Shown here: one piece after another, positions 1 through 64,000 of the stretch
Layout: every line of letters begins with the position of its first letter
Position numbering within the stretch: the stretch's first letter is position 1
NCBI GenBank assembly: GCA_002790835.1
Contig: PFVX01000021.1
Coordinates: 1-64,000, forward strand
DNA length: 64,000 bases
Direction of reading: 5' to 3'
DNA from: a bacterium CG_4_9_14_3_um_filter_65_15
GTDB taxonomy: Bacteria; Krumholzibacteriota; Krumholzibacteriia; LZORAL124-64-63
Made by a program: the position numbers and the translations under genes
The notes under the pieces: model-generated
The model's database searches: none
What the model saw: only the letters and a program-made list of their open reading frames with translations
Told to the model about the DNA's origin: nothing

Positions 1-50
1 ATCGGGCAAAGTTCAGCACGGGTGCATCGGGCAAAGTTCAGCACGGGTGC
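1..50. repeat. Perfect tandem duplication of a 25-base unit
   Basis: A 25-base unit beginning ATCGGGCAAAGTTCAGC occurs twice back to back with no spacer, at the very edge of the window. A further AGTTCAGC/GCTGAACT inverted pair lies at about 35-42 and 80-87. The array may continue to the left. The 74 bases from here to the end of the first gene hold nothing else I can identify. Confidence 0.8.
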
Positions 51-123
51 GGCATTAGGCGGTTGGGTGTTGCAGGGGGCTGAACTCTTACTCCTAAAGA
101 TGGGGTCCACCTCAGACCTTGAA

Positions 124-1338
124 CTAATTGGCCAATTTTTCCGAGTAAATTCCTAAATATTCAGAGTATACCCTTTGGATGTCATACCGCTGACACACAA
201 GCTCCCTGCCTCTAGTTCCCATTGTTCTTGCTAGACCTCCATCATTAGCCAAAATCGCCAATGATTCCGCCAGTCCGACAACATCATTGACCTCCGACAG
301 CAATCCTTGTTGGCCATGCGCAATGATATCCGCAATACCCTTTGTGTGGCTACCAACAACCGGCAGACCCGCAGCCATAGCCTCCAGAAGCGCGAGAGGC
401 AAGCCCTCCCAAAGCGAGGGTATAGCAAATATGTCAGCAGCTGGCATTATTTCAGGGAGACCATCTAGATTACCAGGCATACTTACAATATCCTGAACAT
501 CCAGTTCTCTAGCCAAAAGCTCCAATTCTGATCGAAGTGGGCCATCTCCCCCAATAAGGAATTGCATGCCAACTCCCCGTACCTTGATAATAGCAGCAGC
601 CCTAATCAGGCATTGGAAGTTTTTCGGTTCAGCAAATCGTCCCGCCGCAATGACCCAGCAATCATCCTCCCTAATGCCGAAACGATCTCGGACAGCAGCC
701 CGATTTTCCAACCCCGGTATTTCATGAATTGGAATCCCATTTTCTATGACTTTAACTTTACTGCCGTTCTCCAGACTAAGGTGTAGCTGCTCTATAAACG
801 ATTCCTTTATTTTTTGGGAAACGGTAATCACCGGCAGACAATAATTTACCATGATCGAATAAGCACGATGAGTCACCCAACGTCCGACCCGGGTCCCCCC
901 GCTGCTGGAGAAAAAACGGTTGCTGTGAATTGTCACGACCACCTTGCAGCGACCCATCATCTGCATGAACAGGCCCCACATATTTGTATCGGGAAGATGA
1001 GTTTGTAATACATCAATCTGGTTTTTCACAATTATACTGTTAATTATTCTCCATCCCCGCAAAATGGACCATGCAAAGCGAATCGGGTTACGGAGGGAAG
1101 ACCTAGTGAAATGGCAATAATGAACAGAAACAGCAGGGTCAACTCGATGCGAAAGAAGCCCTTTTTCCCCCAGAACAATAACATGGGAAGGCTGACCAGA
1201 GAGGGCATGACAATTGGCCAGATGGGCAGCGAGGACTTCAGCTCCACCGATACAATCCTTGGACAGTAATTGTCCAAGGATTATCCCCCTTGTTGCTGGC
1301 AAGGAGCCACCTCTACTATTACCGTCATTCGCCAACAT
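124..1338 (-). CDS. GT4-family glycosyltransferase
   Basis: A 404-residue glycosyltransferase of the GT-B fold, expected to add one sugar from a nucleotide donor to a lipid-linked polysaccharide on the cytoplasmic face. Visible signs are the early GGAEVLAAHLA loop, the AAGRFAEPKNF strand that opens the C-terminal Rossmann half, IGGDGPLRSELE, and the GT4 EGLPLALLEAMAAGLPVVGS donor-site segment. The ATG at 1338 is chosen because AGGAGG lies just before it and it overlaps the upstream gene's stop by 14 bases; the frame stays open further upstream but that part does not resemble the family. Last gene of the polysaccharide operon. Its base composition is clearly more A+T-rich than the genes after 8.6 kb, which suggests acquisition. 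The sugar specificity cannot be read from sequence. Confidence 0.88.
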   Translation of the reverse strand: MLANDGNSRGGSLPATRGIILGQLLSKDCIGGAEVLAAHLANCHALSGQPSHVIVLGEKGLLSHRVDPAVSVHYCHFTRSSLRNPIRFAWSILRGWRIINSIIVKNQIDVLQTHLPDTNMWGLFMQMMGRCKVVVTIHSNRFFSSSGGTRVGRWVTHRAYSIMVNYCLPVITVSQKIKESFIEQLHLSLENGSKVKVIENGIPIHEIPGLENRAAVRDRFGIREDDCWVIAAGRFAEPKNFQCLIRAAAIIKVRGVGMQFLIGGDGPLRSELELLARELDVQDIVSMPGNLDGLPEIMPAADIFAIPSLWEGLPLALLEAMAAGLPVVGSHTKGIADIIAHGQQGLLSEVNDVVGLAESLAILANDGGLARTMGTRGRELVCQRYDIQRVYSEYLGIYSEKLAN

Positions 1339-2476
1339 GGCCTCCTTGTTCCAGGTATATCCGACCGAGCTTTTTGGCCACCTGATTGAGGCTGTATTCT
1401 TTTTCAACAACAGTGCGCCCCAAACACCCCATTTCGATGCGGGATTGGGGGCCATCAAGCAATTGTCCCAAGACGATAGACAACTCGTTGGGCTTTCCAG
1501 GGGTTGCAAGAAAGCCGCATCTCCCAGCGTTAACAACCCCACAAACCCCGTCAATGGCATAAGCGGCCACCGGCAGGGCAGCAGCCATGGCTTCCAGCAG
1601 GGCCAGGGGCAAACCCTCCCAGAGTGATGACATGCAGAAGATGTCCGCAGCACCGAGCAACCGGTCCACTGCGGAGATTCGCCCGGCAAGTTGAACCCTG
1701 TCCTGCAGGCCCTTGGCCCGGACCAACTCCGCAAGTTCCTCCCGTAAGGGACCATCCCCTGCGATGATGCAATTCCAGCAGGGGGTATCCTGATCCAGCT
1801 GTCCAAGAGCCGAAATCAGATCCTGAAAATTCTTCTGAGGAGTCAGACGCCCCACGCCCACAATCAAGGTGCATCCATCCGGCACACCGAACTCCCGACG
1901 CACTTCCGCTCTCTGCAGGGGGGTCAGGGGCTCGGGAACAGCCACCCCGTTGGGGACGACCTCAATGCGCCGCGACCTGATCTGGTCAAGATTCAGTTCC
2001 TGGATCACCGCTTGTTTCACCGCATCCGAAACGGCGATCATTTTTCGACAATGAACCAACATCCTACCATAGGCGAACCGACGCAGTCTCTTGCGCAGGG
2101 AGCCCGGGTGGTTCCCGTAGTCGAATTCCCTGTTGTTGTGAACAGTGGGGAAAACCGGAATACCCGCAAGCAGGGCCAGGGCCAGACCAAAAAAATTGGC
2201 CCGGGGCAGGTGAGTCTGCAACGCATCCAGACGCAGCCGCCGGCAAAGTCTGAGCAACCTGAATAGTGTAGCCAGTTGGGAAAAAACATTGTGCGGATTC
2301 ATGGACAGGGTAAAGACCGCAATGCCGGGGTCCATCCCCTCGCTCGAGGGTCCCAAGCCGGACAAGGTGATCAGGGTGGATTCATCGCCACACCGAAACC
2401 TCGCCCCGGCGATATCCACCGCGAGCTTTTCGGCCCCACCGGTTCCCATGGTTTCAATCAGCTGGGCGATCCGCAA
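1325..2476 (-). CDS. GT4-family glycosyltransferase
   Basis: A 383-residue GT-B glycosyltransferase, paralogous to its downstream neighbour. It opens with MRIAQLIETMGTGGAEKLAV, the N-terminal GGAE loop, and carries VGRLTPQKNFQDLI, IAGDGPLREELAEL and SLWEGLPLALLEAMAAALPV, the donor-binding E-x7-E region of GT4. The start is a TTG at 2476 with GGGAG seven bases upstream; it lies 13 bases after the stop of the ATPase gene. The two tandem GT4 genes would extend the repeat unit of the polysaccharide built by the rest of the operon. Substrate unknown. Confidence 0.88.
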   Translation of the reverse strand: MRIAQLIETMGTGGAEKLAVDIAGARFRCGDESTLITLSGLGPSSEGMDPGIAVFTLSMNPHNVFSQLATLFRLLRLCRRLRLDALQTHLPRANFFGLALALLAGIPVFPTVHNNREFDYGNHPGSLRKRLRRFAYGRMLVHCRKMIAVSDAVKQAVIQELNLDQIRSRRIEVVPNGVAVPEPLTPLQRAEVRREFGVPDGCTLIVGVGRLTPQKNFQDLISALGQLDQDTPCWNCIIAGDGPLREELAELVRAKGLQDRVQLAGRISAVDRLLGAADIFCMSSLWEGLPLALLEAMAAALPVAAYAIDGVCGVVNAGRCGFLATPGKPNELSIVLGQLLDGPQSRIEMGCLGRTVVEKEYSLNQVAKKLGRIYLEQGGHVGE

Positions 2477-2488
2477 TACAACGCTCCC

Positions 2489-3940
2489 TCAGGATCCCGA
2501 ATCCGGTTCAATCAGGCTGATGGGAAAATAATCCTCTTCAGGCGGGTGCTTGAACCTGCTCAGACCATCCTTGGCCGCCTGCAGGTCGGGGTATGGACCG
2601 ATCAAAACTCTTTGCCAGAGTGTATCGGTGAGATACTGGCTCTTGATAAGGGTCTCAAAGCCCTGGTCGTGAAGTTCCCGACAGCAGCGCTCGGCTCGCT
2701 GCATCGTTCGGAATGATGCAACCTGGACGAAATACCTGTCGGCCGCAGGGGCCGACTGTTCCGGAACGGCCTCGGGAACAACCAGGGAGTCTTCCTGATC
2801 CGGCTGCATTTCTTCACCCGTGTATGAAGCTGAATCACCCGTCACCACATTCAGCAACGAATCAGGGGCATCAACCTGCTCTACTGCGGCAGGACTCAGG
2901 GAATCACCGGCCGGCAAAAAGCGATCCAAGTACTTTTGCAAATCACCCCTCAGGTACAGGGACAGGACCACCATGACCAGCAACACCACAACCAGGGTGA
3001 GGATCAGCGGTGCGCTCCTTTTGTTTTTTCTTTTCCGCTTGACCGCGTGGACCCGGTCTCGGGGTTCATCGGGTGAGGGCTGCCCAGCTACCGCGGGTGG
3101 TGGATCGGGCTCAAGCACATGCGTTGAAGAGGGCAGGGCCACGGTGGAGACCCCCTCAGGGGGCTCCACGTCTCTGGCCGTCACCTGTTTGCGACCGGCC
3201 ACAAAGGCCGACAGCAGTGCCTGACCGGCCAGTGAATTCACCAGCCGCGGCACCCCTCCACTGTAGTTTGCCAAGCGGTCGATGGCACCCGATGTAAAGA
3301 CATGGTCCTTGCACCCGGCCACCGCCATGCGATGGTTGAGATATTCCTCCACTTCCTTGCGGGACAAGGGATCGAGCCTGTAATGGACCCTGATCCGCTG
3401 CCGCAGCTGGGCCAGATCGGGCCGGTTGACCACAGGCTCAAGCTCCGGTTGCCCCACCAGAATGACCTGAACCGGCTGGATATCGCCCTGTCCCAGGTTG
3501 GTCAGCAGCCGGACTTCTTCCAGCACTTCCCTGGTCATGTTCTGGGCCTCATCAATGATGATGATCACCCGCCGGCCATTGCGGCTGGTTTTGACCAGGA
3601 ACTCCTTGAAGAGGATCAGCAGGTCGGACTTGTCACAGCCGAACGGGAATTCGACCCCCAGGTCCTCAAGGATCAATTTCAACAGCTCGGCGGGGGTCAC
3701 CTGGGTATTGGTGACCAGGGCCCACTGGAACCCCTGATTGAGGTTGGCCATGAATGATTGCAGCGCCATGGTTTTGCCGGTCCCGATGGCTCCGGTGATC
3801 ATGACGATGGCCTCGCTGTTGTCCACCCCGTAGATGAGGTGGGCCATGCTCTCCTCGAAGGCTTCGGATTTATAGAGGAATTCCAGCTTAGGCGATAAGC
3901 CGAAGGGATTGACCGCAAGACCGAAATGATCCAGGTACAT
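2489..3940 (-). CDS. ExeA-like AAA ATPase with transmembrane segment and C-terminal SPOR domain
   Basis: A 483-residue fusion. Residues 1-270 are an ExeA/GspA-type AAA ATPase starting MYLDHFGLAVNPF, with Walker A GAIGTGKT at about 50-57, Walker B VIIIIDEAQN near 125, and a winged C-lid (GGVPRLVNSLAGQALL). A basic KRKRKNKR stretch and one hydrophobic helix follow at about 310-330. After an acidic linker the last 75 residues form a SPOR-like domain (YFVQVASFRTMQRAE... VLIGPYPDLQAAK). SPOR binds denuded peptidoglycan, so the protein probably links cytoplasmic ATP hydrolysis to the cell wall. Similar ATPases occur in exosortase-associated polysaccharide clusters, but no exosortase is present here. 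The neighbours are Wzy-like upstream and two GT4 genes downstream. Confidence 0.85.
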   Translation of the reverse strand: MYLDHFGLAVNPFGLSPKLEFLYKSEAFEESMAHLIYGVDNSEAIVMITGAIGTGKTMALQSFMANLNQGFQWALVTNTQVTPAELLKLILEDLGVEFPFGCDKSDLLILFKEFLVKTSRNGRRVIIIIDEAQNMTREVLEEVRLLTNLGQGDIQPVQVILVGQPELEPVVNRPDLAQLRQRIRVHYRLDPLSRKEVEEYLNHRMAVAGCKDHVFTSGAIDRLANYSGGVPRLVNSLAGQALLSAFVAGRKQVTARDVEPPEGVSTVALPSSTHVLEPDPPPAVAGQPSPDEPRDRVHAVKRKRKNKRSAPLILTLVVVLLVMVVLSLYLRGDLQKYLDRFLPAGDSLSPAAVEQVDAPDSLLNVVTGDSASYTGEEMQPDQEDSLVVPEAVPEQSAPAADRYFVQVASFRTMQRAERCCRELHDQGFETLIKSQYLTDTLWQRVLIGPYPDLQAAKDGLSRFKHPPEEDYFPISLIEPDSGS

Positions 3941-3955
3941 GCTCTACAACCGCCT

Positions 3956-5446
3956 TCAGGGCTGCTCGGGTTTCGAGGAAATTGCCTGGTAGCTTTCCGG
4001 ATCGTAGCCGTTGGCGATGCCCGCTGTCATGAGAAATATGGAGCTCATGGTCGAGAAATAACGATAACTGAAAAACAATCCCCCCACAAGATAGGTCACC
4101 ATTACCCCCATGAATAAAGGGATGATAAAGGTGGCGAAATGGTCTCCCAGTTTTCGCCGGCGATAAACCCGAATATAGAGCCGTAATACAAGGAAATAGA
4201 TCCCCACCAGCATCCCGAAACCAATCAACCCATCTTCCGCCAGGATACCCCAGTACATATCATGAAGGCTGTTTTTTCGGAACTGAACAAAACGAATGGT
4301 CTCGAAACCTGGGATATTTACCGGTTGAATATATTTTTCCCGCACAATTCCGAATCTGAAAAAACCGCAGCCCAGAAACGGATGATCTCGCCACACCCGC
4401 AAGGCCGTCACGCCTGTACCCAGACGTGACCCGATTGTGTCTTCATTCTCAACCCGTTCCTTCATGAATTTATCATTTCCCAGCCCTAGAAACACGCTCC
4501 CGATAATCGGGGCCACAACCAGAAGAGGCAGGAAGAACTTCAGATAATGCTTTCTGTTGAACCAGACCACGGTAATCATTCCCAGGATACTGCTAACCCA
4601 AGGCCCACGAGTGTAGGTGAAAAAAAGTCCGAGCATACCCAGGCCCATGCTTACAATGAGGAGGATTTTCAAAATCCCATTTTTCGTCAGGGACAGAAAA
4701 TACAGGTTGAGGGGCAAGATCAGGCCCATCGTCACCCCAAAAACACCCGGGTTCCCAAAAGGCCCAATGGAGCGCCCAATGAAATGCGTCTCAGGGAGCC
4801 TCAAATCCGCAGGATACAATAAGCTGTAGATATTGAACTTCTCAGCTATAGAGGTAATGCTGTAGTAGAGGCCCAAGCAAAGTAGTATGGCGAAAAGAAT
4901 CTGGACTTGACGCTTGTTCTGAAAAATATTCTTCGCAAAAAAATACATCAAATAAGGAACGAGAATACTCCGACTGAAGGCGTTGAAATTAATAAAACCT
5001 TGAACCATAACCGTGACGAATAGGTATGTGGCGTGAGCAAGAATCAGGAGGTCCAGCGCGAAGGGTCCTTTGAGTCGCCTGCCTTCTGCGAAAAACTTAA
5101 CCGCGAAAACAAGCATCATCAAGATCAACATCATGCGATCAAGATACAGGTCTGGTAACATCGGAGCCTTGACAGACCAGAGAAACCGGAAGCCGCCGAT
5201 TGAAAGGATGGTCAGATAATAGGGAAGAGTCAGGTATTTGAAAGATACAACCAGATACAGAAATCCTATGGTCACTCCCATGATGGTGAAAACAAATTTT
5301 TCAATACCCAATCTTGGCAACAACACATAACTACTTGCCGCCGCCAAGCAGAACAATAATCCTGCACCCAGGGCTGCCACAAAGCGGGAACTCATGCGGG
5401 GGTCTCTGAATCCGCCCATCATAGACGATAGCCGTTGCGAAACCAT
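3956..5446 (-). CDS. O-antigen ligase / Wzy-type polymerase membrane protein
   Basis: A 496-residue polytopic protein with about 11-12 hydrophobic helices and a large loop late in the sequence (GTGVTALRVWRDHPFLGCGF), the layout of O-antigen ligase/Wzy (Wzy_C) proteins. A TYTRGPW segment precedes the loop, and NSLHDMYWGILAEDGLIGFG matches the conserved H-x-x-Y/F-W region found after the periplasmic loop. The expected role is polymerising or ligating oligosaccharide repeat units on the periplasmic side of the inner membrane. The ATG at 5446 sits one base after the stop of the Wzz-like gene, so the two are translationally adjacent. The gene is A+T-rich for this window. Confidence 0.8.
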   Translation of the reverse strand: MVSQRLSSMMGGFRDPRMSSRFVAALGAGLLFCLAAASSYVLLPRLGIEKFVFTIMGVTIGFLYLVVSFKYLTLPYYLTILSIGGFRFLWSVKAPMLPDLYLDRMMLILMMLVFAVKFFAEGRRLKGPFALDLLILAHATYLFVTVMVQGFINFNAFSRSILVPYLMYFFAKNIFQNKRQVQILFAILLCLGLYYSITSIAEKFNIYSLLYPADLRLPETHFIGRSIGPFGNPGVFGVTMGLILPLNLYFLSLTKNGILKILLIVSMGLGMLGLFFTYTRGPWVSSILGMITVVWFNRKHYLKFFLPLLVVAPIIGSVFLGLGNDKFMKERVENEDTIGSRLGTGVTALRVWRDHPFLGCGFFRFGIVREKYIQPVNIPGFETIRFVQFRKNSLHDMYWGILAEDGLIGFGMLVGIYFLVLRLYIRVYRRRKLGDHFATFIIPLFMGVMVTYLVGGLFFSYRYFSTMSSIFLMTAGIANGYDPESYQAISSKPEQP

Positions 5447-5447
5447 G

Positions 5448-6863
5448 TCACCTTACTTTCGTGACGCTCGCAAAGACCGGCAACTTCAGATGGTCTTCAA
5501 CATCTTTGGGATCGTAAACCCGGTGATCAAGGCCATCCAGAACAAAGGCGGCCACAATCCCCAGCGCAATTGTGAAGACCACGAGCAAGATGAAGTAGAT
5601 TATGGTTTTACTACCGGACAGGATGGAAGACAGCTGTGGGCTGGTCAAGGCCATGACATTGCTTACACGCTCATCAGCGAATTCATTCAGACGCACTTCA
5701 CCGAGCTTTCCTTGGATATCATCAAAAAGACCTCGTAGCGACTCAATTTCCGTGTCAATCAGGGAAACCGTTTGATAGAGCAGGGGCGAATTCCTGGTCT
5801 TGGCTTGCAGCAGGTCAATCTGGGCCCTGATGGCTTCTTCTCTGGCCTTGAGGCCCTGGATTTCGACCTGAATGCTCTGGACAAATCCAGCTTCTTCCTG
5901 AGATAGGCGCTCCACGGAATCCCGGATCAGGTCCTGCTGGCGAAGGGCCACATCGCTGTCCTTGGTGTAGACAGTAAGGATCCTGGCCAACTCATCGTCA
6001 TGCTGGCTGACCTGATTGCGCCAATACATAAGAGTCTGGGATCTGCTCTCCTCGAACCCAATGGGAAAATTGCGCGGATCCTCTTCAAGGTATTTTGACA
6101 ATTGATTAAACTTGGATTCAAGACTCTTACGATCAATCCAGGACTTGTTTAAGCCATTCCGTAGATCGGCAAGGGTGCCGCTCACGTGATCCAGATCCTT
6201 GGTCAAAGAGATATATTGATTTTCCATGAGTGCCTGGCCACGTCGAGCCAGCAGTGAATCAATCTGAGAACGCACACCGTTCATTTGCTCTGTATAGAAC
6301 TGAACAGCCCTCTTGTCTTTTCGACCGTGGATTTGATACTCCACAAAAGCGTCCCGCAATGCTCCGACGGCCATGAGGGAAATTCTGGGATCCGCTGAAG
6401 AAAAGCGGAATTCCAGGATATTGGATTCCCCGATCACCGACACATCAAGCCCATCCAGCAGAAAATCAGAAAGATTATTGTCTTGAGCCAGATCAACCAA
6501 ATTGTCATCCAGGGATATCATCACTCCAACGCTGTCTTGCAGAGTGACGGCCGCTCGCAGGGCCACAGGATTGCTCATGGCAATGGTATACAGGGTGCTT
6601 AATTCACGATCGTAATCAATAGATCTTCCCGTTGAATCCCAGCGGGGAAGATCAACTTTTTGGAGTTCCACCAGCACACGGGCGCTGGCCGTGAAGGAAC
6701 CTGTTTGACGAAAAAGGCTTGTTCCACCAAGCAAGATAATTGGCAAGGAGATAGCCAAGATAACCCAGCGCCGCCGGAAGAGGATGAATACCACATCCCG
6801 CAGAGTAATGCCCGTATTCTGGCCCGGAGTGGTCAAACCGGTTTCGGGACTGATCCCCAGCAT
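5448..6863 (-). CDS. Wzz/GumC-type polysaccharide chain-length determinant
   Basis: A 471-residue inner-membrane polysaccharide co-polymerase. An N-terminal helix at about 31-50 (WVILAISLPIILLGGTSLF) is followed by a long periplasmic region rich in coiled-coil heptads (residues about 190-380), then a second helix near the C-terminus (TIIYFILLVVFTIALGIVAA) and a short cytoplasmic tail. This is the standard Wzz topology. It probably sets chain length together with the Wzy-like protein and the BY-kinase-like partner encoded two genes upstream. There is no fused kinase domain. It starts three bases after the stop of the export lipoprotein gene. Confidence 0.88.
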   Translation of the reverse strand: MLGISPETGLTTPGQNTGITLRDVVFILFRRRWVILAISLPIILLGGTSLFRQTGSFTASARVLVELQKVDLPRWDSTGRSIDYDRELSTLYTIAMSNPVALRAAVTLQDSVGVMISLDDNLVDLAQDNNLSDFLLDGLDVSVIGESNILEFRFSSADPRISLMAVGALRDAFVEYQIHGRKDKRAVQFYTEQMNGVRSQIDSLLARRGQALMENQYISLTKDLDHVSGTLADLRNGLNKSWIDRKSLESKFNQLSKYLEEDPRNFPIGFEESRSQTLMYWRNQVSQHDDELARILTVYTKDSDVALRQQDLIRDSVERLSQEEAGFVQSIQVEIQGLKAREEAIRAQIDLLQAKTRNSPLLYQTVSLIDTEIESLRGLFDDIQGKLGEVRLNEFADERVSNVMALTSPQLSSILSGSKTIIYFILLVVFTIALGIVAAFVLDGLDHRVYDPKDVEDHLKLPVFASVTKVR

Positions 6864-6865
6864 GC

Positions 6866-7627
6866 CTAGTACCTCCCCGCATTCCCAAATATGTATTTCA
6901 AGTCCGAAGCGATCCTCGTGACATTGACCAGGTTGTTCAGAATCGATTTGGAGAAATAGGCAAAATCTCCGGTCTTTGAACGCGGTACATAGATGATATC
7001 GTAGGGCCTCAGATTTACTGTGGCGAGGGAGTTGGATGCGACATTTTGGAAGTCGGAAAGGTTAAGCTCCTGCACCATGTATCCAACAGGAGTCACGCGC
7101 ACCAGGACCGTTGAGCCCATGGCGGCGTCGGCGGTAAAACCACCAGCCATGGTTACGGCGGCGATTGGGGCCAGCCCCCCCATGGGGAGTTTGATCAAAC
7201 CAGGGTTATGCACTTCCCCAAGCACATATACTTGCCGACCCGCCGATTCCAACACGATGACCGAGATCCGAGGATCCCGATACTGTCGGGAATAGGCCTC
7301 GGTTATGACGGAATCCGCTTCAGTGACAGTCAAACCCACCAGCTTCACGCGGTCGAGGCCGACCAGGGTCACTGCTCCGTCAGGCAGAATCCGCACCGGG
7401 TCCAGACTGAGCTTCTTCTCGTCCGCAAAGGCGATCTTCAAGAGGTCGTCGGTCTGCAACTGGTATTCGTACTGTTTGTCGGCATCGATCTGCTGCAATT
7501 GTTCCGGGCTGAACTCCACAAAATTGCTGCGCACCACTGGGCCGGAACTTCCTGCACAGCCTACCAGAAACATCAAGGGGACAGTCATGGCCGCCACAAT
7601 TAGGACTAAAAATCTCATCCTGAACAT
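6866..7627 (-). CDS. Wza-type polysaccharide export lipoprotein (SLBB domain)
   Basis: A 253-residue outer-membrane lipoprotein. The signal peptide ends in the lipobox LVGC at residues 21-24. The polysaccharide-export domain begins at YEYQLQTDDLLKIAF and continues with VRILPDGAVTL, then an SLBB-like domain (RQVYVLGEVHNPGLI... AVTMAGGFTADA). It ends with PYDIIYVPRSK, typical of the family. The ATG at 7627 is chosen because GGGAGG lies six bases upstream and the signal peptide starts there; the frame is open for another 57 codons but overlaps the upstream gene. It should form the export channel for the operon's polysaccharide. Confidence 0.9.
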   Translation of the reverse strand: MFRMRFLVLIVAAMTVPLMFLVGCAGSSGPVVRSNFVEFSPEQLQQIDADKQYEYQLQTDDLLKIAFADEKKLSLDPVRILPDGAVTLVGLDRVKLVGLTVTEADSVITEAYSRQYRDPRISVIVLESAGRQVYVLGEVHNPGLIKLPMGGLAPIAAVTMAGGFTADAAMGSTVLVRVTPVGYMVQELNLSDFQNVASNSLATVNLRPYDIIYVPRSKTGDFAYFSKSILNNLVNVTRIASDLKYIFGNAGRY

Positions 7628-7640
7628 GGAGCCTCCCGTC

Positions 7641-8357
7641 CTACAGTCGGTCATAAATAACCTTGGGTAAAGCAAATTGACGCTGGTTAATGACCGAACC
7701 CAGCACCTGGACACCCTTGTCCCGCAAAGTCTGAACCCCGTGCTCCACGATCTCCCATTTGAGGAATTTCTGTTCGATGACCAGCAGAACCCCGTCACAG
7801 CCCGCAGCCATCAATGCCGTATCGGGGCTGACCAGCACCGGCGGCAGATCCAGTATCACGAAATCAAATCGGCCCGTCAGCCGCCCCAGAAGATCGGGAT
7901 ATGTCTCATCGGCGAACAAACCCTTTACGCCCAAAAGATTATCTCCTGCTCCGATCAGGAACGGGTTGTTGTCGACCAGCATGGTATCGGTCAGATCCGG
8001 ATCCTGCAACAACGTGCTGAAGGAAAGGAGATTCTGCTCGCGGAGCCGGGCCTGCGGGGAGAGGAAGTTGCCATCGATCCAAGCCACACGCTGCCCATAG
8101 TCCTGGGCCAGAATGGTTGCGGCGTTGTAGGAGACAAAACTGGCGCCTTCGCCCGAGGCGCTGGCAGCAAAACCGAGCACGGTGCCGCGATTGTTCAGGC
8201 GCAGGGATAGTATACGGTTGGCCAAGCGGTCAAAATCACCTTGCTGTGGGCCGACCGGAGATGGGAACAAGGTGAAAGAACCCGCCCGCTTGACCTGCTG
8301 GGTCAAATCGAGGGATTTCCCCGCCTGCTTCTTGTATGCATCATAAATTTTCGACAT
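7641..8357 (-). CDS. CpsD/CapB-type BY-kinase-like ATPase with a degenerate Walker A motif
   Basis: A 238-residue MinD/BY-kinase-fold protein and the first gene of the polysaccharide operon. The start MSKIYDAYKKQ is preceded by GGGGAAA. The fold is recognisable from LGFAASASGEGAS at the P-loop position (residues about 61-73), Walker A' VAWIDGNFLSP near 91-101 and Walker B FDFVILDLPPV. The P-loop lysine expected after GEG is alanine (residue 72), and the C-terminus lacks the usual tyrosine cluster, ending in VIYDRL. Family members phosphorylate themselves to regulate Wzz; this one may bind nucleotide poorly and act as a non-catalytic scaffold. CapB/EpsB-type domain assignment is confident, activity is not. 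Confidence 0.85.
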   Translation of the reverse strand: MSKIYDAYKKQAGKSLDLTQQVKRAGSFTLFPSPVGPQQGDFDRLANRILSLRLNNRGTVLGFAASASGEGASFVSYNAATILAQDYGQRVAWIDGNFLSPQARLREQNLLSFSTLLQDPDLTDTMLVDNNPFLIGAGDNLLGVKGLFADETYPDLLGRLTGRFDFVILDLPPVLVSPDTALMAAGCDGVLLVIEQKFLKWEIVEHGVQTLRDKGVQVLGSVINQRQFALPKVIYDRL

Positions 8358-8667
8358 GCCATTTCCCCGGGCTGAAAAAGCCACGCCAGGAATCAACGCT
8401 TCTGCCAACGGACTCTTCGGTCCGCAGCCGTCACAACACGGCTATCTCTGGCGTCTTCCAGGTTTTCGTTCTTCGTGGAGCGGACTTTACCAATTAATCG
8501 CTTGGGTCTCCCTGGCAGTCCGAAGTTACGGCAGGTGCATGATAGATAGGGTCAGCTGTTTCCGGTGTCAACCTCGGCATACCTCTCCCAGCGCGCGGAG
8601 GATCCCATCTCCCAAACCGGGATCCCATGGACACCTCAAGTGACTTCGAAATTTAACCATATCCGCC
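8358..8667 (-). promoter_or_regulatory. Promoter and long leader of the polysaccharide operon
   Basis: This 310-base gap contains a good sigma-70-type promoter on the minus strand: TTGACA at 8571-8566, 17 bases, then TATCTA at 8548-8543. The start of transcription would be near 8536, leaving a leader of about 180 bases before the BY-kinase-like gene. The leader holds an AGCCGT/ACGGCT hairpin (about 8427-8443, six-base loop). A GGATCCCAT direct repeat lies between the promoter and the aminotransferase gene. No known riboswitch was recognised. Confidence 0.55.
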
Positions 8668-9756
8668 CTATTTGGCAACTTCCCGCACCGCCTGGATCAC
8701 CAGATCCACGTCTTCATTCGTCAGGTCCCCGTGCATGGGAAGGCTCATAATCCGGCCCGCGGCAGGACAGGCCACCGGGAACTGTTCCGCCGAGTATCCC
8801 AGGTGGGCATAAGCCGGGGTCACCGGCAAGGCCACGGGATAATGAATACCGCAGGCGATATCCTTCTCCGTCAGGTGGGCCATGACATCTTCCCGGTTGT
8901 TCACCTGGATGACATAGAGATGCCAGACGTGCTTGTTGCCCTCGGCGGTCAGGGGCACCACACAGACGTCTTTCAGCCCGGCATTGTACCGTTCGGCCAC
9001 CGCGGTGCGCCGCTGCGTCCACGCGTCCAGATGGCGCAGTTTGACCGACAGCACGGCGCCCTGGATCCCGTCCATACGGCTGTTCGTGCCCTCGAAATCG
9101 TGCTGGTACTTGATGGCGCTGCCGTGGTCGCTCCACTTGCGGATTCCGGCGGCCAGTTCGGCGTCATCGGTGCAGACGGCGCCGGCATCGCCATAGGCAC
9201 CCAGGTTCTTGCCGGGATAGAAGCTGAAGCAGGCCGCGTTCCCGAAGGTTCCCACCTTCCGCCCCTTATAGGTCGCCCCGTGGGACTGGGCACAGTCCTC
9301 GATGACCAGAAGGTCGTTGGCCTTGGCGATCGCCATGATCGGATCCATGTCGGCCGGCTGACCATACAGGTGAACCGGCGCGATGGCCCGGGTGCGGTCG
9401 GTGATGGCCGCCTCGATCTTCGCGGGGTCGATGTTGTAGGTCACCGGATCGCAGTCCACGAACACGGGAGTGGCACCGGTCAGGCCGATGCCCTCGGCGG
9501 TGGCGATGAAGGTGTTGGCGGCGGTGATGACCTCGTCCCCCGAGCCCAACCCCAGGGATTTCATGGCCAGAGTCAAAGCATCCGTACCGTTGCCCAGGCC
9601 CACGCAGTGCTCGGTGCCGATGTACTCGGCGAAGTCGGCCTCGAAGCTGCGGGAGTTGACGAAGGCACAGCTGTCCAGCACATCCTGGATGGCCGTGTTC
9701 ACCTCGTCCTTGATCGTCGCATACTGGGCCTTGAGATCCACGAAGTTGACTTTCAT
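8668..9756 (-). CDS. DegT/DnrJ/EryC1/StrS-family sugar aminotransferase
   Basis: A 362-residue PLP enzyme of the DegT fold that aminates keto-sugars bound to nucleotides. It starts [19 protein letters not shown], and has [10 protein letters not shown] (phosphate binding, about 57-66), [11 protein letters not shown] (cofactor Asp about 154) and the PLP lysine at about residue 183 in [15 protein letters not shown]. The C-terminal HLYVIQ and [15 protein letters not shown] segments are also typical. It is transcribed from its own promoter upstream of 9756 and probably supplies an amino-sugar donor for the adjacent polysaccharide operon. Whether it makes a 3- or 4-amino sugar cannot be told. Confidence 0.92.
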
Positions 9757-9963
9757 TTCCCGGCTCCTCGGCGTAGGGGCTTCGTGCTCGGCAGGGTTCG
9801 GGACCCGGCCTCAATATCGTTCCTGAATTGTCATCGTCAACGTTAAGCGCGGGTTAACGGTAATTTTAACCCGTCGACGATTCCCTTATGGTTCGTCGTC
9901 GAACCGGCAATCTGCTATCATGGCCGCTGTCGCACGCAGAAAACCCGACCCGAGGCGAATTTC
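9757..9963. promoter_or_regulatory. Divergent control region with two palindromes
   Basis: This 207-base region lies between the aminotransferase (minus) and the sulfatase-like gene (plus). On the minus strand TTGACG (9840-9835), 18 bases, then TATTGA (9816-9811) is a plausible promoter. Two perfect palindromes lie between the genes: CGGGTTAA/TTAACCCG at 9850-9857 and 9866-9873, and GGTTCG/CGAACC at 9890-9895 and 9900-9905. Either could bind a dimeric regulator. The binding protein is not identified. Confidence 0.45.
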
Positions 9964-11331
9964 GTGAAGAACATCCTGCTCATCGTCATCGATACCCTGC
10001 GCCCCGACCATCTGGGGTGCTATGGCTACGGGCGGCCCACCTCGCCGAACCTTGACCGTCTCGCGGCGGGAGGAACCCGCCTGGACGCCCTGTGGTCGGT
10101 TTCCAATTTCACGGCGCCGGCCTTCACCTCCCTGTTCACCGGCTTGCACCCGCACCACCACGGTGTATTCGATTTCACTTCGCAGGCCGCCTCCTCACCG
10201 CTGGCCGGAGTCATCGAAGGCAACCAGATGGAAACCGCCGGCGTGGTGACCTTCCGGTTCTTCCAGAACCTCCTGCGCAACATCTGGGGTCCCATCGAGG
10301 CCGTGACCGACACGCGCGGGTTCGATTTCAGCAAAAATCTCCCCCTCGACGTCACGGCTTCGGCCCTGGAATGGCTCGGCGCACGGCAACAAGGCGAAAG
10401 TCCGTTCTGCCTCTTCCTCCATTACGACGGCCCCCACACCCCGTTCCGCATGCCCGACGAGCATGCCGACGTTTTCGACTCCCAGGCCGCACGCGGCGCC
10501 GACCCCGCCGTCACCGACCTGCTGTTTCCGCGCGCCGAGCGCCTGGATCCCGGTCGGCGCAAAACGACCATGTTCAGGTTCATGAAGGACGTCAACTGGG
10601 GGCGCCGCAAACTCGACCCGGCGACCCTGCAGTGGATCATCGACAAGTATGACGCGGCGGTCCGGTACAACGACCTGGCCGTGGGCAATCTGCTGGCCGG
10701 GTTGGACGATCTGGGCCTGTCCGACGACACCGTGGTGGCCGTCCTGTCCGATCACGGGGAAGAGTTCCTGGAGCATGGTGGATTCGCCCACGGCGGCATT
10801 CACCTGTACGAGGAGGTCGTCCGCACCGTCGGCATCATCCGTGACCCCGGAAAACCGGCAGGCGGGACCGCCATCACCCGACCGACCAGCCAGGTCCAAA
10901 TGCTTGCGGCCCTCCTGGAAATGGCCGGAGCGGCAGGGGCGCCGGCCACGGATCTGGGCAATCTGATGGCTGGCTCCCGGCAAGAACCCGGCCCCGTCTT
11001 CTGCCACGGCAAATCGAAGATCGCCGTGCGCCGGGGAGACCACAAACTCGTCGTTCCGAGGCCCAACCCGTCCCTGGATCGCATCACCCGGCTGAAGATG
11101 TGGATCAACATGGCCCGGCAGCGGAAGCTCGGCTCCGAGATCTTCGACCTGGCCCGGGATCCCCGGGAGACGAGAAACCTGATCAACGACAAGGAATTGA
11201 GGCGAGGTCTCCAGGCGATTCTGGATGAGCATCTTGCCGCGCCCGTTCCCGGCCCTCTCGGCAACCACGACCTTTCGGACGCTGAACGCCGGCGCATCGA
11301 GAAGGAAATGCGGGATCTGGGTTACATGTGA
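9964..11331 (+). CDS. Sulfatase / alkaline-phosphatase-superfamily enzyme with threonine at the nucleophile position
   Basis: A 455-residue alkaline-phosphatase-fold enzyme. The metal-binding start is VIDTLRPDHLGCYGYGRPTS (first Asp pair), and VLSDHGEEFLEHGGFAHG carries the second metal set. At the site where sulfatases have Cys/Ser-x-Pro-x-Arg, this protein reads TAPAFTSLFTG: threonine replaces the formylglycine residue and phenylalanine replaces arginine. A thiol- or serine-derived formylglycine is therefore not possible, and Thr would act as in phosphoethanolamine or phosphoglycerol transferases. The start is GTG at 9964 with GAGG upstream. No signal peptide is visible. The setting suggests a polysaccharide or lipid head-group modification. 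Confidence 0.82.
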   Translation: MKNILLIVIDTLRPDHLGCYGYGRPTSPNLDRLAAGGTRLDALWSVSNFTAPAFTSLFTGLHPHHHGVFDFTSQAASSPLAGVIEGNQMETAGVVTFRFFQNLLRNIWGPIEAVTDTRGFDFSKNLPLDVTASALEWLGARQQGESPFCLFLHYDGPHTPFRMPDEHADVFDSQAARGADPAVTDLLFPRAERLDPGRRKTTMFRFMKDVNWGRRKLDPATLQWIIDKYDAAVRYNDLAVGNLLAGLDDLGLSDDTVVAVLSDHGEEFLEHGGFAHGGIHLYEEVVRTVGIIRDPGKPAGGTAITRPTSQVQMLAALLEMAGAAGAPATDLGNLMAGSRQEPGPVFCHGKSKIAVRRGDHKLVVPRPNPSLDRITRLKMWINMARQRKLGSEIFDLARDPRETRNLINDKELRRGLQAILDEHLAAPVPGPLGNHDLSDAERRRIEKEMRDLGYM

Positions 11332-11346
11332 TCACAAAATTCTCAT

Positions 11347-11376
11347 GTTGGTATTCAGCCACCCGACAATGATAAT
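11347..11376 (+). promoter_or_regulatory. Putative sigma-70 promoter for the MBOAT/SGNH genes
   Basis: TTGGTA at 11348-11353, exactly 17 bases, then GATAAT at 11371-11376. It is followed by about 95 untranslated bases before the MBOAT start at 11477. No other feature is visible in the 145-base gap. Confidence 0.45.
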
Positions 11377-11476
11377 ATCCGGAACCCGTCATTTGAGCGG
11401 ACCGGATTGTCGCGCTCCCAGGCGGGCCTACCACCAACAACTCCTTGACCCTTGCTGATCGTGACGGACGGCACAG

Positions 11477-12913
11477 ATGCTCTTCAATTCGGTTATTTTC
11501 CTGGTCTTCGCGGCGGTGTTCTTCGCCCTGTGGCCGGTGATCAAGCCCTATCGGCAGCCCCGTTACGTCTTCCTGGTGGCCGCATCGTTCCTGTTCTACG
11601 GCTGGTGGGACTGGCGTTTCCTGTTCCTGATCCTCGCCAGCGGGCTTCTCGACTACATCTCCGGGCTGGGCATGGCCGCTCATCCCGACCGGAAAAAACT
11701 ATACCTCGGGCTATCCATCCTCGGCAACATCGGCTCCCTGATGGTTTTCAAATACAGCGGGTTCTTCGCCGAGAACATCGGTTTCGTCCTCACCCTGGCG
11801 GGAATGGACGTCGACCTGAAATCCCGGATTCCCGATTTCGTTTTGATCCTGCCCGTCGGCATCAGCTTCTACACCTTCCAGTCCATGAGCTACACCATCG
11901 ACATCTACAAGGGCCAGCTCAAACCCACCCATAACCCGTTCCACTTCTTCGCGTACCTGTCCCTGTTCCCCCAGCTTGTGGCCGGCCCCATCATCCGGGC
12001 CGCCGACCTCTTGCCCCAGCTGGAAAGGGAAAGCCATACCACCGAACAGGACCGGTGGGACGGCCTGCATCTGGTCGTGCACGGTTTCGCCAAGAAGGTC
12101 CTGATCGCCGACAACCTGGCCTATTACGTCACCGAGGCCTTCAACAATCCGATTCACTCGCCGAACAGTCTCTACTGGTGGGTGATCATGACCGCCTTCG
12201 CCTTCCAGATTTATTGCGATTTCAGCGGCTACAGCGACATCGCGCGAGGCCTGGCCAAGTGGCTTGGCTATGATTTCATGGTGAACTTCAACCACCCCTA
12301 TATCGCCACCTCCCTGCGTGAGTTCTGGACCCGCTGGCACATCTCCCTGTCCACGTGGTTTCGCGATTACGTTTACATTCCCCTGGGCGGGTCTCGTCAC
12401 GGAGCCCTGAAGTCCGAAATCAACATGTGGATCACCATGCTCGTCTCCGGTTTCTGGCATGGGGCGGCGTGGAACTTCATCATCTGGGGCGGTCTGCATG
12501 CGGCCGGAGCGACGGTCGAAAGGTTCACGAAATGGCCGCAGAAGGTCATGGCCTGGCCCGGTGGCCGTTACCTGGCTTCGACCCTGTTGCTGATCCAGGT
12601 GTGGGTGACGTGGGTCTTTTTCCGGGCCAACACCCTGGAACAGGCGGCCTCGATCGTGGGCAGCCTGTTCTCCTTCCACGGAGGCACCGATGGCCTGATG
12701 TATGACCTGGGCGGGGTCAAACTCATGAATATCGGTGTGATCGTCGCCATCGCCGCCTTGCGGGAATTCTGGTTCTTCATGCACTGGAACGAGCGGGAAT
12801 TCTTGCCGCAGGCCATTCGGCCTCCGGTTCAGACCGCCGCCATGGCCGCGATCATCGTCGCCTGCGTATTTTTCCGCGGGCCGGGCAGTCAGTTCATCTA
12901 CTTCCAGTTCTAG
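11477..12913 (+). CDS. MBOAT-family O-acyltransferase (AlgI type)
   Basis: A 478-residue polytopic membrane protein of the MBOAT/AlgI family, which moves acyl groups from cytoplasmic donors across the inner membrane to exported polysaccharides. Family marks are LFNSVIFLVF at the start, GISFYTFQSMSYTIDIYKG, WHISLSTWFRDYVYIPLGGS and the catalytic-histidine segment VSGFWHGAAWNFIIWGGLH. About ten hydrophobic segments are visible, and the length fits AlgI/DltB/PatA-type proteins. The next gene encodes an SGNH-like protein eight bases downstream, the usual partner. The polysaccharide operon nearby is the likely target. Confidence 0.93.
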   Translation: MLFNSVIFLVFAAVFFALWPVIKPYRQPRYVFLVAASFLFYGWWDWRFLFLILASGLLDYISGLGMAAHPDRKKLYLGLSILGNIGSLMVFKYSGFFAENIGFVLTLAGMDVDLKSRIPDFVLILPVGISFYTFQSMSYTIDIYKGQLKPTHNPFHFFAYLSLFPQLVAGPIIRAADLLPQLERESHTTEQDRWDGLHLVVHGFAKKVLIADNLAYYVTEAFNNPIHSPNSLYWWVIMTAFAFQIYCDFSGYSDIARGLAKWLGYDFMVNFNHPYIATSLREFWTRWHISLSTWFRDYVYIPLGGSRHGALKSEINMWITMLVSGFWHGAAWNFIIWGGLHAAGATVERFTKWPQKVMAWPGGRYLASTLLLIQVWVTWVFFRANTLEQAASIVGSLFSFHGGTDGLMYDLGGVKLMNIGVIVAIAALREFWFFMHWNEREFLPQAIRPPVQTAAMAAIIVACVFFRGPGSQFIYFQF

Positions 12914-12921
12914 GGGTGATG

Positions 12922-13842
12922 ATGAAGAGCGAGCGCATTCTGGGAACCTTCCTTTTGACGGTGATCGGCCTGATTATTCTTGCGGTTCTGCGCCCATCTT
13001 CTCCCAATCCCTTGGAAGATACCCGCGCCCGGGAGGCCTGGTTCTTCATCAACAAGACACACCAGGACAAGAAGTACGATTGTGTGATTTTGGGTGATTC
13101 CAGGGGACTGCGGGGGTTGTCGCCCACAGTCATGATGGAGAGTCTCCAGGATCTCGATATCTTCAATTTCTCATTCAAGGCCGGCGGCATGAACAAGGAG
13201 ATGTTCACGGCTACCGAAAACCTATTGGATTCCAATTCACCACGACCCGTCATCCTCCTGGCCCCTACTGCTCTGGCGTTCATGCCGGAGAAAACCGCCA
13301 ATTCCCAGTATCACGAATACTTGCACAAACCCTGGGACCAGGTCTGGTTATACCAAAATGTTCCGGTCCTGGCCGAGTGGTTCCAACCTCTTTCGCCTTC
13401 GCTGTTCTTCCGCCGGGAGTTCAATATCCAGCCCAAAAAAAGTCTGTGTCAAATCTTTCACGCGGAAGGGTGGATTGAATCCGACCAGCAGCCCCACGAC
13501 GACCTGAGTGACCTCACCGCCACGAGGGAGCGCATGAGCGGGCATCTTGTCGATACCACCATGATCGACGAATTCATGGCCGGTACCGCCGCATGGACCT
13601 CACGCGGCATCACGGTGCTGGCATTCCTCCCGCCGTCATATCCGCCTCGGATCGCCGCCGAAAACCGCATCTCCCAATTCGATGTGCAGAAGTTCCGTGC
13701 CCGTTTCGAACAAGCCGGAGGCATCTGGCTGGACATTCCCCAGGATGGTTTCGATTCCTACGACGGCAGCCATCTCACGGCCGATTCCGCCCGCAAACTG
13801 TCGCGCATGGTAGCCACGGCCTGCGCCGAAGTGCTATACTGA
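12922..13842 (+). CDS. Membrane-anchored SGNH-hydrolase-like protein, partner of the MBOAT acyltransferase
   Basis: About 306 residues with an N-terminal membrane anchor (residues about 7-25, ILGTFLLTVIGLIILAVL). It then has an SGNH-type block I, DCVILGDSRGLRGLSP, and a C-terminal DGSHLTADSARKLS supplying the Asp and His of a Ser-Asp-His set. This matches the AlgJ/AlgX/DltD-like proteins that accept the acyl group from an MBOAT protein in the periplasm. Three possible starts overlap (GTG 12916, ATG 12919, ATG 12922); the last has AGGGG at best spacing. The middle of the protein is not recognised. Confidence 0.7.
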   Translation: MKSERILGTFLLTVIGLIILAVLRPSSPNPLEDTRAREAWFFINKTHQDKKYDCVILGDSRGLRGLSPTVMMESLQDLDIFNFSFKAGGMNKEMFTATENLLDSNSPRPVILLAPTALAFMPEKTANSQYHEYLHKPWDQVWLYQNVPVLAEWFQPLSPSLFFRREFNIQPKKSLCQIFHAEGWIESDQQPHDDLSDLTATRERMSGHLVDTTMIDEFMAGTAAWTSRGITVLAFLPPSYPPRIAAENRISQFDVQKFRARFEQAGGIWLDIPQDGFDSYDGSHLTADSARKLSRMVATACAEVLY

Positions 13843-13879
13843 GGCTTGAACCACCCCTGAAAGCCCGAAAGGAAGCACC

Positions 13880-14866
13880 ATGTCTCCGGTTCAAGCCCGG
13901 TTGTTCCGCTTTGTGTTGCCTCTGGCGGCGGCCTTGACCCTGTGCCTGGCTGTGGGCCTGACTGTTCGCGCCGAAGAAATGCCCAAACCTGCGGATCCCG
14001 ATTTCGTCTTCCTGCGCACGACCTTCGACTGCACCCCCCGCCAGACCCTGACCGTCAACCCGGGATTCGCCCTGACCATCGTCGACAGCACCTTCGGCAC
14101 CGGAACCGTGGACGGTTACGCCTGCAGCCCCTGGAGCGAGACCGGACCCGAGGCCTCCTACGCATTGACCATCGAAGCGCCGGTCGTCCTCTTTGCCGCA
14201 TTGCGCAACCTGGGCGAAAGGGATCTGGACCTCTTCCTGCTTTCGGCCTGCGACAACGAGGCCTGTCTGGCAGCCGCCAACATCGAATTCGAATACGTGC
14301 TCGAACCGGGGACCTACACCCTCGTGGTCGACGGGTTCGCCCAACCCCAACCCCAGGCCGGGGACTTCACCCTCGAGTTGTCCGCTCGGGAACCGGGTTT
14401 GCCTGGGGAGGTTTGCAGCACAGCCCTGACCGAGGCCTGCCAGGTGGGAACCACGGATCTGGACGGCGACCTGGAAGGTCAGGCCGACCAGGTCCACTCC
14501 AACCCCTGCAGCCCGATCCTGGCGGCTTCGGGGGAGCAGTGGTACGCCGTGACCGTCGCCGCCTACCACGAGTTCACGGCCACCTTGTTGGACATCCCCG
14601 CCAGCTTGGACCCCATCCTGTGGCTGTTTTCGGCCTGCAGCCCGGACGCCGAATGCATGCTCTGGGCCGACGCCAAGACGGCCGGCCAGGCCGAAAGCCT
14701 GACCTGGTCCAACAACGATTTCAACGACGCCACGGTTTACCTCGGGGTGGACGCCGCCCTGGCCCCGGAAACCGGCGCAGGCACTTTCAGCCTGCAATTG
14801 CGCTGTCAGACCATGGTGCCGGCGCAGCAAAAGAGCTTCGGATCCATCAAAGCCACCTACCGGTAA
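13880..14866 (+). CDS. Secreted protein with two PPC-like beta domains and a short C-terminal motif
   Basis: A 328-residue exported protein. The signal peptide is residues 1-30 (core FVLPLAAALTLCLAVGLTV, then VRA-EE). Two similar halves follow, each with an 'S-A-C-x2-x-A/E-C' cysteine pair (LFLLSACDNEACLAA and LWLFSACSPDAECMLWA). That spacing and the YTLVVDGFAQP / DFTLEL strands resemble bacterial pre-peptidase C-terminal (PPC) domains. The last residues are KSFGSIKATYR. A very similar ending, DTWGGVKSLFR, closes the unrelated secreted protein at 45118-45837. Function unknown; probably an envelope or extracellular protein. AAAGGAAG precedes the ATG. Confidence 0.75.
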   Translation: MSPVQARLFRFVLPLAAALTLCLAVGLTVRAEEMPKPADPDFVFLRTTFDCTPRQTLTVNPGFALTIVDSTFGTGTVDGYACSPWSETGPEASYALTIEAPVVLFAALRNLGERDLDLFLLSACDNEACLAAANIEFEYVLEPGTYTLVVDGFAQPQPQAGDFTLELSAREPGLPGEVCSTALTEACQVGTTDLDGDLEGQADQVHSNPCSPILAASGEQWYAVTVAAYHEFTATLLDIPASLDPILWLFSACSPDAECMLWADAKTAGQAESLTWSNNDFNDATVYLGVDAALAPETGAGTFSLQLRCQTMVPAQQKSFGSIKATYR

Positions 14867-15013
14867 GCCGCCCCGGGAGCGCCGCTCTCAGCGAAATGTT
14901 GACCGGCGGCCGGGTTTTTTCTACAGTTGACCTCCGCCTGCCCTCCCGGAGCATGATTCGGCCAGGCAGCCCTCCTATCGTTCAGGAAGCAACACACCAC
15001 GGAAGGTGTCCCC
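14867..15013 (+). terminator. Possible terminator and spacer before topoisomerase VI
   Basis: GCCGCC just after the stop codon can pair with GGCGGC near 14910, followed by CCGGG and a run of six T at about 14919. The loop is long (over 30 bases), so this is a weak terminator call. TTGACC at about 14927 may be a -35 element for the next gene, but no convincing -10 was found. Confidence 0.35.
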
Positions 15014-16699
15014 ATGGCCGCACCCCAGCGAAAGCGCGCGAACGGCACCGCCGAGAGCATGGCGAGCAAGCAGCGGGAAATCTCCATCAGCGAGTTTTTC
15101 ACCAAGAACCGTCATCTGCTGGGTTTCGATTCGCCGGCCAAGGCCCTGCTGACCACCATCAAGGAAGCCGTGGACAACAGCCTGGACGCCTGCGAGGAGG
15201 CGGGTTTCGCGCCGCGGCTGTACGTGGAGATCAAACCCGACCGTCCGGCGGGCAAGAACCTGGAACTGACGGCCGATAGTGGAGAAAAAGCCGCCAACGG
15301 AAACCAGAACGGGAAAAACGGCAAGACCGCGGCGACGGCCCGCGGCGCGCGCAACGAGGAGCGCTACAAGGTCATCGTCGAGGACAACGGGCCGGGCATC
15401 GTCCAGGCCCAGATTCCCAAGATCTTCGGCAAGCTGCTGTACGGGTCAAAATTCCACAGCCTCAAGCAGAGCCGTGGCCAGCAGGGCATCGGCATCTCCG
15501 CCGCCGGGATGTACGGCCAGCTGACGACCGGACGACCGGTGACCATCTACAGCCGCACCGGGCCGACGGAGCCGGCGCACCGCTTCCAGATCATGCTGGA
15601 CATGAAGAAGAACGAACCGGTGATCCTCTCGGGGGACGAGACCGTCTGGGAGAAGGAGCACGGCACGCGCATCGAGATCACCTTGACCGGAAGCTACAAG
15701 CGCGGCCAGCACTCGGTGGACAACTATCTCGAACAGACCGCCATCGCCAACCCGCACCTTCACCTGACCTACAAGGACCCCAAGGGCGAGACGGTCATCC
15801 GCGCCAACGCCACCACCGAGATGCCCCCCGAGGCCGCCGAGATCCAGCCGCACCCCTACGGCGTCGAGCTCGGCATCCTATCGCGCATGCTCACCGACAC
15901 CAAGTGCCGCAACCTCACCAGCTTCCTCAAGGAGGAATTCTGCAAGGTCGGCCCCAAGACCGCCGAGAACATTCTCGCCGAAGCCGACCTGCCGGCCCGC
16001 AAAAACCCCAAGCGGCTGGTGCAGGACGACATCCAGAAGCTGCTCGATGGCATCGCCGCGACGAAGATCTCCTCCCCGCCCACCGATTGCCTGTCCCCCA
16101 TCGGCGAAGAGCTGGTGATGGCCGGGCTCAAAAGCGGGGTCGAGGCCGATTTCTACACCTCGGTCACCCGTCCGGCGTCCGTCTACCGGGGCAACCCCTT
16201 CCAGATCGAGGTGGGGTTGGCCTACGGCGGCAAGCTGCCGGGAGACGAGCTGGCCACGGTCATGCGCTTCGCCAACCGCGTGCCCCTGCTGTACCAGGCC
16301 TCGGCCTGCGGTATCCACAAATCCATCCTGACCAGCAACTGGCGCAGCTACGGCCTGCAGCAGAGCCGGGGCGCGCTGCCCACCGGCCCGCTGGTGATCC
16401 TGGTGCACATGGCCTCGGTATGGGTGCCGTTCACCTCCGAGAGCAAGGAAGCGGTGGCGCACTACCCCGAGATCATCAAGGAGCTCAAGCTGGGCCTGCA
16501 GGAAGCCGGGCGCCGTCTGCAACGCCACATCCGGCGGCGCGAACGCGAAAAGGACGCAGCCAAAAAGCAGAACTACATCCAGAAGTACATCCCCCACATC
16601 GGCGACGCCCTGCAGGAGATCCTGGGGATCGACGACGCCGAAAGGGAAGAGATCATCACCACCCTGACCGACACGCTCGAGCGCAGCCGCAAGCTCTGA
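15014..16699 (+). CDS. top6B: DNA topoisomerase VI subunit B
   Basis: A 561-residue GHKL ATPase subunit of type IIB topoisomerase, which drives DNA strand passage. The ATP site is complete: N-box [14 protein letters not shown] (about 48-62), G1 VEDNGPGI, G2 [35 protein letters not shown] is the H2TH domain, and the transducer domain follows with [18 protein letters not shown]. Between the first strands of the ATPase fold it carries an extra Asn/Gly/Lys-rich insert (about 83-117, after [11 protein letters not shown]), which archaeal proteins normally lack. GGAAGG precedes the ATG. The A subunit lies 1.6 kb downstream, separated by an M32 peptidase gene. Topoisomerase VI is mostly archaeal and patchy in bacteria. 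Confidence 0.93.
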
Positions 16700-16713
16700 G
16701 AAGGGAGATCCCG

Positions 16714-18222
16714 GTGACCGACGCCTACGGCCGACTGCTTGACCTCTACCGCGAGATCCACGATCTGGGCGGCATCATGGGCCTGTTGGAGTGGGACCAG
16801 GAAGTCGTGATGCCCCCGCGGGGTGTGGCCGGCCGGGCCCGCCAGCAAGCCACCGTGGCCGGCCTGCAGCACGACCTCATGGTCGCACCGGAGCTGGGAA
16901 ATCTGCTGGACGAGGCGGCCGCAGCCCTCCCCGAGAGCGACGACCCCTGGCCCCGGGCCAACCTGCGCGAACTGAAGCGCCGGCGCGATCGCGCGGTCAA
17001 GGTGCCGCGCCGCCTGGTTGCCGAGTTGGCGGAGGAAGGCAGCCTGGCCCAGAGTGCGTGGGCCGAAGCCCGCGCCAAGAACGAGTGGCCCCTCTTCGCG
17101 CCCCGTCTGAAGCGCCTGGTCGACTTGCGGCGCGAGGAGGCCGACGCCGTGGGCTGGAATACCGAGCGCTACGACGCCCTGCTGGACGAGTACGAACCGG
17201 GCGCCAAAGCCGCCGAGATGGAGACCCTGTTCACCTCCCTGCGCGAAGGCCTCGTGCCGGTGCTGGATGCCCTGCGCGGCGCTCCGGCACCCCCGACAGA
17301 CGACCTCTGGCGGGGGACCTTCGCCGCCGCCGACCAGGATCGGCTCGGCCGCATCGTGCTCGAGACCATGGGTTACGACTTCACCGCCGGACGTCTGGAC
17401 GCCTCGACCCACCCCTTCACCCAGGGGTTCAACCCCGGCGACGTGCGCGTGACCTCCCGCTACGACGAGGGCGACTTGCAGACGGGATTGTATGCCAGCA
17501 TGCACGAAGGGGGGCACGCCCTGTACGAAATGGGCTTGCCGGCCGACCACACCGGCGAGCCCGCCGGTTCGGCGATCAGCCTGGGCATCCACGAATCCCA
17601 GTCGCGGACGTGGGAGAACCTGGTGGGCCGCGGCCGTCCCTTCGTGGGCTGGCTGCAGGGCCGGCTGGCCGACACCTGGCCCCAGACCTTCGGCGCCGTC
17701 GCCGCTGACGACCTCTACCGCGCGGCCAACGTCGTGCGGCCCTCCCTGATCCGCATCGAGGCCGACGAGGTCACCTACAACCTGCACATCGTCCTGCGCA
17801 TGGAGATCGAGCGGGCCCTGGTGGGTGGAGACGTGCAGGTGGACGACCTGCCCGGCCTGTGGCGCGAGAAGGTGCGGCGATACCTCGACCTGGACGTTCC
17901 CACCGACCGCCAGGGCGTGCTGCAGGACATCCACTGGTCGCTGGGCCTGTTCGGCTACTTCCCGACCTACGCCCTGGGCAACCTGTACGGGGCCCAGTTC
18001 CATGCGGCGGCGCGCAAGCACATCCCGGATCTGGACGCACAACTGGCCAGAGGCGAAACCTCCGGCCTGCTGGGCTGGCTTCGCACCAACGTGCACGGCC
18101 CGGCCAGCCTGTACCCGGCCGAGGATCTGTGCCGGCGGGTGACGGGCGAGCCTCTTTCGACCGGCCCGTTCCTGGCGCACGTGCGCGCAAAGTTCGGCGA
18201 CATCTACGGCGTCGCCCTCTGA
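16714..18222 (+). CDS. M32-family metallocarboxypeptidase (thermostable carboxypeptidase 1 type)
   Basis: A 502-residue zinc carboxypeptidase of the M32 family, which removes C-terminal residues from peptides in the cytoplasm; the length is normal. The N-terminus GRLLDLYREIHDLGGIMGLLEWDQEVVMPPRG is typical. The zinc motif HEGGH is at about 264-268 in YASMHEGGHALYE, and the third-ligand region is IHESQSRTWENLVGR. TYNLHIVLRMEIERAL and FPTYALGNLYGAQ near the end are also family signatures. The start is GTG at 16714 with AAGGGAG upstream, 14 bases after the top6B stop. It sits between the two topoisomerase VI genes and is probably co-transcribed; no functional link is known. Confidence 0.93.
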   Translation: MTDAYGRLLDLYREIHDLGGIMGLLEWDQEVVMPPRGVAGRARQQATVAGLQHDLMVAPELGNLLDEAAAALPESDDPWPRANLRELKRRRDRAVKVPRRLVAELAEEGSLAQSAWAEARAKNEWPLFAPRLKRLVDLRREEADAVGWNTERYDALLDEYEPGAKAAEMETLFTSLREGLVPVLDALRGAPAPPTDDLWRGTFAAADQDRLGRIVLETMGYDFTAGRLDASTHPFTQGFNPGDVRVTSRYDEGDLQTGLYASMHEGGHALYEMGLPADHTGEPAGSAISLGIHESQSRTWENLVGRGRPFVGWLQGRLADTWPQTFGAVAADDLYRAANVVRPSLIRIEADEVTYNLHIVLRMEIERALVGGDVQVDDLPGLWREKVRRYLDLDVPTDRQGVLQDIHWSLGLFGYFPTYALGNLYGAQFHAAARKHIPDLDAQLARGETSGLLGWLRTNVHGPASLYPAEDLCRRVTGEPLSTGPFLAHVRAKFGDIYGVAL

Positions 18223-18260
18223 CCGACAACACGGTTCCGGCATGGTGCCGGACTGGAAGG

Positions 18261-19568
18261 ATGTTCGACGTGGCAGCGGCAAACAAGAAGACCGGCAAGA
18301 AGACGGGAACCAAGAAGACGACCAAGAAGGCGCCCGCGAAATCCGCCTCCTCCCAGGGCGAACTGGGCTTCGGCAAACCGGCCGCCCAGGCCGCGGCGAA
18401 GACTCCGGCCAAACCGGTCAAGGCACCTACCAAGGTGAACGCCAAGGCCGACCCGGTGGATCAGGCGGCAGGTCGGGGCGCCGCCTTCGGCAAGGTGGCC
18501 CGGCGCATCCGCAGCGAATCGAACCTCATCCGGCAGAAGATCCTGCTGGGCGATAAGCCGGTGATGAAATTTCCCCTGCGCTCGCTGAGCAACGTGACCT
18601 ACAGCGGATCCACGGGCTATTTCAAGATGAAGGGCAAGCTGAAGGAACGCACCCTGACGGTCAACACCGTCAAGACCTTCGCGCAGACCCTCAAGATGAT
18701 GGCCCTGTCCAAGGAACTGGTCGAGACCGACGACATCGCCACCAAGAGAGAGGCCTACTACGTCTCCAAGAACTGGGCCGAGGCGCGCTTCAAGGAGCAG
18801 CCCGAATCCGACACGGTGATGGAGGATGTCGAGGCTTTCTTCGGCGTGAATCGCGAGCAGCTTGGCTTCGTGCCCGAGGAAAAGGGCGGCGACGTGGCCG
18901 GCCGCCTGGTGGTCATCGACCACGATCGCGACACCGGCGAGAAGCTGCGCATCGACTGCACCCGCTTCGGCAGCGGTGCCTACTCCATCCCCATCTCGGT
19001 GGAGGAGCTGGAGTTCGAGACCGACGCCACCTTCATCCTCTGCATCGAGACCGCCGGCATGTTCCAGCGCCTGGTCAAACACAACTACTGGAAGAAGGCC
19101 GACTGCATCCTGATCTCCCTGGGCGGCGTGCCCACGCGCGCCTGCCGCCGCTTCGTGCGGCGCCTGGCCGACAGCCACGGCTTGCCGGTCTACGTGTTCG
19201 TCGACGGCGACCCCTACGGTTTCAGCAACATCTACCGCACCCTGAAGGTGGGCAGCGGCAACGCCGCGCACCTGAACGAGTACTTCTGCGTGCCCCAGGC
19301 GCATCTGCTGGGCATCACCCCGCAGGACATCATCGACTACGAGCTGCCGACACACCCGTTGAAGGACGTGGATATCAAGCGCGCCAAGGACGCCCTGAAG
19401 AACGATCCCTTCATCCTGCACTACAAGGCGTGGCAGCAGGCCCTGCAGCAGATGATCAAGATGGGGGTCCGCGCCGAGCAGCAGGCCCTGGCCAAGCACG
19501 GCCTCAACTACGTGATGGACGAGTATTTGCCCAACAAGCTGGCGGATGTTGGGCGGTTCCTGCCCTGA
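18261..19568 (+). CDS. top6A: DNA topoisomerase VI subunit A (Spo11-like) with a basic N-terminal tail
   Basis: A 435-residue DNA-cleaving subunit. Residues 1-75 are a Lys/Ala/Pro-rich low-complexity tail resembling histone H1 tails. The winged-helix domain has the catalytic tyrosine in ATKREAYYVSKNW (about 166/167). The TOPRIM domain supplies the metal-binding Glu in CIETAGMFQRL (about 263) and the acidic pair in VYVFVDGDPYGFSNIYR (about 315). The ending ADVGRFLP is typical of the family. ATG 18261 and GTG 18270 are both possible; GGAAGG at 18255-18260 favours the GTG. The stop codon touches the left arm of a long hairpin. Confidence 0.93.
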   Translation: MFDVAAANKKTGKKTGTKKTTKKAPAKSASSQGELGFGKPAAQAAAKTPAKPVKAPTKVNAKADPVDQAAGRGAAFGKVARRIRSESNLIRQKILLGDKPVMKFPLRSLSNVTYSGSTGYFKMKGKLKERTLTVNTVKTFAQTLKMMALSKELVETDDIATKREAYYVSKNWAEARFKEQPESDTVMEDVEAFFGVNREQLGFVPEEKGGDVAGRLVVIDHDRDTGEKLRIDCTRFGSGAYSIPISVEELEFETDATFILCIETAGMFQRLVKHNYWKKADCILISLGGVPTRACRRFVRRLADSHGLPVYVFVDGDPYGFSNIYRTLKVGSGNAAHLNEYFCVPQAHLLGITPQDIIDYELPTHPLKDVDIKRAKDALKNDPFILHYKAWQQALQQMIKMGVRAEQQALAKHGLNYVMDEYLPNKLADVGRFLP

Positions 19569-19669
19569 GGTTGCCGGTGGGTCCGGGTGTCTTCCGTTTG
19601 AAGCTTAGGTCGGGCCTGCGGCCCTCCAATGCGCTTCCGCACGGAAGACACCCGGACCCACCGGCAACC
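19569..19669. repeat. Long hairpin at the 3' end of top6A (element copy C)
   Basis: Perfect 29-base inverted arms at 19569-19597 and 19641-19669 enclose a 43-base loop. Beyond one bulge the arms continue into GCCCTG, which is the last codons and stop of top6A on the left. The loop refolds: GAAGC/GCTTC outside, then GGGCC-TGC-GGCCC. Read on the minus strand the apex is GGGCC-GCA-GGCCC-GA, similar to the apex of the hairpins at 54341 and 59161 but with different flanks. There is no T-run beside it, so a simple rho-independent terminator is not obvious. It lies directly after a stop codon, like the other two copies. Confidence 0.85.
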
Positions 19670-19768
19670 AACAGGGCGAGGCGCCGATAACCTGGGCGTG
19701 CACAGAGGCCCGCTCCGTGTTAATTTCGGACCACGCGACAACCTCCCATTCTGCCCAAAGGACGAGCC

Positions 19769-20422
19769 GTGCGCAGCATCCTGGTCATCGAACGCAAGCA
19801 CCTGTTCCCCGGCCTCAGCCCCCAAGGGTTTTTGCCCGACGGCGCCGTCGATCTCGAGGCCCTGGCCCCGCACCTGTTCTTCGCCGAGCGCGACTACATG
19901 GAGCAGAACAGCCACTACAAGCAGGTCATCCCCTACATGATGCTGCAGCGGGGCGAGGGCGCCGAAGCGCGCGTTCTGTGCTACCAGCGCCGCACGAAGC
20001 ACACCGAGGCGCGCCTGGGCGGGCTGTGGAGCGTGGGCTTCGGCGGGCACATCGAACCGGTGGATCGCACCGATGACGTGGTGAAGGCCCACGGCCTGGT
20101 CATGGCCACGGCGATTCGGGAACTGGAAGAGGAAACCGGATTGAACCCCGGGCCCGACGCTCTGCAAATGCGCGGGTATATCAACTCCGATAGTGAGGAC
20201 GTTTCGAGCGTGCACTTCGGGGTGGTCTTCACCGTGGCCCTGGACAGCATGCCCGGCGAGGACGAGGAGATCATGGAACTGGTTTCCCGGCAGTCCGAAC
20301 CGCACCAGGCGCACTGGATCGAAGCCGCCAAACTCCCCGCAATGACGACGCCGGGAGACGCCCCTGAGGGAGCCAGCTTCGAGGACTGGTCAAGGATCGC
20401 GGTGGCGGGGGTTTTGGGCTAA
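19769..20422 (+). CDS. Nudix-fold hydrolase with an expanded Nudix box
   Basis: A 217-residue protein of the Nudix superfamily, which hydrolyses nucleoside-diphosphate-linked compounds. The Nudix helix TAIRELEEETGL (about 112-123) has the complete RE-x2-EE-x-G core, and GGLWSVGFGGHIEP supplies the preceding strand and glycine. About 20 residues lie between the box's first glutamate and the RE pair, where 7 are usual, so the box carries an insertion (DRTDDVVKAHGLV). The start is GTG 19769 with AAAGGA upstream. It overlaps the convergent methyltransferase gene by four bases. The substrate cannot be inferred. Confidence 0.8.
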   Translation: MRSILVIERKHLFPGLSPQGFLPDGAVDLEALAPHLFFAERDYMEQNSHYKQVIPYMMLQRGEGAEARVLCYQRRTKHTEARLGGLWSVGFGGHIEPVDRTDDVVKAHGLVMATAIRELEEETGLNPGPDALQMRGYINSDSEDVSSVHFGVVFTVALDSMPGEDEEIMELVSRQSEPHQAHWIEAAKLPAMTTPGDAPEGASFEDWSRIAVAGVLG

Positions 20423-21039
20423 TCACCGGCCGTCGGCTTGGCCCCCACCATCTCGATGACCATCGCCGGGCCGCGGTGGCCCTTCCCCTCGTCCAGCTCG
20501 ATTTCCTTTTCCTCGGCCCGCAAAAGATCCAGCCCGGCGTACTGGCGCTTCAGTTCGTCGAGGTCGTGCAGCCATTCCAGCCGCGGCGGCCCGCCCGAGT
20601 TGCGCCCGAACTGGGCCTTGCTGAAGGAAACGTGCAGGAGATGCCCGCCGGGTCGCAGCGCTGCGACCACACGGCGGTGGACATCGGCCATGTCCTGCGG
20701 GCCCATGTGGGCGTAGCCCATGACGATCAGGTCCCAGGAATCCTTGTCCCAGTCACCCTCGATCAGATCCCCCAGGATGTAGTCGATTTCCACGCCGCAA
20801 CGGGCCGCCAGTTCCAAGGCCTTGCGCCGCCCGACGGCCGAACTGTCCCACGCGGTGACCGCGTGCCCGAGTCCCGCGGCGTACACCGCATTGCGCCCCT
20901 CGCCCTCGGCCAAAAACAGGGCTTTGCCTGCGGGCAAACCGGGCAGTTCGTGCGCCAGCAATGGATGGGGTTCCTCACCGTAGAAAAATCGTTCCTGATC
21001 GTAGCGACGGTCCCAGTCGTTCCGGTGTTCCTCTGTCAT
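20419..21039 (-). CDS. Class I SAM-dependent methyltransferase (TehB-like)
   Basis: A 206-residue Rossmann methyltransferase. It opens with NDWDRRYDQERFFYGEEPHPLL, a start seen in TehB/thiopurine-type methyltransferases. KALFLAEGEGRNAVYAAGLGHAVTAWD is the SAM-binding glycine motif followed by the acidic residue, WDLIVMGYAHM is motif II and LRPGGHLLHVSFSK motif III. It is a single gene with its own start, divergent from malate dehydrogenase and overlapping the Nudix gene tail to tail. The substrate may be a small molecule such as a chalcogen oxyanion; that is inference from family resemblance only. Confidence 0.82.
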   Translation of the reverse strand: MTEEHRNDWDRRYDQERFFYGEEPHPLLAHELPGLPAGKALFLAEGEGRNAVYAAGLGHAVTAWDSSAVGRRKALELAARCGVEIDYILGDLIEGDWDKDSWDLIVMGYAHMGPQDMADVHRRVVAALRPGGHLLHVSFSKAQFGRNSGGPPRLEWLHDLDELKRQYAGLDLLRAEEKEIELDEGKGHRGPAMVIEMVGAKPTAGD

Positions 21040-21185
21040 CGCCCTGCACCGCCCGTGGTGATAGAAGACTGATATCCTTGGCTTTCGCTCCCCCGAACCC
21101 GCTGGAAATGTCCGACCGGGGGTGTTATCGTGACCGAGTTCCCAACAAAAACACGATCATCCCCAAAGGCAAGGAGCACGCGGTC

Positions 21186-22139
21186 ATGATCAACAAGATC
21201 GGAGTCATCGGCGGCGGAAATATCGGCGGCGTCGTCGTCTCGGAAATCGTCAGCCGCGGCCTGGCCCGCAACGTGGGTCTGGTGGACGTCAAGCCCCCCG
21301 AATTCGCCAAGGGCAAGTGCCTGGACATCGCCGAAGCCACGCCGGTCATGGGCCGCGACGTGAACATCGAGGGCAGCAAGACCTACGAGGTCATCGAGGG
21401 CGCCGACTTCATCATCAACACCGCCGGGGTCCCCCGCGCCGTGCGTCCCGACGGCACCTTCCCCTCGCGCGAGGAACTGCTTTCGATCAACCTGAAGATC
21501 ACCGACCAGGTCGCCGCCGGCATCAAGAAGTATGCTCCGGATGCCTTCGTGATCTCCATCGCCAACCCCCTGGACGCCATCGTCTACCGGCTCTTCAAGA
21601 AGCTGAAGTTCAAACCCAACAAGATCATGGGCATGGCCGGCGTCCTGGATTCGGCCCGCTACAAGTACTTCGTCGCCCGGGCGGCCAACGTCTCGGTGGA
21701 GAACGTCGAAGCGGTTGTGCTCGGCGGTCACGGCGACACCATGGTGCCCATCCGCAGCGCCTGCCGCGTCTACGGGCTGCCCGTGGAGCAGTTCGTTTCC
21801 AAGACCCAGCTGGCCAAGATCGAAGACCGCACGCGCAAGGCGGGCGGCGAAGTGGTCGGCCTGCTCGGCAGCGGCTCGGCCTTCGTCAGCCCCGCGGTCA
21901 GCGCCCTGGAGATGGTCGAGGCCATCGCCTTCGACAAGCGCAAGATCGTGCCGGTGGCCGCCTGCCTGCAAGGCGAGTACGGGGTCAAGGACCTGTTCGT
22001 GGGCGTGCCTGCGATCCTCGGCAAGAACGGTGTGGAAGAGATCATCAAGATCAAGCTGACGCCGGAGGAACGCGCGGCGTTCAAGAACTCGATCAACGCC
22101 GTCAAGAAGACCTGCGCGGCGGTGGATAAGGCCAAGTAA
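21186..22139 (+). CDS. mdh: Malate dehydrogenase (LDH-like clade)
   Basis: A 317-residue NAD-dependent dehydrogenase converting malate and oxaloacetate in the TCA cycle. INKIGVIGGGNIGGVV is the Rossmann GxGxxG loop with the acceptor Asp in VGLVDV. The substrate-loop arginines lie in GVPRAVRPDGTFPSR, ISIANPLDAI is the cofactor region, and LGGHGDTMVP carries the catalytic histidine. This is the LDH-like MDH type found in many FCB and deep-branching bacteria. The ATG at 21186 follows AAGGAG about ten bases upstream; an in-frame ATG further up is less family-like. A GC hairpin follows the gene. Confidence 0.95.
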   Translation: MINKIGVIGGGNIGGVVVSEIVSRGLARNVGLVDVKPPEFAKGKCLDIAEATPVMGRDVNIEGSKTYEVIEGADFIINTAGVPRAVRPDGTFPSREELLSINLKITDQVAAGIKKYAPDAFVISIANPLDAIVYRLFKKLKFKPNKIMGMAGVLDSARYKYFVARAANVSVENVEAVVLGGHGDTMVPIRSACRVYGLPVEQFVSKTQLAKIEDRTRKAGGEVVGLLGSGSAFVSPAVSALEMVEAIAFDKRKIVPVAACLQGEYGVKDLFVGVPAILGKNGVEEIIKIKLTPEERAAFKNSINAVKKTCAAVDKAK

Positions 22140-22164
22140 ACCGAAGCCAATGTTCCCGAAATAG

Positions 22165-22188
22165 GGCCGGATCCTGCGGGGTCCGGCC
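22165..22188 (+). terminator. Hairpin after malate dehydrogenase
   Basis: GGCCGGA (22165-22171) pairs with TCCGGCC (22182-22188), and three more pairs reach a TGCG tetraloop, giving a 10-pair stem. Only TAATT follows, so it is a weak T-tract terminator. It lies 25 bases after the stop codon. Confidence 0.6.
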
Positions 22189-22191
22189 TAA

Positions 22192-22220
22192 TTGTCTGGC
22201 CTCCGAAAAATCAATATGGT
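22192..22220 (+). promoter_or_regulatory. Putative promoter of the M14 carboxypeptidase gene
   Basis: TTGTCT (22192-22197), 17 bases, then TATGGT (22215-22220). Transcription would begin near 22227, where there is an in-frame ATG; the signal peptide and a GGAG site instead favour translation from 22278. Confidence 0.4.
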
Positions 22221-22277
22221 ATTATTATGACTTCACTTGCGGTTTCATCCTGTCTTGCGCATACCCGGGAGTTATCC

Positions 22278-24884
22278 ATGCGTTTCCGCTTCCTGTTGGC
22301 CTGCATCCTGACCGTGATGGGGACGGTCGGGGCCTTGGCCTTCGGGGCCTCCCCATCCCACCACGCCCGCGTCGAGGTCCTCCTGACCGCCCCTTCCGAC
22401 CAGGCCTTCATCGACGCCCATCTCGACCAGCTGGACGTGATCTCAACCAAGCGGGGCGTGGCGGTCCAGTTGGCGGCATCCCCGGACGACCTGGAACTGC
22501 TGCGCACTTCCGGGCTCCGGTGGCGGATCCTGGACCGGGACATGGAGAACATCGCCCGCTATGCGGATAAGGGTTCGAACTTCGGCATCTTCCACACCTT
22601 TTCCGAGAGCGCAGCCTTCCTGGACAGCCTGCGCGTGTTGTATCCCCAGGTGGTCAGCGCCAAGTATTCCATCGGACAGAGCGGCGAGGGCCGCGAGATC
22701 TTCGCGGTTCGCCTCTCGGACAACCCGGACGTGGACGAGAACGAGCCCGAGATCCTCATCGACTGCCTGCACCATGCCCGCGAGGTGATGGCCTCCGAAT
22801 TCGGGATCATGTTCGCCGAGTACCTGGCGCAGAACTATGGATCCGACCCGCAGATCACCTGGCTGCTGGACAACCGCGAACTCTCCATCGTGCCCATCGT
22901 CAACCCCGACGGGTTCGTCTACAACGAGACCACCGACCCCGGCGGCGGCGGCATGTGGCGCAAGACGCGGCGGAACAACGGCGACGGGACGTTCGGCGTG
23001 GACCCCAACCGCAACTATCCCTACGAGTGGGGATACGACAACAGCGGCAGCAGCGGCAGCACCAGCAGCGAAACCTATCGCGGCCCCTTCGCCGCCAGTG
23101 AACCCGAAGTCCAGACCATGATGGCCTTCATCGACGCCCACGACTTCATGACCGGCAATTCCGTCCACACCTTCAGCAACCTGACCCTCTACCCCTGGGG
23201 ATACACATCCGGCCCCACGTCGGACGACGCGATCTTCGACCAGCTCGCCGCCGAGATGACCCGCTACAACGGTTACACCCCCGGCCAACCGGGCCAGGTC
23301 CTGTACAACGTCAACGGCGGTTCCCTGGACTGGAACTACGCCGCGACCGCCGGACACCCCAAAATGTTCTCCTTCAGCAACGAAATCGGCGGCGGCAACG
23401 ACGGTTTCTGGCCACCTGAGAGCCGCCGCCGGCCCCTGTTCGAGGAAAACATCTGGCCGAACATCCTGCTGATGCGGGCGGCGGGACCCTTCGTGACGGT
23501 GTCCGATCCTGTGGCCACCGCCTCGGTACCGGCCAAGGTCGTGAACCCCGGCGAAGCGGGATATCTGGACCTGACGGTCACCAACCAGTCGGCCGTCAGC
23601 AGCACCCTGGGAGGCACCTTGCACCTGGGGACCAACGACCCCTGGGTGCAGTTCACCTCCGCCACCGCCGGTTACGGCGCCCTCGTCCCCATGGCCACCG
23701 CGACCCTGGGTTCCGCAGCCTTTCCCTTCAGCGTGGATCCCGGCTGCCCATCCGGCCACACCGTGGACGTCACGGTGACGGTGTCGATGCCCGGGGGCGA
23801 CCTGGACTACCCGTTGCACTTCGTGGTGGGGCAGGCTCCGGCGATCCTGGCCGACGACCTGGAATCCGGAACGGGCAACTGGACCTTGACCGGCAGCTGG
23901 GCCACGACGACGGCCCAGGCCCACAGCCCGACCCACTCCCTGACGGATTCTCCGGCAGGGAACTACGGCGACAATGCCTCCTCCGCCGCCATCCTCAACG
24001 GCACCTGGCCGGCCACCCGCCTGGAATTCTGGACGGCCTACGCCCTCGAAGACGGCTACGATTACGGATACGTTCAGATCTCCGCCGCCGGTGGCCCTTG
24101 GCTCACCCTGGGATCCTTCACCGGGACCCAGGCCTCCTGGATCCACCAGGACCTCGATTTGTCCGCTTTCGGCGGGCAGGACATCGCCGTCCGCTTTGCC
24201 CTCACTTCCGATGGCTACGTGGTGGATGACGGCATGTACATCGACGACGTCGTTTTGTATGGGGATTCGGGAACCAACCAGGCGCCGTCGGTGCCCGAGG
24301 TCCTGGCCCCCGCCGGAACGACCACCGGTCTGCAGGCGGAACTCTCGGTGGGCAACAGCACCGACCCTGAAGGAGACACCCTGACCTACGGATTTCGGGT
24401 CTACAGCGACGCCGAGGCCACCCAAATCGTCGCCACGACCGACGGCATCCCCGCGGGCAGCGGCAGCACGGCCTGGACCACGCCCGAATTGCCGGCCGGC
24501 GACTACTGGTGGCGCGCCTACGCCGCCGACACCCTGAACCGCAGCTCGCTGAGCGCGGCCACCGGCTTCACCGCCGGCACCGCCAGCGGCGTCCCTTTGC
24601 CGGGGACCGGCACACCCTCCCTCGAAATTCTCGCCGGCGTCACCGGATCCGGGACGCGGCTGAGGCTGACCCAGACCGGCGCCGGCCCCGTGCGGGTGGA
24701 TGTCTTCGATATGCGGGGCCGCCGGGTGCGGCGCCTCGCCTCCGGCACCATGACCGAGGGCCGGCATGAGTTGTTCTGGGACGGACGCGACGACCAGGGC
24801 ACCACCGCCGCCAGTGGCCTGTATCTGGTGCGTGCGGTCATGGGAGAAACGGCCCTCACCGGTCGGGTGACGCTGGTCCGCTAA
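22278..24884 (+). CDS. Secreted M14 zinc carboxypeptidase with FlgD-like C-terminal domain
   Basis: An 868-residue exported protease. The signal peptide (about 1-25, FLLACILTVMGTVGALAFG) is followed by a propeptide-like region and an M14 catalytic domain: zinc ligands H and E in CLHHAREVMASEFG (about 163-168), substrate arginine region WRKTRRNNGDGTFGVDPNRN, third ligand in NSVHTFSNLTLYPWG, catalytic Glu in SFSNEIGGG. Beta-sandwich domains follow, including a MAM/LamG-like part (LADDLESGTGNWTL... GMYIDDVVLYGD). The end is a FlgD-Ig-like domain (VDVFDMRGRRVRRL... LFWDGRDDQGTTAASGLY). In FCB bacteria this domain marks proteins sorted to the cell surface. Confidence 0.9.
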   Translation: MRFRFLLACILTVMGTVGALAFGASPSHHARVEVLLTAPSDQAFIDAHLDQLDVISTKRGVAVQLAASPDDLELLRTSGLRWRILDRDMENIARYADKGSNFGIFHTFSESAAFLDSLRVLYPQVVSAKYSIGQSGEGREIFAVRLSDNPDVDENEPEILIDCLHHAREVMASEFGIMFAEYLAQNYGSDPQITWLLDNRELSIVPIVNPDGFVYNETTDPGGGGMWRKTRRNNGDGTFGVDPNRNYPYEWGYDNSGSSGSTSSETYRGPFAASEPEVQTMMAFIDAHDFMTGNSVHTFSNLTLYPWGYTSGPTSDDAIFDQLAAEMTRYNGYTPGQPGQVLYNVNGGSLDWNYAATAGHPKMFSFSNEIGGGNDGFWPPESRRRPLFEENIWPNILLMRAAGPFVTVSDPVATASVPAKVVNPGEAGYLDLTVTNQSAVSSTLGGTLHLGTNDPWVQFTSATAGYGALVPMATATLGSAAFPFSVDPGCPSGHTVDVTVTVSMPGGDLDYPLHFVVGQAPAILADDLESGTGNWTLTGSWATTTAQAHSPTHSLTDSPAGNYGDNASSAAILNGTWPATRLEFWTAYALEDGYDYGYVQISAAGGPWLTLGSFTGTQASWIHQDLDLSAFGGQDIAVRFALTSDGYVVDDGMYIDDVVLYGDSGTNQAPSVPEVLAPAGTTTGLQAELSVGNSTDPEGDTLTYGFRVYSDAEATQIVATTDGIPAGSGSTAWTTPELPAGDYWWRAYAADTLNRSSLSAATGFTAGTASGVPLPGTGTPSLEILAGVTGSGTRLRLTQTGAGPVRVDVFDMRGRRVRRLASGTMTEGRHELFWDGRDDQGTTAASGLYLVRAVMGETALTGRVTLVR

Positions 24885-25717
24885 CGGGAAAGCGAATCCC
24901 TGGGTGACACTCCCAGGACCACCGGCAGAATCCGGGCCGGATCCCACGTCGGTCCCCCCGGACCCAGGCGGGAATGGTCCACCCAGAGCTGGGCCGGGAG
25001 ATTTCCTTCCAGGTGCTGGGCGCACACGACATCCAGGGGCAACCCCAGGATCAAGGTGTTGAAATCGTGCATGGAAAGGGGACGGGAGCAGTGCATGAGC
25101 AGCGCCCGGCCCTGGGCGTCCTCCCCCAGGGCCGCCTCGGTCCAGGTTTCGGTGCCTGCTCGCCATCGCGCCTCGCCGGAGCGTTTGATCAGGCGCAGGT
25201 TCTGAACCACCGTCCGGTAGGTGGCGGCCACCGAATCCAGCGCCGTCTCATCCAGGTCGAAGATGCGCAGAGGTGGATCTTGCGGGCGCAAGGGGTCCAG
25301 GGCCAGGGCGGACCGGTAGTGATTGACCGCGGGGTTGAGCACGCACCCGTCGACCTGGCAGTAACCCACATGGGTGAGGCCGTCCTCCTGATACATGCCG
25401 GCGTTGATGGCCGCCACCAGACCGAACTCCCCGCACCATTGTTCCAGGCTGAGGCCCTCCCGGGAACCGGCGGTCTCCGTGCTGATCACCCGCAGCCGCC
25501 AACGCTGGGGATCGACCCGCAGGATCCTCAGGTCCCCTGCGGCATCCGGCTGGCCGCTCCGTGAGGACCAAACCGCCATTTCCAGCCCCGGCTCCAACGT
25601 GCGCCATGGGCTCGGATCGCCTTTGGCGCCCCGGCACCCCGAGGCGGAAACCAGCATCCCCGCCAAGGCCAAGGCGGCCGCCACGCGAACCCCTCGGACT
25701 TTCTCAACCGTTGGCAC
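24881..25717 (-). CDS. Phosphodiester-glycosidase-like (DUF2233/NAGPA) lipoprotein
   Basis: A 278-residue lipoprotein. A GTG start at 25717 with GGAG upstream gives a signal peptide ending VSASGC, and it overlaps the upstream hydrolase stop by 14 bases. The core resembles the phosphodiester glycosidase domain of the NAGPA family: LVAAINAGMYQEDGLTHVGY (the NAGxF/Y loop), ALLMHCSRPLSMHDFNTLI, and LPLDVVCAQHLEGNLPAQLWV. Such enzymes cleave GlcNAc-phosphodiesters or related cell-wall glycans. The stop overlaps the convergent M14 gene by four bases. Last gene of a minus-strand operon. Confidence 0.7.
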   Translation of the reverse strand: MPTVEKVRGVRVAAALALAGMLVSASGCRGAKGDPSPWRTLEPGLEMAVWSSRSGQPDAAGDLRILRVDPQRWRLRVISTETAGSREGLSLEQWCGEFGLVAAINAGMYQEDGLTHVGYCQVDGCVLNPAVNHYRSALALDPLRPQDPPLRIFDLDETALDSVAATYRTVVQNLRLIKRSGEARWRAGTETWTEAALGEDAQGRALLMHCSRPLSMHDFNTLILGLPLDVVCAQHLEGNLPAQLWVDHSRLGPGGPTWDPARILPVVLGVSPRDSLSR

Positions 25718-26489
25718 GGATCCACTCCACGGCTTGATTAACGGCCTCATCGCACCACAGCAACGAGTTGTGCCCCCAGCCACCATCCACCACCACTTCC
25801 GGGCAGTCCACCAGGGTGGCCGCACGGTAGGGGACCGTGATGGTGTCATGGGCCGAACGAATATTCAACACTTCCGGGCCGCTGGGCATCGTCAGGGACT
25901 TGACGAACCCGCCCGTTGGCCGCAGGCTCCGGCCGCAGGGGCCCAGCGCCAGATGCGCCAGGTGAGTGCCCTTCCACGGCGCCCCGAACGCTACCAGCAA
26001 ACGCCGACGACCACCGACCGGTCCGGGGTAGCAACAGGCCGCCAGCAGGGCGCCCAAGCTGTGCCCGACCAGGACCTGATCTCGCCCGGGGAACTCTCGC
26101 GAAAGCCGGTCGAGATACTTTTCCAGGCGCCCGGCTTCCTCGAACGGTTCACTGCGGAACGTATCAAAATGATAGACCTGAAAACTCAACCCCTTCCGGG
26201 ACATGGCTTTTCTTAAGCGAATGAAAATGGATTCTGATTCAGTGAAACCAGGGATCAAAATCACTATCGGACCGGTTTCCTCCTCCCGAGCGGCCCCCGA
26301 TGGCCGCAACAGATCCAGCGGCAACATGGCCCACAGCCAGTATTGCATGAGTGATTCCCGAGCCAGGGCGGTGATCCCCCGTCCCGATAGCATCTGTTCC
26401 GGTTCGCCGCCCATCAGGGAGGTCAACAGGAAGGTCCACAGGCAATAGAGCAGGGGAATCGAAAAAACGAGAAGCAAGATCCAGCCCAT
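25704..26489 (-). CDS. Alpha/beta hydrolase with N-terminal membrane segment
   Basis: A 261-residue alpha/beta-hydrolase-fold protein. It begins with a membrane helix (WILLLVFSIPLLYCLWTFLLTS). VILIPGFTESESIFIRL is the first strand and oxyanion region, and the nucleophile elbow is VLVGHSLGALLA. A late GGWGHNSLLWCDEAV supplies a catalytic His candidate, and IRSAHDTITVPY the Asp. Lipase/esterase or thioesterase activity is likely on the inner face of the envelope. The ATG at 26489 lies ten bases after the S9 peptidase stop, so it belongs to the same operon. Substrate unknown. Confidence 0.75.
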   Translation of the reverse strand: MGWILLLVFSIPLLYCLWTFLLTSLMGGEPEQMLSGRGITALARESLMQYWLWAMLPLDLLRPSGAAREEETGPIVILIPGFTESESIFIRLRKAMSRKGLSFQVYHFDTFRSEPFEEAGRLEKYLDRLSREFPGRDQVLVGHSLGALLAACCYPGPVGGRRRLLVAFGAPWKGTHLAHLALGPCGRSLRPTGGFVKSLTMPSGPEVLNIRSAHDTITVPYRAATLVDCPEVVVDGGWGHNSLLWCDEAVNQAVEWIRANG

Positions 26490-26498
26490 GATGTCTGC

Positions 26499-28556
26499 CT
26501 ATTCCCCCCGAGGAAAGCCCCCGGCCTCAAGCGTGTCCGGGACGACTTCCCGCTCCTCGTCGTCCAGACCCAGGACGTGCTGGTCGAAAAACGCCAGCAG
26601 CTGCCACTGGTAGAAGACCTGGTCCCGGGGATCCCGGATCCCGTGCCCCTCGTGCAGGAAGCGGATGAAACGGCTTGGCACACCGCGGGCCCGCAGGCCG
26701 GAAAACCACATTTCGCCCCCGGCGATGAGGCAGCGATAGTCCTCCATCCCCTGGCTGATGAGCGTCGGCGTGGCCACCCTGCCGAGGCGGCTGGTGGGGG
26801 AATTGCGCCGATAGATGTCGCGGGCGGCGGGTTCCCAGGGACGACCGTAGAACTCCCACTCGGGAAACCACTTCTCGTCCGTCGTGCCCCAGAAGGCCTC
26901 GAGGTCAGGGAACATCCGGTCCACGGCCGCGGCCCGGAACCTGTCGGTCTGGGTTGTCAATTCGGCGGCGAGGTGTCCCCCGTAGCTGCCGCCCATGACG
27001 GCCAGCGCGCCGGGATCGGCCCAGCCTTCCTTCACCGCGGCATCCACGCAGGCCAGCAATTCCCTGGCCGGCCGGCCGACCCAGTCGCCCCGCACCCCGG
27101 TCTGGAACTCGTATCCGTACCCTGAGCTGCCGGTGGGATTGGCGATGATCACGCCGTAGCCGAACGTGGGCAGGATGTGGAATTCCGGCAGGAAATAGCC
27201 GCCATACATCCACTCCGGGCCGCCGTGGATGCTCAACACGGCCGGCGCGAGTTGATCCGGATCAAGGTCCTGTGGCTTGTAGTACCACCCCTCGATTTGC
27301 CGCCCCTCTACCTCCACCACGAACGGTTCGGGATCCACCAGGCCGACGCGTTGGCGCCACTCCCGGTTGGGATCGACGATGATCCTCGGGTGATGGGGGC
27401 CTTTGATCTTCTCGGCCAGGTCGACCACAAACATCGCGCTGGGCAGGGTCTGTCCCGCCCCGGCCAGAACCAACCGGGATCCGGCGACCCGCATGGCCCA
27501 ATAATCATGGCCGCCGTCGGTCACCGCGATGGCTTGTTCACCCCGGATTTCCAGGACATCCAGGCAACCGCGCACCGCGCCCTGGATGAAGAGTCGATCA
27601 TCCAGCACCACGAGGTTCCTGACCATGTTGTCGAAGCCGGTTCCGAACAATTCCGGATCCCCCGCGTCGCCCACCTCCGGGTCGATGACCGCCACGGCCC
27701 GCGGGGCGCTTTCCCCCAGGGGGTCGGTGGCGCGCAGATAGGCCAAGCGGCCGTCCGGTAACCAGCAGGGATGATCGTCGGCGCCGGGATTCCGCGTCAG
27801 CGGCCGCAGGTTCGCGCCGGCCCGTCCGACCAGCCACAAGTCCGTATTCACGGTGCGGTTGAGATCCCTGCGCCGTTTGGCCGTCAGGACCAGGCTCCGG
27901 CTGTCGGGTGACCAGGCGAGTTGCCGCACGTCCAGCGAATCGGCGGCGATCCGCCGGATCTCATCCGTCCCCAGGTCCAGCACGAATGCCTGTCGCAGGT
28001 GCCCCTGCCGGTAACCTTCGCCCAGGTGACGGTAGCCCAGATCATCGGCAATGATCCAGCGATCGGGCTTCCCGTTATACGCCCCCTCATCGGCCGGAGA
28101 AATCCAGGCGACCGCCGACGCATCGGGCGCCCAGACCAGCGCCCCGAATTCGGTGCTCCGGCGGGTGAGTCGCCTCCGGCCTCCGCCGTCCGGGTCCATG
28201 AGCCAGGCCTCGGTCCCGGCTTCGGTCCGCCGCAGATACGAAACCACTTCGCCGTCCGGACGCCATCCGGCCCCCCAGGCCTGATCCGCCGGCGTCAGCA
28301 GCAGGAGTTCCCGGCCGGATTCCAGATCCCGCAGGTACAGCGTGCTCTCCTGCTTCCGGCTCTCCGGATTCCAGGCCGTGACCGTGTACAACAACCGGGC
28401 ACCCGCGGCGTCCAGATCGTTCAGCCCGACGGTGCGCATCGTGAAGATGTCATCCGGGGTCATCGCTTCGGCCCGGTGCGGGGGCGCAAACACCAACCCC
28501 AGCAGCATGGCCAGCAGAAGGATCACCAGCGCGCGCACATCGGCCTTGCGATTCAT
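26499..28556 (-). CDS. S9-family prolyl oligopeptidase-type serine peptidase, exported
   Basis: A 685-residue peptidase. The signal peptide (about 1-30, ALVILLLAMLLGLVFAPPHRAEA) is followed by a beta-propeller of WD/TolB-like blades (repeats such as LAWSPDSRSLVLTAKR, LVWAPDASAVAWIS). The C-terminal alpha/beta hydrolase domain has the nucleophile in LAVMGGSYGGHLAAEL, STLVSQGMEDYRCLIAG-like Asp region (TLISQGMEDYR), and the histidine in FLHEGHGIRDP. It cleaves short peptides, probably in the periplasm. The ATG at 28556 overlaps the upstream stop (ATGA) and has GGAGG five bases before it. Confidence 0.92.
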   Translation of the reverse strand: MNRKADVRALVILLLAMLLGLVFAPPHRAEAMTPDDIFTMRTVGLNDLDAAGARLLYTVTAWNPESRKQESTLYLRDLESGRELLLLTPADQAWGAGWRPDGEVVSYLRRTEAGTEAWLMDPDGGGRRRLTRRSTEFGALVWAPDASAVAWISPADEGAYNGKPDRWIIADDLGYRHLGEGYRQGHLRQAFVLDLGTDEIRRIAADSLDVRQLAWSPDSRSLVLTAKRRRDLNRTVNTDLWLVGRAGANLRPLTRNPGADDHPCWLPDGRLAYLRATDPLGESAPRAVAVIDPEVGDAGDPELFGTGFDNMVRNLVVLDDRLFIQGAVRGCLDVLEIRGEQAIAVTDGGHDYWAMRVAGSRLVLAGAGQTLPSAMFVVDLAEKIKGPHHPRIIVDPNREWRQRVGLVDPEPFVVEVEGRQIEGWYYKPQDLDPDQLAPAVLSIHGGPEWMYGGYFLPEFHILPTFGYGVIIANPTGSSGYGYEFQTGVRGDWVGRPARELLACVDAAVKEGWADPGALAVMGGSYGGHLAAELTTQTDRFRAAAVDRMFPDLEAFWGTTDEKWFPEWEFYGRPWEPAARDIYRRNSPTSRLGRVATPTLISQGMEDYRCLIAGGEMWFSGLRARGVPSRFIRFLHEGHGIRDPRDQVFYQWQLLAFFDQHVLGLDDEEREVVPDTLEAGGFPRGE

Positions 28557-28870
28557 GTGACCTCCTCCAGGGAGAAAAAGAAAAATCCGGCGATGACGTA
28601 GAAGCCCAGGATGAGCAGCAGGCGCGCGGCCAGGGTCTGCCAGGTGTTGAAATCCCCCAGGGTCAACAATAGCGAAGTCTGACTGCCGAAAAAAATCCCC
28701 GCGGCGAAGATGAGCATGACCCTGCCGTTGGGAACCTTGAGGTCGGCTCCGCAATGGGGACAGGTCATCCCCCACAGGGCAGACCCGGAACGACCGGGGC
28801 CGAGGATTTTGCGCAGGGTCTGCCCCCAGGAAAGGCGTTCGCCACAGAGGGGGCACCCGATTTGATTCAT
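28553..28870 (-). CDS. Small membrane protein with an N-terminal zinc ribbon
   Basis: A 105-residue protein. Two CxxC pairs, IGCPLCGERLSWG and MTCPHCGADLKVP, form a zinc ribbon on the cytoplasmic side. Two hydrophobic helices follow (VMLIFAAGIFFGSQTSLLLTL and LLLILGFYVIAGFFFFSL). It is the first gene of the four-gene minus operon and overlaps the S9 gene by four bases; AAGGAGG precedes the ATG. Function unknown. The architecture is common in small quality-control or metal-handling membrane proteins, but that is no more than a guess. Confidence 0.75.
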   Translation of the reverse strand: MNQIGCPLCGERLSWGQTLRKILGPGRSGSALWGMTCPHCGADLKVPNGRVMLIFAAGIFFGSQTSLLLTLGDFNTWQTLAARLLLILGFYVIAGFFFFSLEEVT

Positions 28871-29015
28871 GGTTCCTCCTTGCCCTGGGATTCAACCCCA
28901 ACGTGCCGTGCCTGGCCAGCATCAATTCCCAAACGGTGACGGACAACACCGCCGGGCCCGTGATAGGATACCCGTGGGAACCGCCGTCGGCCGGCGGCAA
29001 CCCGGGAGGACTGCC
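28871..29015. other. Divergent intergenic region
   Basis: The 145 bases separate the zinc-ribbon gene (minus) from the binding-protein-like gene (plus). The only structure noticed is CCGCC/GGCGG at about 28981-28997, and the GGGAGGA ribosome site at 29004-29010. No convincing promoter was found on either strand. Confidence 0.4.
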
Positions 29016-30653
29016 GTGATCGGGATTGTGTCCATGTGTCGATCGGCCCGCACCCTGTTGAGTCTGGCCCTGGTGGGAGTCTGCCTGATCCCGACCGGCT
29101 GTTCCGTCATCCGGCAAGGGGGCGAATCATCCTCCGTGTCCGGGCCACCTGCGGCAGCTTGGCCTGACGTCCGGGCGGGAGGCTCCACAACCGCTCGCCC
29201 CGGGTGTGATCCCTTCCCCGGCGCCCCGCGGCCGGGGGGCCGCTTCACCGTTGCGGCCATCGACAGCGTTTCCTCCCGTCACGCCCCGGTGCCTCGTAAC
29301 CGGGCCGAGAGGCTCGTCTTCGCCCAGCTCTACGAAACCCTCGTGCGGGTGGATTGCGCCGGTAACATCCTGCCGGGCCTGGCTGTGACGTGGACCTGTA
29401 CCCCCGACAGTTCCACCTGGGTCTTCACCCTGCGTCCCGGTGCCAAATTCTGGGACGGCACGCCCGTCACGGTGCCCGAGGTCCGGGAATCCTGGCGCCG
29501 CGCCCAAACCGGCTGTCCCGTCCAGGGACCCCGGGACCCCTGGACCTGGCTGGATGCCGGTGCCGCGACGGTTCGCGCAGTGGACGCTCGCCGGCTGTCG
29601 ATCACCCTGCCCGAACCGCAGGGGAATTTTCCCCTCCTGCTGGCACACCCGGCTTTTGCCGTGGCCGGCGAGAGAAAAGGGTGGATCTGGCCGGTGGGGA
29701 GCGGTCCCGCGCGCCTCGGTCCCGGCACCCCCCAACCCCTGCCCGATCTGGAATGCCGACCCAACCGCCACCACCCCCGCGCCCCCATCTGGGACGCGCT
29801 CACCTTCCGGATGCTGCCGACGGACGATCCCCGGGATCTGGTGGAAGCCGGATGCGACCTCCTGCCCGCCTACACCCTGCAGGACTCGCTTTTCTATGCC
29901 GCCTTGCCCGGTTTCACCGTGACCCCCCTGCCGGCAACGCGTTCGTATCTCCTGCTTTGCCCGCCGCATTGGAATCCCGCCGAGGTTGGCCGCTGGTCCG
30001 CGCCCCTCGGTGCCGAGGGTCTGCCTGCCATGGTCACCTCGGTGACCATGGGTTCCTGGGACAAGCTCGTGGTTCCCGGCCCGTCGCCCACCGCCTGTCC
30101 CCAATTGCGGGGTCCGACATCCGCTCCGTCGGCCGCCCCCCTGGCCTGGCATCTGGCCGACAAAAAATTGGGAGTCGACACCTTGGCCTATCCAACCGGC
30201 GATCCGGCCGCCCGCCAGATGGCCGAGTATCTCGCCGCGCGTCTTGACCAACCGGTCCGTCTCGTGCCGCTGGAAAAGGATCCCCTCGCCTTTGCCCTGC
30301 AGTGGCAAATGACCGGGGCCGGCATCCTGGCGGTGGACCAGGCCTATCCCACCGGCTGCCTGCAACTGGCGTCCCTGATCGGATCCATCGGATGGCTGCA
30401 GGATCTGCTGCCCCACGCGGCCGCCCTGACCCGGGATTCCCTGGCCGAAGCGGACCGGACCAGCGGCCCGCGTCCATCCGCCATCGGTGCCTTGACCACC
30501 GGCGGCGCGGTTCGTTGCCTGGGCATCACCCATGCCTGGCTGGCGATCCACGGCAGGCCGGCGGGGATCCGCCTGGCGTTCGACGGCACGCCGTGGCTGG
30601 AAGGCTGGGGAGAACTCGACGCCCCCCCGCCCCCGGATGTACCGGTGCCATGA
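29016..30653 (+). CDS. Extracellular solute-binding-like lipoprotein (SBP family 5) in a signalling operon
   Basis: A 545-residue lipoprotein. The GTG start at 29016 with GGGAGGA five bases upstream yields a signal peptide ending IPTGC. The body resembles family-5 oligopeptide-binding proteins: VFAQLYETLVRVDCAGNILPGLA, STWVFTLRPGAKFWDGTPVT and VRESWRR are the usual N-terminal signature. No ABC permease or ATPase gene is nearby. Its stop codon overlaps the start of a histidine kinase (ATGA), and an NtrC-type regulator follows. It is therefore more likely a ligand sensor for the kinase than an importer component; this is inference from gene order. Confidence 0.75.
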   Translation: MIGIVSMCRSARTLLSLALVGVCLIPTGCSVIRQGGESSSVSGPPAAAWPDVRAGGSTTARPGCDPFPGAPRPGGRFTVAAIDSVSSRHAPVPRNRAERLVFAQLYETLVRVDCAGNILPGLAVTWTCTPDSSTWVFTLRPGAKFWDGTPVTVPEVRESWRRAQTGCPVQGPRDPWTWLDAGAATVRAVDARRLSITLPEPQGNFPLLLAHPAFAVAGERKGWIWPVGSGPARLGPGTPQPLPDLECRPNRHHPRAPIWDALTFRMLPTDDPRDLVEAGCDLLPAYTLQDSLFYAALPGFTVTPLPATRSYLLLCPPHWNPAEVGRWSAPLGAEGLPAMVTSVTMGSWDKLVVPGPSPTACPQLRGPTSAPSAAPLAWHLADKKLGVDTLAYPTGDPAARQMAEYLAARLDQPVRLVPLEKDPLAFALQWQMTGAGILAVDQAYPTGCLQLASLIGSIGWLQDLLPHAAALTRDSLAEADRTSGPRPSAIGALTTGGAVRCLGITHAWLAIHGRPAGIRLAFDGTPWLEGWGELDAPPPPDVPVP

Positions 30654-32410
30654 AGCTGCGCCACAAGGTCATGATCCTGGCGGTATTGATGGCGTCGTTG
30701 CCCCTGGCGGTGGTCATCCTGCTGTCCGGCCGGGAAATCGGCTCCCGTTTCCAGGAGCGGGACGACGAGCTCGTCGCCGCCCGGATGCGCTCGGCCCTGA
30801 CCGACCTCGAATCCCGCAATCTCAACCTGGCGGTGCTGCTGGACGCTCTGGCCGAAGCCGTCCGGGCCGACAACCGGTTCCGGCTGGCATTGACCGGGCA
30901 CGCCCCGGAAGACCGCGCCTATCTGGACGACTACGCCCTGCGCCAGAGCTCCCTCATGCGTCTTGACGTGCTGTGGATCCTGGACGAAGCGGGGAATCTG
31001 CTCAGCTCCGCGCCCCTGACCGGAGCCCGCGGAACCCAGGCGCCCCTGCTGCCGACCCTGCTGGCCAATACGGCCGAGGGAAGAGCCTTGATGGAGATCC
31101 GCGGTTCCGACGGGCCGTTCCTTTCCCTGGTGCGCGCCCGCCCGCTCGACCTAGGCGACCGGACGCTGCAGCTGGTGGCCGGCGCGCGCCTGGACCGCAG
31201 CCAGCTGACCGCTTGGCTGCAACGCGACGGATTGGACGCCGCCCTGGTCTGGCCCGACGGGGCCCTGGCGGCCACCGCCGCCTTCGAGAAACTGTGTCGA
31301 GACCTTGGCGCCCCGGACCGCATCGTCTATGCGCTGCAGCGCCAGGGCGCGATCGTTCACCGCGAGTCCATGCCTTTCATCGCCGAGGGGAACCTCCAGA
31401 GCGCGTGGTTGATCATGACCGCCGACCAGAGCGACCTGCACGATTTCCTGGCCGCGGTCCGGGCCCGTCTTTGGTTGCTGATGGTTCTGGCCGCCCTGGT
31501 TTCCGCCCTGCTGGCGATCGGGTTGACCCGCCGCCTGACCCGCCCGCTGGCCGAGCTGGCCGACCGCACATCCTCGGTGGACCTGGATCGCCTGGACGTG
31601 GATTTCGGCAGCGATCGCGGCGACGAGGTCGGCGAACTGGCGCGTCTGCTGGGCGAGATGACCCTGCGCCTGCGGCAAGGCGTCGAAAACCTGCGCGCCG
31701 CCGAGCAGCGGGCCACCCTGGGCGAGGTGGCGCGGCAGGTGAACCACGACATCCGCAACGGCATCGCGCCTTTGCGCCACGTCCTGCGGCATCTCAAGGA
31801 AACCGCCACGGAGGAACCGGACCAGCTGGCCGGCATCCTCCAGGAGCGCTGGCCCCATCTCGAGGAAGGCCTGAGCTATTTGCAGCAGCTGGCCGACCGC
31901 TACGCGCAGCTGACCCCGGTGACCGAGCTTGAGCCGTGCCACCTCGACCGCATCGTCCAGGATGTCTTGCTGGATCTGCAGGCCGTGACCCGGGAACACC
32001 CCGTCGAGCTGGTCAACCACGTGCCCGGCACCCTGCCGGTGCTGGTCGCCGACCCGGTGGCCCTGCGCCGCATCTTCACCAATCTGCTGCGCAACGCCCT
32101 GGACAGCCTCGGTGACGAGGGCGGCCGCATCACCGTCGACGCCACCGTGGACGAGGATCCGGATCTGGAGGAACCTCGGCTGATGATCAGCGTATCGGAC
32201 AACGGCTGCGGCATTCCGCCCGCCGATATCGAACGGATTTTCGAGGATTTCTACACCACCCGCACCGACGGAACGGGCCTGGGCCTGAGCAACGTGCGTC
32301 GCCTGGTCGGCGACCTCGGCGGGCGTATCCGGGTGCAAAGCGAACCCGGCGCCGGCAGCACCTTCATCCTATCCCTGCCGACCACCGCGGCGGAAGGGGG
32401 CCGGCCATGA
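30650..32410 (+). CDS. Sensor histidine kinase with HAMP domain
   Basis: A 586-residue membrane kinase. The first helix is at about 7-27 (VMILAVLMASLPLAVVILL), then a periplasmic sensing domain to about 270, and a second helix (LWLLMVLAALVSALLAIGL). HAMP follows (LTRRLTRPLAELADRTSSV), then a dimerisation helix with the phospho-accepting His near 366 in VNHDIRNGIAPLRHVLRHL, and the ATPase boxes NLLRNALDSL, VSDNGCGIP and DGTGLGLSNV. The ATG overlaps the lipoprotein stop, and its own stop overlaps the regulator start. The three genes form one translationally coupled signalling unit, with the NtrC-like protein as the obvious phosphate acceptor. Confidence 0.93.
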   Translation: MKLRHKVMILAVLMASLPLAVVILLSGREIGSRFQERDDELVAARMRSALTDLESRNLNLAVLLDALAEAVRADNRFRLALTGHAPEDRAYLDDYALRQSSLMRLDVLWILDEAGNLLSSAPLTGARGTQAPLLPTLLANTAEGRALMEIRGSDGPFLSLVRARPLDLGDRTLQLVAGARLDRSQLTAWLQRDGLDAALVWPDGALAATAAFEKLCRDLGAPDRIVYALQRQGAIVHRESMPFIAEGNLQSAWLIMTADQSDLHDFLAAVRARLWLLMVLAALVSALLAIGLTRRLTRPLAELADRTSSVDLDRLDVDFGSDRGDEVGELARLLGEMTLRLRQGVENLRAAEQRATLGEVARQVNHDIRNGIAPLRHVLRHLKETATEEPDQLAGILQERWPHLEEGLSYLQQLADRYAQLTPVTELEPCHLDRIVQDVLLDLQAVTREHPVELVNHVPGTLPVLVADPVALRRIFTNLLRNALDSLGDEGGRITVDATVDEDPDLEEPRLMISVSDNGCGIPPADIERIFEDFYTTRTDGTGLGLSNVRRLVGDLGGRIRVQSEPGAGSTFILSLPTTAAEGGRP

Positions 32411-33771
32411 GCCTGGTCTTGATCATCGACGACGTCGCGGCCATGCGCCGCCAATACGCCTACGACCTCCAGCGGATCGGCGGCTTCACGACCCTCGAGG
32501 CCGGCGGGGGCAGCGAAGGACTCGGCATGCTGGCCGCCGAACCGGTCGATTGCGTCCTGCTGGACCTGGAAATGCCCGGTGTGGACGGCTTCGAAGTCCT
32601 GGCCACCATGCGCAAGAAGGATCTGAAGGTGCCCGTGGTCGTCTATACCGGCACCGGCAACTACCAGCGATGTGTGCGCGCGGTCAAGCTCGGCGCCTAC
32701 GGCTTTCTGGCCAAGGACGAGCCCATGGAGAGGGTCGTCCGCGAAATCGAAAACGCCGTGGCGTGGAACCGGCTGCACGGCGAAGTCGACCGGCTGCGGC
32801 GGGACGCGGGCCAGACCGGAGCCATCCTGGGCGAAAGCTCCGCCGCCAAAAACATGCGGCAACAGATCGGGAAGCTGGCCGGCATTCCCAGCAGCGTGCT
32901 GGTGACCGGCGAAAGCGGCAGCGGCAAGGAACTGGTGGCCCGGGGTCTGCACGACGCGGGGCCGCGCGCCCGCGGGCCCTTCGTGGCGGTGAACTGCGCC
33001 GCCCTCCCCGAAACGATGGTCGAGAGCGAACTGTTCGGCCACGAGCGGGGGGCCTTCACCGGCGCCGACCGCACCCGGCGCGGCGCCTTCGAGACCGCCC
33101 ACGGCGGCACCCTCTTCCTGGACGAGGTCGGGGAATTCCCCCTGACCCTGCAGGCCAAGTTGCTGCGCGTGCTCGAGGAAAGCGTCATCACCCGGCTGGG
33201 TTCGCACAAACCGCTGACCGTCGATGCCCGGGTCGTGGCCGCCACCAACCGGGATCTGGAAGACGAGGTCTCGGCCGGCCGTTTTCGCCGCGACCTGCTG
33301 TTCCGCCTCAACACCCACACCGTCCGCGTCCCTCCCCTGCGCGAACGCCTGGGCGATGTGCCCCTGCTCGCCGAACACTTCCTGGATCTGGTCTGCGACC
33401 GCTTCGGGCAACCCCGGCGCACCTTCGCACCCGACGCCCTGTCCGCCCTGCAGCAGTACGACTGGTCCCGCAACAACGTCCGCGAGCTGCGCAACGTGGT
33501 CGAACGCATGGTCATCGCGGCCGACGGATCGACCTTGTCGGCCGAGGATGTCCCCGCGGACATCGCGACCGGCACCGCTGCGGGCGGGCCCATGGGGTCT
33601 TCGGCCGGCGGCGAAACCTTGCGCGAGTTGAAGACCCGGGCCGAAAGCGGCATCATTCTCGCAGCCCTGGAGCGGAACGCGTGGCACATCACCAACACCG
33701 CCCAGGAGTTGGGCCTGGCCGACCACAGCAGCCTGCTGAAGATCATGCGTCGCCACGGAATCCGGAAGTGA
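32407..33771 (+). CDS. NtrC-family sigma-54-dependent response regulator
   Basis: A 454-residue enhancer-binding protein. The receiver domain (1-120) begins SLVLIIDDVAAM with the acceptor Asp at about 53 in CVLLDLEMPG. The AAA domain has Walker A GESGSGKE (about 168-175), the sigma-54 contact loop GAFTGA (about 215-220) and Walker B GGTLFLDEVGEF. The C-terminus is a Fis-type helix-turn-helix (ERNAWHITNTAQELGLADHSSLLKIM region). It should activate sigma-54 promoters after phosphorylation by the kinase encoded immediately upstream. A GG-N10-GC promoter-like site with upstream palindromes lies 2.7 kb downstream, before the TPR gene, and is a candidate target. Confidence 0.95.
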   Translation: MSLVLIIDDVAAMRRQYAYDLQRIGGFTTLEAGGGSEGLGMLAAEPVDCVLLDLEMPGVDGFEVLATMRKKDLKVPVVVYTGTGNYQRCVRAVKLGAYGFLAKDEPMERVVREIENAVAWNRLHGEVDRLRRDAGQTGAILGESSAAKNMRQQIGKLAGIPSSVLVTGESGSGKELVARGLHDAGPRARGPFVAVNCAALPETMVESELFGHERGAFTGADRTRRGAFETAHGGTLFLDEVGEFPLTLQAKLLRVLEESVITRLGSHKPLTVDARVVAATNRDLEDEVSAGRFRRDLLFRLNTHTVRVPPLRERLGDVPLLAEHFLDLVCDRFGQPRRTFAPDALSALQQYDWSRNNVRELRNVVERMVIAADGSTLSAEDVPADIATGTAAGGPMGSSAGGETLRELKTRAESGIILAALERNAWHITNTAQELGLADHSSLLKIMRRHGIRK

Positions 33772-33824
33772 TGGTATTCTCCGCCGGAACGAATGGAAGT
33801 CCCGCATTCAAGGATGACGCAAAC

Positions 33825-36389
33825 ATGCAGACCAGGATCCGCCCCCTCCTTCTTGTCGCCCTCGTGTTGCTGACCTGGGCCCTGCCGGTCGGCGCGACCG
33901 AGCCCCTGCCCCTGCCGGACTACCGCACCGAGAGCTGGTTCCTGCCGGCCGGACCGGGCGTCACATCGGGGCCGGTAGCCGGCCTGTTCAACCCGGGCGC
34001 TTTCGGCATGACCGCCCGGGCCGGAACGGATCTGTGGTATCGACGCACCGCGGGCACGGATCTCGACCAGTACGGTTTCGCCCTGGGCAGGACCCTGAAC
34101 TTCGCCGTCATGGGGCACGAGTTCGCCGTGGACGGTGACGTCGCCCGGGTCTGGGACTTCCAGCTGGGTCTAGCCCACGGAAACCGTCGCCACAGCGCCG
34201 GGCTGGGATTTCGCTGGGCCACCGGCGCCACCGGCCGGAGCCCGCGCCAGAACAGCCTGATCCTGGGCTCGATCGAGCGCAACCGCTGGATGAGCTGGGG
34301 GTCCTCCGCCGCCTTCAGCCTCCAGTCCGGCGCCGCCCAGTACCTCTTCGACCTGGGTTTGCGGCCCTTCGGCCGGCCCTGGTTGACGCTCAACGGCGAC
34401 TGGACCCTGGTCGACGGCCAGCGGGTCTTCCAGGACGGAGTCTGGGGCGCAGGTCTGGAAGTGCGCCCCTGGCAAGGCATCGCCCTGGGCATGCGGGCCA
34501 GGGAGCGCGCCTCCGGGGATGTGGACGTCGCCGCCGTGGCCGGCGTGACCCTGGGTGCGACGGGTTTCTGGGCCCTACCCGGCTTCGATGCGCAGGGCAA
34601 CGACCTGGGCACCGCCTGGTTGGTGCGTTCGCAGCCGACTCGCGCCGGAATGGATCCCCGCGCACTGCCTGTGCCGATCGACCGTCCCCGGCGCACCTAC
34701 CGGACCCTGAACCTCGAGCACCAGTACCTGACCTACCAGAAGTACCGCTACTTCGACCAGCGGCATCTGCCCTGGCTGGATCTGTTGCCCCGGCTGGAGG
34801 CCATGCGCGACGACCCTTATCTCGACGTGGTGGCCATCAACCTGGCCGGATTTTCCGGCCGCCCCTCCCTGCTGTGGGAATTCCGGGACCAGTTGCGGCA
34901 GATCCACGAAGCCGGCAAAGAGATCGTGATCCATGCCGACCGGCTCAACGCGGGCACATTGTACGTGGCCAGCGTCGCCGACCGGCTGAGCCTGGACCCC
35001 CAGGGACAGATCGCCATCCCCGGTGTGGCCCTGGCCCGCAGTTACCTCAAGGGCACCCTGGAAAAAATGGGCCTCGGCTTCCAGGCCCACCACTATCTCA
35101 AGTACAAGAGCGCCACCGAGACCCTCTCGCACGACCGCATGTCCGACGCCGACCGGGAACAACGCGGTCGCATCGTGGATGTCGCCTACGAGACCTGGCG
35201 CGGCGGCATCACCGCCGGGCGTCGGCTCACCCCCGCTTCCTACGACGAGCTGGTCGACGGCCAGACCTGGCTGACCGCCCCGGAGGCTCTGGCGGCCGGG
35301 CTGGCCGACACCCTGGCCCGCTGGGACGGGCTATTGCAATGGCTTCAGAGGGACCGGCACGCAGGCCTCGCATCGGCTTCCGCTCTGTCGAATGACTCGT
35401 ATCCCGACGAGCAGTGGGGGCGTCCCCCGCGCATTCCCGTGGTCTTCGCGGTGGGCGCTTGCGCCATGGACGACGGCATCAACGGGCGCGCCACCAGCGC
35501 CTATCTGCGTTCCCTGGTCCATGACGACGGGGTCAAAGCCGTGGTCCTGCGCGTGGATTCTCCCGGCGGCGAAGTCCTGCCCAGCGACCTGGTAGCGGCG
35601 GCGGTCTCGGATCTGCGCCGGGCCGGCAAGCCCGTCATCATCAGCCAGGGCGACGTGGCCGCCAGCGGGGGCTACTGGATGAGCATGAACGGCACCGAGA
35701 TCCTGACCACTCCGTTGACCATCACCGGATCCATCGGCGTGATCAGCGGCTGGCTGTGGGACGACGGCTTCGCGGCCAAACTCGGGGTGACCTCCGACGA
35801 AGTGCACCGCGGCGACCATGCCGACCTCTTCACCACGGTCTCGATTCCCCTGCTGGGCCGGATCCCGCGACGGCCCATGAGCAGCGGCGAGTTGGACCGC
35901 ATGCGGGACCTGATCCTCGGGATGTACGACGGTTTTCTCGCCAAGGTCGCCGCAGGCCGCGGACTCGACATCACTGCGGTGGATGCGGTGGCCCAGGGCC
36001 GGGTGTGGATGGGCCAGGACGCCATCGCCCACGGACTCTGCGACCGCGTCGGCGGGCTGGCCGACGCCATCGCGTTGGCCCGCAGCCGGGCCGGGATCGC
36101 TTCCTGGCAACAGGTGGAGTTGCCCGAATACCCACCCCGTCCGTTGATCAAGACGCCGGACTTGCCCAACATCCCCTCGTTGTTCGGGATGACCGAACTC
36201 ATCGCAGGCAACTTGGTGACGACAGAATCCGCCCAGCCCATCGCCGCGACCCCGCTTCCCGACGAACGCCCCCTCGGATTGCCCCTCATCCAGGCCGAGT
36301 TCCTGCAGTCGGTGGTCGCCGCACCGGGCCAAGCCCTGGTGGTCATGGATCCGGATCTTCTGCCGCAGGCGTGGTTGGACACGGAATGA
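33825..36389 (+). CDS. SppA-type (S49) protease with a long N-terminal barrel-like domain
   Basis: An 854-residue exported protein. The signal peptide (about 1-26, PLLLVALVLLTWALPVGA) is followed by about 250 residues of alternating beta strands rich in glycine and aromatics (for example RAGTDLWYRRTAGTDL, HSAGLGFRWATGA, QYLFDLGLRPFG), which look like an outer-membrane barrel or similar beta domain. The rest is a two-domain S49 signal-peptide-peptidase: catalytic Lys candidate in HYLKYKSATETLSHDRM (about 427) and catalytic Ser in GDVAASGGYWMSMNG (about 614). AAGGA precedes the ATG. Classical SppA is anchored in the inner membrane; this fusion suggests another location or substrate route. Confidence 0.85.
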   Translation: MQTRIRPLLLVALVLLTWALPVGATEPLPLPDYRTESWFLPAGPGVTSGPVAGLFNPGAFGMTARAGTDLWYRRTAGTDLDQYGFALGRTLNFAVMGHEFAVDGDVARVWDFQLGLAHGNRRHSAGLGFRWATGATGRSPRQNSLILGSIERNRWMSWGSSAAFSLQSGAAQYLFDLGLRPFGRPWLTLNGDWTLVDGQRVFQDGVWGAGLEVRPWQGIALGMRARERASGDVDVAAVAGVTLGATGFWALPGFDAQGNDLGTAWLVRSQPTRAGMDPRALPVPIDRPRRTYRTLNLEHQYLTYQKYRYFDQRHLPWLDLLPRLEAMRDDPYLDVVAINLAGFSGRPSLLWEFRDQLRQIHEAGKEIVIHADRLNAGTLYVASVADRLSLDPQGQIAIPGVALARSYLKGTLEKMGLGFQAHHYLKYKSATETLSHDRMSDADREQRGRIVDVAYETWRGGITAGRRLTPASYDELVDGQTWLTAPEALAAGLADTLARWDGLLQWLQRDRHAGLASASALSNDSYPDEQWGRPPRIPVVFAVGACAMDDGINGRATSAYLRSLVHDDGVKAVVLRVDSPGGEVLPSDLVAAAVSDLRRAGKPVIISQGDVAASGGYWMSMNGTEILTTPLTITGSIGVISGWLWDDGFAAKLGVTSDEVHRGDHADLFTTVSIPLLGRIPRRPMSSGELDRMRDLILGMYDGFLAKVAAGRGLDITAVDAVAQGRVWMGQDAIAHGLCDRVGGLADAIALARSRAGIASWQQVELPEYPPRPLIKTPDLPNIPSLFGMTELIAGNLVTTESAQPIAATPLPDERPLGLPLIQAEFLQSVVAAPGQALVVMDPDLLPQAWLDTE

Positions 36390-36522
36390 TGTAATGTGTC
36401 CATCGGAACACAATGCCAGCGTGTCCCTGTGGACACGGGTGGCTTCCAGCACATCACTAACTTATTGATGTTAAATTAGTTAAATAATTTCTCCCATGGT
36501 GTTCTTCCTGCATGAGGTGGGT
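36377..36522 (+). promoter_or_regulatory. Sigma-54-like promoter with upstream GTGTCC/GGACAC palindromes
   Basis: TGG at 36497-36499 and TGCA at 36509-36512 give the GG-N10-GC spacing of a -24/-12 promoter, placing the start near 36522, 50 bases before the TPR gene. Upstream, GTGTCC/GGACAC words occur four times: 36377-36382, 36396-36401 (within TGTGTCC-ATC-GGAACACA), and the perfect palindrome 36421-36426/36431-36436. The two palindrome centres are 25 bases apart and about 95-120 bases before the predicted start, the usual place for enhancer sites. The NtrC-type regulator at 32407 is the candidate activator. Confidence 0.5.
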
Positions 36523-36571
36523 ATGCAACCCGGAACCCGCGGTTCCTCCACCTCCAAAAGGGAGAACAACC

Positions 36572-37660
36572 ATGGCTGAAAAGACCAGAATCCAAGGCGG
36601 AGTGAAATTCGGCGAGGCCGTCGTCCTGTTCGTCCTCATTCTGGGGTTGACCGTCTTCATCGGGGTCAAGATGGCCTCACGCAGCGATGACGCCCAGACC
36701 AACTCCGCGGTCGATGCCGCGGTGGTCCAGCCCGCAACCGAAAACGAAACCCCGACCGTCGTCGCGACCGAGGCCACCGGAGATTCCCTGACCGTTGCCG
36801 AGGTCGAACCTGCGGTCGTCGAAGCCGCCCCCGCCGCGAAACCCGCGGGCCCTCCCGCCCCGGTAAACTACGGCGAAGCGGAAGACGCCTACCTGTCCGG
36901 CAGCTACGACGAGGCTGCCGATCTGTTCACCTCCTACACCGAACAGAACCCCCAGAACGCCTGGGGCCAGTACATGCTGGGCATGGCCATGTGGAAATCC
37001 GGCGACGCCGAAGGAGCCCTCGATGGTTTCCAGGCGGCCCTGGACATCGCCCCCCAGCACGTCAAGAGCCTGGTCAATTCCGGTCGGGTCCTGCTGGAAC
37101 TGCAGCGGCCCACCGGCGCCCTGGAGGTCCTGAACCGCGCGGCCGAGTTGGCACCCGACGACGTACAGACCGCCCGTGTGCTGGCGCGCGCCCAGGCCGC
37201 AGCCGGCCTCGCCAAGGAAGCCGAAACCACCTATCGCACCCTGCTGTCGTCCCACCCGGATGACGCCTGGTCCCTGAACAACCTCGGCCTGCTGCTCATC
37301 CAGCAGGGCCGCTGTGACGAGGCCGTTGGGGCCCTGGCGTGCGCTGCCCAGCTCGACGCCGACCTGGCCTGCGTGCAGAACAACCTGGGCGCCGCCCTGG
37401 AACGCACCGGACATTTCGCCGCCGCCCGTGATGCCTACGGTCAGGCCGTGCAGCTGAATGCCGGGTACGCCAAAGCCGAAATGTCGCGACAGAGGTTGGA
37501 AGGCGTGCAGGATGCTGCCGACCGGGCGCCGTTCGACCTCGCGACGGCCGCCGCCGCTTTCGCCCCCGGGAAGAATTCCGGTGTGGCGGTGGCCGTCAAC
37601 GACCCCACACCGACTTCCGCCGTGGCGGAGCCTGATCAGATCCCGGAGGGGAACCGCTGA
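36572..37660 (+). CDS. Membrane-anchored TPR-repeat protein
   Basis: A 362-residue protein. An uncleaved N-terminal helix (about 14-32, AVVLFVLILGLTVFIGV) anchors it, then an acidic Val/Glu/Ala-rich linker to about 105. At least six tetratricopeptide repeats follow (for example NAWGQYMLGMAMWKSGDAEG, DAWSLNNLGLLLIQQGRCDE, NNLGAALERTGHFAAARDAY). The final 45 residues are low-complexity. TPRs bind partner proteins, so this is probably an envelope scaffold. The ATG has AAAAGGGAG upstream. Transcription ends at a strong hairpin 20 bases beyond the stop, and a sigma-54-like promoter lies just upstream. Confidence 0.85.
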   Translation: MAEKTRIQGGVKFGEAVVLFVLILGLTVFIGVKMASRSDDAQTNSAVDAAVVQPATENETPTVVATEATGDSLTVAEVEPAVVEAAPAAKPAGPPAPVNYGEAEDAYLSGSYDEAADLFTSYTEQNPQNAWGQYMLGMAMWKSGDAEGALDGFQAALDIAPQHVKSLVNSGRVLLELQRPTGALEVLNRAAELAPDDVQTARVLARAQAAAGLAKEAETTYRTLLSSHPDDAWSLNNLGLLLIQQGRCDEAVGALACAAQLDADLACVQNNLGAALERTGHFAAARDAYGQAVQLNAGYAKAEMSRQRLEGVQDAADRAPFDLATAAAAFAPGKNSGVAVAVNDPTPTSAVAEPDQIPEGNR

Positions 37661-37678
37661 TTCAGGTAGTTGGTTGGG

Positions 37679-37711
37679 AACGCGGGAGCCGTCCGGCTCC
37701 CGCGTTTTTTT
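37679..37711 (+). terminator. Strong rho-independent terminator
   Basis: AACGCGGGAGCC (37679-37690) pairs perfectly with GGCTCCCGCGTT (37695-37706) around a GTCC loop, followed by seven T. It ends the plus-strand unit and may also slow transcription from the convergent RRM gene. Confidence 0.95.
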
Positions 37712-37729
37712 ATTTGAAAAAGGGAGGAG

Positions 37730-37996
37730 TTACCAGGCCCTTCGCGGCGGCTTCGCACCCCGATCCCGGGCCTCGTTCACGCGCAGGACCGAGCCCAGCA
37801 GTTCGGTGCCGTCCAGGACGGAGACCGCCTCAAGGCCCGGACCGTCTTCCATTTCCACGAAGCCGAATCCGCGCAGCCGACCGCTGGCCGGGTCGGTGAT
37901 CAGCGTCACCCCGTCCACCGGCCCGAACCCCGCAAACAGGTCCCGCAGGTGCTGCTCCGTTGTTTCGGGGGCCAGGTTTCCGACGTAGATGGTCAA
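37730..37996 (-). CDS. Small RRM-domain RNA-binding protein
   Basis: An 88-residue single RNA-recognition-motif protein. RNP2 is IYVGNL at residues 3-8 and RNP1 is LRGFGFVEM, with the domain filling nearly the whole protein; the tail ends RDRGAKPPRRAW. This resembles cyanobacterial Rbp-type and other bacterial RRM proteins that bind RNA. The start is TTG at 37996, overlapping the stop of the DsbD-like gene (TTGA), because the RRM fold begins immediately there. It is the last gene of the minus-strand run that starts with the decarboxylase. Confidence 0.85.
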   Translation of the reverse strand: MTIYVGNLAPETTEQHLRDLFAGFGPVDGVTLITDPASGRLRGFGFVEMEDGPGLEAVSVLDGTELLGSVLRVNEARDRGAKPPRRAW

Positions 37997-38475
37997 GGCT
38001 CCGTGACCTCGAGCTGGATCGTCACCGGGATAAAGGCCGGCGCCAGGCAGGTCTTGGCATCGCAGGCCTGGGCGGTCAGCTTGAACTCCAGGGGATACTC
38101 CCCGGCGGGCATACCCGCCGGCACCAGGGCCGAGCCCTTGATCTCGGCCTTGCCTTCGATCATGGCGACTTTCTCCCCGAAGAACTCCTTGATGTAACCC
38201 TGGGGATAGACCGCCTGGAAATCCTCCAGGACAAAGTACTCGTCCGGCCCCAGGTCCACGCCGATGAAGTTGGTGTCGGCGTGGGCGTAGATGTGCCAGC
38301 TCGAACTGATGTCCAGCTTGACGGAGAAATCCACCCGTTGTCCCGGCGCGGCCGTGACCTTCGCGCTGCCGGGGCTGACGCCCACGACGTCGGCCGAACC
38401 CTTGACGGCGGCCTGGCAACCGACGGCAGCCAGAAGCATGACCAGGACAATCAGCGGTCGAGTGATGCGATTCAT
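37993..38475 (-). CDS. Lipoprotein with a DsbD N-terminal-type domain
   Basis: A 160-residue lipoprotein with signal peptide ending LLAAVGC (residues 14-20). The mature part matches the immunoglobulin-like N-terminal domain of DsbD (DsbC-type): VDFSVKLDISSSWHIYAHAD at the start and LEFKLTAQACDAKTCLAPAFIPVTI at the end. The cysteine pair ACDAKTC is the thiol-exchange site. The membrane and thioredoxin domains of DsbD are absent, so it would receive electrons from a separate partner. It overlaps the RRM gene by four bases and lies 15 bases from the decarboxylase stop. Confidence 0.8.
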   Translation of the reverse strand: MNRITRPLIVLVMLLAAVGCQAAVKGSADVVGVSPGSAKVTAAPGQRVDFSVKLDISSSWHIYAHADTNFIGVDLGPDEYFVLEDFQAVYPQGYIKEFFGEKVAMIEGKAEIKGSALVPAGMPAGEYPLEFKLTAQACDAKTCLAPAFIPVTIQLEVTEP

Positions 38476-38490
38476 GGGGTCCTCCCGGTA

Positions 38491-40128
38491 TCAGGGTGCG
38501 TTTCGGGCGCCCAGGATGGTGTCGGCAGCCCGGGTGATCACCTGCAGCAGGCGCTCGATGTCCTCCTGCTCCATGCAACGATTTTCCACGTTCACCCGCA
38601 AGGCGGTGCGGCCGTCCAGGATGGTGTAGCTGAACCAGGCGTCGCCGTCGCGCTCGATGCGTTCCTGCAGATCCCGGTTGAGCTGGTCGTTTTCCTCATC
38701 GCCGAACAGCATACCCCCGCCCCTGGCCCGCGGTTCCCAGCGGAAGTTGCAGACTCCCAGCGTATTGGGACCCAGGAGGCGGAAATCGGGCCGCCGGTTG
38801 ATGCGCGCGGCCAGCATGCGCGCCAGTTCGATGTCCTTCTCAACCCAGTCGGCGTACTGACGCCGGCCCACCATGCGCAGAGCCAGCCAGAGCTTCAAGG
38901 CCTCCATGCGCCGGCTGCCCTGGATCCCGTACTGGAAGAAGTTGACCTTGTCCCCGTGGTGGAAGCCGCGCTCGTCCGGCAAGACACGCTTGCCGTGGCC
39001 GTTTTCCTCCAGTTCCAGGTGGTCGGTTCCGTCCCGCAGGATCTTCTCCATGTAATACTCGGGATGAACCAGGAAACTGCGGCGCAGGAAATCCCCGTCG
39101 CGCACCAGGATCCCCCCGGCGGCGAAAGGCATGTAGAACCACTTGTGGGGGTCGACGGTGATGGAGTCGGCCTCCTCGATTCCGCGCAGCATGGGGCCGT
39201 ACATCGTGGACAGCACCACCGCGCCGCCGTAGGCGGCGTCCACGTGGAACCAGCACCCGCTGCTGCGGGCCAGTTCGGCCAGGCGATCGAGCTTGTCGAT
39301 GCTCCCGGTGTTGGTGGTTCCGGCGACGCCGATGATCCCGCACGGTACCAGTCCCGCCTCCCGGTCGGCGGCGATGGCCTCGGCCATGGCTTCCAGATCC
39401 ACCCGGTACAGGTGGTCCACGGGAATCTTGCGCAGCTGGTTGCGGCCCAGCCCCAGCAGATCGACGGCCTTATCGAAGCTGTAATGGGCCTGGGCGGAAA
39501 CGTAGAAGGTCAGCAGGGCCATGTCCGCCCCGGGATTCTCGTCGTGATCGACCTGGGCAAGGTGACGCCCCAGCTTGCTGTTGATGGCCAGCTTCAAGCC
39601 GGTGATGTTGGCCAGGGATCCGCCCGCGACCAGGGTGCCGAAGCTGTTCTTGGGCAGGCCGAACAGATCGCACAGCCAGCGGATCACGGTCTTTTCGATG
39701 GCGGTGCCGCTGGGTGCGTGCCGCCAGGAGGCGGCGTTCTGATTCATGGCGGAGCAAAGCATCTCGCTGAAAACCGCCACCGGAAGGGGCGCCGGATTCA
39801 TCATGCCGAAGTAGCGCCGACCGCCGATACCCATGGTGTTGGGGAACACCCGCGTGCGGCAATCCTGGACCAGATCCGCGAACGGAACACCCTCATCGGG
39901 GAGAGGTTCGCTGAACATTTCATCCAGCCCCACCGGAGACACCGGCCCGTAGACACGCCGCCCCTCCAGGCCCTTGAGGTATTCCACCGCCAGGTCCACC
40001 ATCTGGTAGCCCATCTCACGCAGCTGCCCCTCGTTGAGGGAGAAATCCCCCTGGGGCTCGACGGTCTCGTCCGTCCCTGGGGACACCGCTCCGGTCAGGG
40101 GCCTATCCTTGTCGCGTCCGCTCTGCAC
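38491..40128 (-). CDS. Group II PLP-dependent decarboxylase (aromatic-L-amino-acid decarboxylase type)
   Basis: A 545-residue PLP enzyme that decarboxylates an amino acid to an amine. It shows the family order: LPVAVFSEMLCSAMNQNAAS, GTLVAGGSLANITGLKLA (phosphate binding), GTTNTGSIDKLDRL, WFHVDAAYGGAVVLS (cofactor Asp) and the PLP lysine in VDPHKWFYMPFAAGGILV. The C-terminal domain is intact. The start is GTG 40128 with AAAGGGGA upstream; the first 35 residues are poorly conserved. The enzyme has no signal peptide. Tyrosine, tryptophan, aspartate or glutamate are all possible substrates from sequence alone. Confidence 0.9.
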   Translation of the reverse strand: MQSGRDKDRPLTGAVSPGTDETVEPQGDFSLNEGQLREMGYQMVDLAVEYLKGLEGRRVYGPVSPVGLDEMFSEPLPDEGVPFADLVQDCRTRVFPNTMGIGGRRYFGMMNPAPLPVAVFSEMLCSAMNQNAASWRHAPSGTAIEKTVIRWLCDLFGLPKNSFGTLVAGGSLANITGLKLAINSKLGRHLAQVDHDENPGADMALLTFYVSAQAHYSFDKAVDLLGLGRNQLRKIPVDHLYRVDLEAMAEAIAADREAGLVPCGIIGVAGTTNTGSIDKLDRLAELARSSGCWFHVDAAYGGAVVLSTMYGPMLRGIEEADSITVDPHKWFYMPFAAGGILVRDGDFLRRSFLVHPEYYMEKILRDGTDHLELEENGHGKRVLPDERGFHHGDKVNFFQYGIQGSRRMEALKLWLALRMVGRRQYADWVEKDIELARMLAARINRRPDFRLLGPNTLGVCNFRWEPRARGGGMLFGDEENDQLNRDLQERIERDGDAWFSYTILDGRTALRVNVENRCMEQEDIERLLQVITRAADTILGARNAP

Positions 40129-40149
40129 GCCATCCCCTTTCGGACCAGG

Positions 40150-41046
40150 TCAGCTCGGCAAATCCAGCTTTCCCGCCGCAAAATCCTGCAACACCTGCGC
40201 CGCACCCCCCGCCGCAATGCCGGGAACCACCAGGTCGGCCTTTTCCTGCACCTCTGCGGGGCCGTCGGCCATGGCCACGCTGAATCCGGCCGCCGCGAAC
40301 ATATCAAGGTCGTTGAAATTGTCACCCATGGCCAGGGACCTGCGCAAGGGGATCCCGCAATGGGCCGCCAGGGTCTTCAGGGCCGCGCCCTTGTCGCTGC
40401 CGCCGTGGAAGGCCTCGGCCCAGTAGTACACGCCACCGCCCAGGAGGGAACGGGTGTTGATCACCTTGACCCGGTCACCCAGGCGGGCACCGATCGCCTC
40501 GCTCAGCGCCATCACCCGCTCACGGGTATCGATGGTGCCCACCTCCAGGGCCTGGCCCCAGGACACATCCTCCAGGTTCGCGACCACTTCCACAGCGCCC
40601 ATCTCCCGCCGGCGATTGCCCAGGTAGCGGTCCATGATCTCGTTGACCGGTCGCGGTTCGTGGCGCAGCAGCCCGTCCTCCTCGTCGGTGCCATAAACCA
40701 TGGGGACGGTTTCGAAGTGTTTGAAAAGGGAAACCAGGGTGCTGATGTCAGCGGCTTCCAGAATGTTGCAAACCAGCCGGCGACGGGGCACGTCACCCCA
40801 GATCACCGCCCCGTTGAGCAGGACCAGCGGCAGGTCGTCGGGATACCAGGCGGATTGTTCCAGCAGGTGGCGGGTGGAATTGAGGTTGCGCCCCGTGCAC
40901 AGGGCCAGGGTGTGTCCGGCGGACCGCACCGCCTCCAGGGCGTCGATCTCCCGCGCCGCCAGACGATTGTCCACCTCGGTGTTCAGCAGGGTGCCGTCGA
41001 TGTCCACGGCCACCAGCCAGGGATCGGGGTTGTGCATATTCCTCAT
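40150..41046 (-). CDS. HAD-superfamily phosphatase, Cof/YidA type
   Basis: A 298-residue class-IIB HAD phosphatase acting on sugar phosphates or similar. Motif I is VAVDIDGTLLNTE (two Asp), motif II LALCTGRN, motif III Lys in GGSDKGAALKTLAAHCG, and motif IV LAMGDNFNDLDMFAAAG. ADGPAEVQEKADLVVPG is the typical ending of the group. It overlaps the acylphosphatase stop by four bases (ATGA at 41043-41046), so the two are translationally coupled. The exact substrate is not predictable. Confidence 0.92.
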   Translation of the reverse strand: MRNMHNPDPWLVAVDIDGTLLNTEVDNRLAAREIDALEAVRSAGHTLALCTGRNLNSTRHLLEQSAWYPDDLPLVLLNGAVIWGDVPRRRLVCNILEAADISTLVSLFKHFETVPMVYGTDEEDGLLRHEPRPVNEIMDRYLGNRRREMGAVEVVANLEDVSWGQALEVGTIDTRERVMALSEAIGARLGDRVKVINTRSLLGGGVYYWAEAFHGGSDKGAALKTLAAHCGIPLRRSLAMGDNFNDLDMFAAAGFSVAMADGPAEVQEKADLVVPGIAAGGAAQVLQDFAAGKLDLPS

Positions 41047-41324
41047 CCGTAGATCTCGAATCCGGTGCAGGTTCCCGCGGCCTCGCTGCGATTTTCCTCA
41101 ATCCTGTCCACGCGGGCCTGGCCCGGGCCCCGTTCGGCCCAGCGTCTCAAGTCGTCCAGGGCCGAAGACGAACCCTCGGCCATCAGCTGCACCGAACCGT
41201 CGGCGCGGTTGCGGACCCATCCGGTCAGGCCCAGCCCGCGGGCGGCGCTTTGGGCGTACCAGCGAAAGGCGACGCCCTGCACCCGGCCGAAAATCCTCAG
41301 TTCCATCCTCTGCTCGGCGGCCAT
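41043..41324 (-). CDS. acyP: Acylphosphatase
   Basis: A 93-residue enzyme hydrolysing acyl phosphates such as carbamoyl or aspartyl phosphate. The two signature blocks are clear: FGRVQGVAFRWYAQSAARGL with the catalytic arginine (GVxFR), and GWVRNRADGSVQLMAEG with the catalytic asparagine. The size is normal. The start at 41324 overlaps the stop of the upstream gene by one base; a second in-frame ATG at 41306 would give an 87-residue protein directly at the conserved domain. Co-transcribed with the HAD phosphatase. Confidence 0.92.
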   Translation of the reverse strand: MAAEQRMELRIFGRVQGVAFRWYAQSAARGLGLTGWVRNRADGSVQLMAEGSSSALDDLRRWAERGPGQARVDRIEENRSEAAGTCTGFEIYG

Positions 41325-42181
41325 CAGGAACCTGCCAATCCGGTCCACGGCCGGGGAACGAAGCCCCGATCCGGGTTCAGCCAGCGGCGACTCCACGAAC
41401 TCAAGGCCGACATCGAAGGCCGGCCGTGGGGCAGGACCTTGTCCCGCACGAAGTCGAACTCGCCGTAGATCCGGCGGTTGTTGCGCCCCAGCGACACCCC
41501 CAGGCCGATCCTGCGTCCGCCCTCCCTGGCCGTTACCAGACCCACGGTCCAGGCGTCGTCCAGGGCGGACCCCAGCAGGGCGTCGATCAGACTATCGGCG
41601 TCCAGAGCGAGGTACCCGGCCACCAGGGCGAAGATGTGGACATCCTGAAATCGGGCGGAGCGGTCGCCCGCATCGTTTGGGCCCTGCACCGTCTGATCCC
41701 CAAGGGCCAGTTCCCATAGTTCGAGCCGGCGGGACACCAGAAGGCTGCCGGGATGATAGCCCAGGATATCGTAGGGCATGGGACGGTCCAGGTCTTCGGT
41801 CAGTTCCAGGACCCACTGGGCCCGGACCGGATTCCCGGCCAACCGACCCTGGTCCCCGGACGGTGGTCGCCGGCGGGAAAGTTCTTTCACCAGGTCCAGG
41901 GGGAAGCGGGACTTCCCGCCTCGCTGGGTGGTGAATCGCCGGATATCCTCGCCGGTCCAGACCCCGAGGGAATCCTCTTCCACCCGGGCCAGCATGAAGG
42001 CAAAGAAGGGCTCTGCGATGCTGTCCCCGAACGCCGGCGCCTCCTCGGCGACCGGTCCGAATTCCGTCCAGGTCTCCCCCCAGGCGACCGCAGCGGACAC
42101 GGCCAGAAAACCGGCCAGGACCGCAAGGACCGACCGGGTTCGGAAGGCGTCAATTCTGGATTGTGAACGCGTCGGACTCAC
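41324..42181 (-). CDS. Exported protein of unknown function
   Basis: A 285-residue protein with a signal-like hydrophobic stretch at about 18-34 (VLAVLAGFLAVSAAVAWG). No known domain was recognised. Notable parts are AFGDSIAEPFFAFMLARVEEDSLG, YDILGYHPGSLLVSRRLELWEL and a tail rich in Arg/Trp/Pro. The text PYDILGYHPGSLLVSR with LVTAREGGRRIGLGV suggests mixed alpha/beta folds. The start is GTG 42181 and it overlaps the lipoprotein gene upstream by 32 bases; an internal start is possible. Downstream it abuts the acylphosphatase gene. Confidence 0.6.
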   Translation of the reverse strand: MSPTRSQSRIDAFRTRSVLAVLAGFLAVSAAVAWGETWTEFGPVAEEAPAFGDSIAEPFFAFMLARVEEDSLGVWTGEDIRRFTTQRGGKSRFPLDLVKELSRRRPPSGDQGRLAGNPVRAQWVLELTEDLDRPMPYDILGYHPGSLLVSRRLELWELALGDQTVQGPNDAGDRSARFQDVHIFALVAGYLALDADSLIDALLGSALDDAWTVGLVTAREGGRRIGLGVSLGRNNRRIYGEFDFVRDKVLPHGRPSMSALSSWSRRWLNPDRGFVPRPWTGLAGS

Positions 42182-43181
42182 CCCAACAATACTCGTCAGT
42201 CAACTTGATGACCCTGACGCGGAAGACGGAACTCCCGGGGAATCCGTAGTCGTCCACCACCCACTTGAGAGTCGCCCCCCCCTCGGCCGGAAGGTCCTCT
42301 TCCGGCAAGGTGATGTAGCCGCCCGGAACCGGGGTGTTGCCCCCGTAAAGCCGCATCTTGACGGTTTCGCCGACGCTCCAGGGGGATACGCTATACCCGA
42401 TCTGGATGGTATCACCGGCAGCGTAAAGGGATTGGGACGGCGCGAGCCACACGGTGCTGCTGCAGATCTCGTCATCTACCAGTTCGAAATCGCTGGAATG
42501 GCCCTCGCATCCGGAGATGTCCTCCGCGAAAATCCGCAGCCAGTAGTGGGTGTTGTCGGTAACCGATCGGTGGCCGGCATCGTTGAACGAATCCACCGCC
42601 CAGATGAACTCCCCGTCATCAGGAGTATCCCGGGCGATGGTTCCCACCAGCACCTCGTCGATATTGTGCCCGTAACGCAATTCGATCCCCACGCGCGCGA
42701 GCGTGTCGTGACTTTGCCAGGTGATCGGAAAATCATCGCCGGCGGTCAAGGTCGGATCCGGGTCGAAGGCCATGGTCTCGTTGATTTCGCAGGCGGCCGT
42801 GTTGGCGATGGCGAAAACCCCGGATTCCGCCGTGCACCCCGCTTCTCCCACGGCGGTGATCCGAATGGTGAAGTCCCCCCCGACACCTCCCAAGACGTCG
42901 GCGCTCCACGGGTAGAACAGGTCGTTCTCGGTGCTGGCGACCACGGTTCCCACCTTGGCCCCGGCCTGCCACAGTTCGATGGACACCGCATCGGCCTGGC
43001 CCGTTTTCTCCCACCGGATATTCGCCGGGACCCCGGACGGGAACGAGGCGCCGACCTGAGGAGCCAGCACGGTCAGGGAACAGGCTTGAGGCTCCGGGTC
43101 CGTCCCCCCACCGCCGCCGCAGCCGGCCAGGAGCAACATGAATCCCCCGAAAATCAGCGTACTCGATACCCATGGACGCAT
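42150..43181 (-). CDS. Secreted lipoprotein with repeated beta-sandwich domains
   Basis: A 343-residue lipoprotein. The signal peptide ends LLLAGC, followed by a glycine run. Three related segments of about 95 residues follow, each opening with a cysteine (QACSLTVLAPQVGASFPSG, AACEINETMAFDPDPTLTAG, EICSSTVWLAPSQSLYAAGD) and containing an I-x-W/I-x-Y strand with 'VSIELWQAG', 'VGIELRYG' or 'VKMRLYGG'. These look like fibronectin/Ig-like repeats of the kind found in Ser-Thr-rich GPI-anchored-type (DUF) beta domains. The ATG at 43181 follows AAGGAAG. Probably surface-exposed; no enzymatic motif was seen. Confidence 0.7.
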   Translation of the reverse strand: MRPWVSSTLIFGGFMLLLAGCGGGGGTDPEPQACSLTVLAPQVGASFPSGVPANIRWEKTGQADAVSIELWQAGAKVGTVVASTENDLFYPWSADVLGGVGGDFTIRITAVGEAGCTAESGVFAIANTAACEINETMAFDPDPTLTAGDDFPITWQSHDTLARVGIELRYGHNIDEVLVGTIARDTPDDGEFIWAVDSFNDAGHRSVTDNTHYWLRIFAEDISGCEGHSSDFELVDDEICSSTVWLAPSQSLYAAGDTIQIGYSVSPWSVGETVKMRLYGGNTPVPGGYITLPEEDLPAEGGATLKWVVDDYGFPGSSVFRVRVIKLTDEYCWGESDAFTIQN

Positions 43182-43293
43182 GGTGTCTTCCTTCGCTCGG
43201 TCGCCAAGATGAGAAATGAACATGCCCCGACAATTGTCCTTCCAAGATACGGATCGGGGGTGGGAAAGGGAATTCCCCCGTGTTGGGCCGCGC

Positions 43294-43881
43294 TCAGACC
43301 AGATCCAAGAAAGCCTGATGGATCCGCAGATCACTCGTCAGTTCCGGGTGAAAGGTCATGCCCAACAATCCCCCGCTGCGGACAGCCACCGGACGGCCCT
43401 CGTGGGTGGCGACAACCTCGACCAGGGGCCCGACCTCCACGATGAGTGGGGCCCGGATGAACACGGCCGAGAAATCCTCGCCCTTTCCCAGCATCCCGTC
43501 GGTCCGCACCGGAGCGGTGAAGGAGTCGATCTGCCGGCCGTATCCGTTGCGTTGGACCGTGCAGTCCAGCAGGCCCAGGGGCCGAACCCCGAAGTCGGTG
43601 GGGTCCTCGCCGTCCATCTTTGCCGCCAACATGATCAACCCGGCGCAGGTCCCCATGACCGGATGCGCGGCCGCAAATTCCCGCAGGGGTTCGCGCAGGC
43701 CGATCCGGTCGATCAAACGACTGAGGGTGGTGGATTCCCCTCCGGGAATGACCAGGCCACAGATCGCGGCCAGTTCCGCCGGCCGCCGCACCCTCACCGT
43801 GGAACGGCCCAGGGCGGCAAAGGCCTGGCGATGCTTTTCGAAATCACCCTGCAAAGCGAGCAAGCCCACCGGAGCGGTCAT
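43294..43881 (-). CDS. pdxT: Pyridoxal 5'-phosphate synthase glutaminase subunit PdxT
   Basis: A 195-residue class-I glutamine amidotransferase that supplies ammonia to PdxS for vitamin B6 synthesis. GLLALQGDFEKHRQAF is the PdxT N-terminus, VIPGGESTTLSRLIDR the oxyanion loop, the nucleophile Cys is in VMGTCAGLIMLA, and the His-Glu pair is in GMTFHPELTSD. The length fits. It lies 23 bases after the pdxS stop in the same operon, the usual arrangement of the deoxyxylulose-independent route. Confidence 0.97.
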   Translation of the reverse strand: MTAPVGLLALQGDFEKHRQAFAALGRSTVRVRRPAELAAICGLVIPGGESTTLSRLIDRIGLREPLREFAAAHPVMGTCAGLIMLAAKMDGEDPTDFGVRPLGLLDCTVQRNGYGRQIDSFTAPVRTDGMLGKGEDFSAVFIRAPLIVEVGPLVEVVATHEGRPVAVRSGGLLGMTFHPELTSDLRIHQAFLDLV

Positions 43882-43904
43882 TCTGCACCTTTCCCGCGGG
43901 TCGG

Positions 43905-44810
43905 TTACCAGCCGCGACCGGCCATCTTCTCGCTCTCATCCATCTCGTTCACGGCGCGGCCCTTCATGGCTTCGCCCAGGGTCAAGGACACCTCGACGAG
44001 CTTGGCCGGATCATCGTGGAAGGTCACGGCATCGACGATGGCCTTGGCCCGGGGAGCGGGGTCCTCGCTGGCGAAGATGCCGCTGCCCACGAACACCGTC
44101 TCGGCGCCGAGTTGCATCATCAGGGCGGCATCGGCCGGGGTCGCCACGCCGCCGGCGGCGAAGTTCGGCACCGGCAGCCGGCCCAGTTCGGCCGTCTCCA
44201 CCAGGACGTGATAGGGAGCGCCCAGGCGCTTGGCCTCGGCCATCATCTCATCCTTGCGCAACGTCTGCAGGCGGCGGATCCCTTCGGTGACCTCGCGCAT
44301 GTGGGTCACCGCCTCGACCACGTCCCCGCTGCCCGCCTCGCCCTTGGTCCGCATCATGGCCGCGCCTTCGCCGATGCGGCGCAGGGCCTCGCCCAGATTG
44401 CGACAACCGCACACGAACGGAACCTTGAAGTCGTGCTTGTAGATGTGGTTCTGGTTGTCGGCGGGCGTGAGCACTTCGGACTCGTCGATGAAGTCCACGC
44501 CCAGCGCCTCGAGGATCTGGGCCTCGGCGAAGTGGCCGATGCGCACCTTGGCCATCACGGGAATGGAAACGGTTTGCTGGATTTCGCGGATCATACCCGG
44601 GTTCGACATGCGGGCGATGCCGCCCATCTTGCGGATGTCCGACGGGATCCGCTCCAGCGCCATGACGGCGACCGCGCCGGCGTTTTCGGCGATCTTGGCC
44701 TGCTCGGCGTTGGTCACATCCATGATGACCCCCCCCTTGAGCATTTCGGCCAGCCCCACCTTGTGGCGGAACAGCTCCTGCAGCTCCTGGTCGTTCCTGG
44801 GTGTCTCCAT
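43905..44810 (-). CDS. pdxS: Pyridoxal 5'-phosphate synthase subunit PdxS
   Basis: A 301-residue TIM-barrel synthase that builds PLP from ribose 5-phosphate, glyceraldehyde 3-phosphate and ammonia. [20 protein letters not shown] carries the first-lysine region, [27 protein letters not shown] the substrate loops, and [20 protein letters not shown] plus [19 protein letters not shown] the phosphate sites. The ATG at 44810 has GGAGG seven bases upstream. It is the first gene of the pdxST pair and is divergent from the secreted protein at 45118. Confidence 0.97.
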
Positions 44811-45117
44811 GACCACGCCTCCTGTTTCGCAATCGGCCGCAGCCGAAATCAAGCCATCTCTGGTGTTGTCTGCTCCGGGAGCAGCATTTTCCTTTGCTCC
44901 CCAAGATAATACCTCCGCCAGGACGGCGAAAGGTGTGGTGAAGGCCCACGAGGGGGGTGGAGAACTTTTCTATTGATTATGATAAGTCAAATTTGTTAGG
45001 ATGACGATCTCCGGGGGGAGTTTTTGAACATCGGCTTTTCGCATCATACGGTCCGATAGGGCCGAGCCGGCTGGCTCACCTCGGTCTTGCTACTTCATCC
45101 TAATATGGAGGGAAACC
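44811..45117. promoter_or_regulatory. Divergent promoter region between pdxS and a secreted-protein gene
   Basis: On the plus strand TTGATT (44973-44978), 18 bases, then TAGGAT (44997-45002) is a plausible promoter and leaves a leader of about 110 bases. The leader contains CCGAG/CTCGG pairing around 45063-45088. No known riboswitch matches it. For pdxS only the ribosome site is clear; no promoter or PdxR-like operator was recognised. Confidence 0.4.
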
Positions 45118-45837
45118 ATGCGTACATTGATCCTGACCGTCCTGTGCCTGCTGCTGGCAGGTACGGCCCTGGCTGCGGAACGAACGGCCGTCGCCACTCC
45201 CGTCACCGGAGATGCCCTCTCGTTCACCCCCAGCGGCGCTGCCGGCGTCTGCACCATGGGCAACCTCAATCCTCCCGCATACTACATCGGGGACTGGATC
45301 TGGGGAGCCGAATCCTACAAGTACCTGTTCGACGCTGAGCAACCCCTGTGCTCCACCTGCAACGGGGGTTTCAAGGTGGAAACGGTCCACTTCTACATGC
45401 AGTTCGGCGTCGAGGACGTCCCGGTGACCTTCGGTTGCGCGGTGGACTTCGAGGAAACCATCTGGGATGAGGCCACCCAGTGCTTCCTGCCCGGGCCCGT
45501 CATCTGCGAATCCCCGGGCTACACCGTCACCATCGACCAGGCCGGGATGTACGACATCGCCCTGCCCTTGCCCACCGATTGTGCCTGCGCCTATTTCGGA
45601 TACAAGTACGCCCTGGGCATGAACATCCTGACTGCCTTCGACAGCTACCCCGGCGCCGTCACCGACGCCACCCCCGTCGGCTGCACGAGTTTCAACAACT
45701 ATGGGGCCGGCTGGTTCGACTTGCTGGATTTCGGTTTTCCCGGCGAGTTGATCATGTTCGGGGACATCGTCTGCTGCGAGAATCCCGTGGATGACCAGAA
45801 CGACACCTGGGGCGGCGTCAAGAGCCTGTTCCGGTAA
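45118..45837 (+). CDS. Secreted cysteine-rich protein with a short C-terminal motif
   Basis: A 239-residue exported protein. The signal peptide is residues 1-19 (LILTVLCLLLAGTALA-AE). The mature part has about nine cysteines, including paired CSTC and CAC/CC motifs, and looks like a single beta-rich domain (YKYLFDAEQPLCSTCNGGFK, ETVHFYMQFG). No known family was recognised. The C-terminus DTWGGVKSLFR matches KSFGSIKATYR at the end of the unrelated exported protein at 13880-14866, which suggests a shared sorting or anchoring signal. A strong terminator follows. ATG preceded by GGAGGGA. Confidence 0.75.
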   Translation: MRTLILTVLCLLLAGTALAAERTAVATPVTGDALSFTPSGAAGVCTMGNLNPPAYYIGDWIWGAESYKYLFDAEQPLCSTCNGGFKVETVHFYMQFGVEDVPVTFGCAVDFEETIWDEATQCFLPGPVICESPGYTVTIDQAGMYDIALPLPTDCACAYFGYKYALGMNILTAFDSYPGAVTDATPVGCTSFNNYGAGWFDLLDFGFPGELIMFGDIVCCENPVDDQNDTWGGVKSLFR

Positions 45838-45865
45838 GAGTCTCATCCTTCCTCGAAATGCCAAG

Positions 45866-45890
45866 GGGCCCGGGAATCCGGGCCCTTTTT
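45866..45890 (+). terminator. Rho-independent terminator
   Basis: GGGCCCGG (45866-45873) and CCGGGCCC (45878-45885) form a perfect eight-pair stem with a GAAT loop, extended by weaker pairs, followed by TTTTT. Confidence 0.95.
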
Positions 45891-45956
45891 CGGGGAATCC
45901 CTTGTGCGCCGGTATCTTATTCGGTGATTTGTGATCCTTTTGCAATATTTGTCCTG

Positions 45957-45962
45957 TATACT
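45957..45962 (+). promoter_or_regulatory. -10 element upstream of the subtilisin gene
   Basis: TATACT preceded by CCTG, a near-consensus -10. The best -35 at 17-18 bases upstream (GATCCT/ATCCTT) is poor. Transcription would start near 45969, with GGAGGAG just before the ATG at 46006. Confidence 0.45.
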
Positions 45963-46005
45963 TGTCTCGCTGATGTATCCCTGTCATTGACCGGAGGAGC
46001 CCAGG

Positions 46006-49000
46006 ATGATTCAGACTCGCATGACCCTGACCCTGCTTGTCATCTTAACGACAATTGCAGCAACAGCTTTTGCCGTTCCCGCCGCCCCGCGGGAATTCGT
46101 CCCGGTGCAGGATGGATTCCGTCCCCAAGGGACTTCCGTTTTGCCCTATGCTCCTGACCGGATCATGGTCATGTTCACCGCCGAGGCCATGGGCAAGGCC
46201 CGCTTGAACGTCGCCATGGAAATGGGTGCCAAAGCCGCCTCCCCCAGCACGGGAATTCCGTCGGTGGATGCCATCCTGACGGGCGTCGGGGTCACCGACA
46301 TCGTGCGGACCTACGGCCCGGCTGCGGACAAGGCCATGGCCGACTTCATCGGCCTCGAACGAGCCTTCACCCTCCAGGTACCCGAGGGCACGGACATTCC
46401 CGCCGCCGCCGACCGGTTGGCCGCCGACCCGAACCTGGACTACGCGGTGCCCGACCTGCGGGCCTTCCCCGCGACCGTGCCCAACGATCCCGGCTACCCC
46501 GACAACTGGGGTCACAACAACACCGCCCAGCTCCCGGGCTTCCGCTGGGCGCCTTTCTATTCCCACACCGGAGCCGGCGTCGGCACCGTGGGCTTCGACA
46601 CCAACGCGGAGAACGCCTGGAACGCGCCCACGGGCTTCGGCAACGCCGTCATCGCCATCCTGGATTCGGGCGTGGATACCGCCCATCCCGACCTCAACCT
46701 CATCACCGGCTACGATTTCGGTGACGGTGACACCAACCCCATGGACGACAGCGCCGCCCCCGGCCACGGCACCGCCTGCGCCGGCGTCGCCGCCGGTGTC
46801 GCCGACAACAGTGTGGGCATCGCCGGCATCGCCGGAAGCTGCAGCATCATGCCGCTGAAGGTGGCCGACAGCACCGGAGCCATGTACTTCTCCTACATCG
46901 ACAACGCCCTGATCTACGCCGCAGACCACGGCGCCGACGTCGTCAGCATGAGCTTCGGGGCCGGGGCCTCCCAAGGTGATATTCCGCCCACCGATGCCGC
47001 CCTGGCCTACGCCTACAACAACGGGGTGACCCTGCTGGCCGCCACCGGCAACGAGAACGCAGGGGCCATCAGCTATCCCGCCAACCATGAAAACGTGATC
47101 GCCGTCGGGGCCGCCTCGCCCTGCGACGGTCGCAAACGCTCCAGCTCCAATGCCGCCGATCTCAACCCCGGCGTCAGCGCCGACCCCAACAGCTACACCT
47201 GCGACGGCGAGCGCTGGTGGGGCTCCAACTACGGCGCGAACTTCCAGGATGCCTCAAATGCCGTCGACTTCATCGCCCCGACCATCCTGCCGACCACCGA
47301 CATCAGCGGCAGCGGCGGCTATCAGAGCGGGAATTACGAGCCGTTCTTCAACGGAACCTCCTGTGCCACGCCCTACGCCGCCGGCGTGGCGGCCCTGGTC
47401 AAGACGGCCTTCCCGTCCTACACCCCGGCCCAGATCCGCGACCGGTTGACCACCACCGCGATCGACATCATCAACGTCGAGTCGGTCTCCGGCTGGGATC
47501 GCTACTCCGGATACGGCCTGGTGGACGCTGAAGCGGCCGTGGGCGGCGGCCCGATTGCTCCGGTGGCCGATTTCACCGCCGATGTGACCAGCGGTTGCCA
47601 ACCCCTGACCGTCAATTTCACCGACCTGTCGATCAATTCGGTGACCAACTGGCTGTGGGATTTCGGCGACGGAGCCACCGACACCCTCCAGAACCCCGGC
47701 CACACCTACACCATCGCGGGCTCCTACACCGTGGCCCTGATCGCCACGGGGCCGGCGGGATCCGACACGTTGACCACGCCGAACTTCATCACGGTCAACC
47801 AGCCTCCCACCGCGGACTTTTCCGCCGATGTCCTGTCGGGCACCGCACCCTTGGCCGTCCAATTCACCGACCTTTCCACCGGTGGTCCCACCGCCTGGAT
47901 CTGGTACCTCGGGGACGGTAGCCAGAGCAACCTGCAGAATCCGTCCATCATCTATGCCGCGCCGGGCGATTACACCATCGTCCTTCAGGTCGACAACGCC
48001 TGCGGATCCGATGTGACCAGCAAGATCACCTACATCCACGTCACTGCTCCGGCGCCGCCGGTGGCGGATTTCTCGGGGACACCGACCTCGGGCTGTGCCC
48101 CGCTGGAAGTGCAGTTCACCGATGCCTCCACCGGGGACATCACCTCCTGGGCCTGGGACTTCGGCGACGGTGCCACCGACACTCTGCAGAACCCCCTGCA
48201 TACCTTCGTCAACGCCGGCTCGTATGACGTCGGCTTGACCGTGACCGGTCCCGGGGGCTTCGACAACCTGACGCTTTCGGCCATGGTCACCGTCTCCGGT
48301 CCTCCGACCGCCGCGTTCGCCATGAGCGACACCACCGGCACCGCACCCCTGATGGTTACCTTCAGTGACCTGTCCACCGGCGGCCCCACCGCCTGGGCCT
48401 GGGATTTCGGAGATGCATCCACCGATACGGTGCAGAACCCCGTCCACACCTATACCGCGGCCGGGGCTTTCACCGCCACCCTCATCGCCGGCAACGCCTG
48501 CGGTGCCGACACGACTTCCCTGCTCGTGCAGGTCGATCCGGTTCTCGGCCCCGTGGCGGCTTTCTCGGCCACGCCCACTTCCGGGTGCTCTCCTGTGGCC
48601 GTCAACTTCACCGACGAATCCACCGGCAGCATCACGGGCTGGAACTGGGACTTCGGGGACGCTACCGGCGACACGGTGCAGAATCCCAGTCACAATTACA
48701 ACACCGCCGGCAGTTACGACGTGCGGCTGATCGTCTTCGGCACCGGCGGCAACGACACCCTGACGGTGCCCGCCATGGTGACGGTGGACAGCATGGTGAC
48801 GGCGGCTTTCGACGCCGATGCGGTCGAGGGAGGCAATCCCTTCAACGTGACCTTCACCGACCAGTCCACCGGCGGTCCCACGTCGTGGCTGTGGGACTTC
48901 GGCGACGGCGCCACCGATACGCTCCAGAGCCCGTCCCACACCTACACCGTCTCCGGGACGTATTCGGTGTCCCTCACCGCGACGGGGCCCTGCGGGTCCG

Positions 49001-49329
49001 ACTCCATCTTGAAGACCGACCTGATCCTGGTCCACACGGCCTCGGGCGTGGGCGACATTGCCAATGCCCGCTTCGAGTTGGCCGGCGCCTATCCCAACCC
49101 CTTCAACCCGACGACGACGATCGCCTTCTCCCTGGCCCACCAGAGTCATGCGCGGCTGGAGGTCTTCGACCCCTCGGGCCGCCGGCTCGCAGTCCTGGTC
49201 GACGACACCATGGGGCCGGGCGACCACCGCGTCACCTGGCAGCCGTTCAACCAGTCGTCGGGAGTGTATTTTGCTCGACTGACCGCCGAAGGCCACACCG
49301 CCGTCACGCGCATGGTCCTGGTGCGCTGA
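46006..49329 (+). CDS. Secreted subtilisin-like protease with six PKD domains and a C-terminal sorting domain
   Basis: A 1107-residue S8 peptidase. Signal peptide at about 1-22; an I9-like propeptide region to about 150. The catalytic domain has Asp near 220 (AILDSGVDTAHPDL), His near 253 (GHGTACAGVAAG) and Ser near 452 (FNGTSCATPYAAGVAALV). Residues about 520-1010 contain six PKD domains, each with a W-x-W/Y-x-x-GDG-like core such as WLWDFGDGATDTLQNP; the second has WIWYLGDGSQSNLQNP. The last 80 residues (YPNPFNPTTTIAFSL... SSGVYFARL) are the type A C-terminal domain used for surface sorting in FCB bacteria. No secretion-system genes are in the window. Confidence 0.93.
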   Translation: MIQTRMTLTLLVILTTIAATAFAVPAAPREFVPVQDGFRPQGTSVLPYAPDRIMVMFTAEAMGKARLNVAMEMGAKAASPSTGIPSVDAILTGVGVTDIVRTYGPAADKAMADFIGLERAFTLQVPEGTDIPAAADRLAADPNLDYAVPDLRAFPATVPNDPGYPDNWGHNNTAQLPGFRWAPFYSHTGAGVGTVGFDTNAENAWNAPTGFGNAVIAILDSGVDTAHPDLNLITGYDFGDGDTNPMDDSAAPGHGTACAGVAAGVADNSVGIAGIAGSCSIMPLKVADSTGAMYFSYIDNALIYAADHGADVVSMSFGAGASQGDIPPTDAALAYAYNNGVTLLAATGNENAGAISYPANHENVIAVGAASPCDGRKRSSSNAADLNPGVSADPNSYTCDGERWWGSNYGANFQDASNAVDFIAPTILPTTDISGSGGYQSGNYEPFFNGTSCATPYAAGVAALVKTAFPSYTPAQIRDRLTTTAIDIINVESVSGWDRYSGYGLVDAEAAVGGGPIAPVADFTADVTSGCQPLTVNFTDLSINSVTNWLWDFGDGATDTLQNPGHTYTIAGSYTVALIATGPAGSDTLTTPNFITVNQPPTADFSADVLSGTAPLAVQFTDLSTGGPTAWIWYLGDGSQSNLQNPSIIYAAPGDYTIVLQVDNACGSDVTSKITYIHVTAPAPPVADFSGTPTSGCAPLEVQFTDASTGDITSWAWDFGDGATDTLQNPLHTFVNAGSYDVGLTVTGPGGFDNLTLSAMVTVSGPPTAAFAMSDTTGTAPLMVTFSDLSTGGPTAWAWDFGDASTDTVQNPVHTYTAAGAFTATLIAGNACGADTTSLLVQVDPVLGPVAAFSATPTSGCSPVAVNFTDESTGSITGWNWDFGDATGDTVQNPSHNYNTAGSYDVRLIVFGTGGNDTLTVPAMVTVDSMVTAAFDADAVEGGNPFNVTFTDQSTGGPTSWLWDFGDGATDTLQSPSHTYTVSGTYSVSLTATGPCGSDSILKTDLILVHTASGVGDIANARFELAGAYPNPFNPTTTIAFSLAHQSHARLEVFDPSGRRLAVLVDDTMGPGDHRVTWQPFNQSSGVYFARLTAEGHTAVTRMVLVR

Positions 49330-49350
49330 CCGGGTGACCGGTCATGGAAA

Positions 49351-49378
49351 AAGCGCCTCGGCTCCGGCCGGGGCGCTT
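49351..49378. terminator. Bidirectional terminator between convergent genes
   Basis: AAGCGCC (49351-49357) pairs with GGCGCTT (49372-49378) and an inner CGGC/GCCG stem closes a TCCG loop, about 12 pairs in all. Runs of T follow on the plus side (TTTGTTTCT) and A-runs precede, so it can act on both strands for the subtilisin and DinB genes. Confidence 0.9.
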
Positions 49379-49404
49379 TGTTTCTGTCCCGATTCGCGAT
49401 GGCT

Positions 49405-49887
49405 CTACTTGATGGCCCCCTCCAGCCCCGCAACCCGCCGCAACAATCCGATCTGGCCCGCATGATAGGCCTGATGCAGCAACAGGAAACCCAGCAAAGA
49501 CCCCAGCGTCTCTTGAGGGTCGTCAAAAGGGCTATAGGGGGCCTTGTCCTGCAGACCCGATTCGTCGATCCCGGACAGGGAAGCCTGGAACCGTTTCTCC
49601 ACCGCCTCGAAATCGTCCAACAGGCGCTCCCAGGACGGCCCATCCGCCGCCGTCGTGCCCGAGGATCCGCGGGCGTAGGCCTCGCCGGCGTCCTTGGTCC
49701 ACAGGGATTCCCCGCCCAGCAGGGAAACCGCCGAATCATAGGATTTGATCAGGTGCCCCAGCACCCAGTTCATGTGGTTCCCGCCGGTGGGGGGAGTGAC
49801 GCGGCTATGGCTCTCCTCCACACCTTCCAGATCCCGGCGAATCATCAACCCCGTGACCCGGGCCTGACGCAACAATTCCTGTTTCAT
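49405..49887 (-). CDS. DinB/YfiT-type metal-binding four-helix protein
   Basis: A 160-residue DinB-superfamily protein, often thiol-dependent (mycothiol, bacillithiol) enzymes or stress proteins of unknown substrate. The metal-binding histidines fit the pattern: NWVLGHLIKSYDSAV and LLHQAYHAGQIGLLRR. The ATG at 49887 is preferred because AAGGAG stands six bases upstream; two upstream in-frame ATGs at 49893 and 49902 exist. It follows the MarR gene on the same strand and may be controlled by it. Confidence 0.82.
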   Translation of the reverse strand: MKQELLRQARVTGLMIRRDLEGVEESHSRVTPPTGGNHMNWVLGHLIKSYDSAVSLLGGESLWTKDAGEAYARGSSGTTAADGPSWERLLDDFEAVEKRFQASLSGIDESGLQDKAPYSPFDDPQETLGSLLGFLLLHQAYHAGQIGLLRRVAGLEGAIK

Positions 49888-49911
49888 GCTCATCTCCTTC
49901 ATCGGCTCCGA

Positions 49912-50346
49912 TCACGGCCCGGCAGATTTCGTCGCCTCGGCCACCGCCGCCATGACCCGGTCAAAACCGGCACGATCCTGATCATCGACGCGCCCGAGGA
50001 TGTCCGTCTCCAGATCCTCGATCACACGCCGGGCCTGGTACCCCAGTTCTCGCCCCTGGTCCGTGACGTCGATGAGATAGGAACGTCGGTCCCGGGGGTT
50101 TTTCCGGCGCACGATCAGATCCTGCTTCTCCAGTCTGTCCAGGAGCCCGGTCAGGCTGGAGGCCTTCAAACCGAATACACGCCCCACCTGTCCCACAGTG
50201 AAAGGCCCGAAGCAGGCGACGAAGGCCAGCACGTTCCCCTCGAGTGGGCCCACGGACAGGGTGGATTCCTCAAGATAGGCACTCACCAGCCGCAGCGCCT
50301 TGTGCAGCGGAGAGATAATGTTCAACGGCTTGCGAGGTCTTTCCAT
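49912..50346 (-). CDS. MarR-family transcriptional regulator
   Basis: A 144-residue winged-helix regulator. The core is LEGNVLAFVACFGPFTVGQVGRVFGLKASSLTGLLDRLEKQDLIVRRKNPRDRRSYLIDVTDQG (recognition helix and wing), with dimerisation helices at both ends. The ATG at 50346 has GAGGAG upstream. Immediately upstream lies a perfect 13-base palindrome, so it very probably represses itself and the DinB gene ten bases downstream. The ligand is unknown. Confidence 0.92.
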   Translation of the reverse strand: MERPRKPLNIISPLHKALRLVSAYLEESTLSVGPLEGNVLAFVACFGPFTVGQVGRVFGLKASSLTGLLDRLEKQDLIVRRKNPRDRRSYLIDVTDQGRELGYQARRVIEDLETDILGRVDDQDRAGFDRVMAAVAEATKSAGP

Positions 50347-50356
50347 GGGGCTCCTC

Positions 50357-50393
50357 TTTATTACGAAACCGTACTTTACTGTTTCGTAATAAA
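50357..50393. promoter_or_regulatory. Perfect 13-base palindromic operator upstream of marR
   Basis: TTTATTACGAAAC (50357-50369) is exactly repeated in inverse as GTTTCGTAATAAA (50381-50393), with an 11-base spacer. It lies 11-47 bases before the marR start codon and overlaps the stop of the upstream gene remnant. The position fits autoregulation by the MarR protein. Confidence 0.85.
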
Positions 50394-50690
50394 TAAGCAA
50401 GCCGCTAATCCTGCAAATGTTCTCCCCAGCCGTTGCAATTGCGTTGCCAGGACCCCATCGACAACGGGTCCAATCGCCTCCAGCCCGGTGGACGCATAGC
50501 CGCCTACGGCGTAGGTCATGGTGATGACCGCCCCGTTTGGCCCGGGGGTGATGTCAAACGTCTAGGCCTGCGGAAACCGCCATGGCCTGCAACGGGCCCA
50601 AGGCCCCGCGCAACCGCAACAGCTTGTCGGGAATTGCCTGAACAACCTCCAGGTGGCGGGCCCACCGGCCCTCCCCGGCGTCCTCGAGAT
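50376..50690 (-). pseudogene. Remnant of an SRPBCC (polyketide-cyclase/START-like) protein
   Basis: The minus strand encodes, in two frames, the C-terminal half of an SRPBCC-fold protein: GRWARHLEVVQAIPDKLLRL and ALGPLQAMAVSAG in one frame (ending at 50554), then TFDITPGPNGAVITMTY and AVGGYASTGLEAIGPVV in the next frame (50561-50376). These four blocks occur in that order in intact family members. A one-base frameshift near 50558 breaks the reading, and no start or N-terminal half is left. It is fused upstream to the decarboxylase remnant at about 50690. Confidence 0.7.
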
Positions 50691-51214
50691 CGATTTCCTC
50701 GTCCTGGTAACGCACGGGAAACCCGCCGCCGATGTCCACCGACGAAAGCCTGATTCCGGCCTGTTCCGCCGCGCCGAAGACCTGCCGTGGTTGGACACCG
50801 CCAGCCGCACGTGCACGCGGGACCCCGGAGCATGGCGGGCGATCTGGGTGAGCTCGCCGGCGTTGTCGAAGGTGAAATCGTCCAGTCCGCTGGAAGAGGC
50901 ATAGGATATATGCCGCGGATCCTTCACGGTATCGGCAAAGATCAGGTCATCCCGGGGATTGGCGCCCGCCTCCACGGCCGCCAGGATCTCTCCCCGCGAG
51001 GCGACGTCGAACCCCGCGCCGATTTCCGCCAGGGCGGCCAGGATCTCGGGCTGGGGGTTGGCCTTGACGGCGTAGAACAACTGGGCCGCCGGCAGGACCG
51101 CCGCCAGCCGGCGGTAGTTGGCGATGATCTGGCACCGGCTCACCACATACAGGGGGTCCCGTGTTCCTCGGCCAGGGCCGCCAGTTCCTCGCAGGAAAGG
51201 TCAAAGGGGTCCAT
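50690..51214 (-). pseudogene. Decayed ornithine/diaminopimelate decarboxylase-like gene
   Basis: Pieces of a fold-type-III PLP decarboxylase are visible in three frames. MDPFDLSCEELAALAEEHGT starts at 51214; a missing C in a C-run near 51150 shifts the frame to VVSRCQIIANYRRLA and FYAVKANPQPEILAALAE (PLP lysine site), continuing to GAGFDVASRGEILAAVEAG and SRVHVRLAVSN. After that a deletion joins QVFGAAEQAGIRLSSVDIGG (in the third frame) directly, removing the middle, and the C-terminal half is replaced by the SRPBCC remnant. It lies nine bases before the end of the ProRS gene on the same strand. A real decay is likely; a sequencing error explains only the frameshift. Confidence 0.8.
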
Positions 51215-51222
51215 CCGATTTC

Positions 51223-52701
51223 CTAGTACGACTGGGCGAACAGCACCCGACCGATGCTCGGTTTCCCGCAGTGCACGCACTCTCCCCTGCTCCCGTCGCG
51301 CACGAAGGGAATGTTGCGGATGGTCACGCGGGTCTTTTCCTGCACCGCCTCCTCGCAATCGCCGTCGCCGCACCAATGGCACTGGGCGAAGCCGCCCTCC
51401 CCTTCGTACAGCTTCACGAAATCGTCCCAGGAATCGATGATGTATGTCGCGTCATCGCGCCGCTTGCAGGCGATCGCAAACAGGTCCTGCTGGATTCGCT
51501 CCAACTCGGCGGGCAAGGCGGTCGCCAGGTCCGCGAACGGCACGGGGTTCTTGGCGCGATCGTGGCGGGCGGCCATCATGACCTGCCCTGCGGCCAGATC
51601 GCGCGGACCCAGTTCCAGGCGCACGGGCACACCCTTGCGTTCCCACTCGGCATACTTCCAGCCGGGGCGCATCTTGTCCCGCTTGTCCACGTGTACCTTG
51701 CCCACCACCGGCCACAGTTCCGCGGCCAGCTTGTCGGCGGCTTCGCACACCGCGGCCATCTCTTCGTCGTTCTTCCAGATGGGCACGATCACGGCCTTGG
51801 TGTGCGCGATGCGCGGCGGCAGAACCAGGCCGTTGTCGTCGCTGTGGGTCATGATCAGGGCGCCGATGATGCGCGTGCTCATGCCCCAGCTCGTGGCCCA
51901 CACGTGCTCCACCTTGCCTTCGGCATCCTGGTAGGTCACGTCGAAGGCCTTGGCGAAGTTCTGGCCCAGGTCGTGGCTGGTGGCCGCCTGCAGGGCCTTG
52001 TTGTCCTGCATCATGGCCTCGATGGAGAACGTCTCCACCGCACCGGCGAACCGTTCGTTGGCCGTCTTGGTGCCGGTGATCACCGGCATGGCCAGGATAT
52101 CCTCGGCGAACCAGCGGTACACCTCCAGCATCTGCAGGGTCTCGGCGCGGCCTTCCTCGGCGGTGGCGTGGGCGGTGTGGCCTTCCTGCCACAGGAACTC
52201 GGTGGTGCGCAGGAACATCCGCGTGCGCATCTCCCAGCGCATCACGTTGGCCCACTGGTTGATGAGGATGGGCAGATCGCGGTAGCTCTGGATCCACTTG
52301 CGGTACTGGTCCCAGATCACCGTCTCGCTGGTGGGCCGGATGATGTATTCCTCTTCCAGCTTGCTGTCCGGGTCGGGGATCACCGTGGTCTTGCCGTCGA
52401 CCGTCACCTGCTTGAGCCGGTGATGCGTGACGATGGCGCACTCCTTGGCGAAACCCTCCACGTGCTCGGCCTCGCGGGCCAGAAAGCTCTTGGGGATCAG
52501 CAGGGGGAAGTAGGCGTTGACGTGGCCCAGCTCCTTGAACTTGTCGTCCAGGGTGCGCTGGATGTTTTCCCAGATGGCGTAGCCGTTGGGGCGGATGACC
52601 ATGCACCCGCGCACGGGGCTGTTGTCGGCCAGCTCGGCGGCCTGGATGACGTCCTGGTACCAGCGGCTGTAATCCTCTGAACGCTTGGTGATCTCGGCCA
52701 T
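51223..52701 (-). CDS. proS: Prolyl-tRNA synthetase (type 3, archaeal-like)
   Basis: A 492-residue class II synthetase charging tRNA-Pro. It has the class II motifs (CMVIRPNGYAIWENIQRTL, LPILINQWANVMRWEMRTRMFLRTTEFLWQEGHTAH, GMSTRIIGALIMTHSDDNGL split into conserved parts), the anticodon domain, and the C-terminal zinc-binding domain (CHWCGDGDCEEAV, GECVHCGKPS). It ends in tyrosine (LFAQSY), the hallmark of the short, zinc-containing type 3 enzymes found in archaea and some bacteria. There is no editing INS domain. ATG 52701 follows AGGAAA. Confidence 0.96.
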   Translation of the reverse strand: MAEITKRSEDYSRWYQDVIQAAELADNSPVRGCMVIRPNGYAIWENIQRTLDDKFKELGHVNAYFPLLIPKSFLAREAEHVEGFAKECAIVTHHRLKQVTVDGKTTVIPDPDSKLEEEYIIRPTSETVIWDQYRKWIQSYRDLPILINQWANVMRWEMRTRMFLRTTEFLWQEGHTAHATAEEGRAETLQMLEVYRWFAEDILAMPVITGTKTANERFAGAVETFSIEAMMQDNKALQAATSHDLGQNFAKAFDVTYQDAEGKVEHVWATSWGMSTRIIGALIMTHSDDNGLVLPPRIAHTKAVIVPIWKNDEEMAAVCEAADKLAAELWPVVGKVHVDKRDKMRPGWKYAEWERKGVPVRLELGPRDLAAGQVMMAARHDRAKNPVPFADLATALPAELERIQQDLFAIACKRRDDATYIIDSWDDFVKLYEGEGGFAQCHWCGDGDCEEAVQEKTRVTIRNIPFVRDGSRGECVHCGKPSIGRVLFAQSY

Positions 52702-52793
52702 GCCGATTTCCTTCCTTTAACCGGTCCACGAAACGGGTCGGACAAGGAAGGCAAGATAACACGCAAGGCAGCCGGTGAAAAGCGGCCGGAGCC
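52702..52793. other. Short gap upstream of proS
   Basis: The 92 bases between the HDOD stop and the proS start contain the AGGAAA ribosome site of proS and a weak CCGGT/ACCGG pairing. No clear promoter or T-box was seen. Confidence 0.4.
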
Positions 52794-54257
52794 TCAGACC
52801 GGCACCGCCGCCGCCAGAATCAGTCCGGCCTGCTGGGCCAGACCGGTCAGTTCGATGGATTGTTCGGCCTCGACATCGTCGCCGCCGGGTCCGCAATCCC
52901 CATAGAGCACGCCCGCCATGCCGCCGTCCGGTTCGGGCACCGGAGCCACGGCGTAGCCGCGGCAACGGGCTACCGCCAGCAACGCGTTTCCGGCCTGCCC
53001 GGCATAGGCCCCGCTCGCGGCCTGGGGAATGTGAAAGGAACGGTGTTCCAGCAGGGCGCGGGCCAGGGGGCCGGTGTCCCGGATGATGGGGAATGCCAGC
53101 TCCGGCGCCAGTTCCCGGGCTCCCGGGCCGGCCCACCCACGGGCGTGGAACACCCGACCTTCCCGATCCGCTTCCAGCAGCACGACCCGCTCGAAGCCCA
53201 GGATCTCGACCGCCCCCCCCAGCAGATCCGCCAGGAGAATGGAAGGATCTTCGCCGCTCGCCAGACCGGCGCCGACCCGCCGATACAGGTCCAGTTGCCG
53301 CGCCGTGCGCTGGGCGATTTCCTCCGGGCTCATGCGGCGCGGCGCCACGGTAACGCTGCCGTCCACGTTGACCAGCTGTCCGTAATCGCCCAGGTCCCCC
53401 AGGTCGAACCCCACCCTCCGGGCCAGATCCTCCAGCCGCTCTCCCACTTTCAGGTAGATGTCATCAAGCCGGGCCGAGGGAATCTGCAACACCCTACCCG
53501 CCTTGCGCAGGATCCGGTACTCCTCGGAGTTGCGGTCCGGCCGACAGGTGAACCGACTCATCACGTCGGCATAGACGATGATCCCCAGCAGGGGCGTGAT
53601 GTTCCGCGGCGGATTCAGGGGGTCGATGTCGTGGTGGTCCCCGATGATTTCCACGATGTCCGCGGGCAAGTTCCAGCGTTCGGCCAACCTGCGGCCGGCT
53701 CGGTCGTGGCTCAAACCGAAATGATGACGCTCGGCATCCAGCCCGGTCATGCCGGCTCTCTGATCCGCCAGCGCCGCGTCCATCACCGCCGGTGAACACT
53801 CCAGGAGAACGACCTTGCCGATGTCGTGGACCAGGGCGGCGACGAAGGCTTCTTCAGGGCGCACCAAGCCGGATGCTTCGGCCAGGATACCGGCGAAGCC
53901 CGCCGCAAGCAGGGAGTGGCGCCCGATCTCGGCGAGGTAGGGGGAGCGTGACAGCTTGCTCATCATATCGAAAACCGACAGCCCCAGCGCCAGCTTGCGC
54001 ACGGTCTCGAATCCGATGACGACCACCGCTCTGCGTACCGTGCGGATCTCATCCTGGTCCGAGCGCTTGTACATGGCGCTGTTGACCACCCGCATCACCC
54101 GCATGGTCAGAGCCTGGTCCTCCAGGATGCATTTGGCCAGATCGTCGGCGCAGGAATTGGCGTCCTCCGCCACCTTCTGGATCTGCAACAGGGTCTGGGG
54201 CAAGCTGGGCAGGTCGCCCATCTTCTCGATTTGCGCAAAGACATCGGCGGAATTCAT
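52794..54257 (-). CDS. HDOD-domain signalling protein with GAF-like C-terminal domain
   Basis: A 487-residue cytoplasmic protein. Residues about 8-200 form an HDOD domain (MGDLPSLPQTLLQIQKVAED, VRRAVVVIGFETVRKLALGL, AFVAALVHDIGKVVLLE, DRAGRRLAERWNLPADIVEIIGDHH). A helical linker and a GAF-like domain follow (AVEILGFERVVLLEADREGR ... YAVAPVPEPDGGMAGVLYGDCG). HDOD proteins act as non-hydrolytic signalling hubs in chemotaxis, stress and adhesion. The ATG at 54257 follows GGGAG by eight bases. Upstream sits a long hairpin shared with the end of the methyltransferase gene. Confidence 0.87.
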   Translation of the reverse strand: MNSADVFAQIEKMGDLPSLPQTLLQIQKVAEDANSCADDLAKCILEDQALTMRVMRVVNSAMYKRSDQDEIRTVRRAVVVIGFETVRKLALGLSVFDMMSKLSRSPYLAEIGRHSLLAAGFAGILAEASGLVRPEEAFVAALVHDIGKVVLLECSPAVMDAALADQRAGMTGLDAERHHFGLSHDRAGRRLAERWNLPADIVEIIGDHHDIDPLNPPRNITPLLGIIVYADVMSRFTCRPDRNSEEYRILRKAGRVLQIPSARLDDIYLKVGERLEDLARRVGFDLGDLGDYGQLVNVDGSVTVAPRRMSPEEIAQRTARQLDLYRRVGAGLASGEDPSILLADLLGGAVEILGFERVVLLEADREGRVFHARGWAGPGARELAPELAFPIIRDTGPLARALLEHRSFHIPQAASGAYAGQAGNALLAVARCRGYAVAPVPEPDGGMAGVLYGDCGPGGDDVEAEQSIELTGLAQQAGLILAAAVPV

Positions 54258-54340
54258 GGGCGCGGCTCCCGGTCGGGTGGAAATCCTACCTACCGGTTCC
54301 AATTCGGCATTTTCGCATTGATCCTTGAGGGATACCCGTG

Positions 54341-54437
54341 TGCCGCAAGGGTGATGCGTAGGCCCTGATCGAAATAATCCGCAGCCCGCAGGGCGAGGAC
54401 ATTTTTCGATCAGGGCCTACGCATCACCCTTGCGGCA
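54341..54437. repeat. Long hairpin at the 3' end of a methyltransferase gene (element copy A)
   Basis: Perfect 34-base inverted arms at 54341-54374 and 54404-54437 enclose a 29-base loop. The right arm is the 3' end of the methyltransferase gene, including its last codons and stop; the left arm is an inverted copy of it. The loop contains GCCC-GCA-GGGC (54384-54394) flanked by TAATCCGCA and GAGGACAT. A second hairpin at 59161 has the same loop flanks with GGCC-GCA-GGCC, the two changes compensating each other. No T-run is beside it. Confidence 0.9.
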
Positions 54438-55232
54438 TACCCAGTATCGCTCTCGATGGTCAATACCGAATCGTTTCAAGTCGGAAGAGGAGATTTCCCT
54501 GCCCGCGATCACTTCGGTGACCTCCCACTGCTCGCGTTCGAGAAGGTTTCCGAAATCGGGAGCGAATTGCCAGGCATGGGCATGGGCGCGGTAGGGATCG
54601 ATGCGGATGCTTTTGCTGTGGGCCAGACCCGGCTCGAAAGGCACCTGGATCCACGCCAGACCGCCCGGCTTGAGGACCCGCTGAATCTCGTCGACGCAGA
54701 TATCCAGTTCGGGAATATGTTCCAGGACATGGCTGCAGAAAATCCAGTCGACCGAGCCGTCAGCCAGGGAGGCTCCACGCAGGTCCGTCACGAAATCGGG
54801 TTGGAAACGCCGGTCGGCGGCGGCGAAATCGGTCCGATAACAGCGGCTCAGACCCTCGTGCTCCAGCAGGAAGCGCATGGCCGAGGAGAGGGAGAAACCG
54901 AGCATGGTTTCGGGCAAACGACTCGGCTGCGCCTTGAGCTCCTTGCGGACTCCCAGCACGAGCTGGCGGTGACGGTCGAAGGAGCCGCACCCCGGGCAGA
55001 TGCAATCACGGAGGACTTCGTCGGCGGAAAGAAAAGCCCGGAATCGCAGGCCGCGCCAGCCACACACCGAGCATTCCCGCGCCTCACCCAGTCCCGTGCG
55101 GGCAGCTGCGCCCAAAACCGCATTCTCGCCGGCCGCCAGCACGACTCGGGTCGCCTGCACCGGATGCCTCCACCAGCAGGCGGGCGAGCGGGTATCCAGC
55201 AGGGTGGTCCGAATGAATTCCAGGGCAGGCAA
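54417..55232 (-). CDS. SAM-dependent methyltransferase with N-terminal zinc ribbon
   Basis: A 271-residue protein. An N-terminal region contains paired CxxC motifs (ECSVCGWRG and CICPGCGSFDRHR) forming a zinc ribbon of the type seen in several RNA or sugar methyltransferases. The methyltransferase part has VTDLRGASLADGSVDWIFCS, HVLEHIPELDICVDEI and LKPGGLAWIQVPFEPG, the post-motif strands of class I enzymes of the Methyltransf_11 type. The start is TTG 55232, because TGA stands in frame nine bases before it; GGAG is at suitable spacing. The stop codon lies inside the right arm of a long hairpin. Substrate unknown. Confidence 0.8.
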   Translation of the reverse strand: MPALEFIRTTLLDTRSPACWWRHPVQATRVVLAAGENAVLGAAARTGLGEARECSVCGWRGLRFRAFLSADEVLRDCICPGCGSFDRHRQLVLGVRKELKAQPSRLPETMLGFSLSSAMRFLLEHEGLSRCYRTDFAAADRRFQPDFVTDLRGASLADGSVDWIFCSHVLEHIPELDICVDEIQRVLKPGGLAWIQVPFEPGLAHSKSIRIDPYRAHAHAWQFAPDFGNLLEREQWEVTEVIAGREISSSDLKRFGIDHRERYWVCRKGDA

Positions 55233-55256
55233 AGGCGGTCACTCCAGGGTATGGGA

Positions 55257-56171
55257 CTAGGGGGACAGATGTCCGCTCTGCTCGCGGGCATGGTAACTGG
55301 ATCGCACCAAGGGCCCGGATTCGACCCACTCCAGGCCGAGTTCGCGCCCGATGCTGGCGAATTCCGCAAACTCCTGCGGCTCGACATACCGTCGCACCGG
55401 GTGGTGGCGGTGCGAAGGCTGCAGGTACTGGCCGATGGTCAGGATCTGCACCCCGTTGTCCACCGCGTCCTGCATCAGGGCGACCACTTCGTCCCTCTTC
55501 TCTCCCACGCCCAGCATGATGCCCGTCTTGGTCTTGATCCGGTCGTCGTGCTCACGGGCCCAGGTGCGGGAACGGGCCAGAAGCGCCAGCGAACGGTGGT
55601 AATCGGCGTTGGTGCGCAGGGCGGGATACAGGCGGAGCACCGTCTCCAGGTTGTGATTGAGGATCTCCGGAGCGGCCTCCAGCAAGACCTGCAGCGCGGC
55701 TTCGTCGCCCATGAAATCGGGGATCAGCACCTCCACGCCACAACCGGGATTCAGCTCCCGGATCGCGTCGATGGTCGCCGAAAAATGCGCGGCGCCGCCG
55801 TCGGGCAGGTCGTCGCGGTTCACCGAGGTCACCACCGCGAACTTCAGCCCCAGGTGGCGCACCGTCTCGGCCACCCGCCGGGGTTCCTGCGCATCCAGCG
55901 CCGCCACCTTGCCCCCGGGAATGTTGCAGAACGTGCAATGGCGCGTGCAGACGTCGCCCATGAGCAGGAAGGTGGCGGTGCCGCTGGCGAAGCATTCACC
56001 CCGGTTGGGGCAATTGGCGCTCTCGCACACGGTGTGGAGCTCAGCCTGGCGCAGGAGGGTTTTCATGGAGTTGTAGGCTTCGCCGCCCTGGGGTTTCATG
56101 CGCAACCAGGATGGTTTGCGCGGGGGCAGCGGTGCCTTTCCCAGGTCGGTGACGAGATTCTCCCGGCTCAT
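55257..56171 (-). CDS. lipA: Lipoyl synthase
   Basis: A 304-residue radical-SAM enzyme inserting sulfur into octanoyl-protein to make lipoate. The auxiliary cluster cysteines are in CESANCPNRGECF, and the radical-SAM cluster in GDVCTRHCTFCNIPGGK (CxxxCxxC). The C-terminal RSSYHAREQ contains the conserved serine and arginine. SVNRDDLPDGGAAHFSATI and MLGVGEKRDEVVALMQD are typical. It overlaps the MBL hydrolase stop by four bases (ATGA), so both belong to one unit. LipB is not present in this window. Confidence 0.97.
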   Translation of the reverse strand: MSRENLVTDLGKAPLPPRKPSWLRMKPQGGEAYNSMKTLLRQAELHTVCESANCPNRGECFASGTATFLLMGDVCTRHCTFCNIPGGKVAALDAQEPRRVAETVRHLGLKFAVVTSVNRDDLPDGGAAHFSATIDAIRELNPGCGVEVLIPDFMGDEAALQVLLEAAPEILNHNLETVLRLYPALRTNADYHRSLALLARSRTWAREHDDRIKTKTGIMLGVGEKRDEVVALMQDAVDNGVQILTIGQYLQPSHRHHPVRRYVEPQEFAEFASIGRELGLEWVESGPLVRSSYHAREQSGHLSP

Positions 56172-57037
56172 TCGCCATCCCCCTGCGGACCGTCAGCCAG
56201 GGTGAAGACCTCTGCGGGGACGAAACGACCGTCCTCAAAAGCGATGGTGGCCGCTTCGTTCTCCGGGTCGTGCTCGAAAACCACGATGATCCCGTCCTCC
56301 ACCGCCCGGGTCAGGAACTGCTTCTTCTCGGTCACCGTCAGCAGGGGATTCAGGTCGAAGCCCATGATCCAGGGCACGTGCAACTGGCTCATGAAGGGAA
56401 TGAGGTCGGCCACGAAGGCCACGATGCCGCCGCCGGTATGAAACTCGACCACCTGCTGCCCCGGCGTGTGCCCACTGATGGGCTTGACCCGCACTCCGGG
56501 CATGATCTCCCCCGGACCGTCGACGAATTCCAGCAGGCCGGCCTGCTCCAGCGAGGCGAAATCCTCGCGGCGAAAACTGGCCAGGTCGCGCTCCGAGGGG
56601 TGGCCGGCCCAATCCCAATGCCGCTTCTGGATCCAGTGGCGTGCGTTGGGGAAAACCGGCTCCGGGCCATCCTCGCCGTCGCGCAAGGCTCCGCCGGCGT
56701 GGTCGAAATGCAGATGGGTCAGCACCACGTCGGTGATGGATTCCCGGGTGATCCCCGCCTCCGCCAGTTCGGCCACGAGTTGGTTGGGCCGCCGCTGGAT
56801 GGCGAAGATGCCGCGCTTCTTCTCGTCCCAGCGGTCACCCATGCCCACATCCACCAGGATGCGGCGGTCGCCCTGTTCGGCCAGCAGACAGCGCAGGTCC
56901 AGATCGATGCGGTTGTGCTCGTCTGCCGGATGCGACTTTTCCCACATCGTCTTGGGCACCACGCCGAACATGGCGCCGCCGTCCAGCTTGAAGCGACCGT
57001 CATGGAATGCCCGGAATGTCCACTCGCCAAGTTTCAT
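56168..57037 (-). CDS. MBL-fold metallohydrolase (AttM/quorum-quenching lactonase-like)
   Basis: A 289-residue metallo-beta-lactamase-fold hydrolase. The metal motif is VVLTHLHFDHAGG (HxHxDH), with further ligands in ISGHTPGQQVVEF and VFEHDPENEAATI; RILVDVGMGDRWDEKK precedes the motif. This is the pattern of the AttM/AiiA-type N-acyl homoserine lactonase and related hydrolases, but general lactonase or thioesterase substrates are equally possible. The ATG at 57037 opens the pair with lipA. Divergent from sfsA. Confidence 0.85.
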   Translation of the reverse strand: MKLGEWTFRAFHDGRFKLDGGAMFGVVPKTMWEKSHPADEHNRIDLDLRCLLAEQGDRRILVDVGMGDRWDEKKRGIFAIQRRPNQLVAELAEAGITRESITDVVLTHLHFDHAGGALRDGEDGPEPVFPNARHWIQKRHWDWAGHPSERDLASFRREDFASLEQAGLLEFVDGPGEIMPGVRVKPISGHTPGQQVVEFHTGGGIVAFVADLIPFMSQLHVPWIMGFDLNPLLTVTEKKQFLTRAVEDGIIVVFEHDPENEAATIAFEDGRFVPAEVFTLADGPQGDGE

Positions 57038-57123
57038 TTGCGCTCCCGCGGGAATTGGACTGTCATGATCCGGAAAGAATAACCCGCCGCGCCCGAAGCG
57101 GCAACGCCCGAAGGATTCCCGCC

Positions 57124-57816
57124 GTGCTGTTCACGCCGCCCCTGGTCCGCGCCCGGTTCATCCGCCGCGAGAAAAGATTCCTCATCCACGCCGTGCTGGA
57201 AGACGGCGCCGAGGTCGTCGCCCACACCAACAACACCGGGCGCATGACCGGTTGCCTGACACCCGGCGGGACGATCTGGCTCAGCCCGGCGGACAACCCC
57301 CGGCGCAAGCTGGCCTGGACCCTGGAATTGGGCGAGAGCCCCGGCGGTGTCCCGGCCGGGGTCAACACGCAGCGGGCCAACGGGTTGGTGGCCGAGGGAA
57401 TGCGGGCGGGGCTGTTTCCGAATGTGTCATCCGACGCCGCAATCCGCCCCGAGGTCCCCTACCCCGGCGGCGGCTCACGGGTCGATTTCCTCGTCGGCGG
57501 CGGCATCTGGGTGGAGGTGAAGAACGCCACCCTGGTCGAGGAGGGCCACGCCCGCTTTCCCGACGCCCCCACCGCCCGCGGCCGCAAGCACCTCGAGGAT
57601 CTCGCGGCGCGGGTCGCCGCCGGAGACCGCGCCCTGCTCGTGTTCTGCGTCCAGCGCGCCGATGCCGCGACCGTCGGCCCGGCCGACGACATCGATCCCG
57701 ACTATGGGCGGCTGCTGCGAAAGGTGGCGGCGCAGGGTGTGGAGGTGGCCGCGTTGCGCATCGCGGTGACTCCTGAATGGCTGGAGCCGGAAAGGCTCCT
57801 GCCGGTCATCCTGTGA
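57124..57816 (+). CDS. sfsA: DNA/RNA nuclease SfsA (sugar fermentation stimulation protein)
   Basis: A 230-residue SfsA-family protein, which binds DNA non-specifically and has a nuclease-like core. LVRARFIRREKRFLIHAVLED begins the OB-like N-terminal domain; AHTNNTGRMTGCLTPGGTIWL and GVNTQRANGLVAEGM follow. The catalytic core is SRVDFLVGGGIWVEVKNATL with the PD-(D/E)xK-type acidic residues and lysine. The start is GTG 57124 with AAGGA upstream; the length matches the family (about 234). Confidence 0.92.
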   Translation: MLFTPPLVRARFIRREKRFLIHAVLEDGAEVVAHTNNTGRMTGCLTPGGTIWLSPADNPRRKLAWTLELGESPGGVPAGVNTQRANGLVAEGMRAGLFPNVSSDAAIRPEVPYPGGGSRVDFLVGGGIWVEVKNATLVEEGHARFPDAPTARGRKHLEDLAARVAAGDRALLVFCVQRADAATVGPADDIDPDYGRLLRKVAAQGVEVAALRIAVTPEWLEPERLLPVIL

Positions 57817-58125
57817 AGAAAAATCCCGTTGTTGAAATAATTTTTTACAATTCCCCCTCCCGGTTGTTCTGGGGCTGGGTAGACGCAGGCAGCAATACCC
57901 ATTTGAATGATCCATCCATTTCGGCAATTCGAGGGACGGCACACGAAGCGCCATATGATCGACCTGCTATCGGATCGTGTCCTTTTCGGGAAGAACGTCT
58001 TTTGCCTGCCATCCGCCGCATGACGGCTTACCGGTCCCCATCATCCCGGGGATCGGAGCCGTCGTCAGCGGGACGCGTTTTCGCGTCCCACGGGCAAGAC
58101 GTTCAGGCACCGAGAAGGAAACAAC
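57817..58125 (+). promoter_or_regulatory. Structured leader upstream of a papain-like peptidase gene
   Basis: This 309-base gap contains TGACGGCT and GGAGCCGTCGTCA around a CCCC/GGGG stem (about 58020-58070), then the perfect hairpin GGGACGCG-TTTT-CGCGTCCC (about 58071-58091), then CGGGCAAGACG and the GAAGGAAACAAC ribosome site. The clustered hairpins just before the start codon look like a regulatory leader. No known riboswitch class was recognised. An A+T-rich TTGAAATAATTTTTTACAAT block at about 57835 may hold the promoter. Confidence 0.4.
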
Positions 58126-59124
58126 ATGGCGCCTTCGGCGATGAAGGGAATCGGCTGGCTCAAGGAACGCAGCGACCTGCGGGACCTCTGGATCGACATC
58201 CAGGTTTCCCCGGACACGGCAAAAGGCACGACGGCCAAGACCAGGCCCCTGACGCTGAAAGGGCCGGACGGCCCACCGCCCGCAGGCAGGTTCGGAAAGG
58301 TCGCCGCCTCGGTCGGCGGCCTGTCCTTCCCCTATCCCCCACCGCAGCAGCATTTCAGCAACGTGAAGTGGTGTCCCCCCATCGAGGACCAGCTCACGCT
58401 GGGATCATGCACCGCCCATGCCGGGGTGGGATTGCTCGAATACTACGAGAACCGGACCCACGGCAAGCACATCGACGGTTCGCGGCTCTTCCTCTACAAG
58501 GTGACCCGCAATCTGCTCAACTGGACCGGTGACACGGGGGCCTACTGCCGCACCACCATGGGAGCCATCGCGCTGCTTGGCGTCGCCATCGAGGAGTACT
58601 GGCCCTACACGGACCGGTCCCCCGATTTCGACCAGGAACCGCCCAGCTTCGTCTACGCCCTGGCCCGGAACTACCAGGGCCTCACCTACCACCGCCTGGA
58701 CGGCGTCAAGGCGACCCTGCCCCTCGACGAACGCATCAAGTTCATGATCTCCATCGGCTGGCCGCTCATGTTCGGGTTCACCTGCTACGAATCCCTGCGG
58801 GCGGAGACCGTTGCCCTCACGGGTGAAATCCCGTTCCCTTCCGCGTCCGAAAAGGTCATCGGCGGCCATGCGGTGATCGCCGTCGGCTACGACGACACCA
58901 AGAAGATCCGCAACACCCGCCTCGGCGGCAGGGAAACCACCGGCGCGTTCCTGATCCGCAATTCGTGGGGCACGCAGTGGGGCTGCGTCCCGCCGGACGC
59001 CCCCGAAGACACGACCCGCGGCTACGGCTGGCTGCCCTACGAGTACCTGGACAGCGGTCTGGCCAACGACTGGTGGACCCTGACCATGGCCGAATGGAAC
59101 GACGCCGGGGTGTTCGGCATCTAG
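58126..59124 (+). CDS. Papain-like (C1) cysteine peptidase, apparently cytoplasmic
   Basis: A 332-residue C1-family peptidase. The catalytic cysteine is in IEDQLTLGSCTAHAGVGLLEYY, where Gln supplies the oxyanion hole; the histidine is in VIGGHAVIAVGYDD and the asparagine in FLIRNSWGTQWG. No signal peptide is visible: it starts MAPSAMKGIGWLKERSDLRD, and the first 70 residues form a short Pro/Lys-rich extension that may be an inhibitory propeptide. GAAGGAAACAAC precedes the ATG. It is convergent with the 2-oxoacid oxidoreductase genes and ends near a long hairpin. Confidence 0.92.
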   Translation: MAPSAMKGIGWLKERSDLRDLWIDIQVSPDTAKGTTAKTRPLTLKGPDGPPPAGRFGKVAASVGGLSFPYPPPQQHFSNVKWCPPIEDQLTLGSCTAHAGVGLLEYYENRTHGKHIDGSRLFLYKVTRNLLNWTGDTGAYCRTTMGAIALLGVAIEEYWPYTDRSPDFDQEPPSFVYALARNYQGLTYHRLDGVKATLPLDERIKFMISIGWPLMFGFTCYESLRAETVALTGEIPFPSASEKVIGGHAVIAVGYDDTKKIRNTRLGGRETTGAFLIRNSWGTQWGCVPPDAPEDTTRGYGWLPYEYLDSGLANDWWTLTMAEWNDAGVFGI

Positions 59125-59160
59125 CGCGTCCGCACCCAACCTTCGAGCGGCCCCTTCCCC

Positions 59161-59242
59161 CACCCGCCCGAAAACAACGAGTCCCGGTAATCCGCAGGCC
59201 GCAGGCCGAGGACATCCGGGACTCGTTGTTTTCGGGCGGGTG
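59161..59242. repeat. Long hairpin at the 3' end of korB (element copy B)
   Basis: Perfect 27-base inverted arms at 59161-59187 and 59216-59242 enclose a 28-base loop. With a few mismatches the arms extend to about 59143 and 59257, reaching the korB stop codon. The loop reads TAATCCGCAG then GCC-GCA-GG then CCGAGGACAT (59188-59215) and contains GGCC-GCA-GGCC at 59197-59207. Apart from two compensating bases, it is identical to the loop of the hairpin at 54375-54403. It lies between the convergent peptidase and korB genes. Confidence 0.9.
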
Positions 59243-59254
59243 AGGGAAAGGCCG

Positions 59255-60256
59255 CTACTTGACCTCCCAAACATCCTTGGTATAAAGCAGATCCTTCAGG
59301 CTGCCCTCGCCCTTGGTGCCGGTCACGGCGCCCACCTGGTCCCAGACCTGCTGGTCCAGGGTCGGCCGGGACACGCTCCGCAGCACACCCATCGGCCGCG
59401 GCATGTTCGGGTCGTTGTCCAGCTGGGACATGACGAAGGCCGGGCCCGGGGATTCGTGGGTCGGATCCCAGACCGAAGCATCCTCGGCCGAACAGATCTC
59501 GATCTTGCAACCGTCGGTCTTCAGACCCTTGTCCTGGTCCTTGCCGAAGATCATCTTCTCGCCCGCCACCAGGTTGACGGTCTCCTCGTCGCGGACAGCT
59601 TTCTCAGTCCAGGACTTGAAGGCGCCGTCGTTGAAGATCACGCAGTTCTGCCAGACCTCAACGAAAGCGGCTCCCTTGTGCTCGGCGGCCGCGCGCAGCA
59701 CGGTCTTCATGTGCTTGGGGTTCACGTCCATGGTGCGGGCCACGAAGGTCGCTCCCGCTCCCAGAGCCAGCTGGATGGGGTTGAACGGCGCATCCAGCGA
59801 ACCGTAGGGCGAAGTCTTGGTCCGTTGCCCCATGGGCGTGGTCGGGGAGTACTGCCCCTTGGTCAGACCGTAGATCTCGTTGTTGAACAGGATGATCTTC
59901 ATGTCCACGTTGCGGCGCAGGGAGTGGATCATGTGGTTGCCGCCGATGGACAGGCCGTCGCCGTCACCGGTGATGACCCACACCGAAAGGTCGGGGTTGG
60001 CCACCTTCACACCGGTGGCGATGGCGTTGGCCCGACCGTGGATACTGTGCATCCCATAGGTCTCCATGTAGTAGGGGAAACGACTGGAACAGCCGATGCC
60101 CGACACGATCACGAAGTTCTCCTGGGGCACGCCCATGTCGGCCATAGTGGCCTGGACGCCGCTGAGGATGGAGTAGTCGCCGCACCCGGGGCACCACCGC
60201 ACCTCCTGGTCGGACTTGAAGTCCTTGGCTTTCAGTTGCTGCAGCTCACTCATCAC
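59255..60256 (-). CDS. korB: 2-oxoacid:ferredoxin oxidoreductase, beta subunit (KorB)
   Basis: A 333-residue thiamine-diphosphate-binding subunit. RWCPGCGDYSILSGVQATMA opens with the cluster-region cysteines, SGIGCSSRFPYYMETYGMHS is the family loop, and VITGDGDGLSIGGNHMIHSLRRN with IILFNNEIYGLTKGQYSPTT is the TPP/magnesium motif (GDG-x25-NN-like). It transfers electrons from oxidative decarboxylation of 2-oxoglutarate or pyruvate to ferredoxin, or runs in reverse to fix CO2. It overlaps korA by four bases (ATGA). Confidence 0.93.
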   Translation of the reverse strand: MMSELQQLKAKDFKSDQEVRWCPGCGDYSILSGVQATMADMGVPQENFVIVSGIGCSSRFPYYMETYGMHSIHGRANAIATGVKVANPDLSVWVITGDGDGLSIGGNHMIHSLRRNVDMKIILFNNEIYGLTKGQYSPTTPMGQRTKTSPYGSLDAPFNPIQLALGAGATFVARTMDVNPKHMKTVLRAAAEHKGAAFVEVWQNCVIFNDGAFKSWTEKAVRDEETVNLVAGEKMIFGKDQDKGLKTDGCKIEICSAEDASVWDPTHESPGPAFVMSQLDNDPNMPRPMGVLRSVSRPTLDQQVWDQVGAVTGTKGEGSLKDLLYTKDVWEVK

Positions 60257-62094
60257 TTCTCCTCCAGGATCTCGGCGAAATGGGCCTTCAATTCGCGGGC
60301 CCGGAAAGGCTTGCCCATCACCTTGCTGAACTTCTTGAACCGATAATCAGGATACTCACTCTGCAGCAGGCGCGCCAACTGGCCCATGTTCATCTCGGGC
60401 ACGACGATCTTCTTGTAACGGGAGAAGATCTCGTCCAGTCCCTGTGGCAGCGGCCAGATGTGGCGCAGGTGCAGGTGGGCCACGGTCACCCCCTCCTTGT
60501 GCAGGCGCTCGACCGCGGCGCGCGTGGCGCCCATGGTCGATCCCCAGGCGACGACCAGCAGGTCGCCGCTCTCGGCGCCGTGGGGCTGGGGCGTGGGAAT
60601 GGAATCCCGGATGCCCATGATCTTGGCCTCACGGATCTCCGTCATCTTCATGTGGTTCTCGGGATCGTAACTCACGTTCCCGGTCACCGCGTCCTTCTCC
60701 AGCCCGCCGATGCGGTGCATGAGGCCCGGTGTGCCGGGCTTGGCCCAGTTGCGGGCCAGCTTCTCATCGCGGCTGTACGGGGAGAATCCCTCGGGATCGG
60801 TCGCGAACTCCACCGGGAAGGGTTTCAGCTCGTCGATCACGGGCAGCTTCCAGGGCTCGGCGCCGTTGGCGATGTAGTTGTCGCTCAGCAGCAGCACCGG
60901 AGTCATGTACTGCGTGGCGATGCGACAAGCCTCGACGGCGCAGTCGAAGGCGTCCGAAGGCGTCGCGCAGGCGATGACCGGGATGGGGGCCTCGCCGTTG
61001 CGACCGAACATGGCCTGCAACAGGTCCGACTGCTCCACCTTGGTCGGCAGTCCGGTGGACGGCCCGCCGCGCTGCACGTCGACGATCACCAGGGGAAGCT
61101 CGGTGATCACGGCCAGACCCGCGGCCTCGGTCTTGAGGGCCAGCCCCGGACCCGAGGTCGTGGTCATGCCCAGACGGCCGGCGAAGGAAGCGCCGATGGC
61201 CGTGCAGATACCGGCGATCTCGTCCTCCATCTGGCAGGTGATCACGTCGTAGTTCTTCAGCAGGGACATGTGCTGCAGGATGTCCGTGGCCGGGGTGATG
61301 GGATACGACCCCAGGAAGGCCTTGAGCCCCGCCAGACGCGCACCCGCAACCAGCCCGATGGCCAGGGCCTCGTTGCCCATGATGTTGCGATAGGTGCCCT
61401 TGGGCGCGTTCTCGACCTTGGGCACCTCGTAGTGCCCCTGGAACAGGCGCAGCAACTCGCCGTGGTTGTACCCGGCCTTCAGGGCCTTGGTGTTGGCTTC
61501 GGCCAGCTCGGGCTTTTTCGCGAACTTCTCCTTGAGCCACTCCATGGTGGGCTCCAGCGGGCGGCTGTACAGCCAGTAGACCATGCCCAGGGTGTAGAAG
61601 TTCTTGCAGCGCAGCTTGTCCTTCTTGGACAGCTCGGTGTCGGCCAGGGCCTCCATGGTGCGCTGGTTGATGTCTTCCTTCACCACGCGGTAGCCCGACA
61701 GGGTGCCGTCGGTCAGCGGGTTGCTGTCCAGACCGGCCTTCTTCAGGTCCGACTCGGTGAAGGCACCGGTGTTGACCAGGAGGATCCCGCCGGGCTTCAG
61801 ATCCTTGTAGTTGGTGATCAACGCCGCAGGGTTCATGGCCACCAGCACGCTGGGGTCGTCGCCCGGGGTGTAGATATCACGGGAACTGAAGTGGATCTGG
61901 TAACCCGAGACGCCGGCACGGGTGCCGGCCGGGGCGCGGATTTCGGCGGGGAAATCCGGAAAAGTCGCCAGATCGTTGCCCACCGTCGCGGTCGTTGCGG
62001 TGAACTGCATGCCCGTCAGCTGCATGCCGTCGCCGGAGTCGCCGGCGAAACGGATCGTCACGTCATCTTGCCTGGTGAGTTCTTCGGAAGACAT
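60253..62094 (-). CDS. korA: 2-oxoacid:ferredoxin oxidoreductase, alpha subunit with fused gamma domain (KorA)
   Basis: A 613-residue subunit. Residues 1-190 are the gamma domain (RFAGDSGDGMQLTGMQF, DFPAEIRAPAGTRAGVSGYQ); the pyrimidine-binding alpha domain follows (GNEALAIGLVAGARLAGLK, SYPITPATDILQHMS, TTSGPGLALKTEAAGLAVI, VIVDVQRGGPSTGLPTKVEQSD). The C-terminal domain has LLVVAWGSTMGATRAAVERL and HLRHIWPLPQGLDEIF. This alpha-gamma fusion with a separate beta subunit is the usual two-gene Kor layout. The specific 2-oxoacid is not assured; 2-oxoglutarate is common for this type. Confidence 0.93.
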   Translation of the reverse strand: MSSEELTRQDDVTIRFAGDSGDGMQLTGMQFTATTATVGNDLATFPDFPAEIRAPAGTRAGVSGYQIHFSSRDIYTPGDDPSVLVAMNPAALITNYKDLKPGGILLVNTGAFTESDLKKAGLDSNPLTDGTLSGYRVVKEDINQRTMEALADTELSKKDKLRCKNFYTLGMVYWLYSRPLEPTMEWLKEKFAKKPELAEANTKALKAGYNHGELLRLFQGHYEVPKVENAPKGTYRNIMGNEALAIGLVAGARLAGLKAFLGSYPITPATDILQHMSLLKNYDVITCQMEDEIAGICTAIGASFAGRLGMTTTSGPGLALKTEAAGLAVITELPLVIVDVQRGGPSTGLPTKVEQSDLLQAMFGRNGEAPIPVIACATPSDAFDCAVEACRIATQYMTPVLLLSDNYIANGAEPWKLPVIDELKPFPVEFATDPEGFSPYSRDEKLARNWAKPGTPGLMHRIGGLEKDAVTGNVSYDPENHMKMTEIREAKIMGIRDSIPTPQPHGAESGDLLVVAWGSTMGATRAAVERLHKEGVTVAHLHLRHIWPLPQGLDEIFSRYKKIVVPEMNMGQLARLLQSEYPDYRFKKFSKVMGKPFRARELKAHFAEILEEK

Positions 62095-62355
62095 GGCTTC
62101 GAAGTCGCCTCCTTACCCTCGCTGCGCGCCGGGGCGCGGGACAGTCGAGGGAATCGGGTAAAAAATTCCGCCAGGCTGCAGATTTGCAGCAGGGCAAGCA
62201 CACGCAGGGGCCGGAGCTTCCGCCGGACCCCCGCGTGTAGGACTTCATCGGCAAAAGGTACGCCAGGGCACCTGCAGATGCCAGAAGTTACAAATCTATT
62301 TTTTCCCAAACCGTTCCCGGTTGATTTTCGTCATTTTTTCGCCTATGCTTCCGCC
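62095..62355. promoter_or_regulatory. Divergent control region between korA and dnaE2-like genes
   Basis: On the plus strand TTGATT (62321-62326), 17 bases, then TATGCT (62344-62349) predicts a start at about 62356, exactly the ATG, so that message would be leaderless. A near-perfect hairpin ACACGC-x-GGGG / CCCC-x-GCGTGT spans 62200-62238 (eight-base loop), and a GCTGC/GCAGC pair lies at about 62175-62190. For korA only GGAGG near 62110 is clear. Confidence 0.5.
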
Positions 62356-64000
62356 ATGATCCACCTGCACGTCCACAGCCATTACTCCCTGCTCTGCGGC
62401 GCCGCCTCCCCGGCCGAGCTGGTTGCGCGCGCCGCCGAGCTGGATTTCCCGGCCCTCGCCCTGACCGACCTGAACAACCTGCACGGCGCGGTGGTCTTCC
62501 AGAAAGCCTGCGCCGAGGCGGGACTGCGCCCCATTCTCGGGGTGGAGATCACCGGTGATGCCCCCCGAGAGACCGACCCGGTGCGCTTGATTCCCGACTC
62601 GCTTGCTCCCGGGCGTGTGCGCGCGGTGCTGCTGGCGCGCGATGAGAGCGGCTACGCGGCCCTGTGTCGCCTGACGACCCTGCGGCAGGTGCGGCCCGAC
62701 TTCGACCTGCTGCGCGAGATGCCCGGTTTCCTGGACGCCGAGGGCAACGGCCTGTTCTGCCTCACCGATTCACCGGCCGTGCTCGCGGCCCTCGCCACAG
62801 CCGGCGGCCGCGACCTCCCTGCGCACACCCACGGCAGTCTGCGCGTGCTGCTGACGACGGCCGGCGGCCGGCTGGGCCCCGTGTACCGGAACCTGCGTCG
62901 ACTGGGCGACTGGGCCGAGGCGCACGGCGTGCCCGTGGTCGCCGGCGGCGACGTGTACGCCGTCACGACCGCCGACATGGCGCGCCAGCGCCTGCTGACG
63001 AGCATCCGCACCCTCAGCCCCCTGGAATCGGTGGCCGCAGGGTGCTGCGCCCCCTCCGGCGCCTGGTTGCGTTCGGCCGACGAGATGCGCACCCTGCTGG
63101 CCGAGTTCCCCACGGCCTGCCCCGAGACCCGCACGATCGCCGAACAGTGTCGGTTCCGGCACCGGTTGGGCGCGTGGCGCTATCCGGAATTCCCCGTGCC
63201 CGCCGGCGAGACCACCGAATCCTATCTCTGGAAGCTCTGCTTCGACGGCCTGCAGAAGCGCTACCGTCGGGTCACCAGCCGAGCCATGTCGCGCCTGCAG
63301 GAAGAGATCGGCGTGGTCGAGAAGCTGGGCTTCGCCGGCTACTTCCTCATCGTCTGGGACATCGTGCGCTACGCCGCCGATCACGGCATGCCCACGCTGG
63401 GCCGCGGTTCGGCCGCCAACTCGCTGATCTCCTACCTGCTGGGCATCACCCACGTCGACCCCCTGGCCCACGACCTCTACTTCCAGCGCTTCCTGAACCC
63501 CGAACGCATCTCGCCGCCGGACATCGACCTGGACTTCGGCTGGAAGGATCGCGACCGCGTGCTGGAATACGTGTACGACCGCTACGGCCGCGACCGCACC
63601 GCCATGATCTGCAACATCAACCGCTTCAGCGCGCGGTCGGGCTTCCGGGCCGCCGCCACGGCGCGCGGCTACGGCGACCACCGCCTGAGCCGCATCACCC
63701 GCCGCCTGCCCTGGCGCCTGCTGGACGAGGAGCCGATCGCGGCGCTGGCCCGGCGCCCCGAATCCGCCGGTCTACCCCTGGACCGCGAGCCCTACCGTTC
63801 CCTGCTGGAGCAGGCCCGCGACCTGGCCCACCGGCCGCGGCACCTGGGCATCCACGCCGGCGGCCTGGTCATCGCCGACCGTCCGCTGACCGACCTGTTT
63901 CCCCTGCAGTGGGCGCGCAAGGGCATCCTCATCAGCCAGCTGGACATGTATTCCATCGAGGACCTCGGCCTGGTGAAGATCGATCTTCTGGCCCAACGCG
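62356..64000 (+). CDS. DNA polymerase III alpha subunit, DnaE2/ImuC-like (runs off the window)
   Basis: The first 548 residues of a C-family DNA polymerase; the gene continues beyond the edge. The PHP domain starts MIHLHVHSHYSLLCGAASPAE. The palm has GRGSAANSLISYLLGITHVDPLA and SPPDIDLDFGWKDRDRVLEYV, where the catalytic Asp pair is PPDIDLDF; HLGIHAGGLVIADRPL follows. The 'GRGSAANS' and 'PPDIDLDF' forms resemble error-prone DnaE2/ImuC rather than replicative DnaE1, though the C-terminal part needed to decide is missing. It has no ribosome site; a promoter immediately upstream suggests a leaderless mRNA. Confidence 0.85.
   Translation, partial: MIHLHVHSHYSLLCGAASPAELVARAAELDFPALALTDLNNLHGAVVFQKACAEAGLRPILGVEITGDAPRETDPVRLIPDSLAPGRVRAVLLARDESGYAALCRLTTLRQVRPDFDLLREMPGFLDAEGNGLFCLTDSPAVLAALATAGGRDLPAHTHGSLRVLLTTAGGRLGPVYRNLRRLGDWAEAHGVPVVAGGDVYAVTTADMARQRLLTSIRTLSPLESVAAGCCAPSGAWLRSADEMRTLLAEFPTACPETRTIAEQCRFRHRLGAWRYPEFPVPAGETTESYLWKLCFDGLQKRYRRVTSRAMSRLQEEIGVVEKLGFAGYFLIVWDIVRYAADHGMPTLGRGSAANSLISYLLGITHVDPLAHDLYFQRFLNPERISPPDIDLDFGWKDRDRVLEYVYDRYGRDRTAMICNINRFSARSGFRAAATARGYGDHRLSRITRRLPWRLLDEEPIAALARRPESAGLPLDREPYRSLLEQARDLAHRPRHLGIHAGGLVIADRPLTDLFPLQWARKGILISQLDMYSIEDLGLVKIDLLAQR

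Follow-up and report, generated by a model that had tools for sequence, protein, structure and literature searches.

Operon-end hairpins with a conserved loop module and variable arms in one family of Krumholzibacteriota

INTRODUCTION

Intrinsic (Rho-independent) terminators are thought to depend on a hairpin shape and a U-tract, whatever the sequence of the loop. Bidirectional terminators of this type, together with the uptake-signal terminators of Neisseria and Pasteurellaceae, are the closest known kinds to the elements described here, which came to light as a long hairpin in a metagenome-assembled genome (MAG) of a Krumholzibacteriota bacterium. The elements resemble bidirectional intrinsic terminators in placing a hairpin right past the stop codon at operon ends, with a GC-rich inner stem, an A-tract before it, and a T-tract after it, and in being exchanged with plain hairpins at the ends of the korB and peroxiredoxin genes. 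They differ in having a conserved loop module, stems with a median of 37 bp that extend into the coding end, and a fixed orientation of the loop relative to the gene. With the uptake-signal terminators they share the reuse of a conserved motif in many long-stem operon-end hairpins with weaker T-tails (PMC1852404). In Neisseria and Pasteurellaceae, however, it is the stem that consists of the motif, present as an inverted pair, and there are approximately 1,000 or more copies, also outside terminators (Kingsford et al. 2007, PMC1852404); in the present elements the motif makes up the loop, with no conservation of the stem, and copies number approximately 20.

Three further systems invite comparison. 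Like REP/BIME sequences with their RAYT transposases, the elements are short palindromes scattered between genes, often close to 3' ends; unlike them, they have unconserved arms and lack an intact Y1_Tnp gene in the genomes tested, whereas REPs conserve the stem and come with a Y1-type transposase. In integron attC sites, which are accompanied by an integrase, a variable terminal structure is bordered by conserved outer R boxes, in contrast to the unconserved outer arms and conserved central part found here. Finally, template switching at quasipalindromes and inverted repeats yields homogenized arms and inverted spacers, both of which are seen in our elements; it is, however, a mutational process tied to no one conserved spacer sequence (PMC8604942).

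RESULTS AND DISCUSSION

Two hairpins with a common core

The window analyzed is a 64,000-nucleotide (nt) stretch of bacterium CG_4_9_14_3_um_filter_65_15 (GenBank assembly GCA_002790835.1, contig PFVX01000021.1, positions 1 to 64,000). Inverted-repeat analysis bore out the preliminary description of a perfect hairpin at positions 54341 to 54437: two 34-bp arms (54341 to 54374 and 54404 to 54437) enclose a 29-nt loop, and the pairing extends to 37 bp at 97%. The element follows a minus-strand gene for a class I methyltransferase-domain protein (54417 to 55232; Pfam Methyltransf_11, 5e-11), the TGA stop codon of which lies at 54417 to 54419. In the sense of this gene, the 5' (gene-side) arm at 54404 to 54437 contains its last codons, the stop codon, and 13 nt beyond; the earlier equation of this arm with the last codons and stop was thus right about what it includes and slightly too strong in leaving out those 13 nt. 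The 3' (distal) arm at 54341 to 54374 is the perfect complement, an inverted copy of the gene end. Between the arms lies the core at 54376 to 54402 (minus strand, ATGTCCTCGCCCTGCGGGCTGCGGATT in sense; the core-orientation pattern falls on the plus strand), which matches the core pattern with no mismatches and lies within a covariance-model match at 54349 to 54430. A short T-rich stretch directly past the core in sense (ATTATTTC; 54371 to 54378, minus strand) is a weak U-tract candidate, in keeping with the family-wide enrichment of T past the core.

A second hairpin in the window has 33-bp arms with one mismatch (59155 to 59187 and 59216 to 59248) and a 28-nt loop. Its minus-strand core (59189 to 59215; ATGTCCTCGGCCTGCGGCCTGCGGATT in sense) also fits the core pattern with no mismatches and gives the best covariance-model match of the genome (59161 to 59243). 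The gene-side arm (59216 to 59248, minus strand) begins 7 nt past the stop codon of a minus-strand gene for a korB-like 2-oxoacid:ferredoxin oxidoreductase subunit beta (59255 to 60256; Pfam TPP_enzyme_C, 1e-34), and the distal arm (59155 to 59187, minus strand) holds a candidate U-tract at 59171 to 59180 (TCGTTGTTTT in sense). A plus-strand gene of the papain-family cysteine protease type (58126 to 59124; Pfam Peptidase_C1, 4e-8) converges on this element.

The two 27-nt cores differ at two positions, which pair with each other, as had been claimed for the nearly identical loops; no core-to-core match within 3 mismatches was found in 100 shuffled windows. Both elements fold as RNA approximately 12 to 13 standard deviations better than shuffled sequences (z-score of -13.1 for the first, with none of 200 shuffles equally good). 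Such hairpins are scarce in this genome: scanning 464 kb (i.e., the window plus 400 kb of the same genome) for inverted repeats with arms of at least 18 bp revealed six, of which five contain the core and the sixth contains another core in the same layout.

Copy number and distribution

The covariance model identified 20 elements in the 3.39-Mb source MAG, in line with the prediction that more copies of the core would exist. Searching the whole genome with a core-only pattern returned nine true copies and one chance match within coding sequence; of the nine, eight have near-perfect arms that are unrelated to one another, and one is armless. A looser core-only pattern gave 17 matches, 16 of them armed. 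Neither pattern takes the arms into account, so their coupling to the core does not result from how the copies were chosen. A larger set comprises 131 elements from 12 genomes; since the model used to collect it covers the arms as well, the core-only searches are the proper source for the armed fraction.

Among the genomes analyzed, all of which are MAGs, elements are present in 30 of 38 members of the same family, with up to 23 per genome. None was detected in 42 genomes from other families of the phylum or in genera g6 and g11 of the same family. Rfam 15, searched at a relaxed threshold, returned sub-threshold matches only, nearly all to eukaryotic miRNA hairpin models; we regard these as chance matches and rejected membership in an Rfam family. 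No description of the element turned up in full-text searches of open papers. The family is large and apparently undescribed.

In one MAG (G021), about a dozen contigs (C11, C14, C19, C25, C40, C41, C45, C54, C55, C58, C68, and C70) start or end inside a core or immediately next to one, as though the center of the hairpin brought assembly or sequencing to a halt. True copy numbers are probably above our counts.

Structure of the element

Read in the sense of the adjoining gene, an element consists of the stop codon, approximately 40 nt including the 5' arm, GTCCTC followed by G or A, a variable mini-hairpin, CTGCGGA(TTA), and the inverted 3' arm. GTCCTC and CTGCGGA are nearly invariant, and the mini-hairpin is free in both sequence and length. 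The arms have a median length of 37 bp, are 94.7% Watson-Crick paired, and are unrelated between loci. An alignment of 26 cores from several genomes, made without reference to structure, is gapless over 83 columns. In it, 95.6% of the arm cells pair, compared with 56% after shuffling and 30 to 46% when partners are slid; changes on both sides occur at all 27 arm pairs, and every arm column is variable on both sides, leaving no conserved stem sequence.

The arms thus differ at every locus and are self-complementary at each, as the preliminary description had anticipated. It had also named arm conservation as an observation that would count against its proposal; the arms are indeed unrelated across loci, yet they are not wholly arbitrary, since a GC-rich inner segment of 5 to 8 bp is followed by a phased A-tract and T-tract. 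The A fraction of the 5' arm rises to 0.37 to 0.42 (versus ~0.2) at -10 to -20, and the T fraction of the 3' arm rises to 0.36 to 0.40 (versus ~0.18) at +10 to +20. At least 5 T in 8 nt are found within 30 nt past the core in 47% of elements, compared with 8% of control windows, and the densest T window mostly begins 8 to 13 nt past the core, the T-rich end of the core itself excepted. The T-tracts vary by copy and are weak in some, including the first element of the window.

Mismatches in the arms, read as sense RNA, comprise 62 G·U and 85 A·C (P = 0.07), showing no G·U bias; RNA stability alone is therefore unlikely to keep the arms perfect. This pattern would fit a constraint acting on the two transcribed strands alike or a copying process at the DNA level.

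Genomic context

Genes were called with our own codon-usage gene finder, seeded with identified genes, so that individual calls are approximate. A sense gene with its stop codon within 150 nt of the core accompanies 116 of the 131 elements, the stop lying on average 38 nt (SD, 9) ahead of the core in the 103 elements measured; about seven of the remaining fifteen show the same geometry with an inverted core. The next gene is convergent for 63 of 101 element genes, compared with 82 of 277 gene ends across a 400-kb portion of the source genome (P = 1e-8), and tandem next genes start at least 143 bp from the stop. Two elements situated between a pair of convergent genes point inward, and each has the orientation of the gene that it follows. 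A composite transposon was considered for such inward-facing doublets and rejected; one pair in genome G000 flanks methylglyoxal synthase, and the remaining pairs are explained by convergent gene ends. Among the upstream genes, those identified by Pfam include the genes for initiation factor 2, RNA polymerase beta', peroxiredoxin, a succinate dehydrogenase-type iron-sulfur protein, korB, glutamate dehydrogenase, an ABC ATPase, and an asparaginase-family protein.

Stop codon usage is skewed at these loci. TAG terminates 72 of 116 element genes, compared with 30 of 85 other genes at the same loci (P = 2e-4); in the source genome, the excess takes the form of non-TGA stops (12 of 16 element genes versus 78 of 213).

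Orthologous sites and arm turnover

Protein similarity groups 71 of the 116 upstream genes into 26 clusters common to several genomes, mostly the same gene in different species. The peroxiredoxin gene carries an element in six genomes of the clustered set (83 to 88% protein identity), in G003 and G020, and, with an inverted core, in G011; plain hairpins occupy the site in G001, G004, G005, G007, G008, G010, and G031. At korB, the core is found in the source genome and in G002, and the seven other orthologues examined (G001, G003, G009, G011, G018, G020, and G026) have plain post-stop hairpins, several with clear A- and T-tracts. The element and the ordinary hairpin therefore share one slot. 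By eye, a few cases suggested that the plain terminators are palindromized half-cores; we rejected this idea on finding no enrichment (1.5 per genome in the family versus 1.8 outside).

Across genera, the arms have no evident common sequence beyond the A/T-tract pattern, yet they remain paired. Within genera, 21 alignable comparisons, not all of them orthologous, yielded 140 compensated pairs versus 14 one-sided changes. The methyltransferase gene of the window illustrates this turnover: its orthologue in G003 carries an element with other arms, that in G002 has an inverted core and an arm that copies the differing gene end of G002 itself, and the congener G001 has the gene end with neither core nor second arm. 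The last of these is an empty site of the kind that the preliminary description had proposed to seek in a close relative.

Contig C15 of G002 (loci L128 and L156) ends in an inverted, diverged copy of the 3' end of korB (approximately 82% identity at the DNA level), arranged around the element. This represents either two korB copies tail to tail or a chimeric contig.

Interpretation as probable operon-end signals

Taken together, the sequence evidence makes it probable that the elements are lineage-specific operon-end hairpins, most likely 3'-end signals of the intrinsic bidirectional terminator type with a conserved loop module. An operon-end position and a GC-rich hairpin with a U-rich tract both characterize the elements, the tract being weak in some copies, and a terminator-type signal best explains where they lie, how they are oriented, their A/T tracts, and their exchange with plain hairpins. 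Selection on a post-gene RNA structure, one of the possibilities raised at the outset, is likewise supported by the fixed polarity and stop distance, the operon-end site, the A/T tracts, and the cross-genus orthologous sites with compensated arms.

In the nascent RNA, shortly past the stop codon, a GC-rich stem of approximately 6 to 8 bp would close around the core GUCCUC-(variable mini-hairpin)-CUGCGGAUUA, and RNA polymerase would then be released at a U-rich tract lying approximately 10 to 20 nt beyond the core. Thanks to the A-rich mirror on the opposite strand, the signal may work from either side; the outer arm, which reaches back to or into the stop codon, would seal the 3' end. We infer that the core is the binding site of a trans-acting factor, because the mini-hairpin is nearly free and the flanking nucleotides tolerate few changes. 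Rapid turnover of the arms between species with complementarity kept could reflect selection on pairing together with replicative template switching between arms, and both are expected to act; such switching would also invert the spacer, and inverted cores are seen at orthologous sites (the G002 methyltransferase and G011 peroxiredoxin genes).

Termination alone does not account for the conserved core or for the length and perfection of the arms, and it counts against a terminator role that ordinary terminators in the same genomes need no core. At two loci (G012 L235 and G026 L185), a putative AraC-type regulator gene is followed by an ordinary-looking A/T-tract terminator and then by the element, forming two stop signals in series; because the ordinary terminator comes first, the element may do something besides primary termination there. 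More tentatively, one conserved RNA or folded-DNA module, read by a dedicated factor, might both mark the ends of mostly housekeeping operons and itself create and renew its arms from the adjacent gene end.

Throughout most of a bacterial family, the loop motif has persisted although the surrounding stems changed almost completely, which suggests a hitherto undescribed reader of terminator loops. The elements also constitute a large natural data set for comparing two ways in which perfect hairpins may stay paired, point-by-point compensation and template-switch copying, and the covariance model is ready for marking operon ends in these uncultured bacteria.

Alternative explanations

The alternative that survives best, though we consider it unlikely, is that the arms are mainly mutational: the mini-hairpin would fold the nascent DNA strand back in replication so that the gene end is copied, any gene end receiving a core would gain and keep near-perfect arms, and a termination role would be a by-product. 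Arms and core are indeed coupled, with no long hairpin of the same layout lacking a core in the 464 kb and with arms at all but one of the 17 looser matches; the mismatches show no G·U bias, core inversions occur, and the distal arm tracks the species-specific last codons of its own gene. Switching between inverted-repeat arms is known to homogenize arms and invert spacers (PMC8604942). However, free inversion should bring the two orientations near half each, and the observed bias is strong (116 versus about seven inverted); the A/T tracts and operon-end position imply function; and in an infB trio, one C·A mismatch is kept between two pairs changed on both sides, where copying would have erased it.

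We give still less weight to a tiny REP- or MITE-like mobile element that inserted at gene ends and built its arms from the target, which the preliminary description had put forward and which proved unsupported as the main explanation. One core at many loci with unrelated arms, the empty site in G001, and one armless copy (L007) would all be expected of such an element. Against this, most of the upstream genes (71 of 116) belong to clusters common to several genomes, so that sites are shared, and the elements nearly always sit at operon ends in one orientation, at a fixed stop distance. Nor does a Y1/RAYT-type transposase track them: PF01797 (Y1 transposase) was absent from 21 of 23 genomes, and the copies in the other two are each interrupted by an internal stop, leaving none intact. 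True viral copies were likewise absent, and a viral origin was discarded, the four matches on viral contigs being armless and having the look of chance. Insertion into pre-existing long hairpins was also dismissed, such hairpins being absent from the 464 kb. Nothing points to present mobility.

It is similarly doubtful, and if anything more so, that the element is a DNA-level site (a folded single strand or cruciform) read by a protein, for example in recombination, uptake, or chromosome organization, with secondary terminator-like features. The perfect Watson-Crick arms without wobble bias would suit such a site, as would the antisense mini-hairpin, which mostly ends in a GNA triloop (GAA, 57; GCA, 15; GTA, 2), a loop that is very stable in DNA. 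The polarity of the core, however, follows the transcript of the neighboring gene, and convergent genes each have their own element. The approximately 20 copies per genome are also far below the number of uptake sequences, which is generally at least 1,000 (PMC1852404). Fold-back chimeras in MAGs would explain why many G021 cores lie at contig ends, as long hairpins break assemblies, but such an assembly artefact is hardly credible when most copies are internal with different genes on either side and the same gene ends carry elements in MAGs of several accession series, with the core conserved and the arms different.

An armless copy and another hairpin of the window

The only armless core of the source genome (L007, 1501 to 1527; G000:C12:161624-161650) lies behind a signal-peptidase-like gene, adjoins a short tandem repeat (GTGATGCG) and a T-rich tract, and is 854 bp from an armed copy across mgsA. 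Directly past this core stands GTTCTTTTATTATC, and the copy fits a minimal form of the terminator-type signal. A third giant hairpin in the window (19569 to 19669), with 29-bp perfect arms and a 43-nt loop, begins directly past a TGA stop codon and matches the layout of the armed elements, but its core is another one (GAAGC...GGGCC-TGC-GGCCC...GCTTC). No further copy of that core appeared in 1.5 Mb of sequence searched for it; the hairpin possibly represents a second family.

What the first reader, a model, noticed from the sequence alone, without database searches (positions are those of the whole stretch)
59143..59257. Second core-sharing hairpin, starting at the korB stop codon
Seen: 27-base perfect arms extend with a few mismatches to the korB stop, so the arm is again tied to a gene end; the imperfect outer part suggests an older event than the copy at 54341. 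The core is the same orientation relative to the adjacent gene as in that copy. The hairpin lies between convergent genes, so it could act as a terminator, RNase III site or barrier, but no T-run is present.
Basis: partly seen in the sequence, partly recalled or inferred. Interest (0 to 1): 0.7.

Follow-up and report, generated by a model that had tools for sequence, protein, structure and literature searches.

The report
Capped terminator hairpin after korB
The hairpin after korB is one of about twenty gene-end hairpins in this genome that share a small fixed tip but have long, almost perfectly paired arms unique to each site; it sits where relatives keep an ordinary transcription terminator, and its two arms appear to be rewritten together during evolution.

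Summary
Confirmed and extended. The hairpin is real: 27 perfect base pairs, 36 with two mismatches, around a 28-nt core (folding z about -12). The core, TAATCC-GCA-G(CC GNA GG)C-GA-GGACAT, marks a set of gene-end hairpins in one family of Candidatus Krumholzibacteriia: about 20 in this genome, hits in 32 of 38 family members, none in 42 other genomes of the class. The tip is conserved; the arms differ at every site, yet 98% of stem cells pair.

Core orientation is tied to a gene whose stop lies 15-59 nt away. In 28 other relatives the slot after korB holds an ordinary terminator-like hairpin; the capped arms carry a GC stem plus a U-rich tract on both strands. I read it as a bidirectional terminator with a conserved cap.

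Between orthologues the arms change as matched pairs (531 paired, 49 one-sided) at about the fourfold-site rate or faster, which fits template switching better than stepwise compensation. Wobbles, tip loops and DNA folding energies favour the strand antisense to the gene, hinting at a DNA hairpin. No Rfam family matches; six of seven genomes checked lack a Y1/RAYT gene. Termination, the cap's role and template switching are inferred, not tested.

The parts
59152..59187 (+). left (5' on + strand) arm; inner 27 bases pair perfectly, outer pairing continues weakly to about 59143
59188..59215 (+). 28-nt conserved core (cap): TAATCCGCAGGCCGCAGGCCGAGGACAT
59216..59251 (+). right arm; holds the GC stem and the U-rich tract TCGTTGTTTTCG; weak pairing continues to the korB stop at 59255-59257
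59255..60256 (-). korB-like gene (Pfam TPP_enzyme_C) whose stop anchors the hairpin
58126..59124 (+). convergent papain-family protease gene on the other side
54338..54440 (+). second capped hairpin; core 54375-54402; right arm overlaps the end of the 54417-55232 (-) methyltransferase gene

Best explanation
It is a bidirectional intrinsic transcription terminator at the end of korB and of the facing protease gene, and it belongs to a lineage-specific set of 'capped' terminators. A conserved hairpin-tip motif sits at the apex. A GC-rich stem of about 8 bp followed by a U-rich tract does the terminating, and the pairing then runs on for a further 10-30 bp. The tip is also a stable DNA mini-hairpin on the strand antisense to the gene; when replication exposes it, the new strand can fold back at the tip and copy one arm from the other. 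This builds long arms from local sequence, keeps them nearly perfect, and now and then flips the core. Shown here: the set of copies, orientation, slot, pairing, co-changing arms and strand bias. Inferred: that it terminates transcription, that template switching is the cause of the co-changes, and that the cap promotes it.
For: Same slot after korB holds an ordinary terminator-like hairpin in 28 other relatives: 22 by the repeat finder, six by eye. GC-rich inner stem then T-rich 10-18 nt out, on both strands. Sites lie at gene ends with a fixed core orientation, stop 15-59 nt away. Arms pair in 98% of cells with double changes at all 21 outer pairs. 531 paired against 49 one-sided changes between orthologues at fourfold divergence below 0.5, e.g. 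21 of 28 pairs and no one-sided change at fourfold divergence 0.19 for L100/L104. Cores flipped relative to the same gene in sister species (L027/L034; L013/L106), as expected from spacer inversion (PMC8604942). Template switching is known to create, extend and maintain hairpins (PMC8794818). G.T wobbles on the antisense strand 30 to 7, GNA tip loops, and DNA tip more stable on that strand in 94 of 107.
Against: No expression data. The U-rich tract is modest, and a standard terminator scan finds nothing at this site (it allows loops of 3-8 only). A terminator does not need 35-bp arms or a conserved tip. The antisense-strand bias is unexpected if gene-sense RNA is what matters, and by RNA parameters the gene-sense tip is the more stable in 86 of 107. 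A korB terminator in G031 has long arms without the cap, so the cap is not required for arm growth.
Confidence: 0.5

Rival explanations
1. A recognition site in the mRNA 3' end: the tip is bound by a protein (or RNA) and the long helix stabilises or processes the transcript (for example by RNase III). Arms stay paired only through selection on the RNA.
For: Tip with invariant TCC/GGA and GCA/GA internal loop and covarying inner stem; fixed orientation to the gene; gene-sense tip slightly more stable as RNA.
Against: G.U wobbles are favoured on the strand opposite to the mRNA (30 to 7 in the inner 24 pairs; 26 to 0 at the tip's closing pair). Paired changes keep pace with fourfold sites and have few intermediates, which is not expected from stepwise compensation.
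Confidence: 0.2
2. A REP-like mobile palindrome: core plus about 8 bp of inner stem is copied around the genome by an unknown single-strand DNA enzyme, often into terminators, and local arms are added afterwards.
For: Core with inner stem is shared between unrelated genes within a genome (e.g. TGGCGGGC-TATCC in several g10 copies); tip variants are genus-specific; patchy presence at the gatD-like gene; antisense-strand DNA fold.
Against: No Y1 transposase in six of seven genomes searched, a short match with one internal stop in the seventh; many sites are held at orthologous genes; only about 20 copies per genome; no insertion caught between close relatives.
Confidence: 0.2
3. An assembly artefact: fold-back chimeras made by the assembler.
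For: Genomes are fragmented; one G002 copy (L093, with L029) lies at contig ends and looks like a fold-back chimera.
Against: 108 sites across about 30 separate assemblies with the same core, orientation and distance, most of them inside contigs; the window copy lies inside a 74.9-kb contig; fold-back would not conserve a 28-nt apex.
Confidence: 0.03

Closest known systems
Intrinsic (Rho-independent) terminators, bidirectional type
   Same: GC-rich stem, A-rich 5' and U-rich 3' flank, just after stop codons; same slot as ordinary terminators at korB in relatives
   Different: Conserved 20-30 nt structured apex, arms of 24-50 bp, arms rewritten together
REP / BIME palindromes
   Same: Dispersed, extragenic, imperfect palindrome with conserved mismatches, at gene ends
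   Different: Only the tip (and some inner stem) is shared while the arms are local; about 20 copies per genome; no RAYT gene found in most genomes checked; not in pairs of fixed spacing
DNA uptake sequences that form terminators (Neisseria, Pasteurellaceae)
   Same: A conserved genomic word built into gene-end hairpins
   Different: The word is in the apex, not in the stem; tens of copies, not hundreds to thousands; no uptake evidence
Integron attC sites
   Same: Hairpin after a gene; strand antisense to the gene appears to be the folded one; unpaired bases; variable terminal structure
   Different: Arms have no conserved sequence, so no conserved outer recombination boxes; genes such as korB sit as orthologues, no cassette arrays seen
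Inverted repeats homogenised by template switching (quasi-palindrome correction)
   Same: Perfect arms, multi-base paired changes, extended stems, inverted spacers
   Different: Here a conserved apex is reused at about 20 unrelated gene ends per genome

Membership tests
Intrinsic terminator | GC-rich hairpin just downstream of a gene | tested here: met
Intrinsic terminator | U-rich tract after the stem | tested here: inconclusive
   T 32-55% at most positions 10-18 nt from the core, but within the paired arm; the standard scan finds none here
Intrinsic terminator | transcripts end there | not testable with these tools
   no RNA data
REP/RAYT element | Y1 (RAYT) transposase in the genome | tested here: not met
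   PF01797 absent in six of seven genomes including the window's own
REP/RAYT element | conserved palindromic sequence repeated across the genome | tested here: inconclusive
   met for the tip and partly the inner stem, not for the arms
Integron attC | conserved outer recombination boxes at the base of the hairpin | tested here: not met
   outer arm columns carry no conserved sequence
Known RNA family (Rfam 15) | match at the gathering score | tested here: not met
   none in 20 loci; in the window only chance-type microRNA-hairpin matches below gathering score
Template-switch-maintained inverted repeat | paired arm changes with few one-sided intermediates, and spacer inversion | tested here: met
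   flipped cores L027/L034 and L013/L106; individual events not resolved on a tree

The most novel reading that the evidence does not exclude
The conserved tip is a DNA hairpin that promotes template switching: wherever it becomes the apex of a terminator it turns that terminator into a long hairpin that keeps rewriting both of its own arms, at times into the ends of neighbouring coding sequences. It would be a self-maintaining non-coding element that spreads without a dedicated transposase.
Probability: 0.25. Interest if true: 0.8.

Novelty: new variant of a known kind. Interest (0 to 1): 0.6.

Why it matters
It gives about a hundred natural replicates of one question: how do long perfect hairpins arise and stay perfect? 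A fixed apex, arms unique to each site, and known orthologues make template switching against stepwise compensation directly testable. It also marks a gene-end element, not matched in Rfam, that is confined to one bacterial family.

Tried and rejected
Known RNA family (Rfam: none). RAYT/REP mobility (no Y1 transposase in 6 of 7 genomes). Phage origin: 65 pattern matches in viral contigs, none with arms (best arm score 3), so chance matches. Arms copied from elsewhere: the 21-nt inner arm occurs only in this hairpin, allowing 3 mismatches. Such hairpins at all gene ends: no, perfect stems at ends without the core reach 15 bp at most in 464 kb. A larger element bounded by half-cores: half-motif matches in 464 kb show no second family of ends. 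A kink-turn reading of the internal loop was dropped because the bulged strand lacks the GA step (own knowledge). No paper linking Krumholzibacteria with inverted repeats was found in the held library.

Full report
What is there. The reported hairpin is present: arms 59152-59187 and 59216-59251 (36 nt, 94% complementary), 28 nt between them, with weaker pairing out to about 59143 and the korB stop. It folds at -94.9 / -99.9 kcal/mol on the two strands, z about -12. The core TAATCCGCAGSCCGCAGGSCGAGGACAT occurs twice in the window.

Family. The core pattern has ten places in the window's genome (3.39 Mb, 94 contigs): eight have long arms, one is a lone core, one is a chance match in coding sequence. 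A covariance model of 31 sites finds 20 in this genome and hits in 32 of 38 genomes of the family (lower bounds), and none in the 42 other genomes of the class. A looser motif, TCCGCAG-(3 to about 45 nt, usually a hairpin)-YGAGGA, covers variants. Public records that match the core are two contigs of a Candidatus Krumholzibacteriia MAG and one contig of an unclassified MAG. In 464 kb of this genome, not chosen for the motif, seven of eight long inverted repeats carry it; the eighth has another repeated core.

Anatomy. On 31 aligned sites 98.0% of 868 stem cells pair, all 21 outer pairs show double changes, and the covariation score is 0.964 against 0.194 in shuffles and at most 0.184 when partners are slid. 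The structure was chosen from these sequences, which favours the true register by construction, but the gap is very large. The tip keeps TCC/GGA and the internal loop GCA/GA, while its inner stem covaries (GGCC/GGCC, GCCC/GGGC, GGGC/GCCC).

Position. Of 108 sites, with AATCC on the left the gene on the right runs towards the core and stops 15-59 nt away in about 82, by a home-made gene caller; the left neighbour runs either way at variable distance. The caller missed some real cases, such as the 54417-55232 methyltransferase. A few sites are flipped relative to the same gene in a sister species (L027/L034; L013/L106). Convergent genes sometimes each have a copy, in opposite orientation and 140-280 bp apart.

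What it replaces. At korB, each of 28 other relatives has an ordinary terminator-like hairpin after the stop (22 by the repeat finder, six by eye), mostly with 9-13 bp stems and 20-60 nt after the stop, while G000 and G002 have the capped hairpin there. The G002 contig end may be chimeric, so the G000 copy is the firm one. At a gatD-like gene (Asparaginase and GatD_N domains) the capped hairpin is seen only in G000, G002, G026 and G011. From the core outward the arms are GC-rich for about 8 nt and then T-rich at 10-18 nt on both strands. No other terminator-like site was found between 58900 and 59500. Hence the terminator reading, which is inferred.

How the arms evolve. Between orthologues with fourfold divergence below 0.5 there were 531 paired changes, 49 one-sided and 54 other; the comparisons overlap, so these are not independent events. 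Pairs without any one-sided change include L126/L128 (7 paired, fourfold 0.23), L015/L033 (7, 0.27) and L100/L104 (21 of 28, 0.19; the core differs too, while the outermost base of the stem is kept). Two-step compensation should leave more intermediates and be slower than neutral change. Template switching rewrites arms in one event, extends stems and inverts spacers (PMC8794818, PMC8604942). In G031 the korB terminator, without a core, has an imperfect 36-bp arm while its sisters have 11-12 bp, so arm growth also happens without the cap.

Which strand. In the inner 24 pairs wobbles are G.T on the AATCC strand 30 times and A.C 7 times (p 0.0002), with no bias further out (27 to 29). The tip's closing pair is G.T 26 times and A.C never, and the tip loops are mostly GNA. 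By DNA parameters that strand's tip is the more stable in 94 of 107; by RNA parameters the other strand's is, in 86 of 107. The AATCC strand is antisense to the anchored gene, so the simplest joint reading is a DNA hairpin on that strand; an antisense transcript is the alternative. The korB hairpin's own two outer mismatches run the other way.

Limits. The cap's own function is the weakest point of the explanation.

Noticed in passing
window 19569-19669: A third long hairpin (29-bp perfect arms) directly after a gene end, with a different repeated core (GAAGCTTAGGTCGGGCCTGCGGCCCTCCAATGCGCTTC); three copies in this genome, one of them without arms, none in 37 other genomes searched. Its antisense strand also has a GCA tip loop.
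   Followed up: partly
L046 about 9050-10020 (G000:C12:161550-162520): A core without arms after a signal-peptidase-like gene, beside a methylglyoxal-synthase-like gene that lies between it and an intact capped hairpin; in G002 a single capped hairpin lies between the two outer genes.
   Followed up: partly
L193 (G031, korB end): A korB terminator without the core whose arms have grown to 36 bp (imperfect) while three sister species have 11-12 bp.
   Followed up: partly
L005, L034, L084, L137: Arms that extend into coding sequence, so that the end of a gene is mirrored on the other side and convergent reading frames can share C-terminal residues.
   Followed up: no
L093 and L029 (G002:C15 end, G002:C57 start): Contigs that end at a capped hairpin and seem to fold back on themselves; such hairpins may break metagenome assemblies.
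   Followed up: no
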